From the NCBI RefSeq assembly GCF_900095385.1, contig NZ_FMID01000017.1, forward strand, positions 62,001 through 126,000: a stretch of DNA of 64,000 bases. Reading direction: 5' to 3'. Source of the stretch: Methanoculleus chikugoensis. GTDB taxonomy: Archaea; Halobacteriota; Methanomicrobia; Methanomicrobiales; Methanoculleaceae. Within the stretch, counting starts at the first letter, position 1; each line of letters begins with the position of its first letter. The translations under genes were made by a program, and so were the position numbers. This document shows, in pieces, positions 1 through 64,000 of this stretch. A model generated the notes under the pieces. That model ran no database searches. It was not told where the DNA came from and worked only from the letters and a program-made list of their open reading frames with translations.

Positions 1-654
1 GGCAGTGACATGGTATCCGGCCGGCACCGGAACGAATCCCGACTCTGTGCTCGGAACGGCCGTGTTCACCGTCGCCGTCCAGACGTTCTCCTTTATCAGG
101 TATTTCACGCCCCCGCCGCCCTGATACCTGAGATCGAACGAGATCGTTGTGGCGTTCTCCGGCGGAACAAAACCGTCGAGGAAGACGACCGTGGTGTAAG
201 TCCCGCCCGATCGTCGGCTGAACTCGGCGACGCTCGCGTTGTCCGGGGTTGCGAGGACCGGCACGAGCAGCCGCGGCTCTTCCTTCGTCTCGAACTCACC
301 GGATGGTACGAAGATATCCTGCGCGTAGTCCTCCGTCGTCGTGAACGCGAGCATCTTCCCGTACTGCGTCTCCCGGATCGCCGTCCGCCACCCGGCGGGC
401 TGGCGAGCGCTGGACGCCTCGAAGATCACCAGCTCGCCCTTCGCGTTCGCCGGGACCGGGATCATGACCGTGGCGGTGCCGTTCACGGCAAGACCGGAGA
501 GACCGGTGATCTCGATCATATAGGAGTCGTTCGGCATGGTCGTCGAGACGAATGCAGGACCAAGGAAGAGCAGGAAGACCACCACGGCGAGGATGGTGAC
601 CGCTATGAGCAGATTTCGCAGGGTTTTTCTGGTATTGGTATGTTTCTCGTCCAT
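1..654 (-). CDS. Membrane-anchored hypothetical protein (3' end outside window)
   Basis: The reading frame is open from ATG at 654 to the window edge, giving 218 visible residues with no stop, so the C-terminus is missing. Residues about 13-33 form one hydrophobic helix after a short basic start, typical of an N-terminal signal anchor. The rest is polar and rich in Val, Thr and Gly and looks like an extracellular beta-rich domain. I recognise no family. Its promoter is the 48-bp element at 711-758, shared with three other transcripts in the first 5 kb, so it probably belongs to the same regulon. Confidence 0.7.
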   Translation of the reverse strand, partial: MDEKHTNTRKTLRNLLIAVTILAVVVFLLFLGPAFVSTTMPNDSYMIEITGLSGLAVNGTATVMIPVPANAKGELVIFEASSARQPAGWRTAIRETQYGKMLAFTTTEDYAQDIFVPSGEFETKEEPRLLVPVLATPDNASVAEFSRRSGGTYTTVVFLDGFVPPENATTISFDLRYQGGGGVKYLIKENVWTATVNTAVPSTESGFVPVPAGYHVTA

Positions 655-710
655 CTCCTCACCATTGTCCGGCCGGGTGGGCCCCGCCTTCCGGGATCTA
701 TGCATGAGAA

Positions 711-758
711 CTCAACGTTCCCCTATAAACGATTTCTGTCACGATCCTCTACACGTCG
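711..758 (-). promoter_or_regulatory. Shared 48-bp promoter/operator element, copy A
   Basis: Read on the minus strand this begins CGACGTGTAGA, continues with GACAGAAATCGTTTATA and ends GAACGTTGAG. It aligns without gaps to copies at 2540-2587, 3811-3858 and 4753-4800. The TTTATA part is a plausible TATA box for the gene starting at 654. The conserved block upstream of it sits where an activator or repressor would bind. Confidence 0.75.
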
Positions 759-893
759 AGCCGGATCCGTTCGTTTTGCTCCGGAGGGTTCAGGGACACT
801 CACTGGACTGGTCGATACCGAACCCGGACTGTGGAGGTGACCGGTTACCGGAAGACACACAGACGTGCGATGGGGGATAACAGAATAGCACCG

Positions 894-901
894 TTTTTAT
901 A
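894..901 (+). promoter_or_regulatory. TATA box of the winged-helix regulator gene
   Basis: TTTTTATA is centred about 27 nt before the ATG at 925. At the usual archaeal spacing transcription would start at or next to the start codon, so the mRNA is probably leaderless. No Shine-Dalgarno sequence precedes the ATG, which agrees. Confidence 0.5.
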
Positions 902-924
902 CTCCCGACCACCTGATCTCTTTA

Positions 925-1659
925 ATGCGGCATCAACTCCCTCTCGCGAGGACTGCTCTGCTCCTCCTCGCCCTTCTGCTTATAATCGCCCCGGGGAGTG
1001 CTGCCGGCACCATATCAAGTGAGGAGGAGTTTCCGGAGACGATACCGGACGATCCGGCCCCGGTATATATCTGGAACGTGCCGCTCAAACTGCTCCTGCT
1101 CGACTTCGTCTTCACGACCGCACCCCTGCTCTTCCTCCCGGTTCAGTTCCTCATATCAGTAACCGTATGGCTCATTCTCGGCCAGAGGTGGATCTCCAGA
1201 AAGAATGTTCTCGAACACGACACCCGCCGTGCGGCATACCGCTGCATCCGGGAGAACCCCGGGATCAACCACGCTTCCCTCTCACGCAGGCTGGGGGTTA
1301 ACATTGGAACGCTCCGGTACCACCTTGCAACCCTCTGCGAGACCGGACAGATAGTAGCTGAGCGCGATCACGGATTCTTGCGGTACTATGCGAACGGCAG
1401 ACCAGCCAGTGAGGGAGAGGGCTACCCCATCAATGGGACACGAAAGCAGATCCTCGATCTCCTTGCACAGGACCCGGGAATGGCGCGGAAAGAAGTCGCA
1501 TCCGCGCTCGGGATCTCCGGCGCATCGGTGACCTGGCATATGGCGCTGCTCATCCGGGGCGGTGCCGTACGGAGCGAGAAGGACGGGAGGCTGGTGCGCT
1601 ATTTCCCCCGGCGGGATATCGTATTCCGGGCGGATAGGAGCGCAGACGCAACCGGTTAG
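925..1659 (+). CDS. Membrane-anchored double winged-helix transcriptional regulator
   Basis: This is a 244-residue protein. Residues 1-27 look like a signal peptide. A long hydrophobic segment at about 52-87 anchors the protein, and two winged helix-turn-helix units follow, at about 100-160 (helix LGVNIGTLRYHL) and 170-230 (helix LGISGASVTWHM). Proteins with a membrane sensor part and paired wHTH domains are common in Methanomicrobia and are predicted to bind DNA from the cytoplasmic face. It is the only regulator near the four 48-bp elements, so it is the first candidate to bind them (inference). The gene does not carry that element itself. Confidence 0.8.
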   Translation: MRHQLPLARTALLLLALLLIIAPGSAAGTISSEEEFPETIPDDPAPVYIWNVPLKLLLLDFVFTTAPLLFLPVQFLISVTVWLILGQRWISRKNVLEHDTRRAAYRCIRENPGINHASLSRRLGVNIGTLRYHLATLCETGQIVAERDHGFLRYYANGRPASEGEGYPINGTRKQILDLLAQDPGMARKEVASALGISGASVTWHMALLIRGGAVRSEKDGRLVRYFPRRDIVFRADRSADATG

Positions 1660-1718
1660 GTCGCCCGGGGGCGGTTTGGGCTGGAGACGATGAACGAGTC
1701 CCGGTTCTCGACGCTCAC

Positions 1719-2402
1719 CTATCCGTAGACTACGGACTCGGCTACCGCGAGATCCTGCCGGGTGAACGCAATAAGAACCTCTTCTGGAGATGGCGGGGAT
1801 CCCGGGCTCCGGTGGGGAGTGATCGTGATGGTGTACCAGCACGCGTCCGGGCCGAACGTCACTTCTTTCACCGGGCAAAACATTCCGCCCGAGACCTCGT
1901 AGAGCCTTCCCGGGGTCCCGTTATAGTGGTCCCCGTACGCGTTCGGGTTTACAAGAAGCCTCATACCCCGGTCCCGGAAGGGGATCTCCTCCAAGACGAT
2001 AGCGTCGACCTCCCGCAAGAGGGCGAGAGGGTGCACCCCCTGCACGGAAAAATTGAACTTCTGCGATTTAGCCGATACGGTGCCGCCCGGCCCCACATAC
2101 GCCTCGTAGCCGTGCTGTTCGCCGTCCTTATCGCCGTAGAAGTAGAGCCATATCATCCGAGCCGCGCCGTCCCCGGCGAGATCGACCTCCAGCTTCCGCA
2201 ACACAGCCGACTCGTTCTCGACGCCAGTGCTCTCGACGGCGATCTCCCAGAGGTCCAGGATGGCCGGGTTGTAGGCCGGGGACTCAAGATGGGTGATATT
2301 CTCGATACGGGTGACTTCCGGAGCCTCCGGTAAGACGAAGAAGTGCATGCAGGCATAGACGACTATTATTCCAACGATAACGATAGAGATCGGGCGCCTC
2401 AT
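1719..2402 (-). CDS. Hypothetical protein with N-terminal membrane anchor
   Basis: The 227-residue protein has one N-terminal hydrophobic helix at residues 5-23 and then a soluble domain with a phrase (KLEVDLAGDGAARMIWLYFYG) of the kind found in secreted methanogen proteins of unknown role. No catalytic motif is visible and I do not recognise a family. The ATG at 2402 is followed directly by the anchor, which supports the start. It is convergent with the wHTH gene and divergent from the ABC-2 permease; element B at 2540 points away from it. Confidence 0.65.
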   Translation of the reverse strand: MRRPISIVIVGIIVVYACMHFFVLPEAPEVTRIENITHLESPAYNPAILDLWEIAVESTGVENESAVLRKLEVDLAGDGAARMIWLYFYGDKDGEQHGYEAYVGPGGTVSAKSQKFNFSVQGVHPLALLREVDAIVLEEIPFRDRGMRLLVNPNAYGDHYNGTPGRLYEVSGGMFCPVKEVTFGPDACWYTITITPHRSPGSPPSPEEVLIAFTRQDLAVAESVVYG

Positions 2403-2773
2403 GGTAGTTCCGGGCCGATGGAACCGGCGTGGTTAAAGTCAGTATGGAACCGGCCGGGCTTGAAGTTTCCGAAAAGTGACCGGTACAGAGTATCGTCGGT
2501 TTACCACGGCCACTGGTCGGATTCACTCCTCTCACGCCCCGACGTGTAGAGGAATGTGAGAGAAAAGGTATATGGAGTAACGATCCAGTCTCAAGACGGC
2601 AACACCCGTGGAAGTGCATTTGAGTAACCCTTGCCTGTTCCGGGCGGCGGAAAAACCTCGGTTGTCACTTAAGGGGCGATACCGCGTATTGTCGCGGGCC
2701 TGCGGTACTCTTGCGACCACGGACGGAGAATGAACATGGAGATAGAAGTATGCGTACTGACCGGTGAGATTAC
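2403..2773. other. Intergenic region with element B and a long leader
   Basis: This 371-bp gap separates two divergent genes. Its recognisable content is promoter element B (2540-2587). About 170 nt of apparent 5' leader lie between the TATA of element B and the permease ATG. A 15-codon frame starting at 2730 ends with its stop overlapping the permease start, but nothing else supports it as a gene. Confidence 0.5.
2540..2587 (+). promoter_or_regulatory. Shared 48-bp promoter/operator element, copy B
   Basis: This copy starts CGACGTGTAGAGG and carries GGTATATGG where the other copies have GTTTATAGG. It is the most diverged of the four, but the first 13 bases match copy A exactly. It is oriented toward the permease gene at 2774. 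Confidence 0.6.
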
Positions 2774-3742
2774 ATGACGGCGGAACGGGTCTTCACCGTG
2801 GCCCAAAAAGAGTTCACCGACCAGATCACGGGCTGGCGATTCCTGGTGATCCTCGCCCTCTTCCTCGCCATCGCCCTAGTGGGAACCTACAGCGGGGTCG
2901 GGAACTACGAAAGAGACCTGGATAGGTATGCCCAGCAACTGGCGACGATGGATAACCAGAATGACGGACCGGCCGGGATGATGCCCGCAAAACCGCCGGT
3001 CGAGGGGATTTACTCCTCGATGTTTCTCACGCTGGTCTCCTGCGGGGGCCTCCTTGCGCTTGCGCTCGGGTTCGATCTGGTCTCGAAGGAGAAGGAGTCC
3101 CGATCGCTCAAAAGCCTGCTCTCCCACCCGGTCTACCGCGACGAGATCATCAACGGCAAGGCGCTCGGGGGCGTTGCGCTGCTTGCCCTCGTCGTCGGGA
3201 GCGTGCTCGCTATATCCACCGCGCTCCTCCTTGTCTTCTCGATCGTCCCCTCCTCGGGCGATCTGTGGATGATCCTGACCTATGCCGGCGTCATCCTCCT
3301 CTTCCTCGTGACGTTCTTCTCCATCGCGCTCGCCCTCTCCACCCTCTGCCGGGAGAGCGGCAGCGCTCTGCTCCTCTCCGTGGTCGTCTTCATCCTCCTC
3401 GTCTTCCTGGCCCCCTACGCCACCACGCATATCGGGATGGCGCTCATGACGGAGGAGCCCGATCCGGCGGCATACGGCGGGGATATCTCGTCGGAAGAAT
3501 TCCAGGCAGCGATCACGGCGTATTACGGTCAGTTTGACCTTATCCAGAGCATTGGAAACCTCGCATCACCGCAGATGGCGACCAACGCCCTCATCCAGGG
3601 GATCGCCAACTCCCCGTCATCGGGGGCGACCCTTGAGGATACGCTCGGCGAGATATGGTCGAGCGTTGTGGCCCTGACCATCTATCCCGTCGCCTTCTTC
3701 GCCGTCGCGTATACAAGGTTCATGCGGATGGATATCCGGTGA
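2774..3742 (+). CDS. ABC-2 type transporter permease (no adjacent ATPase)
   Basis: The 322-residue protein has the ABC-2/NosY layout. A first transmembrane helix lies at about 22-40, followed by an extracellular loop, then the cytoplasmic coupling phrase SKEKESRSLKSLLSHP near residue 110, and four to five further helices to the C-terminus. GGTGAG at 2763-2768 is a good ribosome binding site for this ATG. Such permeases work with an ATPase subunit, yet none is encoded next to it, so its partner must lie elsewhere. Substrate unknown. The promoter element upstream places it in the 48-bp-element regulon. Confidence 0.85.
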   Translation: MTAERVFTVAQKEFTDQITGWRFLVILALFLAIALVGTYSGVGNYERDLDRYAQQLATMDNQNDGPAGMMPAKPPVEGIYSSMFLTLVSCGGLLALALGFDLVSKEKESRSLKSLLSHPVYRDEIINGKALGGVALLALVVGSVLAISTALLLVFSIVPSSGDLWMILTYAGVILLFLVTFFSIALALSTLCRESGSALLLSVVVFILLVFLAPYATTHIGMALMTEEPDPAAYGGDISSEEFQAAITAYYGQFDLIQSIGNLASPQMATNALIQGIANSPSSGATLEDTLGEIWSSVVALTIYPVAFFAVAYTRFMRMDIR

Positions 3743-3810
3743 TCGCTCGTGAGAGAGGGATACGTGCGCCCCGGTCGTTTCATAAATCGAGAGAAAATAG
3801 ATCGAAACCC

Positions 3811-3858
3811 TGACGTGTAGACGGTTCGGACAGAGGACGTTTATAAGAGAACGTTGAT
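3811..3858 (+). promoter_or_regulatory. Shared 48-bp promoter/operator element, copy C
   Basis: TGACGTGTAGACGG begins the copy and CGTTTATAAGAGAACGTTGA ends it. The TATA part is about 75 nt before the start of the YIP1-family gene at 3918. Confidence 0.7.
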
Positions 3859-3917
3859 TTCTCCTTCATCGATACCGGAACCGGACAGATGAATGCAGTC
3901 ATTCCGGGAGGAGGAGC

Positions 3918-4451
3918 ATGTTGACAGAAACAATCTTCACCGGCCCCCGGCGGGTCTTCCAGAGACTCAACGAAAAACCGCTGCGCGACGATCTCATATT
4001 CTACTTCGCGATCGTCGCAGTCGCATCGGTCCTGTTCATGGCACTATCCCTCCTTGCGGGAGAGGGGGTGGAGAACAGCGGAACGCACCGAATCTGGTTT
4101 ATCGTAGCAGGCACCCTTGTCACCCTGACGCAGGGCCTGATAACCGGGGCCGTCGCCCTCCTCGCCGTCAGCCTCGTCGAGCACTTCTTCCTGCTCTTCG
4201 TCGACGTCCACCGCGAGTTCGAGCAGACGATGAAGTCGACGGTCTACGCCCTCTCGCCGCTCATCCTCTTCTCCTGGGCAGTCCTCCTGGAGGTCCCGTT
4301 TGCCGGCCTGATCCTCATCGTCTGGTTCTGCCTCTCGACCTACTTCGGCGTAGTCGTGTTTCACGAGAAGTCAGAGGACCGCGCCGTCTTCGTCGCTCTT
4401 GCAACCGGTGCGGTTCTCGCGTTCTATCTCCACCGGGCGGTGGGAATCTGA
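3918..4451 (+). CDS. YIP1-family integral membrane protein
   Basis: The protein has 177 residues. The short amphipathic start with a phrase like FTGPRRVFQRLNEKP, followed by about five hydrophobic helices, is the usual pattern of archaeal YIP1-domain proteins. A second YIP1-family protein is at 22446-23102. GGAGGAGG lies just before the ATG. The function of these proteins in archaea is not established. The gene is followed after 15 nt by a small membrane protein, probably on the same transcript, and is driven by element C. Confidence 0.75.
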   Translation: MLTETIFTGPRRVFQRLNEKPLRDDLIFYFAIVAVASVLFMALSLLAGEGVENSGTHRIWFIVAGTLVTLTQGLITGAVALLAVSLVEHFFLLFVDVHREFEQTMKSTVYALSPLILFSWAVLLEVPFAGLILIVWFCLSTYFGVVVFHEKSEDRAVFVALATGAVLAFYLHRAVGI

Positions 4452-4466
4452 TAACCGGTGACGGTC

Positions 4467-4667
4467 ATGAACTGCAACCACCTCTCGTTCCTGTGGAAAC
4501 TGCTCCTCGCCCTCGCCGCAGTCGTTCTCGCGGTCAACTTCTACCAGGATATCATCCTGCACGGCCGGCCTGATGCCTTTACCCGGTACTTGTTCCCCGT
4601 CCTGCTGTTTAGCAGCCTCATCGTGCAGGTCGCGAGCAGACGGTGCCGGAAGAAGCAATCGGGCTGA
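4467..4667 (+). CDS. Small two-helix membrane protein, unknown
   Basis: From ATG at 4467 the product has 66 residues with hydrophobic stretches at about 6-23 and 35-54 and a basic end (SRRCRKKQSG). GGTGA at 4457-4461 is a good ribosome binding site for this ATG; a GTG at 4458 in the same frame is the alternative. It lies 15 nt after the YIP1 gene and is likely co-transcribed. No family recognised. Confidence 0.55.
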   Translation: MNCNHLSFLWKLLLALAAVVLAVNFYQDIILHGRPDAFTRYLFPVLLFSSLIVQVASRRCRKKQSG

Positions 4668-4752
4668 CCGTTGTGCCGTAGAGAGATCTACATCGAGATA
4701 TCCCTCCGGGACAGATACCACCCCTCCGAGATGCATGAGGGCCGAAATGTCC

Positions 4753-4800
4753 CGACGTGTAGACGATCGTGACAGAAATCGTTTATAGAAGAACGTTGAC
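4753..4800 (+). promoter_or_regulatory. Shared 48-bp promoter/operator element, copy D
   Basis: CGACGTGTAGACGATCGTG is followed by ACAGAAATCGTTTATAGAAG and AACGTTGAC. It is almost identical to copy A, which is in the opposite orientation. Because the element lies inside the longest open frame, it argues that the downstream gene starts at 4856 and not at 4769. Confidence 0.75.
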
Positions 4801-4855
4801 CTCTCCCGCAGGTATCCAGGACACGGCAGCAAAACCGCGCCCCGGACGGTGCACC

Positions 4856-5401
4856 ATGTCTGATACGATCGTCGCCTCGCTCCCCCGGTTCTCGCCGCTC
4901 ATCGCGGCCGTTACGTCTGCAATCTGGGCGGGTATCGCCGGAACCGTCTCCGGGGCACCGGGGGCGGCGCCGTCGTCCGTCCTCCCCGTCTTTGTTCTCG
5001 TTATCGTCATCCTCGCGGTTGCGGGGGCCGCAACACCGCTCCCGCTCATCTCGGGCGCCGTCCCGGTCAGGAGAGAGCGGCAGGCGCTGCTCGCCGCCAT
5101 CGCAGCCACCGTCCCGTTCGTCGCCGCCCTGGTGATCAACCCGGACCGGTGGCCGGGCGGCCCCGCCCCCCTCCTCGCGGAGAGCATACCGGTCTTCGGG
5201 TGGTTCTTCGACGGCATCATGGGCGTCCTGCCGCTCGCGGTGGACACCCTCGCCTACCGCCTGCTCTTCTCCGGGTTCGCGGTCTTCGGGTTCTACCTCG
5301 AGTGCGTGCTCATCGCCGCGATCCTCTATATCGTTCTCCGGACGGTCGCCGCCTTCGATCCGGGGTTTCGGGAAGAGAGGCACGCTGAAGAGGAGGGATA
5401 G
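4856..5401 (+). CDS. Hypothetical integral membrane protein
   Basis: The product is 181 residues with about four to five hydrophobic helices and a charged C-terminus (FREERHAEEEG). An upstream in-frame ATG at 4769 exists, but the promoter element occupies that stretch and the extra residues are not hydrophobic, so ATG 4856 is preferred. No family recognised. The C-terminal coding end contains AGGAGGG at 5391-5397, which probably serves as the ribosome binding site of the next gene. Confidence 0.65.
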   Translation: MSDTIVASLPRFSPLIAAVTSAIWAGIAGTVSGAPGAAPSSVLPVFVLVIVILAVAGAATPLPLISGAVPVRRERQALLAAIAATVPFVAALVINPDRWPGGPAPLLAESIPVFGWFFDGIMGVLPLAVDTLAYRLLFSGFAVFGFYLECVLIAAILYIVLRTVAAFDPGFREERHAEEEG

Positions 5402-5403
5402 AT

Positions 5404-5988
5404 ACGGCCCCGAAGAGAAAAACGCTCGCCCTCGCCCTCACCGCGGCGTACTTCATCGCCGTACCCGTGACCGGGGTGTATGCCCGGTTCGCCTACCCCG
5501 GCAGGTCGATATACGGGGCTGCAGACCTCTCACCGGTGCTCCTCCTCTTCTGCATCGTCTCGCTCGCGGGAGCGGCGCTCTTCTCGGTCGCTCTGGCGCA
5601 GGAGGGCGGCAGGTGGTGGGCGGCGGTGCCGTTCGCGGCGCTTCTTGCGGCACTCGCCGTCTTCGGGCCGGTGCCGCAGTCCTCCGGTATCAGCCTCTTC
5701 GCGACCGTGCTCCTCGCCCCGGCGGCCCTCGCCCTCCTGCTCGGAGCGCTCCCGGTCAGGCAGGGGACGTTCGCGTGGTTCTCCGTGATCGAGGCGGGGA
5801 TCATCAGCCTCTTCGGCATGGCCTGGGCGTACGGCCTCTTCCTCGCCCCATCACTCCCGGCGAATATCCGGGTCGACTCGCCGTCGCTCTATGAGTTCGC
5901 CGGAGCGGCCTACGTCTACGCCGGGCTCCCGCTGCTCGGCATCATGCTCCTCGCGCTCGCCTCTCAGTGCAGCCGGCAGGCCCGATGA
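5404..5988 (+). CDS. Hypothetical integral membrane protein with unusual start
   Basis: In-frame coding potential begins right after the preceding stop. A basic stretch (PKRKT) followed by a hydrophobic helix is encoded at 5410-5470, and four more helices follow. No ATG, GTG or TTG exists in this frame before GTG at 5467, which would cut off the first helix. AGGAGGG at 5391-5397 is ideally spaced for ACG at 5404, so I place the start there. The conservative alternative is GTG 5467 (173 residues). The gene is probably co-transcribed with its upstream neighbour. Function unknown. Confidence 0.55.
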   Translation, partial: TAPKRKTLALALTAAYFIAVPVTGVYARFAYPGRSIYGAADLSPVLLLFCIVSLAGAALFSVALAQEGGRWWAAVPFAALLAALAVFGPVPQSSGISLFATVLLAPAALALLLGALPVRQGTFAWFSVIEAGIISLFGMAWAYGLFLAPSLPANIRVDSPSLYEFAGAAYVYAGLPLLGIMLLALASQCSRQAR

Positions 5989-5994
5989 ACTGAA

Positions 5995-6660
5995 TTAGAA
6001 GAACGCCAGGTAGAGGAAGTAGACCCCGATCAGGACGATCGCGACGCCCATAACCCGGTCGAAGACCTCCCCGCTCACCCTCGCCCTCTCCTTGATCCTC
6101 TTCCCGACCGCGCCCCCGACCGAGCTGATCACGATGAGGGGGATCGCGAGCCCCACGGCGTAGACGAAGATCGTGAAGAGCCCTTCGAGAGCGGTCTGGT
6201 AGAGCGCGATGTAGGTCAGGACGACGAGGAGCATCGGCGCCCCGCGCCCCACGGTGATCGCCCCGAACGAGAGGCCGAGGAGGAACGCCCCTGCAGCGGT
6301 GTAGGAGACGGGCGCCCGGAAGCGGTTGAAGATGCTCCGTATGGGAGGCTTGTAGACGTGGAGGAGCTGCAGCCCCATCAGGATCATCAGCACCCCGCCG
6401 ATCCCCCACGCGATCGTCTCGTCGAGGAAGAGGAGGTATCCCCCGACGTAGCCCGCGACCGCCCCGAGCGGCAGGAGGACGAGGATCGTCCCGAGCGAGA
6501 ACGCCACGGTCAGCCGGAGGATCCCGGCGAGCGAGAGATCGGTCTTCCCACTCGTCAGGTAGCCGATCAACCCGAGACAGAGGACGCTGTTGCAGGGGCA
6601 GATCCCGGCAACGAGGCCGAAGATAAAGATCCCGAGGACCGAGGGGTCGAAGGCTGCCAT
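5995..6660 (-). CDS. CcdA/DsbD-type cytochrome c biogenesis-like membrane protein
   Basis: The 221-residue protein has about six transmembrane helices. The first carries Cys21, Cys23 and Cys28 (GICPCNSVLC), in the position of the redox-active cysteines of CcdA/DsbD. Family members pass reducing equivalents across the membrane to extracytoplasmic thioredoxin-like partners. The start at ATG 6660 gives the normal family length; upstream in-frame sequence is not membrane-like. The gene is divergent from the Na/phosphate cotransporter and ends 7 bp from the convergent membrane protein. No partner thioredoxin lies nearby. Confidence 0.8.
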   Translation of the reverse strand: MAAFDPSVLGIFIFGLVAGICPCNSVLCLGLIGYLTSGKTDLSLAGILRLTVAFSLGTILVLLPLGAVAGYVGGYLLFLDETIAWGIGGVLMILMGLQLLHVYKPPIRSIFNRFRAPVSYTAAGAFLLGLSFGAITVGRGAPMLLVVLTYIALYQTALEGLFTIFVYAVGLAIPLIVISSVGGAVGKRIKERARVSGEVFDRVMGVAIVLIGVYFLYLAFF

Positions 6661-6779
6661 CAGAAGATGTTCGATGCCAGCCGGAATTAAACCTGTGGTT
6701 CCAGGATCGCCGCCTCCCCGGCCGGAGATGCATTTAGAGAGGTATTTCAGAGCGAAGACTCCATACTCACTGAACAACA

Positions 6780-8558
6780 ATGGTCCCCTGGGAGATACTA
6801 TTCGCCGTCGTTCCCGGCCTGATCCTCTTCTTCTACGGCATAGAGAATTTCTCCCGCGAGATCCTCGCGGTCGCAAAGGGCAGCTTCGCTTCGATCCTCG
6901 GCAGGGTGACGGAGCGGCCGATCCTCGCCGCCCTCCTCGGCGCCGTCGTCACCGCCCTCGTCCAGTCGAGCGCGGCGACCACGATCATCACCGTCAACCT
7001 CGTCAACACCGGGACGCTCTCGTTCATCCAGAGTCTCGGAATCATCATCGGCTCAAACGTCGGGACGACCGTCACCGCCCAGCTCGTCGCCTTCAAGATG
7101 ACGGCGTTCGGACAGGTCCTGATCCCGGTCGGGTTCCTCGTCGGGATCTTCGGCAGGCGCTACCGGTTCCTGGGGAAACCCCTCTTCTACTTCGGCCTGG
7201 TCTTCTTCAGCCTGAATCTCATCTCGACGGCGCTCACGCCGTTCCAGAACGACCCCGAACTCATCGGGCTTGTCACGGAGTACTCGGCGCTCCCGCTCGC
7301 CATCCTGATCGGGTTTCTCGTGACGGCCGCGGTGCAGTCAAGCGCCATAACGACCGGGCTTGCCGTTATCCTCGCCCAGCAGGGGCTGCTCACCCTCCCG
7401 CAGGCGATCCCGCTCCTGCTCGGCGCAAACATCGGCTCGACCACGACGACCCTGATCGCCTCGGCCCGGATGAACCTCTACTCCCGGAGGGCGGCGGTAG
7501 CCCACTTCCTCTTCAACCTCGGGGGCGTGCTCCTGATCCTCCCCTTCCTCGCCCTGTTCACCGATTTCGTGGTGTCGATCGGCGGGAGCGAGGCACAGAT
7601 GGTGGCGAACGCCCACCTCACCTTCAACCTGATCACGGCGGCGGTCTTCCTCCTCTTCATCGGGCGGTTCGGGCAGGTCATCGAACGGCTGGTGCCCGGG
7701 AACGAACCCGAGATCCTGATGCGGACGCGCCACCTCGAGAACGGCATCCCCGACGACACGCAAGCAGGGTTCGAACAGATCAAGAGCGAGCTCAACCATG
7801 CCCACGAGGTCACGCTCGACCTCTTCCGGGCGGCGATGACCTACCTCGCCACGTCGAAGGAGGCCGACTACCAGATGGTCGAGCGGCTCAAGAGCCTGAA
7901 CAGTTACCTTGATCGGAGGATCGAGCAGGCCCTCCGGACAATCTCCGCGAGGCAACTCTCGGATCGGGAGACGAATGAGGTGGTCTTTCTGGTGCGGATG
8001 TCGAACGAGATCGGGCGGCTCGGGTATCTCGGCGGGGATCTCGGAAGTTTCTTCCGGAGAGCATCCTGGAGCGAAGACGGAGCCCGAACCGCCTTCGTAC
8101 AGAAGACAGAGAGCGTCTACCGGATCCTCGACGAGAACATCGTCGGGCTCGGGCATCTCTTCCCGAGAATCCTGGATGCGACCGTCGCTGAACTCCGCGG
8201 CCGTGACGTCGAACTTCAGCACGCCATCAACGAGCGCTACCGCGAGCAGCTCGTCAGCCTCAAGAGGGAGGGCGATCTCGGGGACAGCCGCTTCCTCGAA
8301 GTCCTCTCGATCATCGAGGCGGCGAACGCCAAGGTGCGGGACCTCAGGAAACTTGCCGAGCAGTACTCGCGCGAGAAAAAGGCCGAAACGGTGTCAGTCG
8401 GCCTGGACGACCCGTTTTCGCTGCGCAATCCGGTAGCCGGAGACGACCTGGAGAGAGTCCCCGACCTCCCGGTCGAGAGCCGCATCCCCCGAGTCAACGT
8501 AGAGGAGGGGTGTTGCAGTGAGTTTTCCGGGCGTGGCGACCACGATCAGGTTCGATAG
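6780..8558 (+). CDS. Na/Pi-cotransporter family protein with PhoU-like C-terminus
   Basis: The N-terminal half (1-310) is the NptA/Na-Pi cotransporter membrane domain with the duplicated signature QSSAATT at residue 62 and QSSAITT at residue 186. Residues about 330-535 are helical and PhoU-like. It would import phosphate with sodium, with the PhoU part sensing or gating. The last roughly 50 residues are low-complexity and run 165 bp into the 3' end of the opposite-strand NAD kinase gene, which suggests loss of an earlier stop codon. Confidence 0.9.
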   Translation: MVPWEILFAVVPGLILFFYGIENFSREILAVAKGSFASILGRVTERPILAALLGAVVTALVQSSAATTIITVNLVNTGTLSFIQSLGIIIGSNVGTTVTAQLVAFKMTAFGQVLIPVGFLVGIFGRRYRFLGKPLFYFGLVFFSLNLISTALTPFQNDPELIGLVTEYSALPLAILIGFLVTAAVQSSAITTGLAVILAQQGLLTLPQAIPLLLGANIGSTTTTLIASARMNLYSRRAAVAHFLFNLGGVLLILPFLALFTDFVVSIGGSEAQMVANAHLTFNLITAAVFLLFIGRFGQVIERLVPGNEPEILMRTRHLENGIPDDTQAGFEQIKSELNHAHEVTLDLFRAAMTYLATSKEADYQMVERLKSLNSYLDRRIEQALRTISARQLSDRETNEVVFLVRMSNEIGRLGYLGGDLGSFFRRASWSEDGARTAFVQKTESVYRILDENIVGLGHLFPRILDATVAELRGRDVELQHAINERYREQLVSLKREGDLGDSRFLEVLSIIEAANAKVRDLRKLAEQYSREKKAETVSVGLDDPFSLRNPVAGDDLERVPDLPVESRIPRVNVEEGCCSEFSGRGDHDQVR

Positions 8559-9494
8559 CCCGACCTTCCGGAGCACCGCGGGGCTGATCTGCTGGTTCCC
8601 TCTCCCGAGGACGAACCCCTGGGCGCCGATGGGGCTCACGACGATCTTCGCCCGCGGGTGTTCGTCAAGGAGAGCGAGCAGCGTCCGCTCGTCGGCGTCA
8701 CGGGCGAGAACCTCCCCGTTCCTCACGGCATCGACCCCGAGGAGCGTCGGGGCAAGACCGAGCCGCTCCATGATCCGCGCCGTCGTGCTCCCGGCGCCGA
8801 AGACGTAGAGGGTGTCCGGGATCATGATCTCACCGATGAACGCCGCGATGTCGTCCTTCGCCCGTTCCTCGTCCTGCTGCTCGAAGATCTGCTTTCCCCC
8901 TTGAGTCCGCTCGGGAACAAAAGGCACGCAGGCATACCCGTAGAGCCGGGCGGTAAGCCGCCCCGAGCGGTAGGCCTCCTCGTCGACGTCCATCACCTCG
9001 GAGTCCCGGCAGGGGATATCGCCCGCCCGGCGGATGAGGTCGGCCGCCGCCGCCGGGTTGACCGCGAAAACCGCCGAGTACATCTTCACCCCGGCGGGGA
9101 TGCCGAGAACCGGCACCTCCCGCCCCACCGCGTCGAAGACGTCCCGTGCCGTGCCGTCCCCGCCGCAGAAGACGACGAGATCCACCCCGGCCGCAAGGAA
9201 CGCCCGGCATGCGGCCCTGGTGTCGGCGGCGCTGGTCGGGACGGCGGGTTGGTAGAGGACGGTGGAGCGGTCGAGTCCGGCCGCCGCGAGGACGTCCTCG
9301 CCCATCGGCGCCGAGCAGGTGCACCACCCGATATCTTCACCCCGGAGGGCGGAGAGGGCCTGGACCGCCCGGTCGGCCGAGCGCGGGACGGCGCCGCGCC
9401 GAAGGGCTTCGGCCGCCTGGCCGTCCGTCCCCGCGAGCCCCACGGCGCCGCCCATCCCGGCGATGGGGTTGACCAGAAACCCGATCCGTCTCAT
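8394..9494 (-). CDS. ATP-NAD kinase family protein
   Basis: The 366-residue protein has the diacylglycerol/NAD kinase fold motif GGDGTARD at 111-118 and an N-terminal FLVNPIAGMGG phrase. It matches the COG3199-type archaeal kinases that phosphorylate NAD to NADP. The C-terminal LYVDSGDAALDRE phrase is also family-like, so the part overlapped by the convergent cotransporter gene is real. It is the last gene of the trp operon, sharing 4 bp with trpA; its relation to tryptophan synthesis is unclear. Confidence 0.85.
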   Translation of the reverse strand: MRRIGFLVNPIAGMGGAVGLAGTDGQAAEALRRGAVPRSADRAVQALSALRGEDIGWCTCSAPMGEDVLAAAGLDRSTVLYQPAVPTSAADTRAACRAFLAAGVDLVVFCGGDGTARDVFDAVGREVPVLGIPAGVKMYSAVFAVNPAAAADLIRRAGDIPCRDSEVMDVDEEAYRSGRLTARLYGYACVPFVPERTQGGKQIFEQQDEERAKDDIAAFIGEIMIPDTLYVFGAGSTTARIMERLGLAPTLLGVDAVRNGEVLARDADERTLLALLDEHPRAKIVVSPIGAQGFVLGRGNQQISPAVLRKVGLSNLIVVATPGKLTATPLLYVDSGDAALDREVGDSLQVVSGYRIAQRKRVVQAD

Positions 9495-10327
9495 TCGTCT
9501 ACCCTTTCGCGCCGGAGCATATCAGGTTCGGGGTCGGGAACGAGCGCACCCCGCAACGCAGTGATCGCCGTCGCGAGCGCTTCGTGCATTCCGGCCTCAT
9601 CGTTCGAGTGCTCCTCGATCAGCCGGACAAGCGCGCTCCCCACGATGACGCCGTTCGCACCGGCGGCGACGACGGTCCGGACGTGTTCCGGGCGCGAGAC
9701 CCCGAACCCGACGGCGAGGGGAAGACAGGTCTTCTCCCGCACCGCGCCGACCAGCCCGGCGAGGCCGGGGGGGAGGCGGTCGCGCTCGCCGGTCACCCCC
9801 TCGAGCGAGATCAGGTAGACGAAACCGGATGCTCCGGAAAGGATCGTGTGCTGCCGCTCCGGCGAAGTCGTCGGGGCGATGAGGGCGATCCGGTCGACGC
9901 CGTACCGGGCGGCGTAGGGCGCGACCTCGTCCGACTCCTCGACGGGGAGGTCGACGATGAGGACGCCGTCAGCACCGGAGGCCGCGGCCTCCGCAAAGAA
10001 CCGGTCGGCTCCCCGGCGGTGGATGATGTTATAGTAGGTGAAGAGGACGAGGGGCGTCGCCGGCGCGTGCTCCCTGATCCGCCGGACGAGGGCGAAGACG
10101 TCGTCCGCGGTCGTCCCTGCCCGGAGGGCGCGGACATGCGCCCGCTCGATCACGGGGCCGTCCGCCACCGGGTCGGAGTAGGGGATCGCGATCTCGAGGA
10201 GGTCGGCGCCCGCGTCGATCATCGTCGTCGCCACCCCAAGCGACGCCTCGATGCCGGGGTCCCCCGCCACGGTGAACCCGATGAAGACCGGGTTCTTCCG
10301 GGCAAAGAGCGCCTCGATCCGGCTCAT
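9491..10327 (-). CDS. trpA: Tryptophan synthase alpha subunit
   Basis: The 278-residue TIM barrel cleaves indole-3-glycerol phosphate to indole and glyceraldehyde 3-phosphate. Glu45 in the [11 protein letters not shown] phrase and Asp56 in VADGP match the catalytic pair of the family. The ATG overlaps the trpB stop by 4 bp, and its stop overlaps the NAD kinase start by 4 bp. Confidence 0.95.
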
Positions 10328-11496
10328 GCAACGCCCCCGTGAAGGTTCGCGACATCGGCGACGTCCTTGTCCCCCCTCCCCGAGAGATTGACGACGAGAA
10401 TGTCGTCCTTATCGAGATCGTCCGCCGCCCGGAGAGCGTAGGCGACCGCGTGGGCGGACTCGAGCGCCGGGATGATCCCCTCGGTCCGGGAGAGAAGACG
10501 GAAGGCGTGGAGCGCCTCGGCGTCGGTGACCGCTTCGTAGCGGACCCGCCCGGAGTCCTTCAGCATGGCGTGCTCCGGCCCGACGGAGGGGTGATCGAGG
10601 CCCGCGGCGACGGAGTGCGTCTCGAGCGCCTGGCCGTCGCCGTCCTGGAGGAGGTAGGAGAGCGCCCCCTGGAAGACCCCGACCGAGCCGGCCGAGAGCG
10701 AAGCCCCGTGGCGGCCGGAATCGAGCCCCTCACCGCCGGCCTCGACGCCGACGAGCGCGACATCGTCGTTCACGAACGGGTAGAAGATGCCGATCGCGTT
10801 CGAACCCCCGCCGACGCAGGCGACGACGGTGTCGGGGAGCCGCCCTTCCCGTTCAAGGATCTGCCTTCTCGCCTCCTCGCCGATGACCGACTGGAAGTCG
10901 CGGACGATCCGGGGGAAGGGGTGCGGGCCGACGCAGGAGCCGAGCAGGTAGTGGGTATCCCGGAGGTTCGCCACCCAGTCGCGCATCGCCGCGTTGATGG
11001 CGTCCTTCAGCGTCCGCGTCCCGGAGGCGACCGGGACGACCCGGGCGCCGAGGAGTTCCATCCGGAAGACGTTCAATGCCTGGCGGCGGGTATCCACCTC
11101 GCCCATGTAGACCTCGACGGGGAGACCGAGCGCCGCGCCCGCGATCGCCGTCGCGACGCCGTGCTGCCCGGCGCCCGTCTCGGCGATGAGCCGGCGCTTG
11201 CCCATGAACTTCGCCATCAGCGCCTGGCCGAGGGTGTTGTTCAGTTTGTGCGCCCCACCGTGGAGGAGGTCTTCCCGTTTCAGGTAGACGCAGCAGCCGA
11301 GGTCGCGGGAGAGGTTCCCGCAGTAGGTGAGCGGCGTTTCCCGCCCGGCGTACTCGCGGAGGTACCAGGAGAGCCGGCGGGAGAACTCCGGGTCTTCGCG
11401 GACCCGCTCGTAGGTCTCCTCGAGTTCGATCAGCGCGCTCATCAGGGTTTCGGGCACGTACTGCCCGCCGTATATACCGTATCGTCCTGGTTTCAT
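10324..11496 (-). CDS. trpB: Tryptophan synthase beta subunit (TrpB1 type)
   Basis: The start [18 protein letters not shown] is the standard TrpB beginning and fixes ATG 11496, giving 390 residues. Lys84 in [12 protein letters not shown] is the pyridoxal phosphate lysine, and GGGSNA binds its phosphate. It condenses indole with serine inside the alpha-beta complex with TrpA, which is encoded immediately downstream with a 4-bp overlap. A second, TrpB2-type protein is encoded at the head of the same operon. Confidence 0.95.
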
Positions 11497-12068
11497 GGAT
11501 TGTTCATCATCCTGCATACCTTCACGAACGCCCGCATGAGGCGCTCGTCCTTGATCCCCGGCGCCGCCTCGACGCCTGAAGCGACGTCGACCGCATACGG
11601 CCGCACCGCAAGGATAGCGTCGGCCACATTGTGGGGGGTGAGCCCTCCCGCAAGGATGACCGGCACCGGGGAGGCGGCCACGCATGCCCGGGCATACTCC
11701 GGGTCGAACGCCCGCCCGGTGCCGTGGCTGTTATCAACGATCACCGCGTCGCAGTCGCCCCGGAGAGCGTCGCCGGGAGAGAGCATCCTGATGACCCGCA
11801 CCCCCGCATCAGGAGGGAGGGGCAGATCGGCCGGCACCTGAACCGCGTCCGGCCGCGAGAAGAGGAGCGCCGGGACGTCTTCGGGCCGGCCGGTCGAGGT
11901 GACCGCGACCGTGGTCGCGAACGGCGAAACCGCCGCGAATATCTCCCGCGCCACCTCAGGGCTCACCGACCGGGGGGAGGGGCTCGCGAGCACCACGCCG
12001 ATCGCGTCGGCACCGGCCGCCACGGCGAGGAGTGCGTCGCGAACGCTCGTCATCCCGCAGATCTTCAC
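11493..12068 (-). CDS. trpF: Phosphoribosylanthranilate isomerase
   Basis: VKICGMTS at the start carries the catalytic cysteine, and the Asp in the [11 protein letters not shown] phrase is the likely general acid. The product is 191 residues from GTG at 12068. That GTG overlaps the trpC stop in a GTGA arrangement like the other junctions of the operon, with GGAGGGG about 11 nt upstream. Longer in-frame starts would overlap trpC deeply and add unrelated residues. Confidence 0.92.
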
Positions 12069-12817
12069 GCGAATACGAACCCCTCCAATCGTTTGCTCCG
12101 GTCGCGGGCCGACATCAGGGCGGACCCGATCAGGAACGCGTCGCAGTGCCGGGAGAGGCTCCGGACATCGCAGGGCCACGTGATGCCGCTCTCCGAGACC
12201 ACGAGCCGCCCCGCCTCGCGGGCCGCTCTGGCCAGGCGAACGGTCGTCGAGAGGTCGATCGTCATCGTCTCGAGGTTGCGGTTGTTGATCCCGATGAGGC
12301 TCGCACTCGTCGCGAGAGCGCGCTCCATCTCGTCCCTGTCGTGAACCTCGACGAGCGGCTCGAGCCCGAGCGCGAGCGCTCCGTCGACGAACTCGGGGAG
12401 ACGGTCGCCGAGCACCCGGGCGATCAGGAGGACGGCGTCGGCGCCGAGCGCCCGGGTCTCATCGAGCTGGCGTTCGTCGATGATGAAATCCTTCCTGAGG
12501 ACCGGGACGGATACCGCACGCCGCACCCGGACGAGGTACCCGGTGCTCCCCCCGAAATAGGTGGGTTCGGTCAGCACCGAGAGGCCGGCGGCCCCGGCGG
12601 CGACGAACTCCCGGGCGATCGCTTCGGGGGTGCAGCCGTCGTGGATCCTCCCCCGCGACGGGGAGGCGTACTTCACCTCGGCGATGACCGCGTGCCTCCC
12701 GGAAGAGGCGCGTATCGCCGCCTCAAGGCTCCGGCGGGGCAGGGGATCGGGATCGACCGGTTGGTCGAGGTGCCGGATGCGCTCGCCGGTCGCCCTGACG
12801 ATCTCGTCGAGGATCAT
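12065..12817 (-). CDS. trpC: Indole-3-glycerol phosphate synthase
   Basis: The product is 250 residues from ATG 12817, overlapping the trpD stop by 4 bp. Family motifs are [20 protein letters not shown] with the catalytic lysine, [10 protein letters not shown] and VVSESGI. It converts CdRP to indole-3-glycerol phosphate, the substrate of TrpA. Confidence 0.94.
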
Positions 12818-13830
12818 GCCCCGCCTCCGGTCGCCCCGACCAGCCGGCGGAGCCGGTCGAGCGCCGCACCCGAGTCGATCGATGCCCCGGCACGGGCAAT
12901 CCCGTCCGCAAGGCCGACTGCCTTCCCGCCGAGGTAGATCGCCGCCCCGGCGTTGAGGAGGACGATATCCCGGGCGGGGCCCTCCTCGCCCGCGAGGACG
13001 GCAAGAAGGGTCGCGGCGTTCTCCTCCGGCCCCCCGCCCCGGATGGCCGCGACGGGTGAACGCGGGATCCCGAACTCCGTGCAATCGAGGGTATACGTCG
13101 TGACCTCGCCGTCCCGGAGTTCCGCGACCGTCGTCGGGCCGGCCGTCGCGATCTCGTCGAGCCCCGCACCGTGGACGACCAGCGCCCGCTCCGCCCCGAG
13201 GTCGCCGAGGACCCGGGCGACCGGAAGGGTCAGGCCGGGGTCGTAGACGCCGAGCAGATGCGCTCCCGCCCCCGCCGGGTTCGTGAGGGGGCCGAGAAGG
13301 TTGAAGACCGTCCGTATCCCGATCTCCTGGCGGGCGGTGCGGGCATACTGCATCGCCGGGTGGTAGGCCGGGGCGAAAAGGAACGCGATCCCGGCGGTCG
13401 AAAGAACGTCCGCCACCCGTTCGGGCGGGATCGCGACGTCGACCCCGAGCGCCTCGAGGACGTCGGCCGAGCCGCACCGGCTCGAGACCCCCCGGTTCCC
13501 GTGCTTCACGACCGGGACGCCCGCACCGGCCGCGACGAAGGCGGCCGCGGTGCTGATGTTGAACGTCCCCGCGCCGTCGCCCCCGGTTCCGCAGGTATCC
13601 ACCCGCTCCCCGGGGGAGGGGAGAGAGACCGGGACGGCCGCCGCCCGCATCGCCCGGGCGAACGCCGCTATCTCTATGACGGTCTCCCCCTTCATCCGGA
13701 GCGCCGTGAGGAATCCGCCGATCTGGGCGGGTGTCGCCGTGCCGTGCATGATCTCCTCCATCACCCCTCCCGCCTCGGCCGGGGAGAGATCCGTCCCCGA
13801 GGAGACCCGGGCGATCGCCTCGCGGATCAT
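12814..13830 (-). CDS. trpD: Anthranilate phosphoribosyltransferase
   Basis: The product is 338 residues, the usual family length. The PRPP-binding motif [14 protein letters not shown] and the phrase [15 protein letters not shown] are intact. It transfers phosphoribose to anthranilate. It overlaps both neighbours by 4 bp, so translation is probably coupled. Confidence 0.94.
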
Positions 13831-14405
13831 GCCGCGCCCCCCGTGCCGGAGAGGAAGTTCGCCATCAGCCGGGTTCCCTCGGGGGTGAGGATGCTCTCGG
13901 GGTGGAACTGCACCCCCTCGATCGGGAACGACCGGTGCCGGACGCCCATCACCGTCCCGTCGTCGCTCGTGGCGGTCACCGCGAGGCAGTCCGGAACGGA
14001 TGCCGGTTCGATGACGAGCGAGTGGTAGCGGGTCGCGACGAGGGGGTCGGGCACGCCCGCGTAGATCCCCGCACCGTCGTGCCGGACGAGCGACCGCTTT
14101 CCGTGCATCAGCCGGTCCGCCCTGACGATCCGGGCGCCGAACGCAAGGCCGATCGCCTGGTGGCCGAGACAGACCCCGAGCGTCGGGACGGTGCGGCTGA
14201 TCGTGCCGAGAACCTCCCGGTAGAGGGCGGAGTCCCGGGGGTGCCCCGGGCCGGGCGAGAGGACGATCCGGTCGAACGATTCGGATCGTAGCCGATCGAG
14301 GGGCGTATCGCTCTTCACCACGACCGGTTCCGCGCCGAGCACACCGATCTGCTGGCAGAGGTTGAAAGTGAAACTGTCGTAGCTGTCGATGACGAGCACC
14401 TGCAT
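13827..14405 (-). CDS. trpG: Anthranilate synthase glutamine amidotransferase subunit
   Basis: The 192-residue class I amidotransferase has Cys79 in [10 protein letters not shown] as nucleophile and the His/Glu pair in [24 protein letters not shown] is the usual start. The ATG at 14405 overlaps the trpE stop by one base (TGATG). It supplies ammonia to TrpE. Confidence 0.94.
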
Positions 14406-15915
14406 CACTCCGCCTCCGCGCCGAGCGCCGCGAGCATCGCCCGCCCTTTGTTCTCGGTCTCGGTCCACTCCCGGCCGGGATCGGAGTCGGCCACGATCCC
14501 GGCCCCCACCTGGACGGAAGCGACGCCGTCCTGCACCAGAACCGTCCGGATGGCTATCGCAAGGTCCATCGTGCCGGAAAAGCCGACGTAGCCGACGGCC
14601 CCGGCGTAGATCCCCCGCCGGAACCCTTCCGTCTCGCCGATGATCTGCATCGCCCGGACCTTCGGGGCGCCCGAGACGGTTCCCGCCGGGAAACAGGAGC
14701 GGAGGGCGTCGAACCGGTCGCACCCCTCCCGGAGCGTCCCCGTGACCGTCGAGACGATGTGCTGGACGTGGGAGAACCGCTCGACGGTCATGAAGTCCTT
14801 CACCGAGACGGTTCCGAAGGCGGAGACCGCCCCGACGTCGTTTCTCGCCAGGTCGACGAGCATGACATGCTCCGCCCGCTCTTTCTCGTCGGCGAGGAGT
14901 TCGGCCGCGAGCAGGTCGTCTTCCGCCGGAGTCCGCCCCCGCGGCCGGGTGCCGGCGATCGGGACGGTCGTCACCCGACCGTCCTCCACCCGGACGAGCA
15001 TCTCGGGGCTGCTCCCGGCAACCTGGCGGTCGCCGAAGTCCAGGTAGTACATGTAGGGGCTCGGGTTCTCCACCCGGAGCCGCCGGTAGACGGCGAACGG
15101 GTCGCCGGCGATGCGGCAGGCGAGCCGCCGGGAGAGGACGGCCTGGAAGACGTCGCCCGCCGCGATATGCTCTTTTATCCGAAGAACCGCGCCCGAGAAC
15201 TCGTCCGGGGTGCAGGACGACGCCGGGACGCCGGACTGGCACCGCCCGCACGGGGACGGCGGCGCAAGATCGCGAATCCGGGCGATCCGTTCGGCAATCG
15301 CCGTCCGGGCCCCGGCGTAATCCTCCTCCGCATCGGTCCCGTCGGCAACGAGCAGGTTTGCGACGACCGCGAGCTGCTCTCTCTTGTGGTCGAAGGCGAG
15401 GCAGTCCTGCGCCAGCATGAACCGGGCAACGGGTTCGTCGACCCCCTCCGGCCGGGGAACCGGGTAGAGGGACGAGGCAAGGTCGTAGGAGAAGTAACCG
15501 GCAAGCCCCCCGGAGAAGCGGGGAAGCGGCGCGGAAGCGACCCGGAATCCGTCCATGAACGACCGAAGGGCGTCGAGGGGGTCGGCGGCCTCGGTGCCGG
15601 CGGCAATCTCCCGGATACGCGGATCGCCGGAGACCGTCAGCGTGCCGTCGGAGGCCACGGCGACGGTCGCGGACGGGGCGGTGCAGATGAACGAGTAACA
15701 GGCGGCCTTCGCGCTCCCCTCGAGCGACTCGAGCAGGAATCCGGGCCCTTCGCGGAGGGAGGTATAGAGGTCGGCCGGCGAAGTCGCGGGGAGCGGGATC
15801 TCTCCATATACCGGGACGACGAGAGGCCGGCCGCTCGCGTCCGCCGCGGCAACGGCCTCCTCGTATCCCGGGGTCGTGTTCAGCTCTCTTGGAGCGCAGT
15901 CCAGTCCACCGGCAT
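14405..15915 (-). CDS. trpE: Anthranilate synthase component I with apparent 5' frameshift
   Basis: The catalytic part is intact, with [38 protein letters not shown] and [11 protein letters not shown]. The TrpE frame stays open back to about 15885 and encodes a proper N-terminal region ([22 protein letters not shown]), but it contains no ATG, GTG or TTG before 15658. The ATG expected by operon logic, 15915-15913, overlapping the trpB2 stop, is in another frame and meets TGA after 11 codons. Removing one AG from the AGAGAG at 15889-15884 joins the frames to give [17 protein letters not shown]. Alternatives are a -1 slip before the TGA, a sequence error, or initiation at 15658 giving a truncated protein. 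Confidence 0.85.
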
Positions 15916-17273
15916 CACCCCGTCACCGGCAGCCGGGCGAGCGACTCCTTGATCAGCTCCGCCGGGTACTCGTAGTCGACGAGCCTTCCTGCAAAGTAGG
16001 CCTCATAAGAGGAGAAGTCAAAGTTGCCATGCCCGGAGTTGTTGAAGAGGATCGTCTTCTCCTCACCGGTCTCCCGGCACCGGAGCGCCTCGTCGACCGC
16101 GGCCTTCACCGCGTGGGCGGCCTCGGGCGCGACGACGATCCCTTCCGTCCGGGCGAAGAGCACCGCGGCCTCGAAGACCTCGTTTTGCCGGTAGGCGACC
16201 GGCCGGACGACCCCATCCTGGACGAGCCGGGAGACGAGCGGCGACGCCCCGTGGTAACGGAGCCCTCCGGCATGGATCGCCGGCGGGACGAAGTCGTGGC
16301 CGAGGGTGAACATCCGAAGAAGCGGCGTCAGCCCCGCGACGTCCCCAAAGTCGTAAGCGTAGAGCCCCTTCGTCAGGGTCGGGCAGGCGGCGGGTTCCAC
16401 CGCGACGATATCGGTCTCGGGATGCTTCCCGGTCATCTTCGCCCCCGCAAACGGGAACGAGAGCCCGGCGAAGTTCGTGCCGCCGCCGACACACCCGATC
16501 ACCATGTCGGGGTAGGCGTCCACAGCCGCAAGCTGCTGCACTGCCTCCTGGCCGATGATCGTCTGGTGGAGGCAGACGTGGTTGAGGACGGAGCCGAGGG
16601 CGTAGTTGGTGTTCTCGTGGGCGGCCGCGTCCTCGACCGCCTCGGATATGGCGATCCCGAGGGAGCCCGGCGTATCAGGGTCGCGGGCGAGGATGGCCTT
16701 GCCGGACCGGGTCTTCTCGGACGGGCTCGGGATGCACTCGGCGCCGTAGACCTGCATCATACTCTTCCGGTAGGGTTTCTGGTCGTAGGAACTCCGGACC
16801 ATGTAGACGGTGCACTCCATATCGAAGAGGCTCGTCGCAAACGCGAGCGACGACCCCCACTGCCCCGCCCCCGTCTCGGTCGCGAGGCGCTCGATCCCCT
16901 CTTCGCGGTTGTAGTAGGCCTGCGGAATGGCGGTGTTGGGCTTGTGCGAACCCGGGGGGCTCACGCCCTCCCACTTGAAGTAGATCTTCGCCGGGGTCTT
17001 CAGGGCCGCCTCGAGCCTTCTTGCCCGGTAGAGCGGGCTCGGCCTCCAGAGGGTGAGGATATCCCGGACTTCCTCGGGGATGTCGATGTAGCGCTCGGTG
17101 CTCATCTCCTGCCGGATCAGTTCCATCGGGAAGAGATGGCGGAGATCGTCGGGGACCGCCGGTTTCCCGGTAGCCGGGTGAAGGGGCGGGTCCATGGGCG
17201 TCGGGAGGTCTGCCTGGATGTTGTACCACCGTTTCGGCATCTCCCCCTCGTCAAGGAGGATCTTCGTCTGCAT
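15915..17273 (-). CDS. trpB2: TrpB2-type tryptophan synthase beta-like protein
   Basis: This 452-residue protein belongs to the TrpB2 group, about 60 residues longer than TrpB1. Lys111 in [14 protein letters not shown] is the pyridoxal phosphate lysine and [10 protein letters not shown] is the phosphate loop. TrpB2 proteins can make tryptophan from indole and serine, or from phosphoserine in some archaea, without binding TrpA. It is the first gene of the operon, while trpB1 sits beside trpA as the seventh. ATG 17273 is about 25 nt downstream of a TATA box, so the transcript is likely leaderless. Confidence 0.93.
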
Positions 17274-17281
17274 GCATCACG

Positions 17282-17326
17282 GTGTACCCTGAACACATAT
17301 ATACATTGTCCAACATCATTGATCAA
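17282..17326 (-). promoter_or_regulatory. trpB2: trp operon promoter with possible operator dyads
   Basis: TATATA at 17298-17303 is a TATA box for the minus strand. GTGT and ACAC arms at 17282-17296 lie between it and the start codon, and the perfect palindrome TTGATCAA at 17319-17326 lies just upstream. Either could be an operator for a TrpY-like repressor, but no exact TGTACA box is present. The TATA call is firmer than the operators. Confidence 0.5.
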
Positions 17327-17414
17327 TTGAGATCACTTTGATACTGCACGGATCCAATCCCCGCCCGGTCCACACAGGAAAAAGGGTATATGCACGCTCC
17401 GCCACGGGATAGCG

Positions 17415-17996
17415 ATGTACCTCCTCGCCCACGCCATGGTCGGTCTCCTCATAGGCGTCGTGCTCGCGGCGATCGCCGGCGACCGGAGGGTTCTTGCGCT
17501 CGCCGTGCTGGGCGCCGTGCTCCCCGACCTGATCGACAAGCCGCTCGGGCACATCCTCCTCGCCGGAACCGTGGACTACGGCAGAATCTACTTCCACGGC
17601 CTCACCATCCTCTTCCTGGTCGTCATCGCCGGCCTCATCCTCTATTACTACCGCCGGAGGATCGAGCTCTTCGCCGTCGCCGCCGGGATGGCGAGCCACC
17701 AGTTCTTCGACGGGATGTGGCGGCACCCGGTCGAGTGGTTCTGGCCGTTCCTCGGTCCTCTCCCGAGCCACGGCTATCCGGAAGATTACTTCTGGGAATC
17801 GGTTCTCCGGGAGCTCGCCCAACCGAGCGAGTGGCTCTTCTTCCTCCTGATAGCAGGGCTGTTCGCCTACATCTACCGCCGGGAACTCACGACCGCCCTC
17901 ACCCGGCTCGCAAACACCTCGCTATCCCTGGCGCTCGCCGCACTCGGCCTCGTCGTCCTCGCCGCGCTGACCGTGGGCTGGCGGCTCCTGCCGTGA
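17415..17996 (+). CDS. YdjM/DUF457-type membrane metal-dependent hydrolase-like protein
   Basis: The 193-residue protein has about five transmembrane helices. Conserved polar phrases include LAHAMVG at the start, LPDLIDKPLGH, FHGLT and SHQFFDGMWRHP; the His and Asp residues resemble the pattern of YdjM-like inner-membrane putative metallohydrolases. The substrate of the family is unknown. It is divergent from the trp operon. Confidence 0.75.
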   Translation: MYLLAHAMVGLLIGVVLAAIAGDRRVLALAVLGAVLPDLIDKPLGHILLAGTVDYGRIYFHGLTILFLVVIAGLILYYYRRRIELFAVAAGMASHQFFDGMWRHPVEWFWPFLGPLPSHGYPEDYFWESVLRELAQPSEWLFFLLIAGLFAYIYRRELTTALTRLANTSLSLALAALGLVVLAALTVGWRLLP

Positions 17997-18062
17997 GGGC
18001 GGCGACAGGCGGCCGGTGGGAAACCCCAACCATTATATACGGGGCCGGAGAGTGGAATACCT

Positions 18063-18539
18063 GTGGTGAACAGTTTGACTGGCGAATCGATGCTTCAGAT
18101 AACCGTCGATCAACTTGCACGAACACTCTGCGCGAGCGCCGTCCTCGGTGCCCCGATCGAGGCCGGCGAGCGGGTTATCATACCGGTCGCCGAGTTCGGG
18201 CTCGGGTTCGGCGGCGGTGAGGGGTCAGGAGAGAAGAGGGAAGGCCGGCCGGCCGGCGGATCCGGAGCCGCAAGTGCCGGCGGCGGCGGCATATCGGCCG
18301 TTGCCCTGATCATCATCACCAAAGGTGTCCCCGGCCCCGAGGGCATCCAGGTGGTCTCGCTGAAGAAGAAGAGCGAGATCGCCGAGGTGATCTCGACGAT
18401 CGGGGAGGCGGTCGGCCCCCACGTCGAGCGGGTGCTTGAGAAGGGCTCCGAGATGATGCAGCAGCGCAAGGGCGGCAGAATGTCCCCCGTACCGGAAGGT
18501 GGAACGGAGATCCCGATCGGCGGTGAAGGAGAGGCATAG
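18063..18539 (+). CDS. GerW/YtfJ-family protein
   Basis: The 158-residue protein shows the GerW (YtfJ) pattern. VIIPVAEFGLGFGGGEG is followed by a Gly-rich stretch, AVALIIITKGVPG and a C-terminal helix with a low-complexity tail. In Bacillus the homologue is a spore protein; archaeal members have no known function. A TATATA box near 18034 lies about 28 nt before GTG 18063, so a leaderless GTG start is plausible; ATG 18090 is the alternative. DUF2953 follows after 15 nt, as ytfI accompanies ytfJ in Bacillus. Confidence 0.8.
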   Translation: MVNSLTGESMLQITVDQLARTLCASAVLGAPIEAGERVIIPVAEFGLGFGGGEGSGEKREGRPAGGSGAASAGGGGISAVALIIITKGVPGPEGIQVVSLKKKSEIAEVISTIGEAVGPHVERVLEKGSEMMQQRKGGRMSPVPEGGTEIPIGGEGEA

Positions 18540-18554
18540 GGTTCTCTCCATCCC

Positions 18555-19232
18555 ATGGCCGCGACCCTTCTTTTATTCATTCTGCTCGTCGCCGCCGTCC
18601 TCATCCTCGCTCTTCTGCTGACCCTCTACCTGGTTCCGGTGACCGTCTCGACGGTCGCCGACTGCAGCCGGGAGAGCGCCCGGGCGACGGCAACCGTAGC
18701 CTGGGGCATTGTGGGCGCGAGGGTCCGGGTCGCCGAGGAGGTGCAGGTGCTCGAGATCCTCCTCGCCGGTCGCCGGATCATGGCCCGGGATCTCAGGGAG
18801 ATGATGGCGGAAAAGCCGGAGGAGAAAGAGGAGAAGATTGAGGAGAGGCGGCCGGCCCGACCGATCCGGGAGTACCTCGACGCCGCCGGCGACCTCTGGC
18901 CGCATATCCGGAGGATTCTCAAGACCGTCTACCGGTCCCTCTACCTTGAATCGCTCCGGGGGGATATCACCCTCGGCCTCGAGAGCCCCGCCGACACCGG
19001 CGTCGTGTACGGTTACTGCACCGCCGTCCGCTACGCACTCCGGCCGGCGGAGGCGATCGACTTCGTGATGACCCCGGTCTTCGACCGCGAGGTCTTCGAA
19101 GGCACGTTTTCGCTCCGGATGCAGATCCGCCGCCCGCTCCTGATCCTCATCGCGGTCGCAAGGGCTCTTCTGGACAGACCGGTGAGGGAGCGGCTCCGCC
19201 GGGTATCGGGAAGAGGTGTGGCGGGTGCCTGA
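18555..19232 (+). CDS. DUF2953 (YtfI-like) membrane protein
   Basis: The 225-residue protein has an N-terminal membrane helix (about 4-28) and a charged Glu/Lys-rich linker near 75-100. A DUF2953 domain then contains LGLESPADTGVVYGY and ends with RRPLLILIAVARALL. The role is unknown. Its fixed pairing with GerW in spore formers and here suggests they act together. It overlaps the following small gene. Confidence 0.78.
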   Translation: MAATLLLFILLVAAVLILALLLTLYLVPVTVSTVADCSRESARATATVAWGIVGARVRVAEEVQVLEILLAGRRIMARDLREMMAEKPEEKEEKIEERRPARPIREYLDAAGDLWPHIRRILKTVYRSLYLESLRGDITLGLESPADTGVVYGYCTAVRYALRPAEAIDFVMTPVFDREVFEGTFSLRMQIRRPLLILIAVARALLDRPVRERLRRVSGRGVAGA

Positions 19233-19479
19233 AGGAATCGATCTCGTCGCCGGCGGCGGCCGTACGGCGGGCGGGCGGTGCATCATCCCCATCATCAGGA
19301 TGTTCACGCTCTGTATGGGGGAAGCGGCCGCAATCAGCCTGACCCCGGTTGCGATCCTCGTCGTCGAGGGGGAGCGCGAGTACCTCGCCCTCCTCCCGGG
19401 TGCGCCGCGAGCGATCGACGATCTCCTCAAAACACTCCGCGACGATATCGAGCGGGAAAAAAAGAGATGTATGGGTTAG
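19216..19479 (+). CDS. Small GerW-like protein lacking the Gly-rich loop
   Basis: The 87-residue frame starts at GTG 19216 (or GTG 19225) and overlaps DUF2953. The order GGRCIIPIIRMFTLC, ISLTPVAILVVEG, YLALLPG, IDDLLKTLRDD parallels AGERVIIPVAEFGLG, AVALIIITKG and the closing helix of the GerW protein two genes upstream, without the Gly-rich insertion. I therefore read it as a diverged short GerW paralogue (inference). It stops 4 bp before the convergent ABC permease gene. Confidence 0.6.
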   Translation: MWRVPEGIDLVAGGGRTAGGRCIIPIIRMFTLCMGEAAAISLTPVAILVVEGEREYLALLPGAPRAIDDLLKTLRDDIEREKKRCMG

Positions 19480-19482
19480 CCG

Positions 19483-20628
19483 TCACTCGTGGCGCAGTGC
19501 CTGGATAGGATTTAAGTGCGCCGCCTTCCAGGCCGGGTAGAGGCCGGATGCCACGCTCGTGATGACGCCGAAGGCCATCCCGAAGACGATGTAGAGGAGG
19601 CTCGTCGGGTCGAAGAGGTAATCGGGGTTCTCGACGAAGACCGCCGTTACCACGTAGCCGGCGCAGAAACTGAGCACGCCCCCGATGAGAGCGCCCGCAA
19701 TGCCGAGGAGGAGTGCCTCGTAGATGAACATCCGCATCACCTCGCCCCGCCGGGTGCCGATGCTCCGGAGAACGCCGATCTCCTTGATCCGCTCGGTGAC
19801 CGACATCAGCATCACGTTCAGGATCGAGACGCCGGCGACGAGGAGCGATATCGCGCCGATTCCCGCGAGAAAGACCGTGATCGACTCGGTGGCCGCAAAG
19901 ATGCTCTCGAGGATTCCCCGGGTATCCATGACGTTGACGACGTCCTCCCGCCGGTTCATCCTCTGCTCGATCGACTCCTTGACCGCGTCGATATCGTTGA
20001 CGTCCCTGACCTTCACGATCACCTGGTCGTAATCTTCTTCGTCGTAGTGGCTCGAATACCAGGTGTAAGGGACGACGATGGCGTAGTCGGGGTTGATGTC
20101 GAAACCCATCCCCCGCTCCTTGAGCACGCCCACGACACGGAGGGTCTCGTCGCCGATCCTGATCCGGGCACCGAGTTTCAGGCCGTTATCCCTGCTGTTC
20201 GCGGAAAGTTCGCTCCCGATCAGGCACCCACCGCCCGTATCCCTCGGGTAGCCCCCCGACTCCACCTCGAGCAGGGAGGGGATATCCCCGGCGGGGATCG
20301 CATAGAGCATCGCCCCGCCCTCCTTATCGCCCACGGAGATCTTATCGGCGGTGCTCGAGAACGGTATGACGTCGTTGGAGCCGACCGCCCGGGCGATATC
20401 GGAGACCTGCCGCTCGGTGAGTTTGCCGCCGCCCACGCCCGTCGCCGGGGAGACGATGACGGTGTCGCCGACGTCGCTGACCATGTCGTTGAACATCAGG
20501 CCGATGCTGTTGCCCATGATGCCGAGAGAGGCGATCGCGATGACGCCGATGACGATCCCGATGACCGCGAGAGACGACCGGAGCCAGTGGCGGACGACGT
20601 TCCGGCGGGCGAGGTCGAAGAACGTCAT
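19483..20628 (-). CDS. MacB/FtsX-type ABC transporter permease
   Basis: The 381-residue protein has a first helix at about 17-40, a large extracellular MacB-like periplasmic core domain (about 45-245), then three C-terminal helices with the FtsX domain (ISLLVAGVSILNVMLMSVTER and IGVLRSIGTRRGEVMRMF). It ends with the usual YPAWKAAHLNPIQALRHE phrase. It pairs with the ATPase whose stop overlaps this start by 4 bp. Such pairs extrude lipoproteins or peptides, or do mechanical work; the substrate is unknown here. Confidence 0.9.
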   Translation of the reverse strand: MTFFDLARRNVVRHWLRSSLAVIGIVIGVIAIASLGIMGNSIGLMFNDMVSDVGDTVIVSPATGVGGGKLTERQVSDIARAVGSNDVIPFSSTADKISVGDKEGGAMLYAIPAGDIPSLLEVESGGYPRDTGGGCLIGSELSANSRDNGLKLGARIRIGDETLRVVGVLKERGMGFDINPDYAIVVPYTWYSSHYDEEDYDQVIVKVRDVNDIDAVKESIEQRMNRREDVVNVMDTRGILESIFAATESITVFLAGIGAISLLVAGVSILNVMLMSVTERIKEIGVLRSIGTRRGEVMRMFIYEALLLGIAGALIGGVLSFCAGYVVTAVFVENPDYLFDPTSLLYIVFGMAFGVITSVASGLYPAWKAAHLNPIQALRHE

Positions 20629-21296
20629 TCTTCCACCCTCCCGTCGACGAGCCGGATCGTCCGGTCGGCGTATTCGGTCATCCGGGGGTCATGGGTGACC
20701 ATGACGACGGTCTTGCCCTCCTCGCGATTCATCCGGTCGAGGAGGGTCATGATGGCGGTACCGGTCTTCGAGTCCAGGTTCCCGGTCGGCTCGTCGCAGA
20801 GGAGGAAGTCGGGGTCGTTGACGAGCGCGCGGGCGATCGCGACCCGCTGCTGCTGCCCGCCGGAGAGTTCGCCCGGCTTATGGGTGAAATGGGTCTTCTC
20901 GATCCCGACCGCCCTGAGGACTTCCTCCGCCCGTTCCCGGGTGCCGTTCTGCCGGCCCTTCAGGATCAGGGGGTACTCGACGTTCTCGACGATCGAGAGG
21001 AGCGGGATCAGGTTGAACTGCTGGAAGACGAACCCGATATGATCGCGCCGCAGAAGGGTCAGGTCGTCGTCGTCCATCCCGCCTATCTTGTTGCCGGCAA
21101 TGGTGACCTCGCCCGAGGTCGGGACGTCGAGCGAGCCCATGATATTCAGGAGCGTCGACTTCCCCGACCCCGAGGGGCCCATGATCAGGACAAACTCTCC
21201 CTCATCGATGGCGATATCGACGCCGTCAAGCGCCACGACGTCGCCCGCCGGGAGGGGATAGACCTTCCTCACGTTCTCGAAAGAGATGACCGGCAT
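20625..21296 (-). CDS. LolD/MacB-type ABC transporter ATP-binding protein
   Basis: Walker A GPSGSGKST, signature LSGGQQQRVAIARA, Walker B FLLCDEPTGNLD and the H-loop VMVTHDP are all intact. From ATG 21296 the length is 223 residues, usual for the LolD/MacB ATPase group. A GTG at 21317 would overlap the upstream gene. It energises the permease encoded directly downstream. Confidence 0.93.
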   Translation of the reverse strand: MPVISFENVRKVYPLPAGDVVALDGVDIAIDEGEFVLIMGPSGSGKSTLLNIMGSLDVPTSGEVTIAGNKIGGMDDDDLTLLRRDHIGFVFQQFNLIPLLSIVENVEYPLILKGRQNGTRERAEEVLRAVGIEKTHFTHKPGELSGGQQQRVAIARALVNDPDFLLCDEPTGNLDSKTGTAIMTLLDRMNREEGKTVVMVTHDPRMTEYADRTIRLVDGRVEE

Positions 21297-21301
21297 CGTC
21301 G

Positions 21302-22444
21302 TTACGTCCGCTTCCACGAGTAGTAGATTGCTCCGGCAACCCCGAGCGCGACGAGCACCAAGACGAGGAGCCCAACTATCGGGAACCCGCCGTCTTCCTG
21401 TTGCTCTTCGAGCGGGGCGGCCGTGCCGCCGAGCCCGACCGGCATCGACGCGGTGTAGCGGTTGCCGTCATCGTCCCGGTACTCGACGACGACCGGGATC
21501 TCGGTCACGGTTCCGTTGACCTTAAACGTCACCTCGAACGACGAGATGTCGTCGGGGTCAAGCGTTCCGACGACGTAGACCCGGAAGGGGTCGATGGGCG
21601 TCGCGGGCGACCCGGGGCTGATGACGACCGACCGGGCGGACTCGAGACCGGCGTTCATGACGTCGCCCACGATCCGGTAGCCCCCGGCGATCGGCGTGAC
21701 CTCGACGTTGGTGATGACGGGGTCGGCCTGCTTCTTGTCCTCGCCGAACGCGACCGGCAGGACGAGGTCGGCGGTGTGGGTGTTGATCCCGTTGCGCCAG
21801 ACCACCTGGAACGTGACGTCCGTCTCCGCGGTCGGGGTCAGGTTGAACGTGACCGTCCCGGACGCGTCGGGGGCGAGGCTGCCGATGAACCCGCCGGTCG
21901 GGGTGACGGTAAAGCCGCTCCCCTGCGGGACGACCTGGACGCCTGAGGCGGCGTTCGGCCGCGGGTTGCCCACCCGGACGGTGATGTCGGCCGTCCTCGA
22001 TTCGGCGAAAGCGTCCGGCTTTTGGATCACCGACGCGCTGAGCGGCGTGTTCTCGACCTGGACCGGAACCGGGTAGCGCAGGTTGCCGGCACCGTCACGG
22101 AAGTCGAGCACGAACGTCGGGTAGAACGTTCCTTCCCCTCCGTCCGCCCGGACGGTGAAGGTGAACGTCTTGCTGTTCCCGGCGCCGAGCTCACCGACCG
22201 AGGGATAGGGCTCGTTCAGGGGGACGACCCCGCTGCCGTAGAGCCGGGCGCTCCGGATGGCCACGGTCTCGGCACCGGTGTTCTGGACGACCACCGTCAG
22301 CGTCCCGGTGTCCCCCTTCATCAGGACCGGGGGGTCGAGCGACGAGGAGACCACGGTGATGTCCGCAGGACCGGCGCTGGCCGGTGCGGTGAACGCTATC
22401 GCGGCACAGAGAAGTGATATAATCAAAACATTGAGTGGTTTCAT
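21302..22444 (-). CDS. CARDB/COG1361-type surface protein of the ABC exporter operon
   Basis: MKPLNVLIISLLCAAIAFTAPASAG is a clear signal peptide. Repeated CARDB-like beta domains follow, with phrases such as LTVVVQNTGAETVAI, ADITVRVGNPRPN and IVGDVMNAGLESAR. One C-terminal transmembrane helix (VGLLVLVLVALGVAGAIYYS) ends in KRT. The 380-residue protein is exposed outside the cell and membrane-anchored. In archaea such COG1361 proteins commonly accompany MacB-type ABC genes, and here it lies between YIP1 and the ATPase, so it may act as an extracellular adaptor. Confidence 0.82.
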   Translation of the reverse strand: MKPLNVLIISLLCAAIAFTAPASAGPADITVVSSSLDPPVLMKGDTGTLTVVVQNTGAETVAIRSARLYGSGVVPLNEPYPSVGELGAGNSKTFTFTVRADGGEGTFYPTFVLDFRDGAGNLRYPVPVQVENTPLSASVIQKPDAFAESRTADITVRVGNPRPNAASGVQVVPQGSGFTVTPTGGFIGSLAPDASGTVTFNLTPTAETDVTFQVVWRNGINTHTADLVLPVAFGEDKKQADPVITNVEVTPIAGGYRIVGDVMNAGLESARSVVISPGSPATPIDPFRVYVVGTLDPDDISSFEVTFKVNGTVTEIPVVVEYRDDDGNRYTASMPVGLGGTAAPLEEQQEDGGFPIVGLLVLVLVALGVAGAIYYSWKRT

Positions 22445-22445
22445 G

Positions 22446-23102
22446 TTACAGCCATCCGGCAAGTGTGATTAACCTAGAGAGGATGTAGAGCCCCACGGGT
22501 ATCCCGACGGTGAGAACCGCGTCCCGCGTGGAGAGGTTCCGCGCGTACTTCATACCGAAGATCCAGATATTGGCGCTCCATATTATGAAGAGGATGCTCA
22601 CAAGCCCGGCGATCTGCGCCAGGGGATCGGTCGTGAGAATCGTCACCAGGTTCTCGGAAAACTCCACCATCTGCTCGGGATTCGTCATGGGCGGGATGTT
22701 CAGGCCCGAGAGAAGCTGGTAGGAGAAGTATGTCCCGATGATGCCCCCGAAGATCTGGGGGATGAGACCGTAGCCGGTGAACTCCATCGTCCGCTCGAGG
22801 TCGCCCTGGCCCTTGAAGATCATCGAGACGAGGTACAAGACGAAGCCGCAGATGACCCATGCGAGGAGCCCGCCGACGAAGGCAACGCCGGCGGAGATGA
22901 CCATCATGATCACCCCGAGGCCCTGCATATCCGCGGGAAGCATGGCCATGGTGATATCCGCCATCGGTACGGTTGAGACCGCACCGATCAGCCCGATGAC
23001 GAGCGCAATCAGCGCCGGTATCTTCAGGCTCGGTTTTTCCTGCATACGCGCTTCAAAAAATCGTCCGGGATCGAGCAACACCCGGAGAAATCCAGTATCC
23101 AT
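22446..23102 (-). CDS. YIP1-family integral membrane protein
   Basis: The 218-residue protein starts with the family phrase VLLDPGRFFEARMQEKP, followed by five hydrophobic helices. ATG 23102 with GAGGCG upstream is preferred to an earlier in-frame start at 23132. It is the first gene of the four-gene ABC exporter operon, one base before the surface protein gene. Archaeal YIP1 proteins next to COG1361/MacB genes recur, but their role is not known. Confidence 0.82.
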   Translation of the reverse strand: MDTGFLRVLLDPGRFFEARMQEKPSLKIPALIALVIGLIGAVSTVPMADITMAMLPADMQGLGVIMMVISAGVAFVGGLLAWVICGFVLYLVSMIFKGQGDLERTMEFTGYGLIPQIFGGIIGTYFSYQLLSGLNIPPMTNPEQMVEFSENLVTILTTDPLAQIAGLVSILFIIWSANIWIFGMKYARNLSTRDAVLTVGIPVGLYILSRLITLAGWL

Positions 23103-23274
23103 GGTGAGTACGCCTCGTATACTCTTGGCCAACGGGAAGGGATAAACTTTTTCGGGGTGGTGATGCCGAACGCGGAGGAATTCACCGGATTTCAGGGATC
23201 CACCGACAGTGTTCGGCTCAAACCGGGGACGAGAGCGGTATTTCCGGGGTGTTAGGGCGGTTTTTCCCCCGCTG

Positions 23275-23943
23275 TTACAGGTGTCCGAGCTCCTTTAAGC
23301 TCGCGTAACCCTTCTTCGTGACGATGATGTGGTCGAGCACCCGGATGCCGAGGATCGACCCGGCCTCGACGAGCTGCCGGGTGATGCCGAGATCCTGGGT
23401 GGACGGATCGAGCGTGCCCGAGGGATGGTTGTGGACAAGGATGACCGAGGCTGCACGGTCGGTGATCGCCTCGGAGAAGACCTCCCGGGGGTGGACGAGG
23501 CTCTGGTTCAGGATCCCGACGGTGACCACCCGGCGCTCGATCACCTCGCCGGCACCGTTGAGCGTGATGCAAACGAAATATTCCTGCTTCTTACCCCGCC
23601 ACTCCGCGACCAGCGGGAGCACGTCCTCAGGGCGGGTGATCCGGTGCCCCGAGACGCCGTCGCCCTCAAGATACCGCCGCCCGAGTTCGAAGCAGGCCAT
23701 GATCTCGCAGGCTTTCGCCGAACCGATACCGTCTATTTCCAGGAGATTGTCATAAGAAGGGCAGCCTTTCGCATGCTTCAGGTAGTGTTCGACGTCGCTC
23801 GCGACCTCTCGAACGTCCCGCCCCGCCGTGCCGCGCCCGATGAGAAGGGCGATCAGTTCGGCATCGGTGAGCGCCCGGGGTCCCCGTGCTGCCAGTTTTT
23901 CGCGCGGGCGATCGCGGTTCGGGGTATCACGCATCTTTCTCAT
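23275..23943 (-). CDS. radC: RadC family protein (UPF0758, JAB/MPN metalloprotease-like)
   Basis: The 222-residue protein starts with a basic stretch and a helix-hairpin-helix region (LLEIDGIGSAKACEI). It ends with the RadC JAMM domain, where His171, His173 and Asp184 in HNHPSG...STQD would bind zinc. The name comes from a historic DNA-repair assignment that is no longer accepted; the actual role is unknown. RadC genes are frequent on mobile elements, but nothing mobile is seen here. Confidence 0.88.
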   Translation of the reverse strand: MRKMRDTPNRDRPREKLAARGPRALTDAELIALLIGRGTAGRDVREVASDVEHYLKHAKGCPSYDNLLEIDGIGSAKACEIMACFELGRRYLEGDGVSGHRITRPEDVLPLVAEWRGKKQEYFVCITLNGAGEVIERRVVTVGILNQSLVHPREVFSEAITDRAASVILVHNHPSGTLDPSTQDLGITRQLVEAGSILGIRVLDHIIVTKKGYASLKELGHL

Positions 23944-24143
23944 GCTCGTCCGGCCCGATCGGGTTACCTCGATCCCCGGTTTAGATCCCGGAGCATGTAT
24001 ACGTTGCCAATCGATCCGGCTCACCGGGCGGACCCGAATCCGGAGAGAACAAGAACGAAACGAAATAATTTTTCCGCGTTGGCGGATTCCTTGAGAACGT
24101 TATCGAAATCCTTTTTTAATCCGGTGGCACTATCTTTCACGAA

Positions 24144-25838
24144 ATGGAACTCCCCTGGAAGAACGCCGATGCCTTGTGCAGGAAAGGACGGGCATATGCC
24201 GAGCAGGGGCAGTACGACCGGGCCGTCGAGTGCTACGACCGGGCGATTCGGCAGAGCCCCGGCACCGGCACCACCTGGTACCATAAGGGGCTCGCCCTCA
24301 CCGCCGCCCGGGACCACCGGGGGGCGATCGAATGCTTCGACCAGGCGATCAGGATCGACCCGACCTGCGCCCGGTTCTGGGAGGCCCGGGGGCAGGCGAT
24401 GTACGAGATCAGGGAGTACCGGGAGGCGGCCGGATCCTCCGGCCAGGCGGTGAAACTCGCACCGGACTCCGCGGGTGCCTGGCTCATTCGTGGCCACGCC
24501 CTCCGGAAGATCGGGCTCACTCCCGAGGCAATCGCGTGTTACGACCGGGTGGTCGTGCTCGAACCGGACCGGATCGACGCCTGGCTCGCCCGCGGCACGG
24601 CGCTTGCCGGCGAACGTCGGTACGAGACGGCGATCGAGTGCTATGACCGGGTGGTCGCGCTCGAACCGGGGAACGCAAACGCCTGGTACGCCAGAGGAAC
24701 CATCGAGACCCTCCTCGCCCGGTTCGAGGACGCACTCGCCTCCTACGACCGCGCCGTCGCCATCGACCCGAACCACACCGATACCTGGTACACCAAAGGG
24801 TGCACGCTCTCGGCGCTCCAGCGCTACGACGAGTCAATCGCCTGCTTCGACCGCGCGCTCGCCCTCCGTCCCGACGACGTCGAGGCCTGGTACAACCGGG
24901 GCCGGGCACTGCAGAGCCTGGAGCGCTACGAAGAGGCGCTCGACTGCTACGAGCGGGCGTTCCGGATCAACCCCGATTACCCCGGGATCTGGTATCAGAA
25001 GGCCGCGGCGCTGAAGAAACTGAAGCGTTACGACCTCGCGCTCGCCTGCTTCGACCGCGCGCTCCGGGTGAACGCCGTCGACGCGGAGATCTGGTACCAG
25101 AAAGGCCTGCTCTACTTCGCCCTGAAGCGGCACGGGGAGGCGATAGAGTGCCTGGGCCAGGCGCTCAAACTCCAGCCCGGCCATGCCGACGCGGAGTACT
25201 ACCGGGGCGAGTGTCATTACGCCCTCGGGGACTGCGAGACTGCAATCGAATGCTACCGGGCCGTGGTCAGGGCGCACCCCGAGAACGCCGTCGCCTGGAA
25301 CAACTACGGCAACGCACTCTACCAGCTCGAGCGCTACGAGGAGGCGCTCGTCTGCTACGAGCGGGCGCTCGAGATCGACCCGGAGAACCAGCGAGTCTGG
25401 AACAACAAAGCGAGCGTCCTCTCCGTTCTGTCGCACTACGACAAGGCGCTCGTCTGCTACGAGCGGGAACTCCGGATGCACCCGGAGAACGGGGACGCCT
25501 GGTACAACAAAGGGCTCGCGCTCTTCGTCCTCGGGCGGTATGGCGAGGCCGTCACCTGTTATACGCACGCGCTCGAGATCGATCCCGCGAGGGTTGAGGC
25601 CTGGACGACGAAGGGGAACGCGCTCGTGATTCTGGAACGCTCCGAGGAGGCGCTCGACTGCTACGACCGGGTTCTCGCCCTCAACCCCGACGACGCCGAA
25701 GCCCTCAACGGAAAGGCGGTGGCCCTGATCAACCTCGACCGCCCCGCCGAGGCGGTCAAATACTACGAGAGGCTGCAGCGGCTGCCGGGGTGGAAGCGGA
25801 AGGGAGAACGAAGTCCGGGAAAAAAATTAAGATCTTAG
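24144..25838 (+). CDS. Long tetratricopeptide repeat protein
   Basis: The 564 residues consist almost wholly of about sixteen 34-residue TPR units with the recurrent pattern W-x2-[KR]-G-x8-[EY]-x3-[AL]-x-C-[YF]-[DE]-[RQ]-A. There is no signal peptide or catalytic domain, so it should be a cytoplasmic solenoid scaffold for protein interactions. The DNA repeats inside the gene come from the protein repeats. Its end overlaps the convergent aminotransferase gene by 4 bp. Partners cannot be inferred. Confidence 0.9.
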   Translation: MELPWKNADALCRKGRAYAEQGQYDRAVECYDRAIRQSPGTGTTWYHKGLALTAARDHRGAIECFDQAIRIDPTCARFWEARGQAMYEIREYREAAGSSGQAVKLAPDSAGAWLIRGHALRKIGLTPEAIACYDRVVVLEPDRIDAWLARGTALAGERRYETAIECYDRVVALEPGNANAWYARGTIETLLARFEDALASYDRAVAIDPNHTDTWYTKGCTLSALQRYDESIACFDRALALRPDDVEAWYNRGRALQSLERYEEALDCYERAFRINPDYPGIWYQKAAALKKLKRYDLALACFDRALRVNAVDAEIWYQKGLLYFALKRHGEAIECLGQALKLQPGHADAEYYRGECHYALGDCETAIECYRAVVRAHPENAVAWNNYGNALYQLERYEEALVCYERALEIDPENQRVWNNKASVLSVLSHYDKALVCYERELRMHPENGDAWYNKGLALFVLGRYGEAVTCYTHALEIDPARVEAWTTKGNALVILERSEEALDCYDRVLALNPDDAEALNGKAVALINLDRPAEAVKYYERLQRLPGWKRKGERSPGKKLRS

Positions 25839-26965
25839 ACTCGCCCGATCCGCCCGACCGCTTCCTCGAGGTTCTCCATCGAGGTCGCGTAGGAGAGGCG
25901 GAGCCAGCCGGGGGTGTGAAACGCGGTTCCCGGGGTGACCGCCACGTGGAGGTCCCGGAGCCACGACCGGGCGACCGCCATATCGTCGCCGTCGACCTGC
26001 ACGTAGGCGTAGAAAGCGCCGTCGGCCGGGGCGGTGGCGTAGCCGAGGTCGCGTAACGCCGGGATGAGGTAGTCGCGGCGGCGCTCGAACTCACGGCGCA
26101 TCGCTTCAACGCAGTCCTGGGGACCCTCGATCGCGGCGAGGGCGCCAAACATTGCAAACGTCGTCGGGTGCGATATGGTGTGCTGCTGCACCTTCTCCAT
26201 CTGCCGGAGGATCGGCCGTGGAGCGACCGCGTAGCCGATCCGCCACCCGGTCATCGCGTAGGCCTTCGAGAACCCGTTGATCGTGATCGTCCGCTCGGCC
26301 ATCCCGTCGAGCGAGGCGAGGGAGACGTGCTCCTTCCCGTAGACCAGCTTCTCGTAGATCTCGTCGGAGAGCGCGTAGAGGTCGTGGTCGCGGCAGATAT
26401 CGGCGATGAGCCCGAGCGAGCCCCCATCCAGCACCGCGCCGGAGGGGTTCGAGGGGGAGTTGACCACGATCATCTTCGTCCGGGGGCCGACGGCCTCAAG
26501 AAGGGTGTCGTCGACCTGGAAGGTCTTGAGCGAGAGCGCGTGATGCCGGGCGACGGCGCCTGCGAGCGCTACGCAGGGCTCGTAGGAGACCCACGCCGGG
26601 TCGAGGATGAGCACTTCGTCGCCCGGGTTCAGGACGGCCTCCATCGCCTCGTATATGGCGTCTTTCGCCCCGCAGGTGACGATCACCTCGTCGGGCTGTG
26701 CGGGGACGCCGTTCTCGCGGACGATCTTCTCCGCGATCGCGGACGTCAGGGCGGGTATCCCGGCGCTCGGGGCGTAGTGGGTCTCGCCCCGGTGGAGGGC
26801 GTCGATGCAGGCGTCCTTGATATGCTCCGGGGTGTCGAAGTCCGGCTCCCCGATGGAGAGGCTGATGACGTCGACACCCTCCTGCGCCATCCGCTTTGCG
26901 GCGTTAGAGATCTCGATCGTCGCGGAAGGAGCGATGGCCGCAACCTTCTCCGAGAGGCCTCTCAT
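25835..26965 (-). CDS. Class I/II pyridoxal phosphate aminotransferase (aspartate aminotransferase-like)
   Basis: The 376-residue fold type I enzyme has Lys234 in [16 protein letters not shown] as Schiff base lysine, NSPSNPSG, and YALSDEIYE for the ring contact. This is the AspB-like group common in archaea, which transaminates aspartate or aromatic amino acids; the exact substrate cannot be read from sequence. It is the last gene of the aminotransferase-ribC-ribH-aminotransferase cluster and overlaps ribH by 4 bp. Confidence 0.88.
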
Positions 26966-27369
26966 TCCAACCGCTGGACCATCTTCACGGCCGACTCGAC
27001 GGCGCGCTTCGCGTAGTCGATACGCTCGGTCGCTTCCATCCGGGTCATCCCCGGCCCGGAGATGCCCAGAGCAACGGGCTTGCCGAACTCAAGGGAGAGG
27101 TCGATGATCTTACGCGCCGCGTGCTGGACGACGATCTCGTCGTGTTGGGTGGCGCCCTCGATGACGCAACCGATGGTGACGACGGCGTCGATCTCGCTCT
27201 GCTCGAGCAGTTTCTTGATCGCGAGCGGCATGTCGTAGGCGCCGGGGACGTAGATCGTATCGGCGACCTCCGCATCGAGGAAGCGGGCGTGCTCCCGGGC
27301 CTCGATCTCCATCATGTAGGTGATGTCGCGGTTGAACTCCGCGACGACGAATCCAAGGTTTATCGTCAT
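26962..27369 (-). CDS. ribH: 6,7-dimethyl-8-ribityllumazine synthase
   Basis: From ATG 27369 the product is 135 residues, [41 protein letters not shown] with the catalytic His, and [12 protein letters not shown] match lumazine synthase. It condenses 5-amino-6-ribitylaminouracil with dihydroxybutanone phosphate. The same ribitylaminouracil is used by CofH for F420, encoded about 7 kb away. It shares 4 bp with the downstream aminotransferase. Confidence 0.92.
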
Positions 27370-27427
27370 TTGTAATCCTTCCTGTGGTACTACTCGCACC
27401 GGTTGTTGATAATTCTCACTTTTTGCG

Positions 27428-29016
<1,589 letters not shown>

Positions 29017-29151
29017 GAGATATCAGTCCGTATCGTTTCGTCGAGGACAGACGCTGTTCCTGCAAGGAACTTGGATGTAGTGTCATATCAACCTCACCAC
29101 CGTGCAATATCGACAGGGTGAAAAAGTGGCGGGGCACAACTGAATCTGGAT

Positions 29152-29544
29152 ATGGCAGACGTCACGGTTATCTGCGGTTCCGCCTCGGACGGCCCCGTCG
29201 CGGAGAAAGTCTTCGAGACTCTGAAAGAGCACGGCGTGTCCTACGACTACGCCGTGATCTCGGCGCACCGCGACCCCGAGCGGCTGGACGAGTACGTGAA
29301 GGCAAGCACCGCCCGGGTCTTCATCGCGATCGCCGGACTCTCGGCGGCCCTCCCGGGAGTGATCGCCTCGAAGACGAAGCGGCCGGTGATCGGCGTCCCG
29401 GTGAGCGGGACGCTGATGGGCCTCGACGCCCTCCTCTCGATTGTCCAGATGCCGAAGGGTGTGCCGGTGGCCTGCGTCGGGGTGGACAACGGCGTGAACG
29501 CCGCCCTGCTCGCGGTCAGAATCCTCAACGCAGGACGCGCCTGA
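29152..29544 (+). CDS. purE: N5-carboxyaminoimidazole ribonucleotide mutase
   Basis: The 130-residue product has [12 protein letters not shown] for phosphate binding and [13 protein letters not shown] with the catalytic His, then a short compact PurE core. It rearranges N5-CAIR to CAIR in purine synthesis. Methanogen PurE proteins are shorter than bacterial ones. It is divergent from the aminotransferase gene at 29016, and no purK lies nearby. Confidence 0.9.
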
Positions 29545-29636
29545 GACCGCCTCTCTCCTGCCGGGCTGGGGGTGCCGGCCCCACACGCCTGGAGCGCCGC
29601 GTGGATTGTCGAAGGCGGGAAGGGGCGAAGTTGGGA

Positions 29637-29790
29637 GGGGGAGTTGCTCTCAGACAAACCGTTCTTCGCGTCCTTTGCGGCTCGCACCTACGGTGCTCAA
29701 GCTCGCTGCGCTCGCACTTCGCGTGAGCTGACAGTTTATAGGCGATGGTACGGCCGCACGCGAAGAGCGCGAAGCCGCGAAGGGGAGTTC
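29637..29790. repeat. Dispersed repeat with inverted arms, copy 1
   Basis: The 360-bp gap between purE and the ArsC-like gene holds no convincing gene. GGGGAGTTGCTCTCAGACAA followed by ACCGTTCTTCGCGTCCTT matches, in reverse orientation, the element at 51428-51516 (GGGGAGTTGCTCTCGGATAA then CCGTTCTTCGCGTCCTT). CGCACTTCGCGTGAG at about 29712-29728 and CGCGAAGCCGCGAAGG near 29769-29784 are further pieces of the same element. The pieces can pair, so it resembles a small non-coding hairpin element. Confidence 0.65.
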
Positions 29791-29904
29791 CACACCCATC
29801 TACCAGACACCGCGTGGAGCAACGATCGTCCCCGGGGCGCGCGCCGGTCGCACTTCGAGGGGGTCGGGCAACCTTTTTCCACCCGGCCGTGCAGGGGGAG
29901 GGGC

Positions 29905-30312
29905 ATGAAGCAGAAGGTGCTCTTCATCGGCACGAACAACGCCGCCCGGACCCAGATGGCGGAGGGCTACCTCCGCGCCCGCTACGGCGACCGTTACGAG
30001 GCCTGCTCGGCCGGGATCGCCCCCACCGCCCTCGATCCCCTCGCCGCACGGATGATGGGCGAGATCGGGGTAGACATCTCGAAGCAACGGGCAAAGGATC
30101 TCGCCCTCTTCGACGGGAAGGAGATGGACTACGTGGTCGTACTCTGTGCCGGAGGCGTCTGCCCGATGTTTCCCTGGGCGAAGGAGACGATCCACGTCGA
30201 CTTCCCGGACCCGGGCCGGGCCACCGGAACCCCCGACAAGGTGATGGCGGCCTACCGGCGGAGCCGCGACGCGGTAACCGCCTGGCTTGACGGGCGGTTC
30301 GGGGTGAAGTGA
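29905..30312 (+). CDS. ArsC/low-molecular-weight phosphatase-like protein lacking the nucleophilic Cys
   Basis: The 135-residue product has the fold of thioredoxin- or glutaredoxin-linked ArsC proteins, including VDFPDPGRATGTPDKV and LCAGGVCPMFP. The P-loop, normally C-T-G-N-x-C-R-S, reads G-T-N-N-A-A-R-T at residues 9-16, so both cysteines are gone while the arginine remains. It cannot use the classical phosphocysteine or arsenocysteine chemistry. It may bind an oxyanion or act as a regulator (inference). GGGGGAGGGG just upstream is the ribosome binding site fixing ATG 29905. No arsenic genes flank it. Confidence 0.8.
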   Translation: MKQKVLFIGTNNAARTQMAEGYLRARYGDRYEACSAGIAPTALDPLAARMMGEIGVDISKQRAKDLALFDGKEMDYVVVLCAGGVCPMFPWAKETIHVDFPDPGRATGTPDKVMAAYRRSRDAVTAWLDGRFGVK

Positions 30313-30596
30313 CGCGGCGCTTCCAACGTTCGGGATATTCTGGCTGCGGTGCAGTTCCGTGGGCAATGGCTGGTCGGAGGTAGGATGGCTGGAGATCCTC
30401 GGGTTTGACCACCGAACAACTTAGATGAACGAAAAGCCCGGTGCAGTGGACCGTGGGGGTATCGCCATAGGGGGGAGGGGACAGGGGAGGGGGGAGCATC
30501 CCCCCTCCCCGTCAGCCCCACCCCAAAATGCGATATCCGTGGAAAGCCGTGGACGGGTATGTATAACAGTCAGAGTCGTTCTACTGCAGGTGTAGG
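30313..30596. other. Intergenic region with G-rich tract
   Basis: Apart from the G-rich hairpin at 30484-30510 and a TATA-like GTATAAC near 30560, no coding or RNA signal is visible. The G runs upstream (from about 30450) could also form a G-quadruplex. Confidence 0.4.
30484..30510. terminator. Perfect 11-bp G/C hairpin
   Basis: GGGGAGGGGGG at 30484-30494 is the exact complement of CCCCCCTCCCC at 30500-30510, with a 5-nt AGCAT loop. It could end transcription of the ArsC-like gene or act as a structural block, but no T-run follows, so terminator use is uncertain. Confidence 0.4.
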
Positions 30597-30701
30597 ATGC
30601 GAATCCAATTTGCTCGTAAATTCGATGAAAACACGGCAGATCTTAAGGATGCGGAGTTGTTGAGGTTCTACGCAGAAGGATGTAAGGAGAAGTATTTCTG
30701 A
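30597..30701 (+). CDS. Possible 34-residue small protein
   Basis: ATG 30597 opens a frame starting MRIQFARKFDENTADLKD and ending YAEGCKEKYF before TGA at 30699. AGGTG at 30588-30592 is a fair ribosome binding site, and GTATAAC near 30560 a possible TATA box. The composition is AT-richer than its surroundings and the amphipathic, charged sequence looks protein-like. No family recognised. It is convergent with thiC. Confidence 0.4.
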   Translation: MRIQFARKFDENTADLKDAELLRFYAEGCKEKYF

Positions 30702-30714
30702 AAAACTTCCTCTC

Positions 30715-31995
30715 TCACGGCTCCATCCGTTCTTCCGGCACCGGGAGGATATCCCGCACCATCTTGACGGCGCAGAGGTCGCCGCACATCGAGCAGGTCT
30801 CGAGTTCCCCGTCGCGCTCGTGGATCCGCCGGGCCTCGTCGGGAGCGAGCGCCGCCTCGAACTGCTTCTCCCAGTCGAGCGCCCGGCGCGCCTCCGCCAT
30901 CCGGATCTCGCGGTTCTTCGTGTGTGCGGCGGCGCGGGAGAGGCTCCCGACGTGCGCCGCGATCCTTGCCACCCGCGTCCCTTCCACGATGTCGCGGATG
31001 TCCGGCAGCGCCAGGTGCTCGCTCGGCGAGACCATGCAGAGGAAGTCGGCGCCGTTCATGCAGGCGATCGCGCCGCCGATCGCCCCCACGACGTGGTCGT
31101 AGCCCGGCGCCACGTCGGTCACGAGCGGGCCGAGCAGGTAGAGCGGAGCGCCGTCGGTCAGTTCCTTGATCATCCGGACGTTGTAGCCGACCTGGTCGGC
31201 CGGGATATGCCCCGGCCCCTCGATCATCCGCTGCACCCCGGCGGCGAGCGCCCGCTTTGCGAGATGGCCGAGCGTCAGGTACTCGGTCGACTTTGCGAGA
31301 CGGCCGGCGTCCACGAGCGCGCCCGGCCGCATCCCGTCGCCGAGGCTCACGACGACGTCGTGTTCGCTGAGGATCTCGAGCAGGTAGTCGTACTCGGCAT
31401 ACAGCGGATTCTCCTCACCCGTCGCGGCCATCATCGCCACGTGGAACGCCCCGCCCCTGCTGACGACGCCCATCGTCCGGGGGTCGGCCTTGAGCGACGC
31501 GAGGGCGTCGCGGTTCACGCCGCAGTGCAGCGTCAGGAAGTCCACGCCCTGGCGGCAGTGCTCCCGGATCACCTTAAAGAGGAGATCGGCATCGACGTCC
31601 GCCGCATTCCCCGCCCGCCGGACCGCCTCGTAGACGGGGACGGTGCCGACCGGCGCATCGAGTTCGAGGATTCGGCGCCGGATGCGGACGAGATCGCCGC
31701 CGGTCGAGAGGTCCATCAGCGCGTCCGCACCCTCCCGGAGTGCCGCTCCCGCCTTCTCGACCTCGAGGTCCTCGTCGCACCGGGTTCCCGACGTCCCGAC
31801 GTTCACGTTGACCCGCACCCTGCAGCCCTCCCCGATGGCGCAGAGCCGGTGCGGTCTTGTGGGGTTTGCCGGGATGACGATCCGGCCGCGGGCGACCGCC
31901 CGGGCGACACGGTGCGGGACGAGATCCTCTTCCCGGGCGATCGTCTCCACCTCGGGGGGGACCCCGCTCAGGCACGCGGAGATCAGGGTATGCAT
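30715..31995 (-). CDS. thiC: Phosphomethylpyrimidine synthase
   Basis: From ATG 31995 the product is 426 residues, usual for archaeal ThiC. Cys401, Cys404 and Cys408 in CSMCGDLCAVK bind the radical SAM 4Fe-4S cluster, and MIEGPGHIPADQV and SLGDGMRPG are family signatures. It converts aminoimidazole ribotide to HMP-P for thiamine. ATG 32004 is a possible earlier start. It is divergent from the metallo-beta-lactamase gene, with only about 34 bp between. Confidence 0.93.
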   Translation of the reverse strand: MHTLISACLSGVPPEVETIAREEDLVPHRVARAVARGRIVIPANPTRPHRLCAIGEGCRVRVNVNVGTSGTRCDEDLEVEKAGAALREGADALMDLSTGGDLVRIRRRILELDAPVGTVPVYEAVRRAGNAADVDADLLFKVIREHCRQGVDFLTLHCGVNRDALASLKADPRTMGVVSRGGAFHVAMMAATGEENPLYAEYDYLLEILSEHDVVVSLGDGMRPGALVDAGRLAKSTEYLTLGHLAKRALAAGVQRMIEGPGHIPADQVGYNVRMIKELTDGAPLYLLGPLVTDVAPGYDHVVGAIGGAIACMNGADFLCMVSPSEHLALPDIRDIVEGTRVARIAAHVGSLSRAAAHTKNREIRMAEARRALDWEKQFEAALAPDEARRIHERDGELETCSMCGDLCAVKMVRDILPVPEERMEP

Positions 31996-32029
31996 AAGAA
32001 CCATTTGCCCGGAAACCATATTAGTCTGC

Positions 32030-32632
32030 ATGCCAGTCCGGTGGATCGCGAGCAACGCGACCTACGCCAATTCGTTCGTTTACGAAAACGTCCTTATCGA
32101 CGCGGGCGTTCTCCCGATGGCGGTGGAGCCCTATGCCGCCGCGATCGATACGATCGTCATCACCCACGCCCACTACGACCATATCGCCCACGTGAAGGAG
32201 ATCGCGCGGCTCTGCGGCGATGCGGCCGTCTGCATCCACGAGGCGGACGCGCCCGGCCTCGCCGACGACGCCCGGAGCCTCTCGATGGTCTTCGGGGGCC
32301 GCTCCCCCGGGATCGTCCCCGACACCGTTCTTGCCGACGGCGACCGGATAGGGAACCTCCGCGTCGTCCACACCCCCGGGCACACGCCGGGCGGGATCTG
32401 CCTCTACGGCGAGGCGGAGAGACTGCTCTTCTCCGGGGACACCGTCTTCACCGGCGGATCTTTCGGGCGCTACGACTTCCCCGGCGGCGACCGGACGGCG
32501 CTCGCGGCATCCATCGAGCGCCTCAGCGCCCTGGAGATCGAGGGGCTCTACCCCGGCCACGGCGAGCCCGCCCTCCGCGGCGGCGGGAGGCATATCGCGG
32601 CCGCCCGGGAGGCGCTCCGGTTCTATGGATAG
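32030..32632 (+). CDS. Metallo-beta-lactamase fold hydrolase
   Basis: The 200-residue protein has the zinc ligands HAHYDH at residues 46-51, HTPGHTPGG, FSGDTVF and YPGHGEP. This is the glyoxalase II-like branch, which hydrolyses thioesters or related bonds; the substrate is unknown. Its end overlaps the DUF123 gene by 8 bp, and an iron-sulfur flavoprotein follows, so the three form one operon. Confidence 0.88.
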   Translation: MPVRWIASNATYANSFVYENVLIDAGVLPMAVEPYAAAIDTIVITHAHYDHIAHVKEIARLCGDAAVCIHEADAPGLADDARSLSMVFGGRSPGIVPDTVLADGDRIGNLRVVHTPGHTPGGICLYGEAERLLFSGDTVFTGGSFGRYDFPGGDRTALAASIERLSALEIEGLYPGHGEPALRGGGRHIAAAREALRFYG

Positions 32633-33080
32633 GGGGGTCTACGCCCTCGTCCTCGAGAACACCGGCTGCGTCGTCCGGATCGGCGCCCTCGGGGAGAGGG
32701 AGTTCTCCGCCGGCAGTCACGTCTACGTGGGCTCCGCCCGGGGGAGCGGCGGCCTTGCCCGGGCAGACCGGCACCTGCGGCTCGCACTTCGCCGCGACCG
32801 CCCGCCCAGGTGGCACATCGACTACCTCCTCCTCGACCCGCACTTCTTCCCCGCCGCCGTCGTCACCGCCGCCACCGACCGGGACTGCGAGTGCGATCTT
32901 GCCCGTGCCGTCGCCGGGCCCTCCGTCCCGGAATTCGGGTGCAGCGACTGCGCCTGCCCTTCCCACCTCTTTTACCGTCCCGGCGACCCGGTCCCCGAGG
33001 TCGCCGCGGCACTCCGGGGTCTTGGTCTCGATGCCCGGATCACAAGAATCAAGAACGAGAGGAACGAGCATAGGGTATGA
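32625..33080 (+). CDS. GIY-YIG-like DUF123 protein
   Basis: The 151-residue DUF123 protein has GVYALVLEN, GSHVYVGSARGSGGLARADRH and WHIDYLL, the diverged GIY-YIG core seen in archaea. A Cys-rich stretch (FGCSDCACPSHLFY) follows. In some archaea this domain is fused to endonuclease III, which hints at DNA repair. It overlaps both neighbours. Confidence 0.85.
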   Translation: MDRGVYALVLENTGCVVRIGALGEREFSAGSHVYVGSARGSGGLARADRHLRLALRRDRPPRWHIDYLLLDPHFFPAAVVTAATDRDCECDLARAVAGPSVPEFGCSDCACPSHLFYRPGDPVPEVAAALRGLGLDARITRIKNERNEHRV

Positions 33081-33628
33081 ACGTTCTCGGTATCTCCGGA
33101 AGCATGCGAAAAAACGGCAACACCGCGGCTCTCGTCACCACCATCCTTGATCGGGTGCGGGAGGCGGGCATCGAGACCGAGTTTCTCTCACTCGCCGGTA
33201 TGGATATCCGACCCTGCACCGGGTGCGAAGCCTGTAAGGACGCGAAGTGGTGCGTGACGGAGGACGACGACTGGGGCCTTGTTGCAGAGAAGATGATCGA
33301 CTGCGAGGTGCTCGTCCTCGGCGCCCCGACCTACTACTACGACATCAACGGCCAGACGAAGAACCTGATCGACCGGACCTACTCGCTCTACCACGACCGG
33401 AGGCTGTCGGGGAGGAGGGCCGTCGCCGTCGCCGTCTGCGCCGACCGCGGGTGCGAGCGCGCCCTCGAGACCATGGAGGGGTTCTTAAACACCCACGAGT
33501 TCTCGTACCTCGGCTACGTCTGCGGGAAGGGCTACGCGCCGGGGGACATCCGCAAAGACGAACAGGCGATGAAGAAGGCCAGGGCGGTCGCGGATACGAT
33601 CGTCAGGTACCTCCAGCCCGAGGACTGA
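33077..33628 (+). CDS. Iron-sulfur flavoprotein (Isf family)
   Basis: The 183-residue flavodoxin-fold protein begins with GISGSMRKNGNTA for FMN phosphate. The compact cysteine motif Cys47-x2-Cys50-x2-Cys53-x5-Cys59 binds a 4Fe-4S cluster as in methanogen Isf. Isf takes electrons from ferredoxin and can reduce oxygen or peroxide. GAPTYYYDINGQTKNLIDR is the second FMN loop. Last gene of the three-gene operon, with a 4-bp overlap. Confidence 0.9.
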   Translation: MNVLGISGSMRKNGNTAALVTTILDRVREAGIETEFLSLAGMDIRPCTGCEACKDAKWCVTEDDDWGLVAEKMIDCEVLVLGAPTYYYDINGQTKNLIDRTYSLYHDRRLSGRRAVAVAVCADRGCERALETMEGFLNTHEFSYLGYVCGKGYAPGDIRKDEQAMKKARAVADTIVRYLQPED

Positions 33629-33773
33629 GAACCGGAACCCCCGCACCTTTCCAGCGGCCGGTCTCCTCTCAGAGCCGCGCCCCTGACCCTTCAGTCCTCG
33701 CGAGCAGGGTGTCTCAGGGAAGGGCGGGGCGTTCTCCAGCCGGCTGCCCGCCATCTCCCCTGCCCGGCTGCAG

Positions 33774-33935
33774 TCAGAGCAGCAGCGATATGACCGCGAG
33801 GACAATGAAGATGATAACCAGCCACTTCGCGACCGACATTGTCATTCCTGCAACGCCTCGTGCCCCGAGTATGGCGAAGATAAGTGCCAGTACGAAGAAG
33901 AGGATTGCAAGCCCTACAAGGCCACCACCTAACAT
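33774..33935 (-). CDS. DUF1328 (YtjA-like) small membrane protein
   Basis: ATG 33935 encodes 53 residues, [20 protein letters not shown] at the start, then GARGVAG and a second helix ending ISLLL. This is the DUF1328 two-helix protein. GGGAGGAG lies 5-7 nt before the ATG. Members are widespread and often stress-related, with no defined activity. It stands alone between the Isf and cofH genes. Confidence 0.85.
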
Positions 33936-34061
33936 ATCGTTCTCCTCCCAATCGCCAGCACCCGGCCGGCGTTGAGGAGCGACACTCTATTCTAGGATAT
34001 TTATAATTTTCCAGATATAGTTTTGAAAATCCCGACAAACCGGTCCCATCTCTCCCGGAGA

Positions 34062-35156
34062 TCAGCCCGGAAGGAGATCGTAGATCGTCGTCCGCTGCCG
34101 GAGCATCCGGCCGAGATCCCCTGCCATCCGTTGCATATCGGCCGGATCCAGGTAATCGGTATCCCGGGCGCCCGCCTCCCGGGATATGCTCTCCTCAAAG
34201 AGCGTCCCGCCGAGGTCGTCTGCGCCGGAAAGAAGCCCGAGCTGCGCCATCTTCGTCCCGACCTTCACCCAGGAGGCCTGGATGTGGTCGAAGTTGTCGA
34301 GGAAGAGCCGGGCGACCGCAAAGAGCAGGAGGTCTTCTCTGCCGGTCGCCCCGGGCGAGGCTTGCCCCGCCCGGTAGAGGGGGGTGTTTTTGTGGATGAA
34401 CGAGAGGGGCACGAACTCCGTGAACCCGCGGGTCTCGTCCTGGATCTCGCGGAGGATTGCAAGGTGCCGGGCGCGATCGCCTGCCCTCTCGCGGGAGCCG
34501 TACATGATCGTCGCCGTCGACCGGATGCCGAGACGGTGCGCCTCCTTGACGATCCGGACCCACGTCGCCGTGTCGATCTTGTCGGGGCAGATCACGGCAC
34601 GGACGCTGTCCACCAGGATCTCGGCCGCTGTCCCGCAGAGGGTGGCGAGACCCGCGTCCCTCATCACCCCGAGGACTTCCCCGGTGGAGATGCCGCTCTT
34701 GCTCGCGGCATACGCCACCTCCATCGGGTTGCTTGCGTGGATATGTACGCCGGGAGCCTCGTCCCGTATCCAGGAGTAGATATCGGCGTAAGATTGAGCG
34801 TCGAACTTCGGGTGAAGCCCGCTCACCGTGCAGACCTCGGTGACGCCGCGCTCGCGCGCCGCCCGCGCCTTCTCCCGCACCGCCGCCTCGCCGTAAAAGA
34901 AGGCATCGGCGTCGCCCGGCTTGCGAGAGAACCCGCAGAACCCGCAGGCGTTCACGCAGAGGTTCGTGACGTTGATGTTCTGGTTCCGGACGTAGGTGAC
35001 GGTATCACCGACTTTTCGCTCGCGGAGTTCGTCCGCGGCGGCGGCGATCGCCCAGACGTCCCGGCCGCGCGTCGAGAGGAGGCGGACGGCCTCCTCCTCC
35101 GTGAGCCGGTGGCCGGCAAGCACGTCGTCAAGAACCTCTGATAGCGGCGGTGTCAT
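34062..35156 (-). CDS. cofH: CofH, FO synthase radical SAM subunit 2 (paralogue 1)
   Basis: The 364-residue radical SAM enzyme has Cys67-x3-Cys71-x2-Cys74 (CVNACGFC). It joins 5-amino-6-ribitylaminouracil with tyrosine on the way to the FO chromophore of F420. GGTGAGG before ATG 35156 is a good ribosome binding site. The second paralogue at 35597 shares long near-identical stretches. CofG is not in the window. Confidence 0.9.
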   Translation of the reverse strand: MTPPLSEVLDDVLAGHRLTEEEAVRLLSTRGRDVWAIAAAADELRERKVGDTVTYVRNQNINVTNLCVNACGFCGFSRKPGDADAFFYGEAAVREKARAARERGVTEVCTVSGLHPKFDAQSYADIYSWIRDEAPGVHIHASNPMEVAYAASKSGISTGEVLGVMRDAGLATLCGTAAEILVDSVRAVICPDKIDTATWVRIVKEAHRLGIRSTATIMYGSRERAGDRARHLAILREIQDETRGFTEFVPLSFIHKNTPLYRAGQASPGATGREDLLLFAVARLFLDNFDHIQASWVKVGTKMAQLGLLSGADDLGGTLFEESISREAGARDTDYLDPADMQRMAGDLGRMLRQRTTIYDLLPG

Positions 35157-35274
35157 GCACCTCACCCGTCCCTCCGTGTGGAATACGTTGATCTGGCGCG
35201 GTCAGGACAAGAATCTTCGGGTGCGCCCGGCGGTGGTGCATACACTTATCAGTTCCCGGGGGTATCCGGCGGCC

Positions 35275-35589
35275 ATGGCAGAACAGATCCTGTGCCACCA
35301 GCGCACGAGGCTCAGCTACAAGGACGCATACGGTTACGTCATCCCGGTCGGGAGCGCCAGCCTGATGGCCTGGGTGACCGACGAGGGGATGATCGGGACA
35401 GACGGCTTCGATATCGAGGCGCTCGCGAACTCCGGAGTTCCCGCGGCGATCGTCGGCGCCTCGGAAGAGTCGACCCTCGATAACCTCGATTCCCTGATGG
35501 ACGCCGAGGTGAAGGCGGCGAACCTGCCGGCGGTGCAACGCCGTGTCGAGATCGGGATGCCGGGGAGGGAGGCCCTGAACCGGATGTGA
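35275..35589 (+). CDS. DUF1805 (YunC-like) protein
   Basis: The 104-residue product from ATG 35275 has GYVIPVGSASLMAWVTDEGM and ALANSGVPAAIVG, the DUF1805/YunC pattern. The family has no firm function. It is encoded on the plus strand between two minus-strand cofH genes. It is divergent from paralogue 1 and ends 8 bp from the end of paralogue 2. Confidence 0.82.
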   Translation: MAEQILCHQRTRLSYKDAYGYVIPVGSASLMAWVTDEGMIGTDGFDIEALANSGVPAAIVGASEESTLDNLDSLMDAEVKAANLPAVQRRVEIGMPGREALNRM

Positions 35590-35596
35590 ATTGCCG

Positions 35597-36685
35597 TTAG
35601 ACCGTCCCGTAGGTCGTCGTCCGCTGCCGGAGCGTCCGGCCGAGATCCCCGGCGATCCGTTGCATCTCCACCGGGTCGAGGTAGTCGGCTCCCTCGCCGC
35701 CGGCATCCGTGCTGACGTCGTCGCAGAACATCGTCCCGCCGAGGTCGTCGCCGCCGGAGAGAAGCCCGAGCTGCGCCATCTTCGTCCCGACCTTGCCCCA
35801 TGAGATCTGGATGTGGTCGAAGTTGTCGAGGAAGAGCCGGGCGACCGCAAAGAGCAGGAGATCTTCGCGGCCGGTGGCGCCTGCGGGTGCGAGGCCCTTA
35901 CGGTAGATAGCAGTGTTCTCGTGGAGGAAGGAGAGCGGGACCAGTTCGGTGAACCCGCCGGTCTCATCCTGGATCTCGCGGAGGATCGCAAGGTGCCGGG
36001 CGCGATCGCCTGCCCTCTCGCAGGAGCCGTACATGATCGTCGCCGTCGATCGGAGGCCGAGGCGGTGCGCCTCCTTGACGATCCGGACCCACGTCGCCGT
36101 GTCGCACTTGCCCGGGCAGATCACGCGACGGACGCTGTCCACCAGGATCTCGGCCGCAGTTCCCTGCACGGTCCCGAGACCCGCATCGCGCAGGCGCTCG
36201 ATCGCCTCCTTCGTCGAGACGCCGCTTTGTTTCGCCGCCCAGGCGATCTCGTCGGGGCTTGCCGTATGGATGTCCGTGCCGGGAGCCTCCTCCCGCACGC
36301 AGGAGATGAGGTCGACGTAGGAGTCGAGGGTATAGTCCGGGTGGACGCCGGAGAGGAGGCATATCTCGGTGACGTTCCGCGCCGCGGCCGTCCGGGCCTT
36401 CTCCCGGATCGCGTCCATCCCGTCGTAGAACGCCTCCGGATCGTCCGCCCGCCGCCCGAACCCGCAGAACCCGCAAAGGTTCTTGCAGATATTGGTGACG
36501 TGGATGTTCTGGTTCCGGACGTAGGTGACGGTATCACCGACTTTTCGTTCGCGGAGCTCGTCCGCGGCGGCGGCGATCGCCCAGACGTCCCGGTCGCGCG
36601 TCGAGAGGAGGCGGACGGCCTCCTCCTCCGTGAGCCGGTGGCCGGCAAGTGTATCGTCAAGCAGGGTATGCAGCGAGTTGGGCAT
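35597..36685 (-). CDS. cofH: CofH, FO synthase radical SAM subunit 2 (paralogue 2)
   Basis: The 362-residue protein aligns end to end with paralogue 1 and has Cys67-x3-Cys71-x2-Cys74 (CKNLCGFC). Differences cluster in the middle (ICLLSGVHPDYTLDSYV against VCTVSGLHPKFDAQSYA) and around the substrate region, so the two may have different partners or substrates. Start ATG 36685 is preceded by GAGAGGTG. Several Methanomicrobia are known to keep two cofH genes. Confidence 0.9.
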   Translation of the reverse strand: MPNSLHTLLDDTLAGHRLTEEEAVRLLSTRDRDVWAIAAAADELRERKVGDTVTYVRNQNIHVTNICKNLCGFCGFGRRADDPEAFYDGMDAIREKARTAAARNVTEICLLSGVHPDYTLDSYVDLISCVREEAPGTDIHTASPDEIAWAAKQSGVSTKEAIERLRDAGLGTVQGTAAEILVDSVRRVICPGKCDTATWVRIVKEAHRLGLRSTATIMYGSCERAGDRARHLAILREIQDETGGFTELVPLSFLHENTAIYRKGLAPAGATGREDLLLFAVARLFLDNFDHIQISWGKVGTKMAQLGLLSGGDDLGGTMFCDDVSTDAGGEGADYLDPVEMQRIAGDLGRTLRQRTTTYGTV

Positions 36686-36714
36686 CGTAAACACCTCTCT
36701 TGTAGTTCCCGGAT

Positions 36715-37383
36715 CTATTCTTCTTTCTCTTTTCGGCGCGCAATGACGAAGTCGTGGATGAGGATGACGATGATGATGACGACGGCGAACTCCGCGAGGT
36801 GCAGGGGCAGGTAACCGATGAGCGGCACCGCAACGAGGGCTTTCCCCACAATCCACTCCTTCTTCACCGGCTCGATCACCCCGACGCCCGCGATCCGGAG
36901 GTTCGGCTGGTCGGTGGAGGGGTTGTTGTCGCCTTCGGTGATGTAGCCGCCGTGCGGGTCGTCGTAGTAGGCCCCGAGCCCCGACTCAACTACGGCGGCG
37001 GTATCGACGTAGGTCATCGCGCGATGGATGATCGGGTGGACGGAGTCGGCACCGTTCGGCCGGTAGACGATCACGTCGCCGTAGTCCCCGAAGGACGTAT
37101 GTCCCGTCCACCGGCCGTCGTCCCAGGTCGTCAGGGGGCCGAACCGGTCCTCGTCGACGACGAGCACCAGGTCGCCGACGTTCATGTTCGGGACCATGCT
37201 CTCCGACTCGATCGTGACCACCGCCGGCCAGGTTCCGGAGAAGAGGAAGAGGGCGAGGGCGATACCCCCCACGACCGCGACGACCCAGAGGAGGTCGCGG
37301 GCGAGCGAGACGACCGGGCGGTCGCTCTCCCGGAACGCCGTAAGGGCGGATGCTGCACGCTGCAGCCAGGTGGTATCCGACAT
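36715..37383 (-). CDS. Archaeal signal peptidase I (S26B)
   Basis: The 222-residue protein has an N-terminal helix at about 32-50, the catalytic Ser62 in ESESMVPNM and the archaeal/ER-type phrase YITEGDNNPSTDQ in place of the bacterial Lys motif. A C-terminal helix (AEFAVVIIIVILIHDFVI) ends in RRKEKEE. It cleaves signal peptides of exported proteins such as the CobN-like and COG1361 proteins here. The gene is 30 bp upstream of cofH paralogue 2 in the same direction. Confidence 0.9.
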   Translation of the reverse strand: MSDTTWLQRAASALTAFRESDRPVVSLARDLLWVVAVVGGIALALFLFSGTWPAVVTIESESMVPNMNVGDLVLVVDEDRFGPLTTWDDGRWTGHTSFGDYGDVIVYRPNGADSVHPIIHRAMTYVDTAAVVESGLGAYYDDPHGGYITEGDNNPSTDQPNLRIAGVGVIEPVKKEWIVGKALVAVPLIGYLPLHLAEFAVVIIIVILIHDFVIARRKEKEE

Positions 37384-37619
37384 CTGTTCTAAAGAGATTG
37401 CTACCCTTCATATACATAGGTTCTCCGGATATCCGGACCGGGGACGAAACGCGAAAAAAGGCTCTGTAGAATATCCCCCTCTGAGGCCATACCACTACCA
37501 TTTTCATCGACAACAGGGGAACCTCCGGGAGATCTCGTTGCTTGGGGGTGTATGAAGTATTTCTCCGGAGCGCGAAAAAGATAAACCCATATTGCCGGGG
37601 GGAGAATATCTTGGAGTCC

Positions 37620-39023
37620 ATGCTCGCCAACGCCGAGATCGTACGCCGGTTCCTCGAGTTGAAACATCAGGTCCATCCCGACGTGGTGAGTTACATCCGT
37701 GAACAGAACGATCCCGCGCTCATCGACCGGATTGCGGCGGGGGTCCCCGACGGCACCCTGGTCGTCTCCTCAGAGCACATCCCGTGCCTCAAGAAAGTCC
37801 GGGACGGGACGCGGTTCCTCGTCGACCCCGAACTCGAGGTGATCATGGGGAGCGCCGGAACCACGGGCAGCATCACCGGCCACGAGGACGCCGTCCACTA
37901 CTTTCGAAACCGCTACAACTGCCTCTCCTCGATGATCCGGAGCCGGATGACCACGATGCCGGTCGAGGCGCTGGTGAAGTCCCCCCACCGTTACCGGGAC
38001 GAGGAGTGCAGCATCATCGGGATGGTGGCCGACGCCCGGACGACCGCCAAAGGGCACCGTCTCATCGAGATGGAGGACCCCACCGGGGCGATCCGGGTGC
38101 TCTTCAACAAAGGGCGGGACGAGTCGTTCGCGGAGGCGGAGCGGATCCTCCCCGACGAGGTGCTCGGGGTCAAGGGAAAACTCTCGAACGACGGCGGCCT
38201 CTTCTTCGCCGATCAACTCTTCCGCCCGGACGTCCCCATCAACAACGCCCCGTTCAAGAGCGAGCGGCCGGGCAAAGCGGTTCTCATCTCCGACGTGCAT
38301 GTGGGAAGCGACACCTTCCTCGATGAGGCGTGGAACCGGTTCGCCGACTGGCTCCAGGACTCCGACGCCGCATACCTCCTGATCGCGGGCGACCTCGTCG
38401 ACGGTATCGGGATCTACCCCGGACAGGAGAACGAGCTGACGATCAAAAACATCTACGAGCAGTACGACGTCTTTGCGGAGATGCTCCGCGACCTGCCCTC
38501 GCGGATCCGGATCGTCGCCGCGCCGGGGAACCACGATGTCGTCAGGATGGCCGAGCCGCAGCCGGCGATTCCGCCGGAGTTCACCGCGAAGTTCCCCGAA
38601 AACTGCACTCTCGTCGAGAACCCGTGCCTCTTAAACCTCCAGGGTGTCCGGGTCCTGATGTACCACGGCCGGTCGATCGACGACATGATCGGGCTCATCC
38701 CCGGCGCAAGTTACGAGCGGCCCGGCGAGATCATGGATGAGATGCTCAAACGCCGACTGCTCGCCGTCCCCTACGGGATGCGGACGCCGATCGCCGCGAT
38801 GAAAACCGACCGGCTCGTCATCGATCCCCTCCCCGAGATCCTTCTCACGGGGCACGTCCACATCTGCGGCATCACCCGCTACCGGGGCGTTCTCGGGGTG
38901 AACGCCGGCACCTGGCAGGCCCAGACGGCGTTTCAGAAACAGATGAACATCCACCCCACGCCCGCGCGTGCGTTCGTCGTCGATCTCCAGACACTCCAGC
39001 CCGAAGTGATCGATTTCACCTGA
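37620..39023 (+). CDS. polB: DNA polymerase D small subunit (DP1)
   Basis: From ATG 37620 the product is 467 residues. An N-terminal helical part is followed by an OB fold (about 130-200) and the calcineurin-like phosphoesterase domain with [27 protein letters not shown] and [11 protein letters not shown]1 carries the 3'-5' exonuclease of the euryarchaeal replicative polymerase D. The large subunit DP2 is not in the window. Longer in-frame starts exist, but GGAG precedes this ATG. Confidence 0.93.
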
Positions 39024-39112
39024 GTTTCCGCCGGATACTCCGGATCTTTTCCACATATTTAAAAATGTTGAATCCCTCTGTATATGGTACTCAATCGGAG
39101 GAATGCAGAGAG

Positions 39113-41137
<2,025 letters not shown>

Positions 41138-41145
41138 TCTCATTC

Positions 41146-41195
41146 ACTTTTTTCGGCGAACTCACCTGCGCCGGCACCCGCGCGGGCGCCGGCGC
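41146..41195 (+). terminator. T-run and GC-rich hairpin after hppA
   Basis: A CACTTTTTTC run just after the stop is a typical archaeal terminator. Downstream, GCGCCGGC at 41168-41175 pairs with GCCGGCGC at 41188-41195 around the palindrome CCCGCGCGGG. Confidence 0.5.
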
Positions 41196-41292
41196 GGTTA
41201 TACTATTGCACTGTTCCGGCATAGCCGTGTGAGAAGCTGTATGCCGGATTCGGGCGACAAAACACCGCAGTTCCGGATCCAGATCCAGCCAT

Positions 41293-41316
41293 TTTATAAA
41301 GTACATTTGTTTAAAC
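41293..41316 (+). promoter_or_regulatory. Promoter of the surface chelatase cluster
   Basis: TTTATAAA at 41293-41300 lies about 30 nt before ATG 41327, so the transcript has almost no leader. The palindrome GTTTAAAC at 41309-41316 sits between TATA and start, a position where a repressor could act. Confidence 0.5.
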
Positions 41317-41326
41317 TTAAATTATA

Positions 41327-42046
41327 ATGAGTAACATTGTCAACCTCCTCACCGCCGGCGTCTTCGGCGGCACCACCCTTCTGGCGTTGAAGAGCGGGGT
41401 CGGGTGCGGGCTTGCGGGACTGCAGACGCGCGAGACGCTCTTTCTTGCATCCGCGTACGCGATCGCGGCGCTCATCATAGGAGCAATCGCGGGTAGCATC
41501 CCGGTGAACGCAACAGAGCAGATCGTCGGCCTCGGCCTTGCTATGCACCTCATCATCGGGCTCGCGCTCGTCTATTCCGGGATCAAGACAAAGAAAAGAT
41601 GGCTATCCGATCGGAAGGACATATCACGCCGGACGTTTCTCCTGATGTCGCTTCCCTGTCCGGCATGCCTTGCAGCAACATTTCTTTCGTGTCTCTTCTT
41701 CACCGAAACCACCGGGATGAGCGGCATTGTGGCAGGCGCCGTTGCCGGCGGGGTATTTTTTGCAGGAGTTGCTGGAGGAGGAGTGAGCACGAGCTGGATC
41801 ACAACAAAGACCAGCACAAAAAATCCGTCCACCCTGGGTAACGTCATGCTGTTCCTTGGCCTCTTCTACCTGCTCTGCCTCCTCCTCGTCCCGGCTTACC
41901 TGCAGGCGCAGGACGCACCGGCATTCAACGTCACAACGGACCCGAACGGCATGCTCCTTGCGCTTGCCCTGATGGGAATCCTGATCCTGCTCGGGGCGCT
42001 CGCCGACAGGGTCCGGCATGCAGTAACGCACCCGGGAGGGAGATGA
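41327..42046 (+). CDS. DUF2162 family membrane protein (predicted transporter)
   Basis: The 239-residue protein has about six to seven transmembrane helices. Notable phrases are KSGVGCGLAGL, MSLPCPACLAATFLSCLFF with three cysteines, and GVFFAGVAGGGVSTSW. It resembles LysE/cytochrome-biogenesis-like small transporters and fits the methanogen DUF2162 family, whose substrate is unknown. It is first in a cluster with an ExbB-like channel, DUF2149 and a CobN-like chelatase, which suggests metal or corrinoid transport. Its stop overlaps the next ATG. Confidence 0.8.
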   Translation: MSNIVNLLTAGVFGGTTLLALKSGVGCGLAGLQTRETLFLASAYAIAALIIGAIAGSIPVNATEQIVGLGLAMHLIIGLALVYSGIKTKKRWLSDRKDISRRTFLLMSLPCPACLAATFLSCLFFTETTGMSGIVAGAVAGGVFFAGVAGGGVSTSWITTKTSTKNPSTLGNVMLFLGLFYLLCLLLVPAYLQAQDAPAFNVTTDPNGMLLALALMGILILLGALADRVRHAVTHPGGR

Positions 42047-42663
42047 TGGACTTTTCTGCACTGATTATGGAGACCATGTTCACCGTCTCCGGGGCGCTGC
42101 TCTATCCCGTGGTCATCCTGCTCCTTATCTTCGTTGTCTGGGCGCTGGCGGCCATCGGCCAGTTCATATCCGAGTACTCGGGAAGAACGCGCGACCCCCG
42201 GCGACTCAGAAACGGGTGTCTGCAGACGCGGGCGCTTATCGAGGCGCGATCCTGCAGTGAGGCTGCAGAGACACTGGCGGCGGCGGGATCAAATCCGCTC
42301 CTCGAATCGTTCATCGGCGACCTTACAGCGTTCCTCGGTGACGATCGGTTCTTGATCGAATCGGAGAAACTCCTCCAGGACTACGAACTACGTATCGCCG
42401 CTGAGCTGGAACGACTCAAGATCCTGGTGCGGACGGCCCCCATGCTCGGGCTCATGGGAACGCTGATACCCCTCGGCCCCGCACTGATGGGTCTTTCGGC
42501 AGGAAACGTCGAGACACTGGCATCAAATCTGGTCGTCGCGTTCAGCACAACAGTGCTCGGGTTGTTTGCCGGGGGCATCGCCTACGCCATCATGCTGACA
42601 AAACGCCGGTGGTATCTGCAGGACCTAAGCGACATGGAATACGTGGCGAGGATGGTCGCATGA
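42043..42663 (+). CDS. MotA/TolQ/ExbB-type proton channel protein
   Basis: The 206-residue protein has helix 1 at about 17-40, a long cytoplasmic segment, then TAPMLGLMGTLIPLGPALMG and LVVAFSTTVLGLFAGGIAYAIML. This is the ExbB/TolQ signature of a stator that uses the ion gradient to drive a partner. Archaea have no outer membrane, so the partner is probably the large surface protein encoded downstream. The ATGATG start overlaps the DUF2162 stop, and the DUF2149 start overlaps its stop. Confidence 0.88.
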   Translation: MMDFSALIMETMFTVSGALLYPVVILLLIFVVWALAAIGQFISEYSGRTRDPRRLRNGCLQTRALIEARSCSEAAETLAAAGSNPLLESFIGDLTAFLGDDRFLIESEKLLQDYELRIAAELERLKILVRTAPMLGLMGTLIPLGPALMGLSAGNVETLASNLVVAFSTTVLGLFAGGIAYAIMLTKRRWYLQDLSDMEYVARMVA

Positions 42664-43001
42664 GAAGACGCCGCATCATCCTTGACGACGATGACGAAGA
42701 CCCTCTCTCCGGCGTCGCCAACCTCTTTGACGTCGCCATGGTCTTTGCCGTCGCTCTCCTGGTCATGCTCGTCGTCTCCTACAACGTCCCCGAGCTCCTT
42801 GATGACGAATCTGATCTCACGGTGGTGAAAAACCCGGGACAGCCGAACATGCAGATCATCATCAAGGAGGGCAAGACGCTCAAAGTGCTGAACATGACCG
42901 AGGAACTTGCCGGCGGCCAGGGCAGCCGCATGGGCACGGCGTACCGCCTTGAGAGCGGCGAGATTATCTACGTTCCCGACGATGGGGACGAGGATAACTA
43001 A
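42660..43001 (+). CDS. DUF2149 protein, ExbD-like partner
   Basis: The 113-residue protein from ATG 42660 has a basic-acidic cytoplasmic start (MRRRRIILDDDDEDP), one helix at about 26-44 (VAMVFAVALLVMLVVSYNV) and an extracellular beta-rich domain. This is the ExbD/TolR topology, and DUF2149 genes sit beside MotA/TolQ/ExbB genes in methanogens. An Asp at residue 23 lies just before the helix, near where ExbD has its functional Asp. It overlaps the channel gene by 4 bp. Confidence 0.8.
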   Translation: MRRRRIILDDDDEDPLSGVANLFDVAMVFAVALLVMLVVSYNVPELLDDESDLTVVKNPGQPNMQIIIKEGKTLKVLNMTEELAGGQGSRMGTAYRLESGEIIYVPDDGDEDN

Positions 43002-43058
43002 CTCTTTTGTCCAAAAACCGGCCTCTTCCGCCGCCCCGATACGTAACGTATATTAACA

Positions 43059-43074
43059 ATCAAGCTTACTTGAT
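43059..43074. promoter_or_regulatory. Dyad upstream of the CobN-like gene
   Basis: ATCAAG and CTTGAT are exact inverted arms around CTTA in the 142-bp gap before the CobN-like gene. The gap is AT-rich and carries TATA-like CTAAATAAAAG near 43079, so this gene may have its own regulated promoter besides read-through from the cluster. Confidence 0.4.
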
Positions 43075-43143
43075 CTACCTAAATAAAAGTTTAGTAAACG
43101 CCCGGCAGTAGAGAGTGCCGCCGGGAGGAAAAGAGGCCGGATT

Positions 43144-46100
43144 ATGAGAGTTAAACGAAAAAGTCATTTATACAGTCTGTGTGCACTGATCACGATCGCC
43201 CTCCTCCTGATCGTACCCGTGGCGGGTGAAGACGCCGCGGACCCGGAGGAGAGCGGGTCGGCCCTGAACGTAACGGGCGGGATTGACACCCCGGACCCGG
43301 TTGAGACCACACCTGCGCCGCAGGCAACAGGGACGGAAGAGGAGAAAGAAGGACCACAACTGGAACCCTCCGACGCCGGAAACGCCACGCAGACCCCGGT
43401 CCCGACAACAACCGCCGGCAACACATTCCCACTAGAAGAAGACACCATAACCTGCTCCGGTGAAGAGAATGCGACCGGGGAGATGCGAGGAGGTGTCGCG
43501 GAGAACAGGTTCGCAATCGTCACGAACGACAGCCAGAGGCGGACTGCGCTCGCCGGCGTAACCGGGAGCGTCCCGTTAAACGTCTCCCTCTTCTCCGGAG
43601 AAGAGGCACTGCTGCACGACTTCTCCGAAGACCTCTTCATCTTCGCTGCTTCCACCGGCAACGATACCGTTGCGCACATCAACAGCACGCTGAACCCGAA
43701 CGCCACGGTGATCACCTGCCATCTCCCCGAAGGCGTGGCCTTCGGCACCCCTGCGGATGGAGTTCTTCTGCAATACTGGCTCTACGGCGGCGAAGCAAAC
43801 CTCGAACAACTCCTCCTGGCCCTGGACAATCAGTTCTACGGGGCCGGCCACGATCTCGCAGACCCCGTTCCGCCGCCCGGCAGACCGAGAATCGCGTGCG
43901 TCTTCTCCCGCCCATCCGAGGTTACGGGCATGGTGTCAATCTCCAGAGATCCCACAATTCAGTCCGTAATGGATATTTCTGCGTATCTGGGTATGTCAAA
44001 CGAGGATCTCTCCTTCAGTCTCGATGGAAACGACGTCATCCTCCTCTCAAACCTGGATGCACCAGTCGTCGAGGCCATCAAAGGTACCATAAAGGACGCA
44101 CGGGATAACGGGTGCGTCGTCATCTCCTGCGGGCCGCTCGTGCAGAGTTACAACCTGCATACCATCGATCCGTCCGATCCGAACGTGACAACGATCGTCG
44201 AGTACCTGGAGTATCCCTCGGACGTAAACTTCAACAACCTTGCACGATATACCGGTGTCACTTACTGTAATATTACATTAGACGTGGCCCCTCCCCAAAA
44301 ACGGCCCGTGTACGGCATCTACCACCCTGATGCACCCCGGATCTTTGCCACGTCGGTGGAGTATCTGGACTGGTACGCCGCCTCCGGCGGATACGACGCG
44401 GCACGCCCGACCATCGGCATCATCACCGGCGACTATAAGTATATGAGCAGGGATGGTCCGATGATCGATGCCCTGATCCGGTCATTTGAGGGTGAGGGCG
44501 TCAACGTTATCGCGACTACCTACCACTACAACGACCCGGTTCGGATCGGATATTTCCTCGATAACGAAGAGGTACTCATCGACGCGGCCGTGCTCATCTC
44601 AAAGGCCTCCCGGCTTGACTACTCCGACCCTGAACGGGGGATCGAGAATCTTAAGCGCCTCAACGTCCCGGTGCTTAACGCTGTCAGGCTCTTTTACGAT
44701 GTCAACGAAACGGCCTGGAGAGAGAGCCCTCACGGTGTCGGACCGGAGCAGGCATACCAGTTGCTTATGGCCGAACTCGACGGCACCATCGAACCCATCG
44801 TCGTCGCGGGCAAGGATCCTGACATCACCGGCGATATCTACATGCCGTTCGACGACCAGGTTGCATGGCTGACGAAGCGCACTCTCGGGTGGGCGAACCT
44901 GCACCGTACCGGCAACGCAGAGAAGAAGATTGTCATACCCTATTACGGTGAAGAAGCCGGGAAAGCCATGGTCGGTGCGGATGTCGACTACTACCTTGAC
45001 GCGCAGGCCAGCCTTGCCAGCCTCCTTCAAGCAATGCGGGACCGGGGATACGATCTCGGCTCTGAACCGCTCCCCGACCGGGATGCACTCGCCGAACTGA
45101 TGGCTACAAAAGGCTACAACGTCGGGACATGGGCACAGGAGGAACTGAACCGCCGCGTCGAGGCCGGTGACGTGATCCTTATCCCGGAAGGCCAGTACCT
45201 CGCATGGTTCAATGAATTACCGGCTACAAAGCGTCAGGAGATGATCGACATCTGGGGCGAACCCCCGGGCGAGATCATGGTCTATGAAAACGGCGGGACG
45301 CGTTCGCTCGTTATACCGACAATCCGGTTTGGTAATGTTCTTCTGGCGCCTCATCCCATGTGGGGCTGGGACCAGAATACAGATGTGACATACCACGACG
45401 GATCGGTTCCCCCGACGCACCAGTATCTGGCCTTCTACTATTACATGGATCGAGTATACGAGGCCGATGCGATCTTCTCGATCTTCAGCAACATCTGCAT
45501 GATGCCCGGGAAAGAATCGGGGCTCGCAGCCGATGATTGGGGCGCCCTGCTGATGGGCGACATGCCGCACATCCACGTGCTCCCGATGGATGCGGAAGGG
45601 ATCTTCGATCGGCGCCGTGCAAACATGGCGATTGTCGACTTCCTGACCCCAACCATCGTTCCGTCGGGCCTTTACGGCCCGCTCAGCAACCTTGACGATA
45701 CTGTCGCGAACTACCGGACGGTCGTTGACGAGGCGGTAAAAGCCGAGTACAGGTCCGATATAATCGCCACCGTCAGGGACCTTGGCCTCGCCACAGATCT
45801 CGGGGCCGATCTCCAGACACTGGAGAACAACGATGCCGCATTTGACGCCTTTGTTGATGACCTGGGCGAATACTTAACAGAACTAAAGACCACGTTTATG
45901 CCTTACGGCTCTCACACGCTCAGCGAAGTCCCTGCCGGCGATCAGCTCGTCACCATGATAGACGGGATGCTGGGGAGATCGTTCGCCGATCATGTCGCTG
46001 CAGCCGGCAACGACGATGAGACACGCCTGGAACTCCTCACCGAAGTGATCCTCAACGGTGTATCACCGGCAGATGCGCAGGTGATGCACCTTGGCGCCGC

Positions 46101-47859
46101 CCATGCGGATATCACAGGGGATCTTAATCTTGCGCTGGACTACAAGAACCGGATCGCAGGCTGCAACATCGAGATACCGCGCATCCTGGATGCCCTCGAG
46201 GCGAAGTATATTCCCCCGGGTCCGAATGGCGACCCGTTGAGAAACCCCGACGCGCTCCCGACCGGCAGGAACCTCCACACCTTCGATGATCGGATCATTC
46301 CCACAAAAGCCGCCTGGACGGTCGGAAAGAGGCTTGGTGATGACCTGTTTTCGGCGCACATTGCATCGCACGGAACGTATCCCGACAAGGTCGCGTTCCT
46401 GCTCTGGTCGGTTGAGACGTCACGCCACCAGGGAACCATGGAGGCCGAAATACTCTATCTTCTCGGCGTGGAGCCAGTTTGGAACAAATACGGTCGCGTG
46501 GATGATGTGAAACTGATCCCGTCCACAGAGCTCGGCCGCCCCCGTATCGATGTACTTGTCGTCACGTCAGGCACATACCGGGATATGTATGCCGGTAAAT
46601 TACTCCTGATCGATAAAGCGGTGCGACTTGCCGCCGCTGCCGACGACGGCGCCACACCGAACTATGTCCGTGAACATACCGCGGCGATCTACCAGGACCT
46701 CATCAATCGAGGATACGACGCGGAGACCGCAAGGGAACTCGCAGCCTCCCGCATCTTCTGCCCGCCGCCGGGATCGTATACCCCGGGGATACAGACTGCC
46801 ATCGGGGCCACCGACACCTGGAGCAGCACCGAAGGACTCGCCGATCTTTACATCAACCGGATGGGCTACGTCTACGGGAGTACGATCTGGGGAGAGCAAT
46901 ATGCCGACGTCTTCCGTGCAAACCTGGGTGATGTGGATTCCGCAGTATTTTCCAGGACATCCAACCTTTACGGAACACTGGAGCACCCGATGGTTGCGGC
47001 CTACTTCGGAGGGCTGAACATGGCGGTAAAGAGCGTATCCGGAACCTCCCCTGATATGTACATCAATAACCAGCGGGACGCACAGAACCAGAAATTGGAG
47101 ACACTCCAGCGTTTCGTCAGCCGCGATCTCCGTTCTCGATACCTGAATCCCGAATGGATAAAGGGCATGATGGAACAGGGCTTCGACGGAGCCCGCTATA
47201 TGGAGGCTTTCGTAGAGAATATGTGGATCTGGGATGTCACCATGCCGGACCTGATCACGGAGGAGATGTGGGACAGCGTCTACGAGACATACGCCGAGGA
47301 TCAGTATGACCTCGGCATGAAAGAGTTCCTCGATGCGCGCAATCCCTACGCATATCAGTCGATTGCCGCAAGGATGCTGGATGCCGCCAGAAAAGGATAC
47401 TGGAACCCCGATGCCGACGTCCTGCAGCACCTCGCAGAGGAGTTCCAGCAGTCGGTCGAGTTCCACGGGGTGACGTGCTGCCACCACACCTGCGGCAACC
47501 TCCAGCTGGAGGCCTACATCCAGAGCCAGATCCCCGCACCTCAGGCGCCCGATTCCGACAGCAGCGGTAAGCGTCCATCCTCCCGCTCCTCCTCTTCGGC
47601 GCTCCCCACGTTCACACCGATTCCTTCCGGCACGGGAGATCAGGTCACCAACACGACGGATGCATCGGGGATCGGGAAGACCGTCGATCAAATGGCCGGC
47701 GATATGGCGAAGGCCGCACAGGAGGTGAGCGGCCATGTGATGCGGGAGGTACAGGATGCGATGGACAATCCGACCACCAGCACGCCCCTGATTCCCGTCA
47801 TGCTGGTTATCCTGGTCGTCGGCGCAATAGCCGCCGGGTTCTGGCTGAAGCGACGGTGA
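43144..47859 (+). CDS. Surface-anchored CobN-like chelatase large subunit
   Basis: This 1571-residue protein has a signal peptide (about 1-28), a Thr/Pro/Glu-rich linker to about 110, a CobN/BchH-like body (about 240-1460) and a low-complexity Ser/Pro/Thr linker. One C-terminal helix (about 1549-1568) with a KRR end anchors it. In the body FGNVLLAPHPMWGWDQ and, at 1445-1452, CCHHTCGN are CobN-family features. Cytoplasmic CobN inserts cobalt into hydrogenobyrinate diamide with CobST; here the body should lie outside, and no CobS or CobT is present. The ExbB-ExbD-like pair just upstream could replace the ATPase as energy source. Function in metal or tetrapyrrole capture is inference. Confidence 0.85.
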   Translation: MRVKRKSHLYSLCALITIALLLIVPVAGEDAADPEESGSALNVTGGIDTPDPVETTPAPQATGTEEEKEGPQLEPSDAGNATQTPVPTTTAGNTFPLEEDTITCSGEENATGEMRGGVAENRFAIVTNDSQRRTALAGVTGSVPLNVSLFSGEEALLHDFSEDLFIFAASTGNDTVAHINSTLNPNATVITCHLPEGVAFGTPADGVLLQYWLYGGEANLEQLLLALDNQFYGAGHDLADPVPPPGRPRIACVFSRPSEVTGMVSISRDPTIQSVMDISAYLGMSNEDLSFSLDGNDVILLSNLDAPVVEAIKGTIKDARDNGCVVISCGPLVQSYNLHTIDPSDPNVTTIVEYLEYPSDVNFNNLARYTGVTYCNITLDVAPPQKRPVYGIYHPDAPRIFATSVEYLDWYAASGGYDAARPTIGIITGDYKYMSRDGPMIDALIRSFEGEGVNVIATTYHYNDPVRIGYFLDNEEVLIDAAVLISKASRLDYSDPERGIENLKRLNVPVLNAVRLFYDVNETAWRESPHGVGPEQAYQLLMAELDGTIEPIVVAGKDPDITGDIYMPFDDQVAWLTKRTLGWANLHRTGNAEKKIVIPYYGEEAGKAMVGADVDYYLDAQASLASLLQAMRDRGYDLGSEPLPDRDALAELMATKGYNVGTWAQEELNRRVEAGDVILIPEGQYLAWFNELPATKRQEMIDIWGEPPGEIMVYENGGTRSLVIPTIRFGNVLLAPHPMWGWDQNTDVTYHDGSVPPTHQYLAFYYYMDRVYEADAIFSIFSNICMMPGKESGLAADDWGALLMGDMPHIHVLPMDAEGIFDRRRANMAIVDFLTPTIVPSGLYGPLSNLDDTVANYRTVVDEAVKAEYRSDIIATVRDLGLATDLGADLQTLENNDAAFDAFVDDLGEYLTELKTTFMPYGSHTLSEVPAGDQLVTMIDGMLGRSFADHVAAAGNDDETRLELLTEVILNGVSPADAQVMHLGAAHADITGDLNLALDYKNRIAGCNIEIPRILDALEAKYIPPGPNGDPLRNPDALPTGRNLHTFDDRIIPTKAAWTVGKRLGDDLFSAHIASHGTYPDKVAFLLWSVETSRHQGTMEAEILYLLGVEPVWNKYGRVDDVKLIPSTELGRPRIDVLVVTSGTYRDMYAGKLLLIDKAVRLAAAADDGATPNYVREHTAAIYQDLINRGYDAETARELAASRIFCPPPGSYTPGIQTAIGATDTWSSTEGLADLYINRMGYVYGSTIWGEQYADVFRANLGDVDSAVFSRTSNLYGTLEHPMVAAYFGGLNMAVKSVSGTSPDMYINNQRDAQNQKLETLQRFVSRDLRSRYLNPEWIKGMMEQGFDGARYMEAFVENMWIWDVTMPDLITEEMWDSVYETYAEDQYDLGMKEFLDARNPYAYQSIAARMLDAARKGYWNPDADVLQHLAEEFQQSVEFHGVTCCHHTCGNLQLEAYIQSQIPAPQAPDSDSSGKRPSSRSSSSALPTFTPIPSGTGDQVTNTTDASGIGKTVDQMAGDMAKAAQEVSGHVMREVQDAMDNPTTSTPLIPVMLVILVVGAIAAGFWLKRR

Positions 47860-48147
47860 AGAACTCCTCCTTTTTTGAAACCTGCGGATTGGGAGCAGGC
47901 CGGAGACCGGCATCCGTCCCTTCACGCCCTTCATACAAGACCCCGCCTTCCACCCCCGGACCGATCTCTGTTGTTCCGGCGACCGCAAAGTTTATCACAT
48001 ATTATACATTATTAATCGTGTAGAATTTGGGCGGCCGCGCGGTGAAGAGATCTGCGACGGTCACGCCCCCGCGGGGACCGGCACCGGCTGCCGGCGACCG
48101 GTATGCACAGGTAGCACGATTGCGGGCCGAACAGAGAAGCCCGGAGG
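47860..48147. other. Intergenic: terminator-like T-run and AT-rich acs promoter
   Basis: CCTTTTTTG just after the CobN-like stop is a likely terminator. An AT-rich stretch at about 47985-48016 (ATATTATACATTATTAAT) is the likely promoter of the acetyl-CoA synthetase gene, leaving a leader of about 100 nt. Confidence 0.5.
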
Positions 48148-50061
48148 ATGAATGAAGACGGAATGAGGAGAATGGCTGAGTCGTTCGCCGTAAAACTGGA
48201 GGAGAAACGCTACCTCCCGGACCCCCAGTGCAGAACGAATGCCTGGGTGCCGGACTACTCACAGGCCTACGGCGAGTTCATGCGCGACCCCGAGGGTTTC
48301 TGGGAGAATGTCGCCCGTGAGCTCGTCTGGTTCGAGCCCTGGGACAGGGTCAGGGAGTGGAACTACCCCTACGCGAAGTGGTTCGTCAACGGAAAACTGA
48401 ACATCACCGCGAGCTGCCTGGACCGCCACGTCGCAGCCGGCCGGAAGGAGAAGCCGGCGATCGTCTGGCACGGGGAGAGCGGAGAGAAGCGGATCCTCAC
48501 CTACGAGGCCCTGCAGCGCGAGGTGATGCGGTTTGCAAACGGCCTGAAGTCCCTGGGCGTCGGGAAAGGCGACCGGGTCTGCATCTACATGCCGCTCGTC
48601 CCCGAGCAGATTGTCGCGATGCTCGCCTGCGCCCGGATCGGTGCCGTCCACTCGGTGGTCTTCGGCGGGTTCGGGCCCGATGCGCTCGCGATGCGGATCA
48701 ACGATGCGGGGGCAAAGGTCCTCGTCACCGCGGACGTCGGCTACCGGCGGGGAAAGACCGTCCCGCTCAGGGAGATCGCAAATGAGGCCATCCGCCACAC
48801 GCCGTCCGTCGAGCGGGTCGTCGTCCTCCGGCGGGAGAGCCCGGGCGCCGGCCTCGATCCCGCACGCGAGGTCGACTATGCGGCCCTCACGGGAGAGGCC
48901 GCGCCGGACTGCCCGCCGGAGGTGATGGACTCGGAGGACCCGCTCTTCATCCTGTATACGAGCGGTTCGACCGGCGCACCGAAGGGGATCGTCCACACCT
49001 GCGGCGGTTACATGGTCGGGACCTACTACACCGCCCGCCACGACTTCGACATCAAGGAGACCGACGTCTTCTGGTGCACCGCCGACCCCGGGTGGATCAC
49101 CGGCCACAGCTATATCGTCTACGGCCCGCTCGCGGTCGGGACGACGGTCGTCATCGCCGAAGGGACGCCCGATTACCCGGATCCGGGCGCCTACTGGCGG
49201 CTGGTCCAGGATCTCGGGGTGACGATCTTCTACACCGCGCCGACGGCCATCCGGATGTTCATGCGCTACGGTGACGAGTGGCCGGCGAAGTACGACCTCT
49301 CGACGCTCCGGGTGCTCGGTTCGGTCGGCGAACCGCTCAACCCCGAGGCGTTCGAGTGGTACTACCGCACCATCGGCGGCGAGCGGTGCCCGATCGTGGA
49401 CACCTGGTGGCAGACCGAGACCGGGATGCACATGATCACCACGATGGTCGGCGAACCGATGAAGCCGGGGTTTGCCGGCAAACCCATCCCGGGCGCCGTC
49501 GTGGACGTCGTCGACAGGACGGGGAAACCCGTCCCGCCCGGAACCGGCGGGTTCCTGGTGATCCGCGAGCCCTGGCCGGCCATGCTCCGGACGGTTCACG
49601 GCAACGACGAGCGCTACTGCGCCTACTGGAAGACCATCCCCGGGTGCTACACCACAGGCGACCTCGCGGTGAAGGACGAGGACGGCTACATCATGGTCCT
49701 CGGCCGGGCAGACGACCTGATCGTCGTCGCCGGGCACAACATCGGGACGGCCGAGGTCGAGAGCGCGCTCGTCTCCCACGACGCGGTGGCGGAGGCGGCG
49801 GTCATCGGGAAACCCGATCCCTTGAAAGGGAACGTCATCAAGGCGTTCGTCACCCTCCGCGTGGGGGTGAGCCCCGGCGACGGCCTCACCGACGACCTCG
49901 CCCGGCACGTCCGAAAGAGCCTCGGGCCCGTCGCGGTTCCGGCCGAGATCGAGTTCATGGACAGGCTCCCGAAGACCCGGAGCGGCAAGATCATGCGCCG
50001 GGTCCTGAAAGCCCGCGAGCTCGGGATGGACCCGGGCGACATCTCAACGCTCGAGGAGTAG
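48148..50061 (+). CDS. acs: AMP-forming acetyl-CoA synthetase
   Basis: The 637-residue protein has TSGSTGAPKGIVHT for ATP, WWQTETG, YTTGDLA, GRADDLIVVAGHNIG and the C-terminal PKTRSGKIMRR with the catalytic, acetylatable lysine. It activates acetate to acetyl-CoA. Starts at 48148, 48163 and 48172 are all in frame; GGAGG abuts the first. Hydrogenotrophic methanogens use it for acetate assimilation, which fits the MFS gene 6 bp downstream as a possible uptake carrier. Confidence 0.94.
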   Translation: MNEDGMRRMAESFAVKLEEKRYLPDPQCRTNAWVPDYSQAYGEFMRDPEGFWENVARELVWFEPWDRVREWNYPYAKWFVNGKLNITASCLDRHVAAGRKEKPAIVWHGESGEKRILTYEALQREVMRFANGLKSLGVGKGDRVCIYMPLVPEQIVAMLACARIGAVHSVVFGGFGPDALAMRINDAGAKVLVTADVGYRRGKTVPLREIANEAIRHTPSVERVVVLRRESPGAGLDPAREVDYAALTGEAAPDCPPEVMDSEDPLFILYTSGSTGAPKGIVHTCGGYMVGTYYTARHDFDIKETDVFWCTADPGWITGHSYIVYGPLAVGTTVVIAEGTPDYPDPGAYWRLVQDLGVTIFYTAPTAIRMFMRYGDEWPAKYDLSTLRVLGSVGEPLNPEAFEWYYRTIGGERCPIVDTWWQTETGMHMITTMVGEPMKPGFAGKPIPGAVVDVVDRTGKPVPPGTGGFLVIREPWPAMLRTVHGNDERYCAYWKTIPGCYTTGDLAVKDEDGYIMVLGRADDLIVVAGHNIGTAEVESALVSHDAVAEAAVIGKPDPLKGNVIKAFVTLRVGVSPGDGLTDDLARHVRKSLGPVAVPAEIEFMDRLPKTRSGKIMRRVLKARELGMDPGDISTLEE

Positions 50062-50067
50062 ACGGTC

Positions 50068-51369
50068 ATGACGGACACACCGACGATCTTCGGGCTGCCT
50101 GCGGAGAAGGGGCGATGGGGGCTCGTCGCCCTCGGCCTCGTCGTCAACCTCTGCCTCGGGAGCATCTACTCCTGGAGCGTATTTGTGGCGCCGCTTGCGG
50201 CGCACTTCACCGCGACGCTCGGTCGGGAGGTGACGGCGGCGGAGGTCCTCCTCCCGTTCTCGGTCTTCCTCGCCTTCTTCGCGATAGCGATGCCGCTCAC
50301 CGGGAAGTACATCGAACGCTACGGCCCGCGGAGAGTGACGATCGTCGGCGGGCTCCTCACCGGCCTCGGGTGGATCCTCGCCTCGACGGCGACGTCGGTC
50401 GAGGCTCTCTACGTCGTCTACGGCGTTATCGGCGGGCTCGGGGTCGGGATCGCCTACGGGGCGCCGGTCGCCGTGGCCACCCGGTGGTTCCCGGACCGGC
50501 GGGGGCTCGCGGTCGGGCTTGCCCTGCTCGGATTCGGGTTCTCGGCCTTCGTCACCGCGAACGCCGCCGGAGCCCTGATCGCCGCCTACGGGGTGATGGC
50601 GACGTTCCGGATCTTCGGCGCCGCGCTGATCGCCGTGCTGGTCATCTCGGCCCTGCCGCTCCGGTTCCCGCCGGAGGGCTGGCGGCCGGCGGGATGGTCG
50701 GCGCCCGCACCCGGGGTCGGAACGGCGCCGGTCTGCGAGTGCGACCGGAGAGGGATGCTCCGGACGGGAACGTTCTACGGGCTCTTCGCCTGCTACTTCG
50801 TCGGCTGCCTCGCGGGGCTGATGGCGATCTCGATCGCAAAACCGGTCGGGACCGAACTCGCCGGGGTGGACGCGGGGCTCGCAACGCTCCTCGTCGGGTT
50901 CTTCGCCGTCTTCAACGGGCTGGGCCGGCCGGCGTTCGGCGGGCTTGCCGACCGGATATCGGCGCAGAAGACGGCGATGCTGACCTTCGCGCTGATCGCG
51001 GCGGCATCCGTCCTGATGTGGCTCGCACCGGGGGTTCCCGCCTACATCGTCGCGTTCGCCGTCCTCTGGGGCTGCCTCGGGGGCTGGCTTGCGATCGCGC
51101 CGACGGCGACGGCCTCCTACTTCGGGACGTGCGACTACCCGCGCTGCTACGGGGTCGTCTTCCTCGCCTACGGCGCAGGCGCCATCGCCGGGCCGCAGCT
51201 CGCGGGGTTCATCCGGACGGCGACCGGGACGTATCTCGGGGTCTTCCCGTGGGTCGCGGCCCTCGCCGCCGTGGGGTTCGCCGTCGCCTGGCTCCTGATG
51301 CGGCCGCCGGCCGGCGTTCCGGCGAGAGAGCCCCTGCCGGGATCGGCGGTGGAAGAACAGGGTAATTGA
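50068..51369 (+). CDS. OFA-family MFS transporter
   Basis: The 433-residue protein has twelve predicted helices with the oxalate/formate-antiporter family phrase LGSIYSWSVFVAPLA in helix 1 and GKYIERYGPRRV in loop 2-3. OFA carriers move small carboxylates. The 6-bp spacing to acs suggests acetate or another monocarboxylate as substrate (inference). A central cytoplasmic loop with CECDRRG is unusual but short. Confidence 0.87.
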   Translation: MTDTPTIFGLPAEKGRWGLVALGLVVNLCLGSIYSWSVFVAPLAAHFTATLGREVTAAEVLLPFSVFLAFFAIAMPLTGKYIERYGPRRVTIVGGLLTGLGWILASTATSVEALYVVYGVIGGLGVGIAYGAPVAVATRWFPDRRGLAVGLALLGFGFSAFVTANAAGALIAAYGVMATFRIFGAALIAVLVISALPLRFPPEGWRPAGWSAPAPGVGTAPVCECDRRGMLRTGTFYGLFACYFVGCLAGLMAISIAKPVGTELAGVDAGLATLLVGFFAVFNGLGRPAFGGLADRISAQKTAMLTFALIAAASVLMWLAPGVPAYIVAFAVLWGCLGGWLAIAPTATASYFGTCDYPRCYGVVFLAYGAGAIAGPQLAGFIRTATGTYLGVFPWVAALAAVGFAVAWLLMRPPAGVPAREPLPGSAVEEQGN

Positions 51370-51427
51370 CTTAGAGGAATCGCTCCGCTAAGGATGAGTT
51401 CCTTCAAATTATCCTAAATCATTGACT

Positions 51428-51516
51428 CACGCGAAGCCGCGAAGGACGCGAAGAACGGTTATCCGAGAGCAACTCCCCTTCGCGGCTTCGCGCACTTCGC
51501 GTGAGGCTATACTGCC
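51428..51516. repeat. Dispersed repeat with inverted arms, copy 2
   Basis: CTCACGCGAAGCCGCGAAGG at the left end is repeated inverted at the right end, interrupted by a short insertion (CCTTCGCGGCTTCGCG, CACTTCGC, GTGAG). The middle holds ACGGTTATCCGAGAGCAACT, the part shared with copy 1 at 29637. The 205-bp gap between the MFS and RNase III genes holds nothing else. It looks like a small hairpin element without coding capacity. Confidence 0.65.
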
Positions 51517-51574
51517 TTCTATCGACGAACGGGTTTCCCCGGGGGTTGTGTGAAGCGTTCGACGGAGAGAACGG

Positions 51575-52045
51575 TTACACGCTCTCCGTGAGCCCGAGCC
51601 GCCGGAGCACTCCCGCGGCCGCACCCATCCCGCCGTCCAGGTAGACCGCGCCGACGAGCGCTTCCAGGCACTCGGCGAGGACCCGGCCGGAGGTCCAGAC
51701 CCTCTGGGCGGCCTCGCCCTTCCCCCAGCGGACGTAGTCCGCGAGAGCGAGGTCTTCGGCGAGAGCGCGGAGCCGGGACATGTTCACCAGGTTCATCTTG
51801 CGGTTCGTGATCGCGCCTTTGTCGTGCGCCCCGCCCGCGACCACCGCCTCAACGACGGCCACGTTGATGACCGCATCGCCGAGAGTGGCGAGGGCGTCCA
51901 TGTGGGCGTCGGCAGGAAGCCCCGCCTCCAGGGTGTAGGCGAGGCGGGTGAGCGCCCGCTCGAGAAGCGAACGATCCTTGAAGGTATAGCCGATCCGCTC
52001 CTCGATCACGCCCGGGTCCCTGCGGCCGGCGTCACTCTGGCGCAT
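51575..52045 (-). CDS. RNase III-domain protein, atypical, no dsRBD
   Basis: The 156-residue protein is a lone RNase III domain. FKDRSLLERALT opens it. The signature, ERLEFLGD in bacteria, reads MDALATLGDAV, so one metal-binding Glu is Ala; the second site reads AECLEALVGAVYLDGG with Glu for Asp. ALATLGDAV resembles bacterial Mini-III (ALAYIGDAV). It may process rRNA or have reduced activity. It is 9 bp upstream of nothing on its strand and lies downstream of the cyclophilin gene, probably co-transcribed with it. Confidence 0.78.
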   Translation of the reverse strand: MRQSDAGRRDPGVIEERIGYTFKDRSLLERALTRLAYTLEAGLPADAHMDALATLGDAVINVAVVEAVVAGGAHDKGAITNRKMNLVNMSRLRALAEDLALADYVRWGKGEAAQRVWTSGRVLAECLEALVGAVYLDGGMGAAAGVLRRLGLTESV

Positions 52046-52054
52046 AAAAAGAGG

Positions 52055-52540
52055 TTACTCCAGGACTTCCGCCTTCTCGATCCGGATGGGGACCTTCGGC
52101 TTATCGGCGGAGCCCGTCTTCACCTTCCCGATCTTGTCGACGATGTCCATCCCGCCGACGACCTCGCCGAAGACCGGGTGGGCGCTCGGCGTCTGTGGGT
52201 TGTCCCAGTCGAGGTAGGTGTTGTCCACCAGGTTGATGAAAAACTGGCTGCCGCCGGAGTTCGGGCGTCCGGTGTTCGCCATCGCGATCGTCCCCCGGAC
52301 GTTTGAGTGGCCCTTCACGAACTCGTCGGTGATGGTGTAGCCCGGGCCGCCCGTCCCGGTGCCGGTGGGGTCGCCGCCCTGGATCATGAAGTTCGCGATC
52401 ACGCGGTGAAAGATCGTGCCGTCGTAGAACCCGGATTTTGCGAGTTTCTCAAAGTTCCCCGCGGTCACCGGCATGTCGTCGTAGAGGCGGATCGTGATAT
52501 CTCCCATGGTCGTGTGGAGCACGACGTTCTTTTCAGCCAT
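52055..52540 (-). CDS. Cyclophilin-type peptidyl-prolyl isomerase
   Basis: The 161-residue protein has FHRVIANFMIQGGDP with the active Arg, and GTIAMANTGRPNSGGSQFFI, the full cyclophilin signature. No signal peptide is present, so it acts in the cytoplasm on proline peptide bonds. ATG 52540 is preferred to an ATG two codons upstream. The RNase III-like gene follows after 9 bp. Confidence 0.93.
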   Translation of the reverse strand: MAEKNVVLHTTMGDITIRLYDDMPVTAGNFEKLAKSGFYDGTIFHRVIANFMIQGGDPTGTGTGGPGYTITDEFVKGHSNVRGTIAMANTGRPNSGGSQFFINLVDNTYLDWDNPQTPSAHPVFGEVVGGMDIVDKIGKVKTGSADKPKVPIRIEKAEVLE

Positions 52541-52775
52541 AATCATTAACTCCGTTATGGTATTGTCCCGTTTTTCTACTTATACTGATGGAGGGCGGCA
52601 TGCCGGGAGGCCTGGCTCACCAGGTCAACAAGATCAAATAAACAAACCTCGCGAGTAAAAGTGATTTATATGAGCAGCCCGGAAATATATGTATGTACTC
52701 CGGAGCGAACATTCTCCCCGGCCGGGATATATCCACCATTCCCCATCCGATCTCTGGCAGCGGAGGGCTCCCCGA

Positions 52776-53465
52776 ATGAACCGCCGGGCGCCGGTCTTCA
52801 TCATCACCGGCGGACAGGGCCAGTGCAAGACGACGTTCCTGCATCTGGTTCTCGGGCTCATCGTCGGGCTGAACGTGCGCGTCCGCGGGGTCATCGCCCC
52901 CGGACACGTGCGGGACGGGCGGCGGTCGGGGTTCACCCTGGTCGACCTCGCCACCGGCGAGCACGAGGAACTCTGTTCGGTCGACCCCGATCCCCGGTGC
53001 GAGGCCCACGGCCGGTTCTACTTCCGCCCCGAAGGACTCGCGTTCGGCCGCCGGGCGCTCGCGCCGCCCGACCCGCGGGAGACCGATCTGATGGTCATCG
53101 ACGAGGTGGGGAGGTTCGAACTCCAGGGCGGGGTCTGGGCGGAGCAGCTCGACCGCCTGCTCGCGCACCCGCACCCGCCGATGGTCTGGACGGTCCGGCG
53201 CCGGCTCCTCGATACCGTCGTCGAGCGGTGGAATATCACGAACCCCGTCGTGGTGGACGTCGGGGCCGCGAGCGTCATGGCGACGGCGGACGCCGTGATG
53301 GATGCCGTCTGGGAGTGGCGGGAGGCGCAGACGTTCTCCCCGGTTCCGGCGCCTCCGCTCCCGGGGGATCGCATCGGCGCTCCAGCGCTCTTTGCGGATG
53401 CGGCCGCCGGGGCGCCACGGAGCACCCCGGTGATCCTCCGGCGGTGCTACGGTCCCGAGGAGTGA
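52776..53465 (+). CDS. THEP1-like P-loop NTPase with altered Walker A
   Basis: The 229-residue protein from ATG 52776 (GGAGGG upstream) has TGGQGQCKTT at residues 11-20 and Walker B LMVIDEVGRFELQ, the layout of THEP1 nucleoside triphosphatases (VIDEVGRFE). The Gly before the P-loop Lys is Cys17, an uncommon change. Residues about 180-229 are Ala/Pro-rich and appear unstructured. Family members hydrolyse NTPs and may modify nucleotides or RNA; the role is not known. Longer in-frame starts lack protein character. Confidence 0.75.
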   Translation: MNRRAPVFIITGGQGQCKTTFLHLVLGLIVGLNVRVRGVIAPGHVRDGRRSGFTLVDLATGEHEELCSVDPDPRCEAHGRFYFRPEGLAFGRRALAPPDPRETDLMVIDEVGRFELQGGVWAEQLDRLLAHPHPPMVWTVRRRLLDTVVERWNITNPVVVDVGAASVMATADAVMDAVWEWREAQTFSPVPAPPLPGDRIGAPALFADAAAGAPRSTPVILRRCYGPEE

Positions 53466-53922
53466 GGGGAGCCCTCCCCGGATCCGGAACGACAACGGGG
53501 ATCTGCGGAAAAACCCGATGCATTTTTTACTCCGGTATAATGAGCGGGCTACGAGAACGCCCACCGGCACCAACGCATCGACGGACTGCCGCCGGGTCGC
53601 GCACAGTCGATACACGACTTCCGGCCCTCGATTGCGGCTGAAAAATGGGATCTGCCTGCCGTGTCGCATATTCAGGCTGCCCAACCGCAAACGTGATGAC
53701 GACGGTCGTCCATTCCGGGCCTTCATGCCCAAGAAAGAACGTTGGGAACGGCCTTACCCCGAGCAAAGCCACCGCAGGAAGACCCGCGAGGAAATCCTTG
53801 GAGATTGCGCAACACGATATTATGAGTGATATCGTTATGAGCGCTTTTCAGACCGTAGTTTTCCTTTCACCCGCAACAACTCACTCTATGCGAATTTAGA
53901 GGCACGGAACATTCGGCGGTGC
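53466..53922. other. Intergenic, no convincing gene; carries direct repeat copy 1
   Basis: The 457-bp gap has two overlapping open frames with no ribosome binding site or family resemblance. At about 53765-53815 lies a sequence (GCAGGAAGACCC, CCTTGGAGATTGCGCAACAC) that resembles 59463-59515 in the same orientation. The two copies bracket the 5.6-kb block of the binding-protein and methyltransferase genes. Confidence 0.45.
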
Positions 53923-54981
53923 TTATGCCGTTCCGCTGAGTATCTCCGCCGCCTGCTCCCGTGTTATGTCGCAGTTGTAGAACTCTTTGTAGAAGGCTAT
54001 GACCTCTGCCTCCATATCGAAGTCCTTGAACTGTTCGGGGTAGATTATCTTCGCTACCCAGAGCACCATCAGCGGCGTCTCGCTCGTACGCTGGCACCAG
54101 TAGTGTGCTCCCATGGGCGCCGCATACACGTTTCCGTTCTTTATCGCGCTTACCCCGCTGAGCCTTGTATCATTTCGAACAGGGGCAGTCTGTTCGGGAT
54201 TGAAGAGGATGATCACGTCGGGGTCCCATGCGAGTAGCTGCTCCAGATCGAACGTCATGCTCTCCGCGACGCGTTTGTTCTTGGCGACAGCTATGCCTCC
54301 GGCTTTCTCGATCCACCAATCACTTATCTTGAGGCCTGCCGACATGCTGTTGTAGTTGCAGAACAGCACCTTCGGCCGCTGGTCGTCCGGCAGGGATGCG
54401 ACGACCTTACCCGGGCGGGCGGTGGCCTCGTCGAAGTACCTGACGTATCTCTCAGCCCTCTCCTGCTCGTCGAAGATCCCCCCGAGCACTCTCATCAGGC
54501 CCTTCACGTCCTCGGCATCCGTCCAGGAGAGGTAAATGACAGGGATATCGTTCTTCTCGAGTGTTTCTACTTGCCCCCTCTCCATGGTAAACACAACGTC
54601 GGGGTTGATCTTCATGAGCTCCTCGATATTGATCTCCCCGCCTGCTGGTTGGATCGTTGGCTTATTCTTTAGACCGGGCTCGATCGCATACTGGTACTTC
54701 CACTTGCCTTGTTTGATAAATGAGTCGGGCAGGTTATTGGCGATCTTATCCCCCTTCCCCATAATGAACATGAAACTATTCAACACCGGCACGGAACCGA
54801 TCGTCACGATACTATCGATATTCTTCGGGATGACAACCTCCCGCCCCGCCATGTCCGTGACCACCCTTGTCCCGCTGTCGGTTGCCTGTCCCTGCCCGGT
54901 GCAGCCGCAGGTGAACGCCAGAAGTGCTATGAGTGATAGGACTATGAACGCTTTCAGGACTGTACTCGTCTCTTTCATCAT
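53923..54981 (-). CDS. FepB/BtuF-like ABC substrate-binding lipoprotein
   Basis: The 352-residue protein has a lipoprotein signal (LIALLAFTCGCTGQG, with Cys for lipid attachment), then the PF01497 two-lobe fold. VVTDMAGREVVIPKNIDSIV opens the first lobe, INPDVVFTM ends it, and YWCQRTSETPLMVLWVAKII and YPEQF lie near the end. It captures a metal chelate or corrinoid outside the cell. ATG 54981 has AGGGGG upstream. It is more AT-rich than nearby genes, hinting at transfer. No permease is adjacent on this strand; the BtuC/BtuD pair at 59623 is the nearest partner. Confidence 0.88.
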   Translation of the reverse strand: MMKETSTVLKAFIVLSLIALLAFTCGCTGQGQATDSGTRVVTDMAGREVVIPKNIDSIVTIGSVPVLNSFMFIMGKGDKIANNLPDSFIKQGKWKYQYAIEPGLKNKPTIQPAGGEINIEELMKINPDVVFTMERGQVETLEKNDIPVIYLSWTDAEDVKGLMRVLGGIFDEQERAERYVRYFDEATARPGKVVASLPDDQRPKVLFCNYNSMSAGLKISDWWIEKAGGIAVAKNKRVAESMTFDLEQLLAWDPDVIILFNPEQTAPVRNDTRLSGVSAIKNGNVYAAPMGAHYWCQRTSETPLMVLWVAKIIYPEQFKDFDMEAEVIAFYKEFYNCDITREQAAEILSGTA

Positions 54982-55328
54982 CAACGCCCCCTGCAGGCCT
55001 CATACGCAGGTCCCGTACGGGTAGTCCTTCGGGCAATCCGGCATATCGCCTCACAGGTGTGGTATAACGTCTTTAATGCCGGGAGTTTAATTTTTTCTAT
55101 TTACAAAATAGATTTGTTAACATTTTATTGTTAATTTTCCCGTGTTGCGAGGTCGGTGAGTTCGCCGGGGCACCCCCTGGTACGGAACCCGGTTGGGCGA
55201 TCTCTGATGGGTTATACTCCGGTAAACCCCCGAAGTTCGGCGACAGGATGGGGAGAGGGGATACGAGAAGTTCTCCGTTAATTTCTCCGGGCATGCCGAA
55301 CGGAAAAGCATCGATCAGTTGAGCCCGT
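54982..55328 (-). promoter_or_regulatory. AT-rich promoter region of the binding-protein gene
   Basis: The 347-bp gap contains a strongly AT-rich stretch at 55085-55138. On the minus strand it includes TGTAAAT (55105-55099), a half-site also found before the genes starting at 59252 and 59623, and the palindrome TGTTAACA at 55115-55122. The rest holds no gene I can support. Confidence 0.45.
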
Positions 55329-56207
55329 TCATACCCCGTCTCCGGCCGTGACGGACCAGACCATCATGCCGCTGCAACTCTCTGTTTCGGAACGATATTT
55401 GCCGTCCGGCGACGCATTTTTGTAGTACTCCCTGATCTTTTCCTCGACATCGCTGGAAACATAGCGGGTGCATTTCAGATCGTTGATCGTCTCTTCCGCT
55501 GCTTCGGCCCAGTTCCGCTCCTGGGTCCTTGAAAAACGGCTGAACTTCACAAGCGGCCGGTAACCGAGAACATAGAGGTACATAAACGGATACACCATAT
55601 CCGGTCCGGGAGTTTCGGGTTCCTCACCCAGGATCTTCCTGAAAATCTCCCGGCGAGCCCCGTCTGTGCCCACCCTCCCGACGAAGCGGCTGTAATAGCA
55701 GAACTGCCTTGAACACGCCATCATCCGGTCGAAGGTCTCGACGTCCCTGATTCCCGGCGTCATCGACGCGATCACGAGATCGAACTTCTCCCGGAACCCA
55801 AGTTTGTCGATATCGGCCGACCACCACGAGCATTCGACCGCGTTGATCCGTAACCTCTCGTTTTTCGCGGTTTCCCTGAGGTGGTCGAGCATCCTCGTCG
55901 AGATGTCGAGGGCCGTGACGTCCGCCCCGGCCCGGGCAAGGGGGAGGGAGAGGGTGCCCGGTCCGCACCCGATGTCGAGGACGCGTGCGCCCTCGAGCGA
56001 GATACCGGCCTCCTCCAGAATTGCAAAAACATCGGCAACTCGTTTCCGGTGCCTTTCCTCATCCATGTTCTGTACAAAGCGGTCAGCCCGCTCATCCCAT
56101 TGGGTCGCCTGCAGGTCGTCAGTGACTATCCTGCTGTTCTGTGCCGATGCATTCCAGCAGTCGATCCAGCATTTCACATTGTTATCCGGTGTCATTCGTG
56201 CGTTCAC
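55329..56207 (-). CDS. Class I SAM-dependent methyltransferase
   Basis: The 292-residue protein has the SAM-binding motif VLDIGCGPGTLSLPLA near residue 95, ADVTALDIS as motif Post I, and a methanogen-specific C-terminal part. GTG 56207 overlaps the DUF364 stop in a GTGA arrangement; ATG 56195 is the alternative. The acceptor is unknown. The order binding protein, O-methyltransferase, DUF364, methyltransferase in one operon points to modification of a small metal-binding molecule (inference). Confidence 0.85.
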   Translation of the reverse strand: MNARMTPDNNVKCWIDCWNASAQNSRIVTDDLQATQWDERADRFVQNMDEERHRKRVADVFAILEEAGISLEGARVLDIGCGPGTLSLPLARAGADVTALDISTRMLDHLRETAKNERLRINAVECSWWSADIDKLGFREKFDLVIASMTPGIRDVETFDRMMACSRQFCYYSRFVGRVGTDGARREIFRKILGEEPETPGPDMVYPFMYLYVLGYRPLVKFSRFSRTQERNWAEAAEETINDLKCTRYVSSDVEEKIREYYKNASPDGKYRSETESCSGMMVWSVTAGDGV

Positions 56208-57043
56208 GGTTCCTGGGACCGCCGGACGGCGATCCGGTCGGCCCCCTTCCCGAAGAAGTGGTAGCCGGAACCGCCCTCGGCAAGGATATCCAGCAGGCGA
56301 TCGGGATCGGTCACCTGGTTTCCACCGACGATCTCCACGCCGCGCGAGAAGAGAGCATCGGGGAGGATGCTCACCGAAGGGCCGAGCACGACCACCGTGG
56401 CTTCCGGCCGGGCGAGTTCGAGCAGGTGGTCGAGCGTCCCGTTGATCAGCGTGGTGCCGGTGATGACCAGGGTATCGGCCCAGGGAACGACCATATCCGT
56501 CTCCTCGACCGGCGTGTAGAACGGCAGTTCGTCGGGCTTGAGCGTACGGGGATCCATCTCGAGGACGCGAAACGGCTGGCCGGCCTGCTTGAGGGCACGC
56601 AGATACGGGGTCAGCGCCCCGACGACCACGACATTCCCGCTCTCCTGTATCGTGAGGAGATCGACCGCATCGACGCCGCGTACAACGGGGTGATCCGGCC
56701 CGGGGCATACATCGTCACAGAGCGCCGATAACGCGCTGACGACCGCGATCCCGAGCGCCTTGCGCATCGGCCGGTCTCCAAGGGCGTCGGCCAGGTAGGC
56801 CCCTATGTTCCGCTCCCGGAGCCTCCCCGAGTGCGGCATCGCCTTTGCCGAACTCGGGCAGCAGACGGCTTCCGGGATCGACTTTATGGGCGTGGCGCAG
56901 ATGCCCCCGTGGCCCGTACTGAGTTTGACTCCGGTGAAGAAGATTCCCACAACCGCCCGCTCGACCCTCACGTCATCCATCCTCTCCCCGAGGCGCTCCT
57001 TGAGGATCCGGACGGTCTCGTCGAGGACTGTGCTGTCGCCCAT
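56204..57043 (-). CDS. DUF4213/DUF364 protein (putative heavy-metal chelation family)
   Basis: The 279-residue protein shows an N-terminal DUF4213-like part (VGIFFTGVKLSTGHGG) and a C-terminal Rossmann-like DUF364 part (VVVVGALTPYL, DTLVITGTTLINGTLDHLLELA, VVLGPSVSILPDALFSRGVEIVGG). The family has been suggested to bind or handle metals, without biochemistry that I know. Cys residues in CCPSSAKAMPHSG could be ligands. Its ATG overlaps the O-methyltransferase stop by one base, and its stop overlaps the next methyltransferase. Confidence 0.85.
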   Translation of the reverse strand: MGDSTVLDETVRILKERLGERMDDVRVERAVVGIFFTGVKLSTGHGGICATPIKSIPEAVCCPSSAKAMPHSGRLRERNIGAYLADALGDRPMRKALGIAVVSALSALCDDVCPGPDHPVVRGVDAVDLLTIQESGNVVVVGALTPYLRALKQAGQPFRVLEMDPRTLKPDELPFYTPVEETDMVVPWADTLVITGTTLINGTLDHLLELARPEATVVVLGPSVSILPDALFSRGVEIVGGNQVTDPDRLLDILAEGGSGYHFFGKGADRIAVRRSQEP

Positions 57044-58149
57044 CAGTTCCCGCACCCGCCCGGCCCGCAACTGCACCCGGAAGACGAGGAGCCGTCCCGG
57101 CAATGCCCGGTCTCGCTGTCACCTTTCGTCGCACAGAAGAGGACGCCATAGCCCATTCCGGTCTCGTGGGGGGAGTTGGTGATGTCGATGTATCCCAGGC
57201 GCTTGAGCACGGCCTCAAGGCCTTCCGGGTGGCAGAGCGGATGCCCGGCGCTCATGAGTGCCCGGTCGAGTTCTGCAGTCCCGCTCCCGGAGGCTATGGT
57301 GCAGCCCGGTGAGCAGAAGAGATGGTTGAGGACGAGAAGACCACCGGGGGCGAGGGATTCCGTGATCTTGCCGAGGACGTCCGTCAGCCGGTCCCGGAAC
57401 TTATAGAGGAGGTGCGAGACGATGACGAGGTCGTAACCCCTGCCCGGATCGTCGGCGAGGATGTCTCCTCCCCGGGCGGAGACCCGTCCACCCATACCGT
57501 ATTTGCCGATGTACTCCCGGGTCAGCGGCACCACGTGCGGTAGATCGAAGACGGTTGCCTGGAGGTTCGGGTTCTCCTGGCAGAGGGCGACGGCGTAGAG
57601 GCCGTGGCCGCCGCCGACATCAAGCATGGACCGGGCGTTCCCGAACTCGGGGCGCTGGCCGATCTGGCTGACTACGTGCTGCAGTTCGCCCCGGGTGCAC
57701 CGCTGGGCGACCGCCCTGAGGTGGTCGTGCGTCGGCCGGGGACCGGTTTTCGGTGTCTCCATGCCGTTCCTGAGCGTTGCGGCCAGGTCGGACCACAACG
57801 AAGTTTCCCTGCAGGCGGCGAGAATCAGGTCGCCCTGGTAGGTGGGGCTGGTGCTGACCAGGAGTTCTTCGGCGATTGGGGTGTTTGCACACACGTTCTC
57901 TTCGAACGTGATATATCCCATATCGGCGAGCGCCGCGAGAAAACCCCGGGTAAACATCCCGTTTATGCCGATTGCAGTGACGTCGTTTCGTGCGGTCGGG
58001 CCACGCTCCGAGAGCCAGTCAAAGAACCGGAGTTCGAGCGCTGCCGAGAGGACCTGGTACGATTGGTACCCGGACAGGGCTGCATCCAGGCGTGCAACAC
58101 CCTCTACCGCCGGCATGACCTGCCGGAGCTGGATTGTCTGTTTTGTCAT
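57043..58149 (-). CDS. O-methyltransferase-like enzyme with Cys-rich tail
   Basis: The 368-residue protein has an N-terminal winged-helix dimerisation domain (about 20-110, ALELRFFDWLSERG) and a C-terminal SAM domain (MLDVGGGHGLYAVAL, VFDLPHVV), the layout of plant- and polyketide-type O-methyltransferases. It ends in a Cys/His/Gly tail with GHCRDGSSSSGCSCGPGGCGN-like spacing that could bind a metal. The catalytic His of classic members is not clear. ATG 58149 is taken; TTG 58170 would overlap the binding-protein stop. Confidence 0.82.
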   Translation of the reverse strand: MTKQTIQLRQVMPAVEGVARLDAALSGYQSYQVLSAALELRFFDWLSERGPTARNDVTAIGINGMFTRGFLAALADMGYITFEENVCANTPIAEELLVSTSPTYQGDLILAACRETSLWSDLAATLRNGMETPKTGPRPTHDHLRAVAQRCTRGELQHVVSQIGQRPEFGNARSMLDVGGGHGLYAVALCQENPNLQATVFDLPHVVPLTREYIGKYGMGGRVSARGGDILADDPGRGYDLVIVSHLLYKFRDRLTDVLGKITESLAPGGLLVLNHLFCSPGCTIASGSGTAELDRALMSAGHPLCHPEGLEAVLKRLGYIDITNSPHETGMGYGVLFCATKGDSETGHCRDGSSSSGCSCGPGGCGN

Positions 58150-58166
58150 GGTGTAATCACATCCGT

Positions 58167-59252
58167 TCAAATTGGTGTCGGGTGGAGGATGCTCTCTACC
58201 TCTTGGTCCGTGAGGTCGTAGTCGTAGAACTCACGGAAAAACTTCTTTGTCTCGTCGGCGAGGTCGACGTCGGCGAACCGGTCGGGGTAGAGTTTCTGTG
58301 CAAGCCAGAGGATCCCGAGCGGGCTCTCCGGTGCGGGGCGATCCCACCAGAAGGTTCCTATGGGACACGGATACACCGCCCCATCCCGGACCGCTGTGAT
58401 GGTCGCAAACTGGGGGTTGGCTACAAACGCACCGGCCGGGCTCGAGTAGTCCTTCATGTTCGACGCAACGTAGATAACCTCGGGGTCCCACCGGACGAGC
58501 TCTTCGGCAGAGATCTCATAGCCCCCACGGATAACCTTCTGGTCGATCCCTCCGGCGACGTTGATCCCTCCTGCCGCGCGAATCATGTCGTTGCCCCACG
58601 CACCGTGTCCTTCTGTCTTGAGGGGCGTGCTCATCATATAATAGACCCGTTTCCGCTCGCCCTCGGGGATATCGGCGAGTTTCGACTCTATCCGCGCGAG
58701 CGTTTCATCCCAGTACGCAACCAGCCGTTCGGCACGCTCTTCGCGCCCGAAGACCAGACCCAGCATGCGGAACTCCTGTTTCAGTTCCTCGACTCCGGCA
58801 CGCCCCGTGAGTACCCGCACGACCGGAACCCCGGCCGCTTCAATGCGGGCGTTTCCAGTCTCTGCATAATAACTCCCGATAACGATGTCGGGGTTGAGTT
58901 TCAGGATCTCCTCCACGTTGGCGTTGTCGAAGGAACCGACGTCGGGTGTGGTGCAGTATCCCGGGACGACGGTGTACAGGCGCTCCGTAGTGCATTGTTG
59001 CGGCTGGGCGACGACCCGGTCGCCGACCCCCAGGGCGGCCAGTTCCTGCGCCGCTCCGCCGCAGCAGGTGATGGCCACGGTCCTGACCTCGGACGGGATG
59101 ACCACTGTCCTGCCGTCCATATCAGTAATGTTCCGGACGGTTACAGCAGATTCTTCACCGGCTGTCCCGGGCGCTGCAAGGATGAAAGCAAGAGCCAGGA
59201 CGGCGCAGACGGCCACAATGGCAGGAACCAGATGACGAGCATCTTTCTTCAT
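58167..59252 (-). CDS. FepB/BtuF-like ABC substrate-binding protein
   Basis: The 361-residue protein has a signal peptide or anchor at about 8-31 and the PF01497 fold, with ITDMDGRTVVIPSEVRTVAI, LKLNPDIVIGSYYAE, FWWDRPAPESPLGILWLAQ and LYPDRF. It has Cys pairs unusual for the family (ITCCGGAA, PQQC, GYC). It heads the operon with the two methyltransferases and DUF364, so the imported ligand is probably the substrate or product of those enzymes. Confidence 0.88.
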   Translation of the reverse strand: MKKDARHLVPAIVAVCAVLALAFILAAPGTAGEESAVTVRNITDMDGRTVVIPSEVRTVAITCCGGAAQELAALGVGDRVVAQPQQCTTERLYTVVPGYCTTPDVGSFDNANVEEILKLNPDIVIGSYYAETGNARIEAAGVPVVRVLTGRAGVEELKQEFRMLGLVFGREERAERLVAYWDETLARIESKLADIPEGERKRVYYMMSTPLKTEGHGAWGNDMIRAAGGINVAGGIDQKVIRGGYEISAEELVRWDPEVIYVASNMKDYSSPAGAFVANPQFATITAVRDGAVYPCPIGTFWWDRPAPESPLGILWLAQKLYPDRFADVDLADETKKFFREFYDYDLTDQEVESILHPTPI

Positions 59253-59622
59253 ACCAACTACACCGTATATTAGTGCAGCGTGAGGAGATATTAAATATAT
59301 AATATTTACATCTTGAGATTGTCAAGTTAAAACGGTTTATTGGCAAGGATACAGAGATCTGTATCCCCGCACCCGAACCGATACGCCCCATTCGGCACGG
59401 TGATCTCGAATCGGGCACACTTGAACTGTTACAACACACCGGTTGCGGCGGTAATCCAAGCGGAGCCGCCGCAGAAAAGACCCCTGAGGGAACCCTTGAG
59501 GAATTGCGCAACGCGACAGAACCTGCCGAACCTTTTTATCATTGTTGTAAATGTTATGCAGTTTACATTCCCATAAAGTTAAATGAAAAGTATAGGCAGA
59601 TCAGATATGGACGGTATACCGG
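59253..59622. other. Divergent promoter region with repeat copy 2
   Basis: This 370-bp gap separates the binding-protein operon from the ABC permease genes. The left side is very AT-rich (59281-59312) and holds the minus-strand promoter and TGTAAATATT at 59310-59301. The middle (59463-59515) is copy 2 of the direct repeat near 53.8 kb. The right side holds the dyad at 59546-59567. A short open frame across it lacks support. Confidence 0.5.
59546..59567 (+). promoter_or_regulatory. Dyad operator candidate before the ABC permease
   Basis: TGTAAA at 59546-59551 and TTTACA at 59562-59567 are exact inverted arms spaced by 10 nt. The left half continues as TGTAAATGTTATG, close to TGTAAATATTATA on the minus strand before the divergent operon. 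A metal-responsive repressor shared by both transcripts is plausible. Confidence 0.5.
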
Positions 59623-60810
59623 ATGACCCATAGGAAAGAACCGATTATGGAGATCGGACAGGAACCCGGGAAGAATGTTGCGATCGGTTTTTGGCGATCT
59701 CTTTTTCGGGACGGCATACCGGCCCATGAAGCCGTTCTCCAGCTGATCCCGGCACGGAAGGCCATCTACCTCCTCCCGGTCGCCCTCTTCTTCTTCTCCC
59801 TCTTCTTCGGGAGATACATGATGGACCCGGTGGAGACCTGCCGGATCCTCATCATCGGGTCGGCGAACGCATGCTTCGACGGTGCGTCGTCCCTGCTCTC
59901 GACCGTCTCCGGTCACCCGGTCCTCCTCCCCTCCTTCGAGCAGACCTGGGGAGCATCGGAAGAGACGGTCGTCTTCCGGATCAGGCTCCCGCGGTTGATA
60001 GCGGCGATGCTCGTCGGGGGAGGGCTCGCCATCGCCGGCGCCTCGTTTCAGGGACTCTTCAGGAACCCCCTCGTCTCGCCCGACATCCTCGGCGTCTCCG
60101 CCGGCGCAGGGTTCGGGGCGGCGCTCGGGATCCTCCTCTCCGGCAACCCCTGGGTCATCCAGGTCTCCGCCTTCGTCTTCGGGATCCTCGCGGTCGCCGT
60201 CACCTACGGCATCGGTCGGGCCGTCGGCAAGGGCTCGACCCTCGTCCTCGTCCTCGGGGGGATCATCGTTGGATCACTCTTCTCCGCCTTCATATCCCTC
60301 ACCAAGTACATCGCCGACCCGTACGACACCCTGCCCGCGATAGTCTTCTGGCTGATGGGAAGCCTCTCCGCGGTCTCGAACGCCGACATCGTCGCGGTCG
60401 CCCCGCCGATCCTTCTCGGCGCTCTCTGCCTCTACCTCGTCAGGTGGCGGATCAACCTCCTCGCGGTCGGCGAAGAGGAGGCGCGGGCGCTCGGGGTGGA
60501 CACAAAGAGGATGACCGTGGTGCTCATCATCGCCTCGACGGTCATCACCGCCTCCGCGGTCTGTATCAGCGGGATCATCGGCTGGGTCGGTCTCGTCGTC
60601 CCCCACATAGGAAGGATGCTCGTCGGCCCCGATTTCCGCAAGCTCATCCCCGTATCAGCCATTCTCGGGGCCTCGTTCCTTCTCGTCGTCGACGACATCG
60701 CAAGAACCCTGACCGCAGCCGAGATCCCGCTCGGCATCCTGACGTCGCTCGTCGGTGCGCCATTCTTTGCATACCTCCTGACACGCAAAAAGGTAGGCTG
60801 GATATCATGA
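59623..60810 (+). CDS. FecCD/BtuC-type ABC transporter permease
   Basis: The 395-residue protein has a roughly 45-residue hydrophilic start and then ten predicted helices. Family phrases are RLPRLIAAMLVGGGLAIAGA, FRNPLVSPDILGVSAGAGFGA, ARALGVDTKRM and SGIIGWVGLVVPHIGRMLVG. It forms the membrane channel for a metal chelate or corrinoid. ATG 59647 with AGGAAAG upstream is an alternative start. The stop overlaps the ATPase start in ATGA. Confidence 0.92.
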   Translation: MTHRKEPIMEIGQEPGKNVAIGFWRSLFRDGIPAHEAVLQLIPARKAIYLLPVALFFFSLFFGRYMMDPVETCRILIIGSANACFDGASSLLSTVSGHPVLLPSFEQTWGASEETVVFRIRLPRLIAAMLVGGGLAIAGASFQGLFRNPLVSPDILGVSAGAGFGAALGILLSGNPWVIQVSAFVFGILAVAVTYGIGRAVGKGSTLVLVLGGIIVGSLFSAFISLTKYIADPYDTLPAIVFWLMGSLSAVSNADIVAVAPPILLGALCLYLVRWRINLLAVGEEEARALGVDTKRMTVVLIIASTVITASAVCISGIIGWVGLVVPHIGRMLVGPDFRKLIPVSAILGASFLLVVDDIARTLTAAEIPLGILTSLVGAPFFAYLLTRKKVGWIS

Positions 60811-61610
60811 TCTTAGACGTCAACAACGCCTCGTTCTCGTACGACGGCATCACAAAACAGTTCGAAGAGATCTCCCTCTCCCTCCGGAGAGGAGAGGTCC
60901 TCTCCCTCCTCGGGAGGAACGGGACCGGAAAATCGACCCTGATCAAGTGCATCTTAAACATCCTCACGCTCCAGAAGGGGGAGGTGGAGATCAACGGCCG
61001 CCGGGTCGGCGATATGCGGCCCGAGGAGGTCGCGCGGCAGGTCGGTTACGTCCCCCAGGCCCACCAGGCTGTCTTCCCGTTCTCGGCGCTCGATTTCGTC
61101 CTCATGGGGAGAGCCCCCCATATATCAGCCTTCTCGGTCCCGGGCGAGGAGGACTACGAGAAGGCGGAGGAGGCGTTTGAGCGGATCGGGATCACCCATC
61201 TCCGGGAGAAGTCCATCTCCGAGATGTCGGGGGGAGAGTCGCAGATGGTGATGATCGCCCGCGCCCTCGCCCAGGAACCGTCGCTGCTCATCCTCGACGA
61301 ACCGACGTCGCATCTCGATGTCGGCAACCAGATGAAGACGATAGCGACTATCGACCAGCTCGCCGCCGACGGGATCGCCATCCTGATGTGCACCCACTTC
61401 CCCGACCACGCGTTCCTGATCTCGCATTCGGCCGCCATCCTCAATAAAGGCAGGCTGATCGCGCAGGGCCGGGCCGAGGACGTCATCACGAAGGAGAACC
61501 TCCGTGAGGCTTACGGGGTCGATATCTGCGTCCACTACATTGAGGAGGCTGGGCGGACGGTCTGCATCCCGATGAATCCCTGCGGGTGCCGGGGCAGAGG
61601 GGAGGTATAA
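60807..61610 (+). CDS. FecE/BtuD-type ABC transporter ATPase with Cys-rich tail
   Basis: The 267-residue protein has Walker A GRNGTGKST, signature MSGGESQMVMIARA and Walker B LLILDEPTSHLD. The C-terminus is extended and ends IPMNPCGCRGRGEV, giving a Cys cluster not normal for the family, with another Cys at GRTVCIP. It drives the permease encoded just upstream. The radical SAM gene follows after 45 bp. Confidence 0.93.
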   Translation: MILDVNNASFSYDGITKQFEEISLSLRRGEVLSLLGRNGTGKSTLIKCILNILTLQKGEVEINGRRVGDMRPEEVARQVGYVPQAHQAVFPFSALDFVLMGRAPHISAFSVPGEEDYEKAEEAFERIGITHLREKSISEMSGGESQMVMIARALAQEPSLLILDEPTSHLDVGNQMKTIATIDQLAADGIAILMCTHFPDHAFLISHSAAILNKGRLIAQGRAEDVITKENLREAYGVDICVHYIEEAGRTVCIPMNPCGCRGRGEV

Positions 61611-61655
61611 TGACCCCGACACCGCGGTCCGCCACCCCAAAGGAAGAGAAGCGGG

Positions 61656-63383
61656 ATGCTGACGCATGAGTGCCGCTGTTGCGCCCACCGCTGCCGGATC
61701 CCTGAGGGGGAGTGCGGCAGATGCGGCATGTACCGGGGTGCCGGAGGAGCGGCCGTCGAGGTCTTCCCCGACTCCTACCTGGCACGCTACCCGACCGCCA
61801 TAGAGACGGTCCCTTTCCTTCATTTCTGGCCGGGACATACCTTCTATGCCGTCTCCTCGGTCGGTTGCAACCTCTCCTGCCCCGGGTGCGTCTCAGCAAT
61901 CCTGACCGCCGATCCCGGTACCCTCACCGGGGCGCTCGTGCGCCTGCCGCCTGATAACGTGGTCAGTGAAGCGGAGGCGGCAGGCTGCCGGGGAATCCTC
62001 TTCTGCATCAACGAGCCCGCGGTATCCCTGCCGACCGTCCTGCGCCTTGCTGATGCCGCGCACGATGCCGGGCTGCTCTTCGGGTGCTCGACGAACGGCT
62101 ACCTGGGGGACGAGGCTACGTGTGCCCTTGCACCGCTCCTCGACTGTGTCAATGTGGGGCTGAAAGGGGCGTCTGATGCGTGTTACCGGGAGTGCGGCGG
62201 GGCCTCGGCCGGGCCGGCCTTCAGGACGGTGCGGGCGCTCTATGAGGCGGGTGTCCACGTCGAGGTCTCGGTGGTCTACGTGCGGGGCCGCGAGGATGAG
62301 GTCGTCTCTGCCGCAGAGAGGGTTGCCGCTACGGACGCCGGCATCCCCTTCCAGATCATGCGCTTTATGCCGTTCTCTGGAGGAGGAGAGGAGAGAGTGC
62401 CTGCGGCACGCGAGGCCGAAGACCTTGCAGAGACGGTCTCCTCGATCCTCGAGAACGTCTACCTCTTCAACACCCCGGGGACGAGCCGGCTCTCCACCAG
62501 ATGCCCGGCCTGCGGGCGCATCCTCATCAGGCGGGCCTTCAACGGGCCGATGGGGGCAAGGAACGAATGGGTGCACCCGGGAGAGCGGTGCGCGTGCGGC
62601 GCGAGGGTGCCGGTATCAGGCCGGATGACCGCAGAGTGGCGACCTGAGGCGAGGTACGCCGGCGGCTACCGGCCCACGCGCGGGCTTGAGCTCATCCGGG
62701 GTATGCTCGCGGCGGCGGGCGTCACCGACCGGGCGGCGCAGGGCAGGGTTCTTGCCGCCGAGCTCGCAAGCGGGGGACTTTCGACGCTCCACGAGAGGAT
62801 AGCAACGCCTCGGGGGTTCTGCTCGGCCCTCCGATCGTATGCGGCCGCCGGCGGGAGGCGGGACGAGGGGGAGCGGCTCGCCTCGGATCTCCTTTCAATC
62901 GTGTCAGGGATCAGGGATAAGACCGTCGGTATGGGGCGGCCACGGATCTATGTGGCCCTCGGCCATCCCCTGGTCCCGCTCTATGCCGACAAACCGGAGA
63001 TATCGCTCATCAGTTCCGCCGGCGGCTACCCGGTGAACCGTAACCTGGGACGGGGCGACCGGGACGCACGACCGGTCACGGCCCAAGAGATCGAGGCGCT
63101 CCGGCCGGAGGTCGTATTCTACCAGGAGGTCGCCCCGGTCGATACGGAGACCTTTGTCCGGGCCTGCCTTGATGCGGGAGTGCTTACAGAGGCGGTGAGG
63201 CGGGGTGCTGTATACCGGCTCCCGGCCGGCACAAAAACAGGGTGCCTCGGGTGGGCGGCATCGATCGCCGCCGTGGCAGGCATCCTCCACCCGGACGCCG
63301 GGTGCCCGGCCCCGGGGGAGGTCGAGGAAGCGGTGCTCTCGTGCGTCCGTGCGGTGGGCGGGGAGATCCCCTACGGGCGGTAG
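61656..63383 (+). CDS. Radical SAM enzyme fused to a binding-protein-like lobe
   Basis: The 575-residue protein has a Cys-rich start (Cys6, 8, 9, 13, 20, 23) like PflA/AmmeMemoRadiSam-type enzymes, then the cluster motif Cys71-x3-Cys75-x2-Cys78 (CNLSCPGC). A zinc-ribbon-like set follows (Cys283, 286, 312, 314). Residues about 428-565 (PRIYVALGHPLVPLYADKP, SSAGGYPVNRNLG, GAVYRLPAGTKTGCLGWAAS, ILHPD) match the C-terminal lobe of the binding protein encoded next door (PRVYYSMGTPLFALNADRF, AAGGDPVNRGI, GRVYTMPPGWDFGNPRW, LHPE). No signal peptide is present, so this lobe is in the cytoplasm. It probably binds the imported ligand for radical chemistry (inference). Confidence 0.85.
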   Translation: MLTHECRCCAHRCRIPEGECGRCGMYRGAGGAAVEVFPDSYLARYPTAIETVPFLHFWPGHTFYAVSSVGCNLSCPGCVSAILTADPGTLTGALVRLPPDNVVSEAEAAGCRGILFCINEPAVSLPTVLRLADAAHDAGLLFGCSTNGYLGDEATCALAPLLDCVNVGLKGASDACYRECGGASAGPAFRTVRALYEAGVHVEVSVVYVRGREDEVVSAAERVAATDAGIPFQIMRFMPFSGGGEERVPAAREAEDLAETVSSILENVYLFNTPGTSRLSTRCPACGRILIRRAFNGPMGARNEWVHPGERCACGARVPVSGRMTAEWRPEARYAGGYRPTRGLELIRGMLAAAGVTDRAAQGRVLAAELASGGLSTLHERIATPRGFCSALRSYAAAGGRRDEGERLASDLLSIVSGIRDKTVGMGRPRIYVALGHPLVPLYADKPEISLISSAGGYPVNRNLGRGDRDARPVTAQEIEALRPEVVFYQEVAPVDTETFVRACLDAGVLTEAVRRGAVYRLPAGTKTGCLGWAASIAAVAGILHPDAGCPAPGEVEEAVLSCVRAVGGEIPYGR

Positions 63384-64000
63384 AACGACCTGTTTCCTGA
63401 TACCGCGGCCGCGCTGGTCCCGTAAAACGTCCGGTAGAACCGGTCCTGCTCCGCGGCAAGGTCGAAGGCGGCGCGCTCCGGGTGGAGGGTGCCTGCGATA
63501 GCACAGAGGCCGAGCACCCAGCGGGGGTTGCCGAAGTCCCAGCCCGGCGGCATGGTGTAGACCCGGCCGTGCTCGACCGCGTCGGCCAAGAGCCCCATCT
63601 TCCGGCATGCCGCAATGTAATCGGAGGCAGGCGCCGAGAGGAACCCGGATACGAAGATGTACTCGGGGTTGAACGCAGCAAACTCCTCCGGCGTTATGTT
63701 GACCCCCGGTTTACCGGCCCGGGCGATCCCCCGGTTGACGGGATCGCCGCCGGCCGCCTCCACGAGATCCATCTCGAACCGGTCGGCGTTCAGGGCGAAG
63801 AGCGGCGTCCCCATCGAGTAGTAGACCCGGGGCCGGCGGCAGCCCTCGACCGCCGACGAGACCGCCGCCACCCGGTCGCCGATGTAGCCGGCCAGCCTCT
63901 CCGCCGCCCCGGGCCGGCCGGCCCGTTCACCGAGTTCCCGGACGAGGTCGAGGTAGCCGTCTATTGACTGGATCTTCCCGTGGAGGTCCCGGATGTAGTC
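63371..64000 (-). CDS. FepB/BtuF-like substrate-binding protein (5' end outside window)
   Basis: The frame is open to the window edge, giving 209 visible residues from the middle helix (DLVRELGERAGRPGAAERL) through the C-terminal lobe. The start and signal peptide are missing. The visible lobe is homologous to the C-terminal part of the convergent radical SAM protein. The two genes overlap by 13 bp at their 3' ends. It is the third binding protein of this region. Confidence 0.85.
   Translation of the reverse strand, partial: DYIRDLHGKIQSIDGYLDLVRELGERAGRPGAAERLAGYIGDRVAAVSSAVEGCRRPRVYYSMGTPLFALNADRFEMDLVEAAGGDPVNRGIARAGKPGVNITPEEFAAFNPEYIFVSGFLSAPASDYIAACRKMGLLADAVEHGRVYTMPPGWDFGNPRWVLGLCAIAGTLHPERAAFDLAAEQDRFYRTFYGTSAAAVSGNRSFYRP

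Follow-up and report, generated by a model that had tools for sequence, protein, structure and literature searches.

The CobNST and ChlHID chelatases have a large subunit with the CobN fold that is cytosolic, is driven by an AAA+ ring, and has no ExbB-type partner. Exported members of the same family are also described. BtuS, attributed to Rodionov 2003 as the third type of CobN (PMC6460266), is an exported CobN-like protein with a predicted role in metalloporphyrin salvage. HmuS belongs to the six-gene hmuYRSTUV operon of Bacteroidota, and the purified protein de-chelates ferrous heme alone, with a reductant and without ATP; its activity is reported to need reductant and the membrane fraction (PMC12583661). 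HmuU and HmuV are drawn as the TonB-energizing pair for the Bacteroides receptor (PMC12583661). The role of the archaeal HmuS homologues has been called unclear and archaea are said to be without complete hmu operons (PMC12583661), and Methanosarcina in particular is said to lack the operon (PMC10846266). Two CobN-like BtuS proteins of Methanosarcina barkeri are reported to increase when the iron source is Fe/Cys and pyrite (PMC10846266).

The window is a 64,000-nucleotide stretch of the Methanoculleus chikugoensis genome, and positions 41327-47859 of its + strand hold four open reading frames in the order T-U-V-S. Each product scores far over its Pfam cut-off, which bears out the gene content given in the first-pass annotation. 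T (41327..42046) is a DUF2162 multi-helix membrane protein and putative metal permease (PF09930, 2.4e-49). U (42043..42663) is an ExbB/TolQ/MotA-family channel subunit (PF01618 MotA_ExbB, 2.3e-11). V (42660..43001) is a DUF2149 protein with a single transmembrane segment and an extracytoplasmic domain (PF09919, 4.8e-35), and its start is most likely the ATG at 42660 instead of the listed GTG at 42609 because the former makes an ATGA overlap with the U stop codon and agrees with the ortholog starts. S (43144..47859) is an exported, anchored protein of 1571 residues in the CobN/BtuS/HmuS family (PF02514, E 0). A likely promoter at 41290..41326 on the + strand contains the TATA-like element TTTATAAA about 27 nt upstream of the T start codon, and it is kept ahead of T in Methanoculleus loci. 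No RNA element, including a cobalamin riboswitch, exceeded threshold in the window.

The hmu operon is a close relative of this arrangement. Its S, U and V genes are homologous to those of the archaeal cluster and are adjacent, as they are here, and V is 53% identical to a Bacteroides DUF2149 protein over 105 columns. HmuS, like archaeal S, is an exported CobN-family protein anchored at both ends, and it features a methionine-rich insertion. The hmu system also has HmuY, the TonB-dependent receptor HmuR and an outer membrane, whereas the archaeal cluster lacks all three and no HmuY- or HmuR-type genes adjoin it in the window. The archaeal order is T-U-V-S and HmuT is not detectably a DUF2162 protein, so HmuT was set aside as a homologue of T. 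The hmu operon, with the same three families, is a precedent for the S-U-V set, and S itself belongs to the BtuS/HmuS family. The order T-U-V-S is shared with the cobN cluster of Trichlorobacter lovleyi pSZ77 (PMC3403914). That cluster is flanked by TonB receptors and has its own ExbB-ExbD-TonB set, which the window lacks, and its S protein has a CCDHTC motif and retains HIGTHG where window S has CCHHTC and FSIFS. Contrary to the published statement on Methanosarcina (PMC10846266), Methanosarcina sp. 2.H.T.1A.6 has a T-U-V-S-S locus. Archaeal T-U-V partners for BtuS are not described in the literature examined. The cluster therefore represents the BtuS/HmuS module in archaea, a group from which two papers reported it to be missing.

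The CobN-Mg_chel domain of S (44200..47418) matches its profile over nearly the full length (E 0, 1047 bits, positions 2-1088 of 1090; S residues 353-1425). The best relative in the PDB is HmuS, the heme de-chelatase (9d26, E 2.2e-141). S has a strong amino-terminal hydrophobic segment, assigned from hydropathy and sequence as a signal peptide (43144..43227), a carboxy-terminal transmembrane segment predicted to be the membrane anchor (47788..47847), and 12 N-glycosylation sequons. Both hydrophobic segments are present in 82 of 94 full-length S-family rows at a crude cut-off. The other CobN of the genome (1233 residues) has neither segment and a single sequon. Hydropathy and sequons thus point to export and membrane anchoring of S, as the first-pass annotation proposed. 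Also as proposed, the locus encodes no AAA+ or VWA partner of a CobNST-type complex; a ChlI-VWA fusion lies on another contig, where it adjoins the gene for the cytosolic CobN. The CobN fold and the existence of this fusion would suit a metal-inserting chelatase working with a cytosolic ChlI-VWA ring, but the signal peptide, anchor and sequons of S, the placement of the ring gene beside the cytosolic CobN, and the loss of the active-site histidine described below make such a role for S highly improbable.

The second histidine of the HmuS HFGTHG motif (His538) is essential (PMC12583661) and is reported to be conserved across the CobN/ChlH superfamily (PMC12583661). Window S belongs to a clade of 11 sequences that lack this catalytic histidine and its partner and have Phe and Met instead; the bis-histidine site formed by His538 and His1209 in HmuS corresponds to Phe781 and Met1283. 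Most archaeal S proteins combine HFGTHG with NDD and HmuS combines HFGTHG with LDH, whereas the window clade has neither motif. HFG(T/A)HG, present in most other archaeal S proteins, is replaced by FSIFS (45475..45489), and EHPM (46981..46992) stands in place of NDD or LDH. A sequencing error or frameshift was rejected as the source of FSIFS: the motif is shared by 11 sequences from several families that form one group with a support of 100, and the dN/dS of S (0.16-0.21) also argues against an error. The heme ligands of HmuS are Met79 and His254 (in HGR), and the HGR position differs in all archaeal S proteins, in a region where the alignment is weak. The clade without the histidine remains under purifying selection and keeps CCHHTC (47476..47493), a candidate metal site ahead of the anchor that is invariant among the archaeal S proteins compared and is SCSGFVC at the same place in HmuS. 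A C-x4-C spacing is common to S and HmuS. Because both active-site ligands are replaced, ordinary de-chelation by window S is doubtful, and so is the metal stripping or insertion that the first-pass annotation assigned to it. With both ligands lost, the most likely role of Methanoculleus S is to bind a metal or a metal complex and pass it on, without de-chelation by the histidine mechanism of HmuS.

U scores 44 bits against the MotA_ExbB cut-off of 22.9 and was the sole MotA_ExbB match in a profile search of the genome. V has one transmembrane segment, and close to where this begins all 64 of 64 sequences have an Asp (42729..42731), at a position resembling that of the Asp through which ExbD conducts ions. 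The earlier description of V as ExbD-like holds for this topology (a single transmembrane segment, an intramembrane Asp and an extracytoplasmic domain) and not for homology: profile searches gave no ExbD match among 17 V proteins, and hhalign of V with one ExbD gave a probability of 0.1%. The predicted model of V is poor (pLDDT 60), and PDB sequence searches with T, U or V alone returned nothing useful. The published hmu model (PMC12583661) and the receptor genes that adjoin in bacteria would make U-V an ExbB/ExbD pair powering a TonB-dependent outer-membrane receptor. The host is an archaeon, however, and its genome had no ExbD or TonB_C family member in the profile search, so U-V cannot be a TonB energizer in this organism. 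Trichlorobacter argues the same way because it has T-U-V-S beside a complete and separate ExbB-ExbD-TonB set. U also adjoins V in all 66 archaeal loci, and a TonB role for the pair has next to no probability.

The linkage counts cover 66 archaeal V loci, all non-redundant and with complete gene context. Beyond the constant U-V pair, T adjoins in 59 loci and T, U and S are all present in 51; the remaining 15 have no S within reach. The 80 genomes with DUF2162 over the cut-off all fall within the 92 that have DUF2149, among 295 genomes of the phylum. The first-pass annotation named missing linkage and lack of export as grounds for refutation; linkage is kept across families, and by sequence S is exported. 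S, T, U and V are all under purifying selection by dN/dS, which together with the conserved linkage shows that the cluster is not a chance arrangement. Some U-V pairs adjoin S-layer, CARDB or BtuF/FecCD genes, and given these other neighbours and the 15 loci with no S, the pair may have clients besides S. T is next to U-V in more loci than S is (59/66 against 51/66), as expected if U-V energized T or another importer and S were a mere surface binding protein feeding T, with no mechanical action on S. The missing catalytic ligands of window S fit a binding-protein role, and in some genomes the neighbours of U-V pairs are genes for binding proteins and FecCD permeases. The bacterial loci count against energizing of T, since there S-U-V is the combination that varies less, occurring without T in Azospirillum and with a NicO-like permease in the slot of T in Runella. 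We consider this alternative fairly unlikely.

T has four residues that are invariant in 48 of 48 sequences (K22, D98, C111 and C114), and C27 (46/48), C122 (45/48) and H74 are nearly so. The cysteine set (C27 in GCG, C111-P-x-C114 and C122; 41405..41692) is a candidate metal path or redox site. T could instead be a CcdA/DsbD-like transmembrane electron or thiol conduit that reduces S through PCPxC and the Cys motif of S, with a separate role for U-V. The reductant and membrane fraction needed by HmuS (PMC12583661), the invariance of PCPxC in T with C-x4-C in S and HmuS, and the presence after S, in four loci, of a gene for a YHS-domain protein of the FrhB/FdhB type are consistent with this possibility. 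The AlphaFold model of T is all-helical (pLDDT 83), but a Foldseek search with it gave nothing with E below 0.001 and no CcdA or DsbD match, and no CcdA/DsbD-type family is among the 25 Pfam families listed for 37 T proteins. A conduit function is accordingly judged improbable. Homology of T to CcdA/DsbD or NicO is unsupported by Pfam or Foldseek.

The metal acquisition role suggested earlier is supported by gene context in other genomes. CbiM/N/Q and tetrapyrrole methylases of corrin synthesis lie near the cluster in some, and FeoB with an iron-dependent repressor (DtxR) in others; nikR is a neighbour in Azospirillum and hyp genes are in Runella. In Methanoculleus itself, the neighbours of the cluster included no metal gene. 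The proposed reading, to which we give an even chance, is that the cluster encodes an archaeal BtuS/HmuS machine that acquires metal at the outward side of the cytoplasmic membrane, with U-V as a motor on S. U and V would form an ion-driven, stator-like complex, and the extracytoplasmic domain of V would be the moving part that acts on S. U-V would thereby take, on an exported class I chelatase, the role of the AAA+ ChlI/ChlD or CobS/CobT ring. S would hold a metal complex, with a tetrapyrrole or another organic ligand, and T, as a Cys-lined permease, would receive the released metal, perhaps by way of the membrane-proximal CCHHTC motif. The metal may differ by lineage. The transmission of ion-gradient energy by U and V to S, as first proposed, stands as plausible and not as directly supported. 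The motor is not obligatory for heme de-chelation because purified HmuS works alone without ATP. The wider claim is more tentative, and we place it somewhat short of even: an ion-motive-force-driven class I chelatase in which DUF2149/ExbB stators replace the AAA+ ring, plus a derived archaeal carrier branch without the catalytic site.

About 50 loci like this one bring S, U, V and a permease together in methanogens, ANME and their relatives, and the cluster offers a clear setting in which to study the joint work of such a motor and a chelatase. Archaea without TonB separate U-V function from outer-membrane transport, and Methanosarcina, being genetically tractable, allows a direct test of the role of HmuU/HmuV. 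The clade without the histidine tells which part of the system survives loss of the catalytic site. If true, the wider claim would mean a new mode of energy coupling for chelatases and a new class of client for ExbB/MotA motors, in both archaea and bacteria.

The cluster described in the first-pass annotation is present, with forward-strand open reading frames at exactly the reported positions and Pfam matches far above cut-off. They encode a DUF2162 putative permease (T, 41327..42046), a MotA/ExbB protein (U, 42043..42663), a DUF2149 protein (V, 42660..43001) and a 1571-residue CobN/BtuS/HmuS-family protein (S, 43144..47859). V overlaps U, and ATG 42660 fits the starts of its relatives better than GTG 42609. 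The V protein is 89-92% identical to its counterparts in Methanoculleus sp. UBA303, M. sediminis and Ca. M. thermohydrogenotrophicum. Within Methanoculleus, dN/dS values of 0.13-0.35 show purifying selection on each of the four genes. The neighbors of the Methanoculleus cluster (membrane pyrophosphatase, acetyl-CoA synthetase and major-facilitator transporter) say nothing about the metal. A 694-residue minus-strand open frame (39059-41143) antisense to the entire pyrophosphatase gene (39065-41137, plus strand) probably arises from the base composition of GC-rich coding sequence.

Sixty regions and 80 named loci were collected, and the four families were mapped with iterated profiles. After removal of redundancy, 66 V genes were flanked by 8 kb or more of sequence on either side; U adjoins V in all 66, T adjoins V in 59, and T, U and S occur together in 51, which supports conserved linkage. 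S lies upstream or downstream, frequently in tandem copies. DUF2149 is present in 92/295 genomes of the phylum, and the 80 genomes with DUF2162 above cut-off all fall within these 92 (lists matched by eye). A divergent ArsR-type HTH gene adjoins T in loci L054, L059, L079, L080 and L081 (cluster c10, Methanosarcinaceae group) and is a candidate regulator there. U-V also occurs on Planctomycetota (L161) and Poribacteria (L165) MAG contigs, with S as well in L161, so the module is broader in bacteria than the hmu literature states. U-V-S on contig L110, filed as Candidatus Nitrosotalea, nests among Methanophagales sequences and reflects either a binning error or transfer.

S had been proposed to lie outside the cell, and its sequence signals agree. 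It has a signal peptide, a Ser/Thr/Pro-rich linker, a C-terminal anchor and 12 sequons, whereas the second, cytosolic CobN of the genome has 1 sequon and neither signal peptide nor anchor segments. S is the only exported CobN in the genome, and the sole MotA/ExbB gene detected there adjoins it. The cytosolic CobN (contig C37) is flanked by genes read from sequence as an ABC-transporter binding protein, FecCD-type permease and ATPase, and by a ChlI-VWA fusion, the usual AAA+ partner; no AAA+ partner is found at the surface S locus. The gene content, the linkage and the signals for export are all well established.

Among proteins of solved structure, S best matches the anaerobic heme de-chelatase HmuS (E 2.2e-141), which strips Fe from heme and requires a reductant but not ATP (PMC12583661); exported CobN-like proteins have been named BtuS (PMC6460266). 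The Bacteroides finegoldii hmuYRSTUV operon encodes S, a membrane protein, MotA/ExbB and a DUF2149 protein that is a clear V homologue. Its HmuT has no detectable relation to DUF2162, whereas Trichlorobacter lovleyi has a true T-U-V-S cluster, DUF2162 included.

Most archaeal S proteins keep HFGTHG and have NDD at the HmuS LDH position. Window S has FSIFS and EHPM at the two active-site positions, with Phe781 replacing the essential His538 of HmuS and Met1283 replacing His1209. The FSIFS type is common to 11 sequences that form one group at 100 support in a FastTree phylogeny with the motif columns excluded, subject to long-branch caution. This group spans Methanoculleus, Methanocalculus, Methanofollis, Methanosarcina, a Methanosarcinales MAG and ANME-1, and also contains two Methanophagales sequences with HLG-ESP. 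His-less S stands in tandem with His-keeping S in Methanosarcina 2.H.T.1A.6 (L174), the Methanosarcinales MAG (L164) and ANME-1 GoMg1 (L123). Clade-specific residue switches cluster around the cavity, and a CCHHTC motif close to the anchor is invariant. The His loss, cavity switches and invariant CCHHTC make binding or handover likelier than His-based de-chelation for window S. Tandem S paralogues in L073, L082, L089, L155, L164 and L168 differ in active-site motif (HFGTHG, HLGTHG, NMGRHG, SVGRHG, FSIFS), as if they were subunits or substrate variants.

HmuU/V has been drawn as the energizer of an outer-membrane receptor (PMC12583661). ExbD and TonB_C families are missing from the window genome, which rules out U-V as a TonB energizer in this archaeon. 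Archaea of this group are not known to possess an outer membrane, and in Trichlorobacter U-V adjoins a complete, separate ExbB-ExbD-TonB set. The conserved job of U-V is therefore not powering TonB. U has the core of the channel family, and an invariant Asp, placed like that of ExbD, opens the sole TM helix of V; no test made supported V as an ExbD homologue. That U-V could transmit ion-gradient energy to S, as the first-pass annotation proposed, is an inference drawn from gene linkage and from the absence of extracellular ATP; it is plausible, and ruling out a TonB role in this archaeon puts it on firmer ground. Because purified HmuS is active alone, the contribution of a motor in vivo would have to lie in turnover, substrate loading or release.

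In L051 (9819-13684) a U-V pair lies downstream of an S-layer/CARDB protein in place of CobN, which suggests other surface clients of DUF2149/ExbB pairs. U-V likewise adjoins giant CARDB, beta-helix or NosD surface proteins and BtuF/FecCD-type transporter genes in L053, L057, L088, L090 and L091 (family f10 and related genomes), so other clients are possible. DUF2162 proteins of ANME-1-like f10 genomes (L070 9906-11111, L085 6337-7515, L087 11222-12460) are extended at the N-terminus by a TPR-like domain of ~160 residues, with TPR_12/SNAP Pfam matches in three members, and their genes adjoin U-V without S.

Gene neighbors in other genomes bear on the metal. TUVS adjoins CbiM, CbiN, CbiQ, an ABC ATPase and tetrapyrrole methylases in several f10 genomes (ANME-1/Methanophagales and kin, assigned by match to named loci), and FeoB and an iron-dependent repressor in one Methanoregulaceae genome. 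The Runella cluster lies inside a hyp gene cluster, with a permease in T's place whose NicO and DsbD_2 matches are both just below cut-off, and nikR is near the Azospirillum cluster. We read these neighborhoods as one module serving Fe, Co or Ni.

The function of the archaeal homologues has been called unclear and the operon stated to be incomplete in archaea (PMC12583661); in Methanosarcina barkeri, where both CobN-like proteins respond to iron source, it was stated to be lacking (PMC10846266). The loci mapped here qualify these statements, among them that of a different Methanosarcina, sp. 2.H.T.1A.6, which carries T-U-V-S-S (L174). The window cluster belongs to the known BtuS/HmuS module kind, here in an archaeal, TonB-free form with a DUF2162 permease and a His-less S.

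Follow-up and report, generated by a model that had tools for sequence, protein, structure and literature searches.

Each domain of the protein described here is already known. It shares with the AmmeMemoRadiSam radical SAM enzyme (TIGR04337) the four-cysteine N-terminus, the radical SAM core and, C-terminal to this, a zinc-ribbon-like cysteine set, and the fold of the core is like that of the PFL-activating enzyme, NifB and QueE (Z 20.6, 17.7 and 17.3, respectively), from which the protein differs by an extra N-terminal four-cysteine region, a zinc-ribbon-like segment and a lobe of a substrate-binding protein (SBP). A spine helix and C-lobe are shared with class III (cluster A) SBPs of the PF01497 family, among them 4hn9, CeuE (4inp), BtuF and IsdE; unlike these, however, the protein has neither an N-lobe sheet nor an export signal, carries the lobe behind an enzyme and has invariant residues of its own. 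To our knowledge, cytoplasmic enzymes seldom contain parts borrowed from transport binding proteins, and we know of no described enzyme with a radical SAM core and an SBP lobe. For a radical SAM enzyme tied to the uptake of a metal compound and working without oxygen, a precedent exists in HutW/ChuW, radical SAM enzymes that open heme anaerobically and release iron (PMC10035031).

The fusion gene (61656..63383, + strand) lies near the end of a 64,000-nucleotide stretch of a Methanoculleus chikugoensis contig, the whole of which we call the window, and reads without interruption through 575 codons plus stop. An AlphaFold model of the whole protein, built with a natural alignment, reached a pLDDT of 88.8 and a pTM of 0.88. 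At its start, a C6-C9-C13-C23 motif (61671..61724, +) common to AmmeMemo-type radical SAM proteins was invariant in the alignment across 31 fusions, 4 lobeless sisters and 9 AmmeMemo proteins. The radical SAM core follows (residues 36-270; 61761..62465, +), recognised by a PF04055 match above threshold (49.7 bits, E 6e-13; cut-off 29.5 bits) and by a fold match to the PFL-activating enzyme structure 3cb8 (Z 20.6, rmsd 2.6, 222 residues aligned), that is, the partial TIM-barrel of radical SAM proteins. Its CxxxCxxC cluster motif, CNLSCPGC (C71, C75, C78; 61866..61889, +), was invariant in 44/44 aligned sequences. Further on, the alignment shows a zinc-ribbon-like set, C283, C286, C312 and C314 (62502..62597, +), all invariant apart from C312, which is kept in 29/31 fusions. 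The best NCBIfam match was to TIGR04337 over residues 5-297, at 86.9 bits below the cut-off of 220, and HutW/ChuW was not among the 10 NCBIfam matches, in a library that may not hold a HutW/ChuW model. The core is PFL-activase-like and its parent protein PFL-activase/AmmeMemo-like. AmmeMemo-type proteins nevertheless differ from the fusions in forming a separate clade and having no SBP lobe. AMMECR1 is encoded on another contig (C26) than the fusion, and does not stand beside the genome's own AmmeMemo-type gene (C54) either. Reading the N-terminal sequence revealed no export signal, the four-cysteine motif of the enzyme standing there instead, and since the N-terminus is that of an enzyme lacking such a signal, the product is predicted to be a cytoplasmic, oxygen-sensitive radical SAM enzyme.

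Behind the cysteine set, an all-helical segment (residues 339-384; 62670..62807, +; DSSP of both models) occupies the position of the missing SBP N-lobe, and DSSP of the model showed no beta strands in residues 339-401, so that the N-lobe sheet is absent. The remainder (residues 385-575; 62808..63380, +) corresponds to a class III (cluster A) SBP from spine helix through C-lobe, followed by a C-terminal tail, with the long spine helix at residues 402-423 and an alpha/beta lobe from there to the C-terminus. A class III SBP has two Rossmann-like lobes; the fusion has the C-lobe and spine only.

The sequence-only reading recognised this lobe through its alignment with the product of the neighbouring gene, which it took for an ABC binding protein. 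The alignment is real, running in the same order over the last ~170 residues (34% identity over 173 aa, 108 bits), but the neighbour is not a binding protein. The 209 codons present in the window (63371..64000, -) are the C-terminal end of a second, paralogous fusion that extends beyond the window and continues into a radical SAM half of its own. Read from the 128,715-base contig, since the window's end at 64000 cuts it, the whole gene (G000:C14:125374-127107) encodes 578 aa with 43% identity to the window fusion over nearly the full length, and its product scores 34.6 bits against PF01497, above the cut-off of 27.5. In a close relative, this paralogue is broken into two overlapping frames (G002:C1:19689-21426), and the adjoining fusion of the window type is intact.

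Because that strong alignment compares two paralogous fusions, homology to SBPs must rest on other evidence. Taken alone, the window fusion falls below the curated PF01497 cut-off (E 0.12), and the genuine SBPs encoded in the window match its lobe weakly (27 bits, E 3e-4; 24 bits, E 0.003). A profile of 29 fusions, searched against solved SBPs, matched 4hn9 (E 2e-16), 4pag (E 8e-14) and IsdE (E 2e-12) over positions 387-565, and PF01497 itself was matched by 24/29 family members, at best with E 2e-9. Comparing the lobe profile with a profile of 18 SBPs (hhalign) gave a probability of 99.8% and E 3e-28, from residue 385 to the C-terminus. The fold points the same way: residues 343-575 of the model superimpose on 4hn9 with Z 17.4 (212 residues aligned, rmsd 2.9), CeuE (4inp) is also matched, and when the C-terminal part was modelled by itself the pLDDT was 92.0 and the fold matches were unchanged. 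Altogether, these results are strong evidence that the lobe is homologous to the spine and C-lobe of a PF01497 class III SBP, and the cytoplasmic radical SAM-SBP lobe order that had been read from the letters is upheld by profile, fold and N-terminus alike.

In the window, the fusion gene begins 45 bp past the end of a FepC/BtuD-type ABC ATPase gene (60807..61610, +; PF00005, E 3e-34), which itself overlaps the stop of an upstream FecCD-type permease gene (59623..60810, +; PF01032, E 1.8e-86). Divergent from the permease lies a genuine full-length SBP with both lobes (58167..59252, -; PF01497, E 7e-36). Between two SBP genes, at 55332-58170 (-), the window also encodes a DUF4213/DUF364 putative metal-chelation protein and two methyltransferases, one of them BchU/CrtF-like.

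How general these surroundings are was counted in 20 fusion loci, each flanked by more than 5 kb in both directions, with 15 AmmeMemo loci as controls. A methyltransferase was present in 19/20 fusion loci, FecCD in 15/20, an SBP in 15/20, and all four partner types together in 13/20, whereas methyltransferase, FecCD or SBP partners were found in 0/15 control loci. The fusion loci are related, and we claim no exact probability for the linkage; as a guide, with eight strong FecCD matches in this genome's 2.65 Mb, about 5% of 17-kb stretches taken at random would contain one. The link to a transporter that had been proposed from the window is a tight tie to a Fec-type importer. In further bacterial loci, the methyltransferase directly adjoins the fusion gene in 8/9. 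The usual gene order is SBP-FecCD-ATPase-methyltransferase-fusion (L050, L054, L055, L060, L064, L066), and in Methanoculleus it is often SBP-methyltransferase-fusion converging on ATPase-FecCD; in M. chikugoensis the window fusion is the second one, behind the ATPase. Two fusions stand side by side in this contig, L045 and L063. Four loci have the methyltransferase with no importer nearby (L048, L067, L068, L073), and one (L058) has neither. The conserved module consists of a class I methyltransferase and the radical SAM-lobe protein, usually with a FecCD permease, an ATPase and an SBP. An NCBIfam scan of the methyltransferase and SBP gave just generic sub-threshold matches, no riboswitch was found at gathering thresholds in seven loci, and no recurring exporter or scaffold-building enzyme was seen in the clusters. 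The position of the gene next to a methyltransferase, and usually by importer genes, suggests that the enzyme processes something imported.

Lobeless sister radical SAM proteins (L076-L079, L059:4477, L061:2126), whose placement as a sister clade in the radical SAM tree is shown for L076-L079, have the same importer partners as the fusions and end near residue 335. In 4/4 loci they stood in clusters with SBP, FecCD and ATPase, from which it follows that the link to import predates the lobe or is independent of it. Often the next gene encodes a ~390-aa protein, which lies directly behind the lobeless gene in importer clusters of both archaea and Desulfobacteraceae (L078:8845-10011, L061:3145-4323 and L059:5415-6686, all +); Pfam gave no match for the L078 and L059 copies, nor did NCBIfam for the L059 copy or the PDB for the L078 copy. 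Some lobeless clusters contain two tandem SBPs in one protein of 736-774 aa (L076:8965-11172, -; L077:12280-14601, +; L079:9137-11428, -). In Desulfobacteraceae, lobeless and lobe-bearing genes also share a cluster, with a methyltransferase between them (L059:4477-9731, L061:2126-9743), and in L061 an SBP, a permease and an ATPase lie between them as well.

The lobe is about as conserved as the enzyme that carries it, with a mean conservation score of 0.596 vs 0.602 for the radical SAM core. Within it, conservation is higher in the cleft-side loops than elsewhere (0.639 vs 0.577, a value reached by 1/119 circular shifts), a suggestive test, as the loops were defined by model strand ends after the alignment had been seen. 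P429, N461, C504 and H545 are invariant in the fusions and W533 is kept in 27/29, none of which is typical of SBPs; C504 (63165..63167, +), the most conserved residue of the lobe, is a cysteine in 29/29 fusions and falls in a gap in the 18 SBPs. From these residues, the binding face is predicted to have been rebuilt for the enzyme, which argues against the lobe having simply inherited the specificity of the partner SBP, although the ligand could still be the same. No lobe is closest to the SBP of its own operon, and the covariation of lobe and SBP beyond that of the radical SAM part is weak and not significant (partial r 0.21, p 0.06). That the enzyme recognises the same ligand as the transporter, as had been proposed, is plausible, but the lobes form a clade apart and have invariants of their own.

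We tentatively favour import-linked chemistry, giving it somewhat less than an even chance: a compound brought in by the importer would be offered by the fused lobe to the radical SAM site, and would also be a substrate of the methyltransferase. It would be a metal chelate or a tetrapyrrole-like molecule, the kind of cargo that Fec/BtuF-type importers carry; the lobe would keep it, or something derived from it, in place against the radical SAM domain, and this domain would substitute for the missing N-lobe; the 5'-deoxyadenosyl radical would then modify the bound compound, and the methyltransferase may act on the same molecule, for metal release or conversion for use. We favour this reading because of the linkage to methyltransferase, FecCD and SBP, a lobe as conserved as the core, its conserved cleft-side loops and the HutW/ChuW precedent. 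Against it speak the lack of a riboswitch, lobe invariants unlike those of SBPs, lobes that are not closest to the partner SBP, the importer-less loci and the loss, in the window member, of the WDFGSPRW cleft motif found in most fusions.

Some of the same observations would fit a lobe that is not a ligand binder but a protein-docking or dimerisation module, pairing the enzyme with the methyltransferase, a second fusion or the transporter. Half an SBP, its N-lobe sheet missing, cannot clamp a ligand, the fusion-specific N461, C504, H545 and (nearly) W533 are unlike SBPs, the linkage to the methyltransferase is tighter than to the importer, and fusions occur in pairs in three places. Yet the conserved positions concentrate in the cleft-side loops, and the lobeless sisters have the same partners, so that the lobe is unnecessary for association; we consider docking unlikely, if a serious competitor. 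A bolder form of ligand binding, which we judge improbable, is a hybrid clamshell in which the radical SAM barrel replaces the SBP N-lobe and an imported metal complex would be gripped between the SBP C-lobe and the SAM/[4Fe-4S] site and opened there, with the invariant Cys504 helping to take the metal; if true, a binding protein would have been turned into an enzyme. It is just as doubtful that the radical SAM-lobe protein and the methyltransferase together produce a chelator or cofactor, which the linked importer would re-import once it is loaded with metal. Methyltransferase and radical SAM protein are indeed the most constant pair, with the importer in most but not all loci; however, such biosynthesis sits poorly with clusters that have no recurring exporter or scaffold-building enzyme, and an SBP-derived lobe would more naturally bind a finished ligand. 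Finally, that the fusion is a frame error, a misassembly or a chance similarity has next to no probability and is rejected, for although the window protein alone is below the PF01497 threshold, near-full-length relatives of the same architecture, most without internal stops, occur in dozens of independent genomes, archaeal and bacterial, and the family profile and fold matches stand at E 2e-16 and Z 17.4.

Where named, these relatives come from Methanoculleus, Methanogenium, Methanospirillum, Methanoregula, Methanolinea and Methanocalculus among the archaea and from Desulfobacula, Desulfobacter vibrioformis, another Desulfobacteraceae bacterium and Solidesulfovibrio aerotolerans among the bacteria. 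In the class of the window's organism, 67/232 genomes (15/40 genera) match the fusion at E 1e-80; by our count about 60 of these genomes have a match that reaches the lobe, the remainder being lobeless sisters or fragments. In Desulfobacterota, 8/395 genomes match, and viral contigs and plasmids gave no matches. In the lobe tree, the fused lobes make up a single clade that excludes all sampled SBPs (support 100/100), and the radical SAM parts of the fusions make up another (97/97), with the lobeless group as sister and AmmeMemo-type proteins outside. Because each half is a single clade, we conclude that the fusion arose once, a single event accounting for the data. The window member groups with L063:4518 in either tree, and in the lobe tree it is joined by the L044 and L045 fusions, which share its lack of the WDFGSPRW motif. 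The sequence-only reading's statement that no described enzyme is known to have this architecture agrees with our literature searches on the architecture or cluster, which found no description, and the combination is absent from the libraries searched; the protein is not unique, however, but belongs to a family spread over Methanomicrobiales and Desulfobacterota.

The fusion gives radical SAM enzymes a new domain architecture. Methanogens and sulfate reducers have retained the product of one ancient fusion alongside a methyltransferase and a Fec importer, which points to an anaerobic pathway, so far undescribed, that uses a metal-bearing compound, and the lobe, C504 and the partner methyltransferase offer direct handles for identifying that compound.
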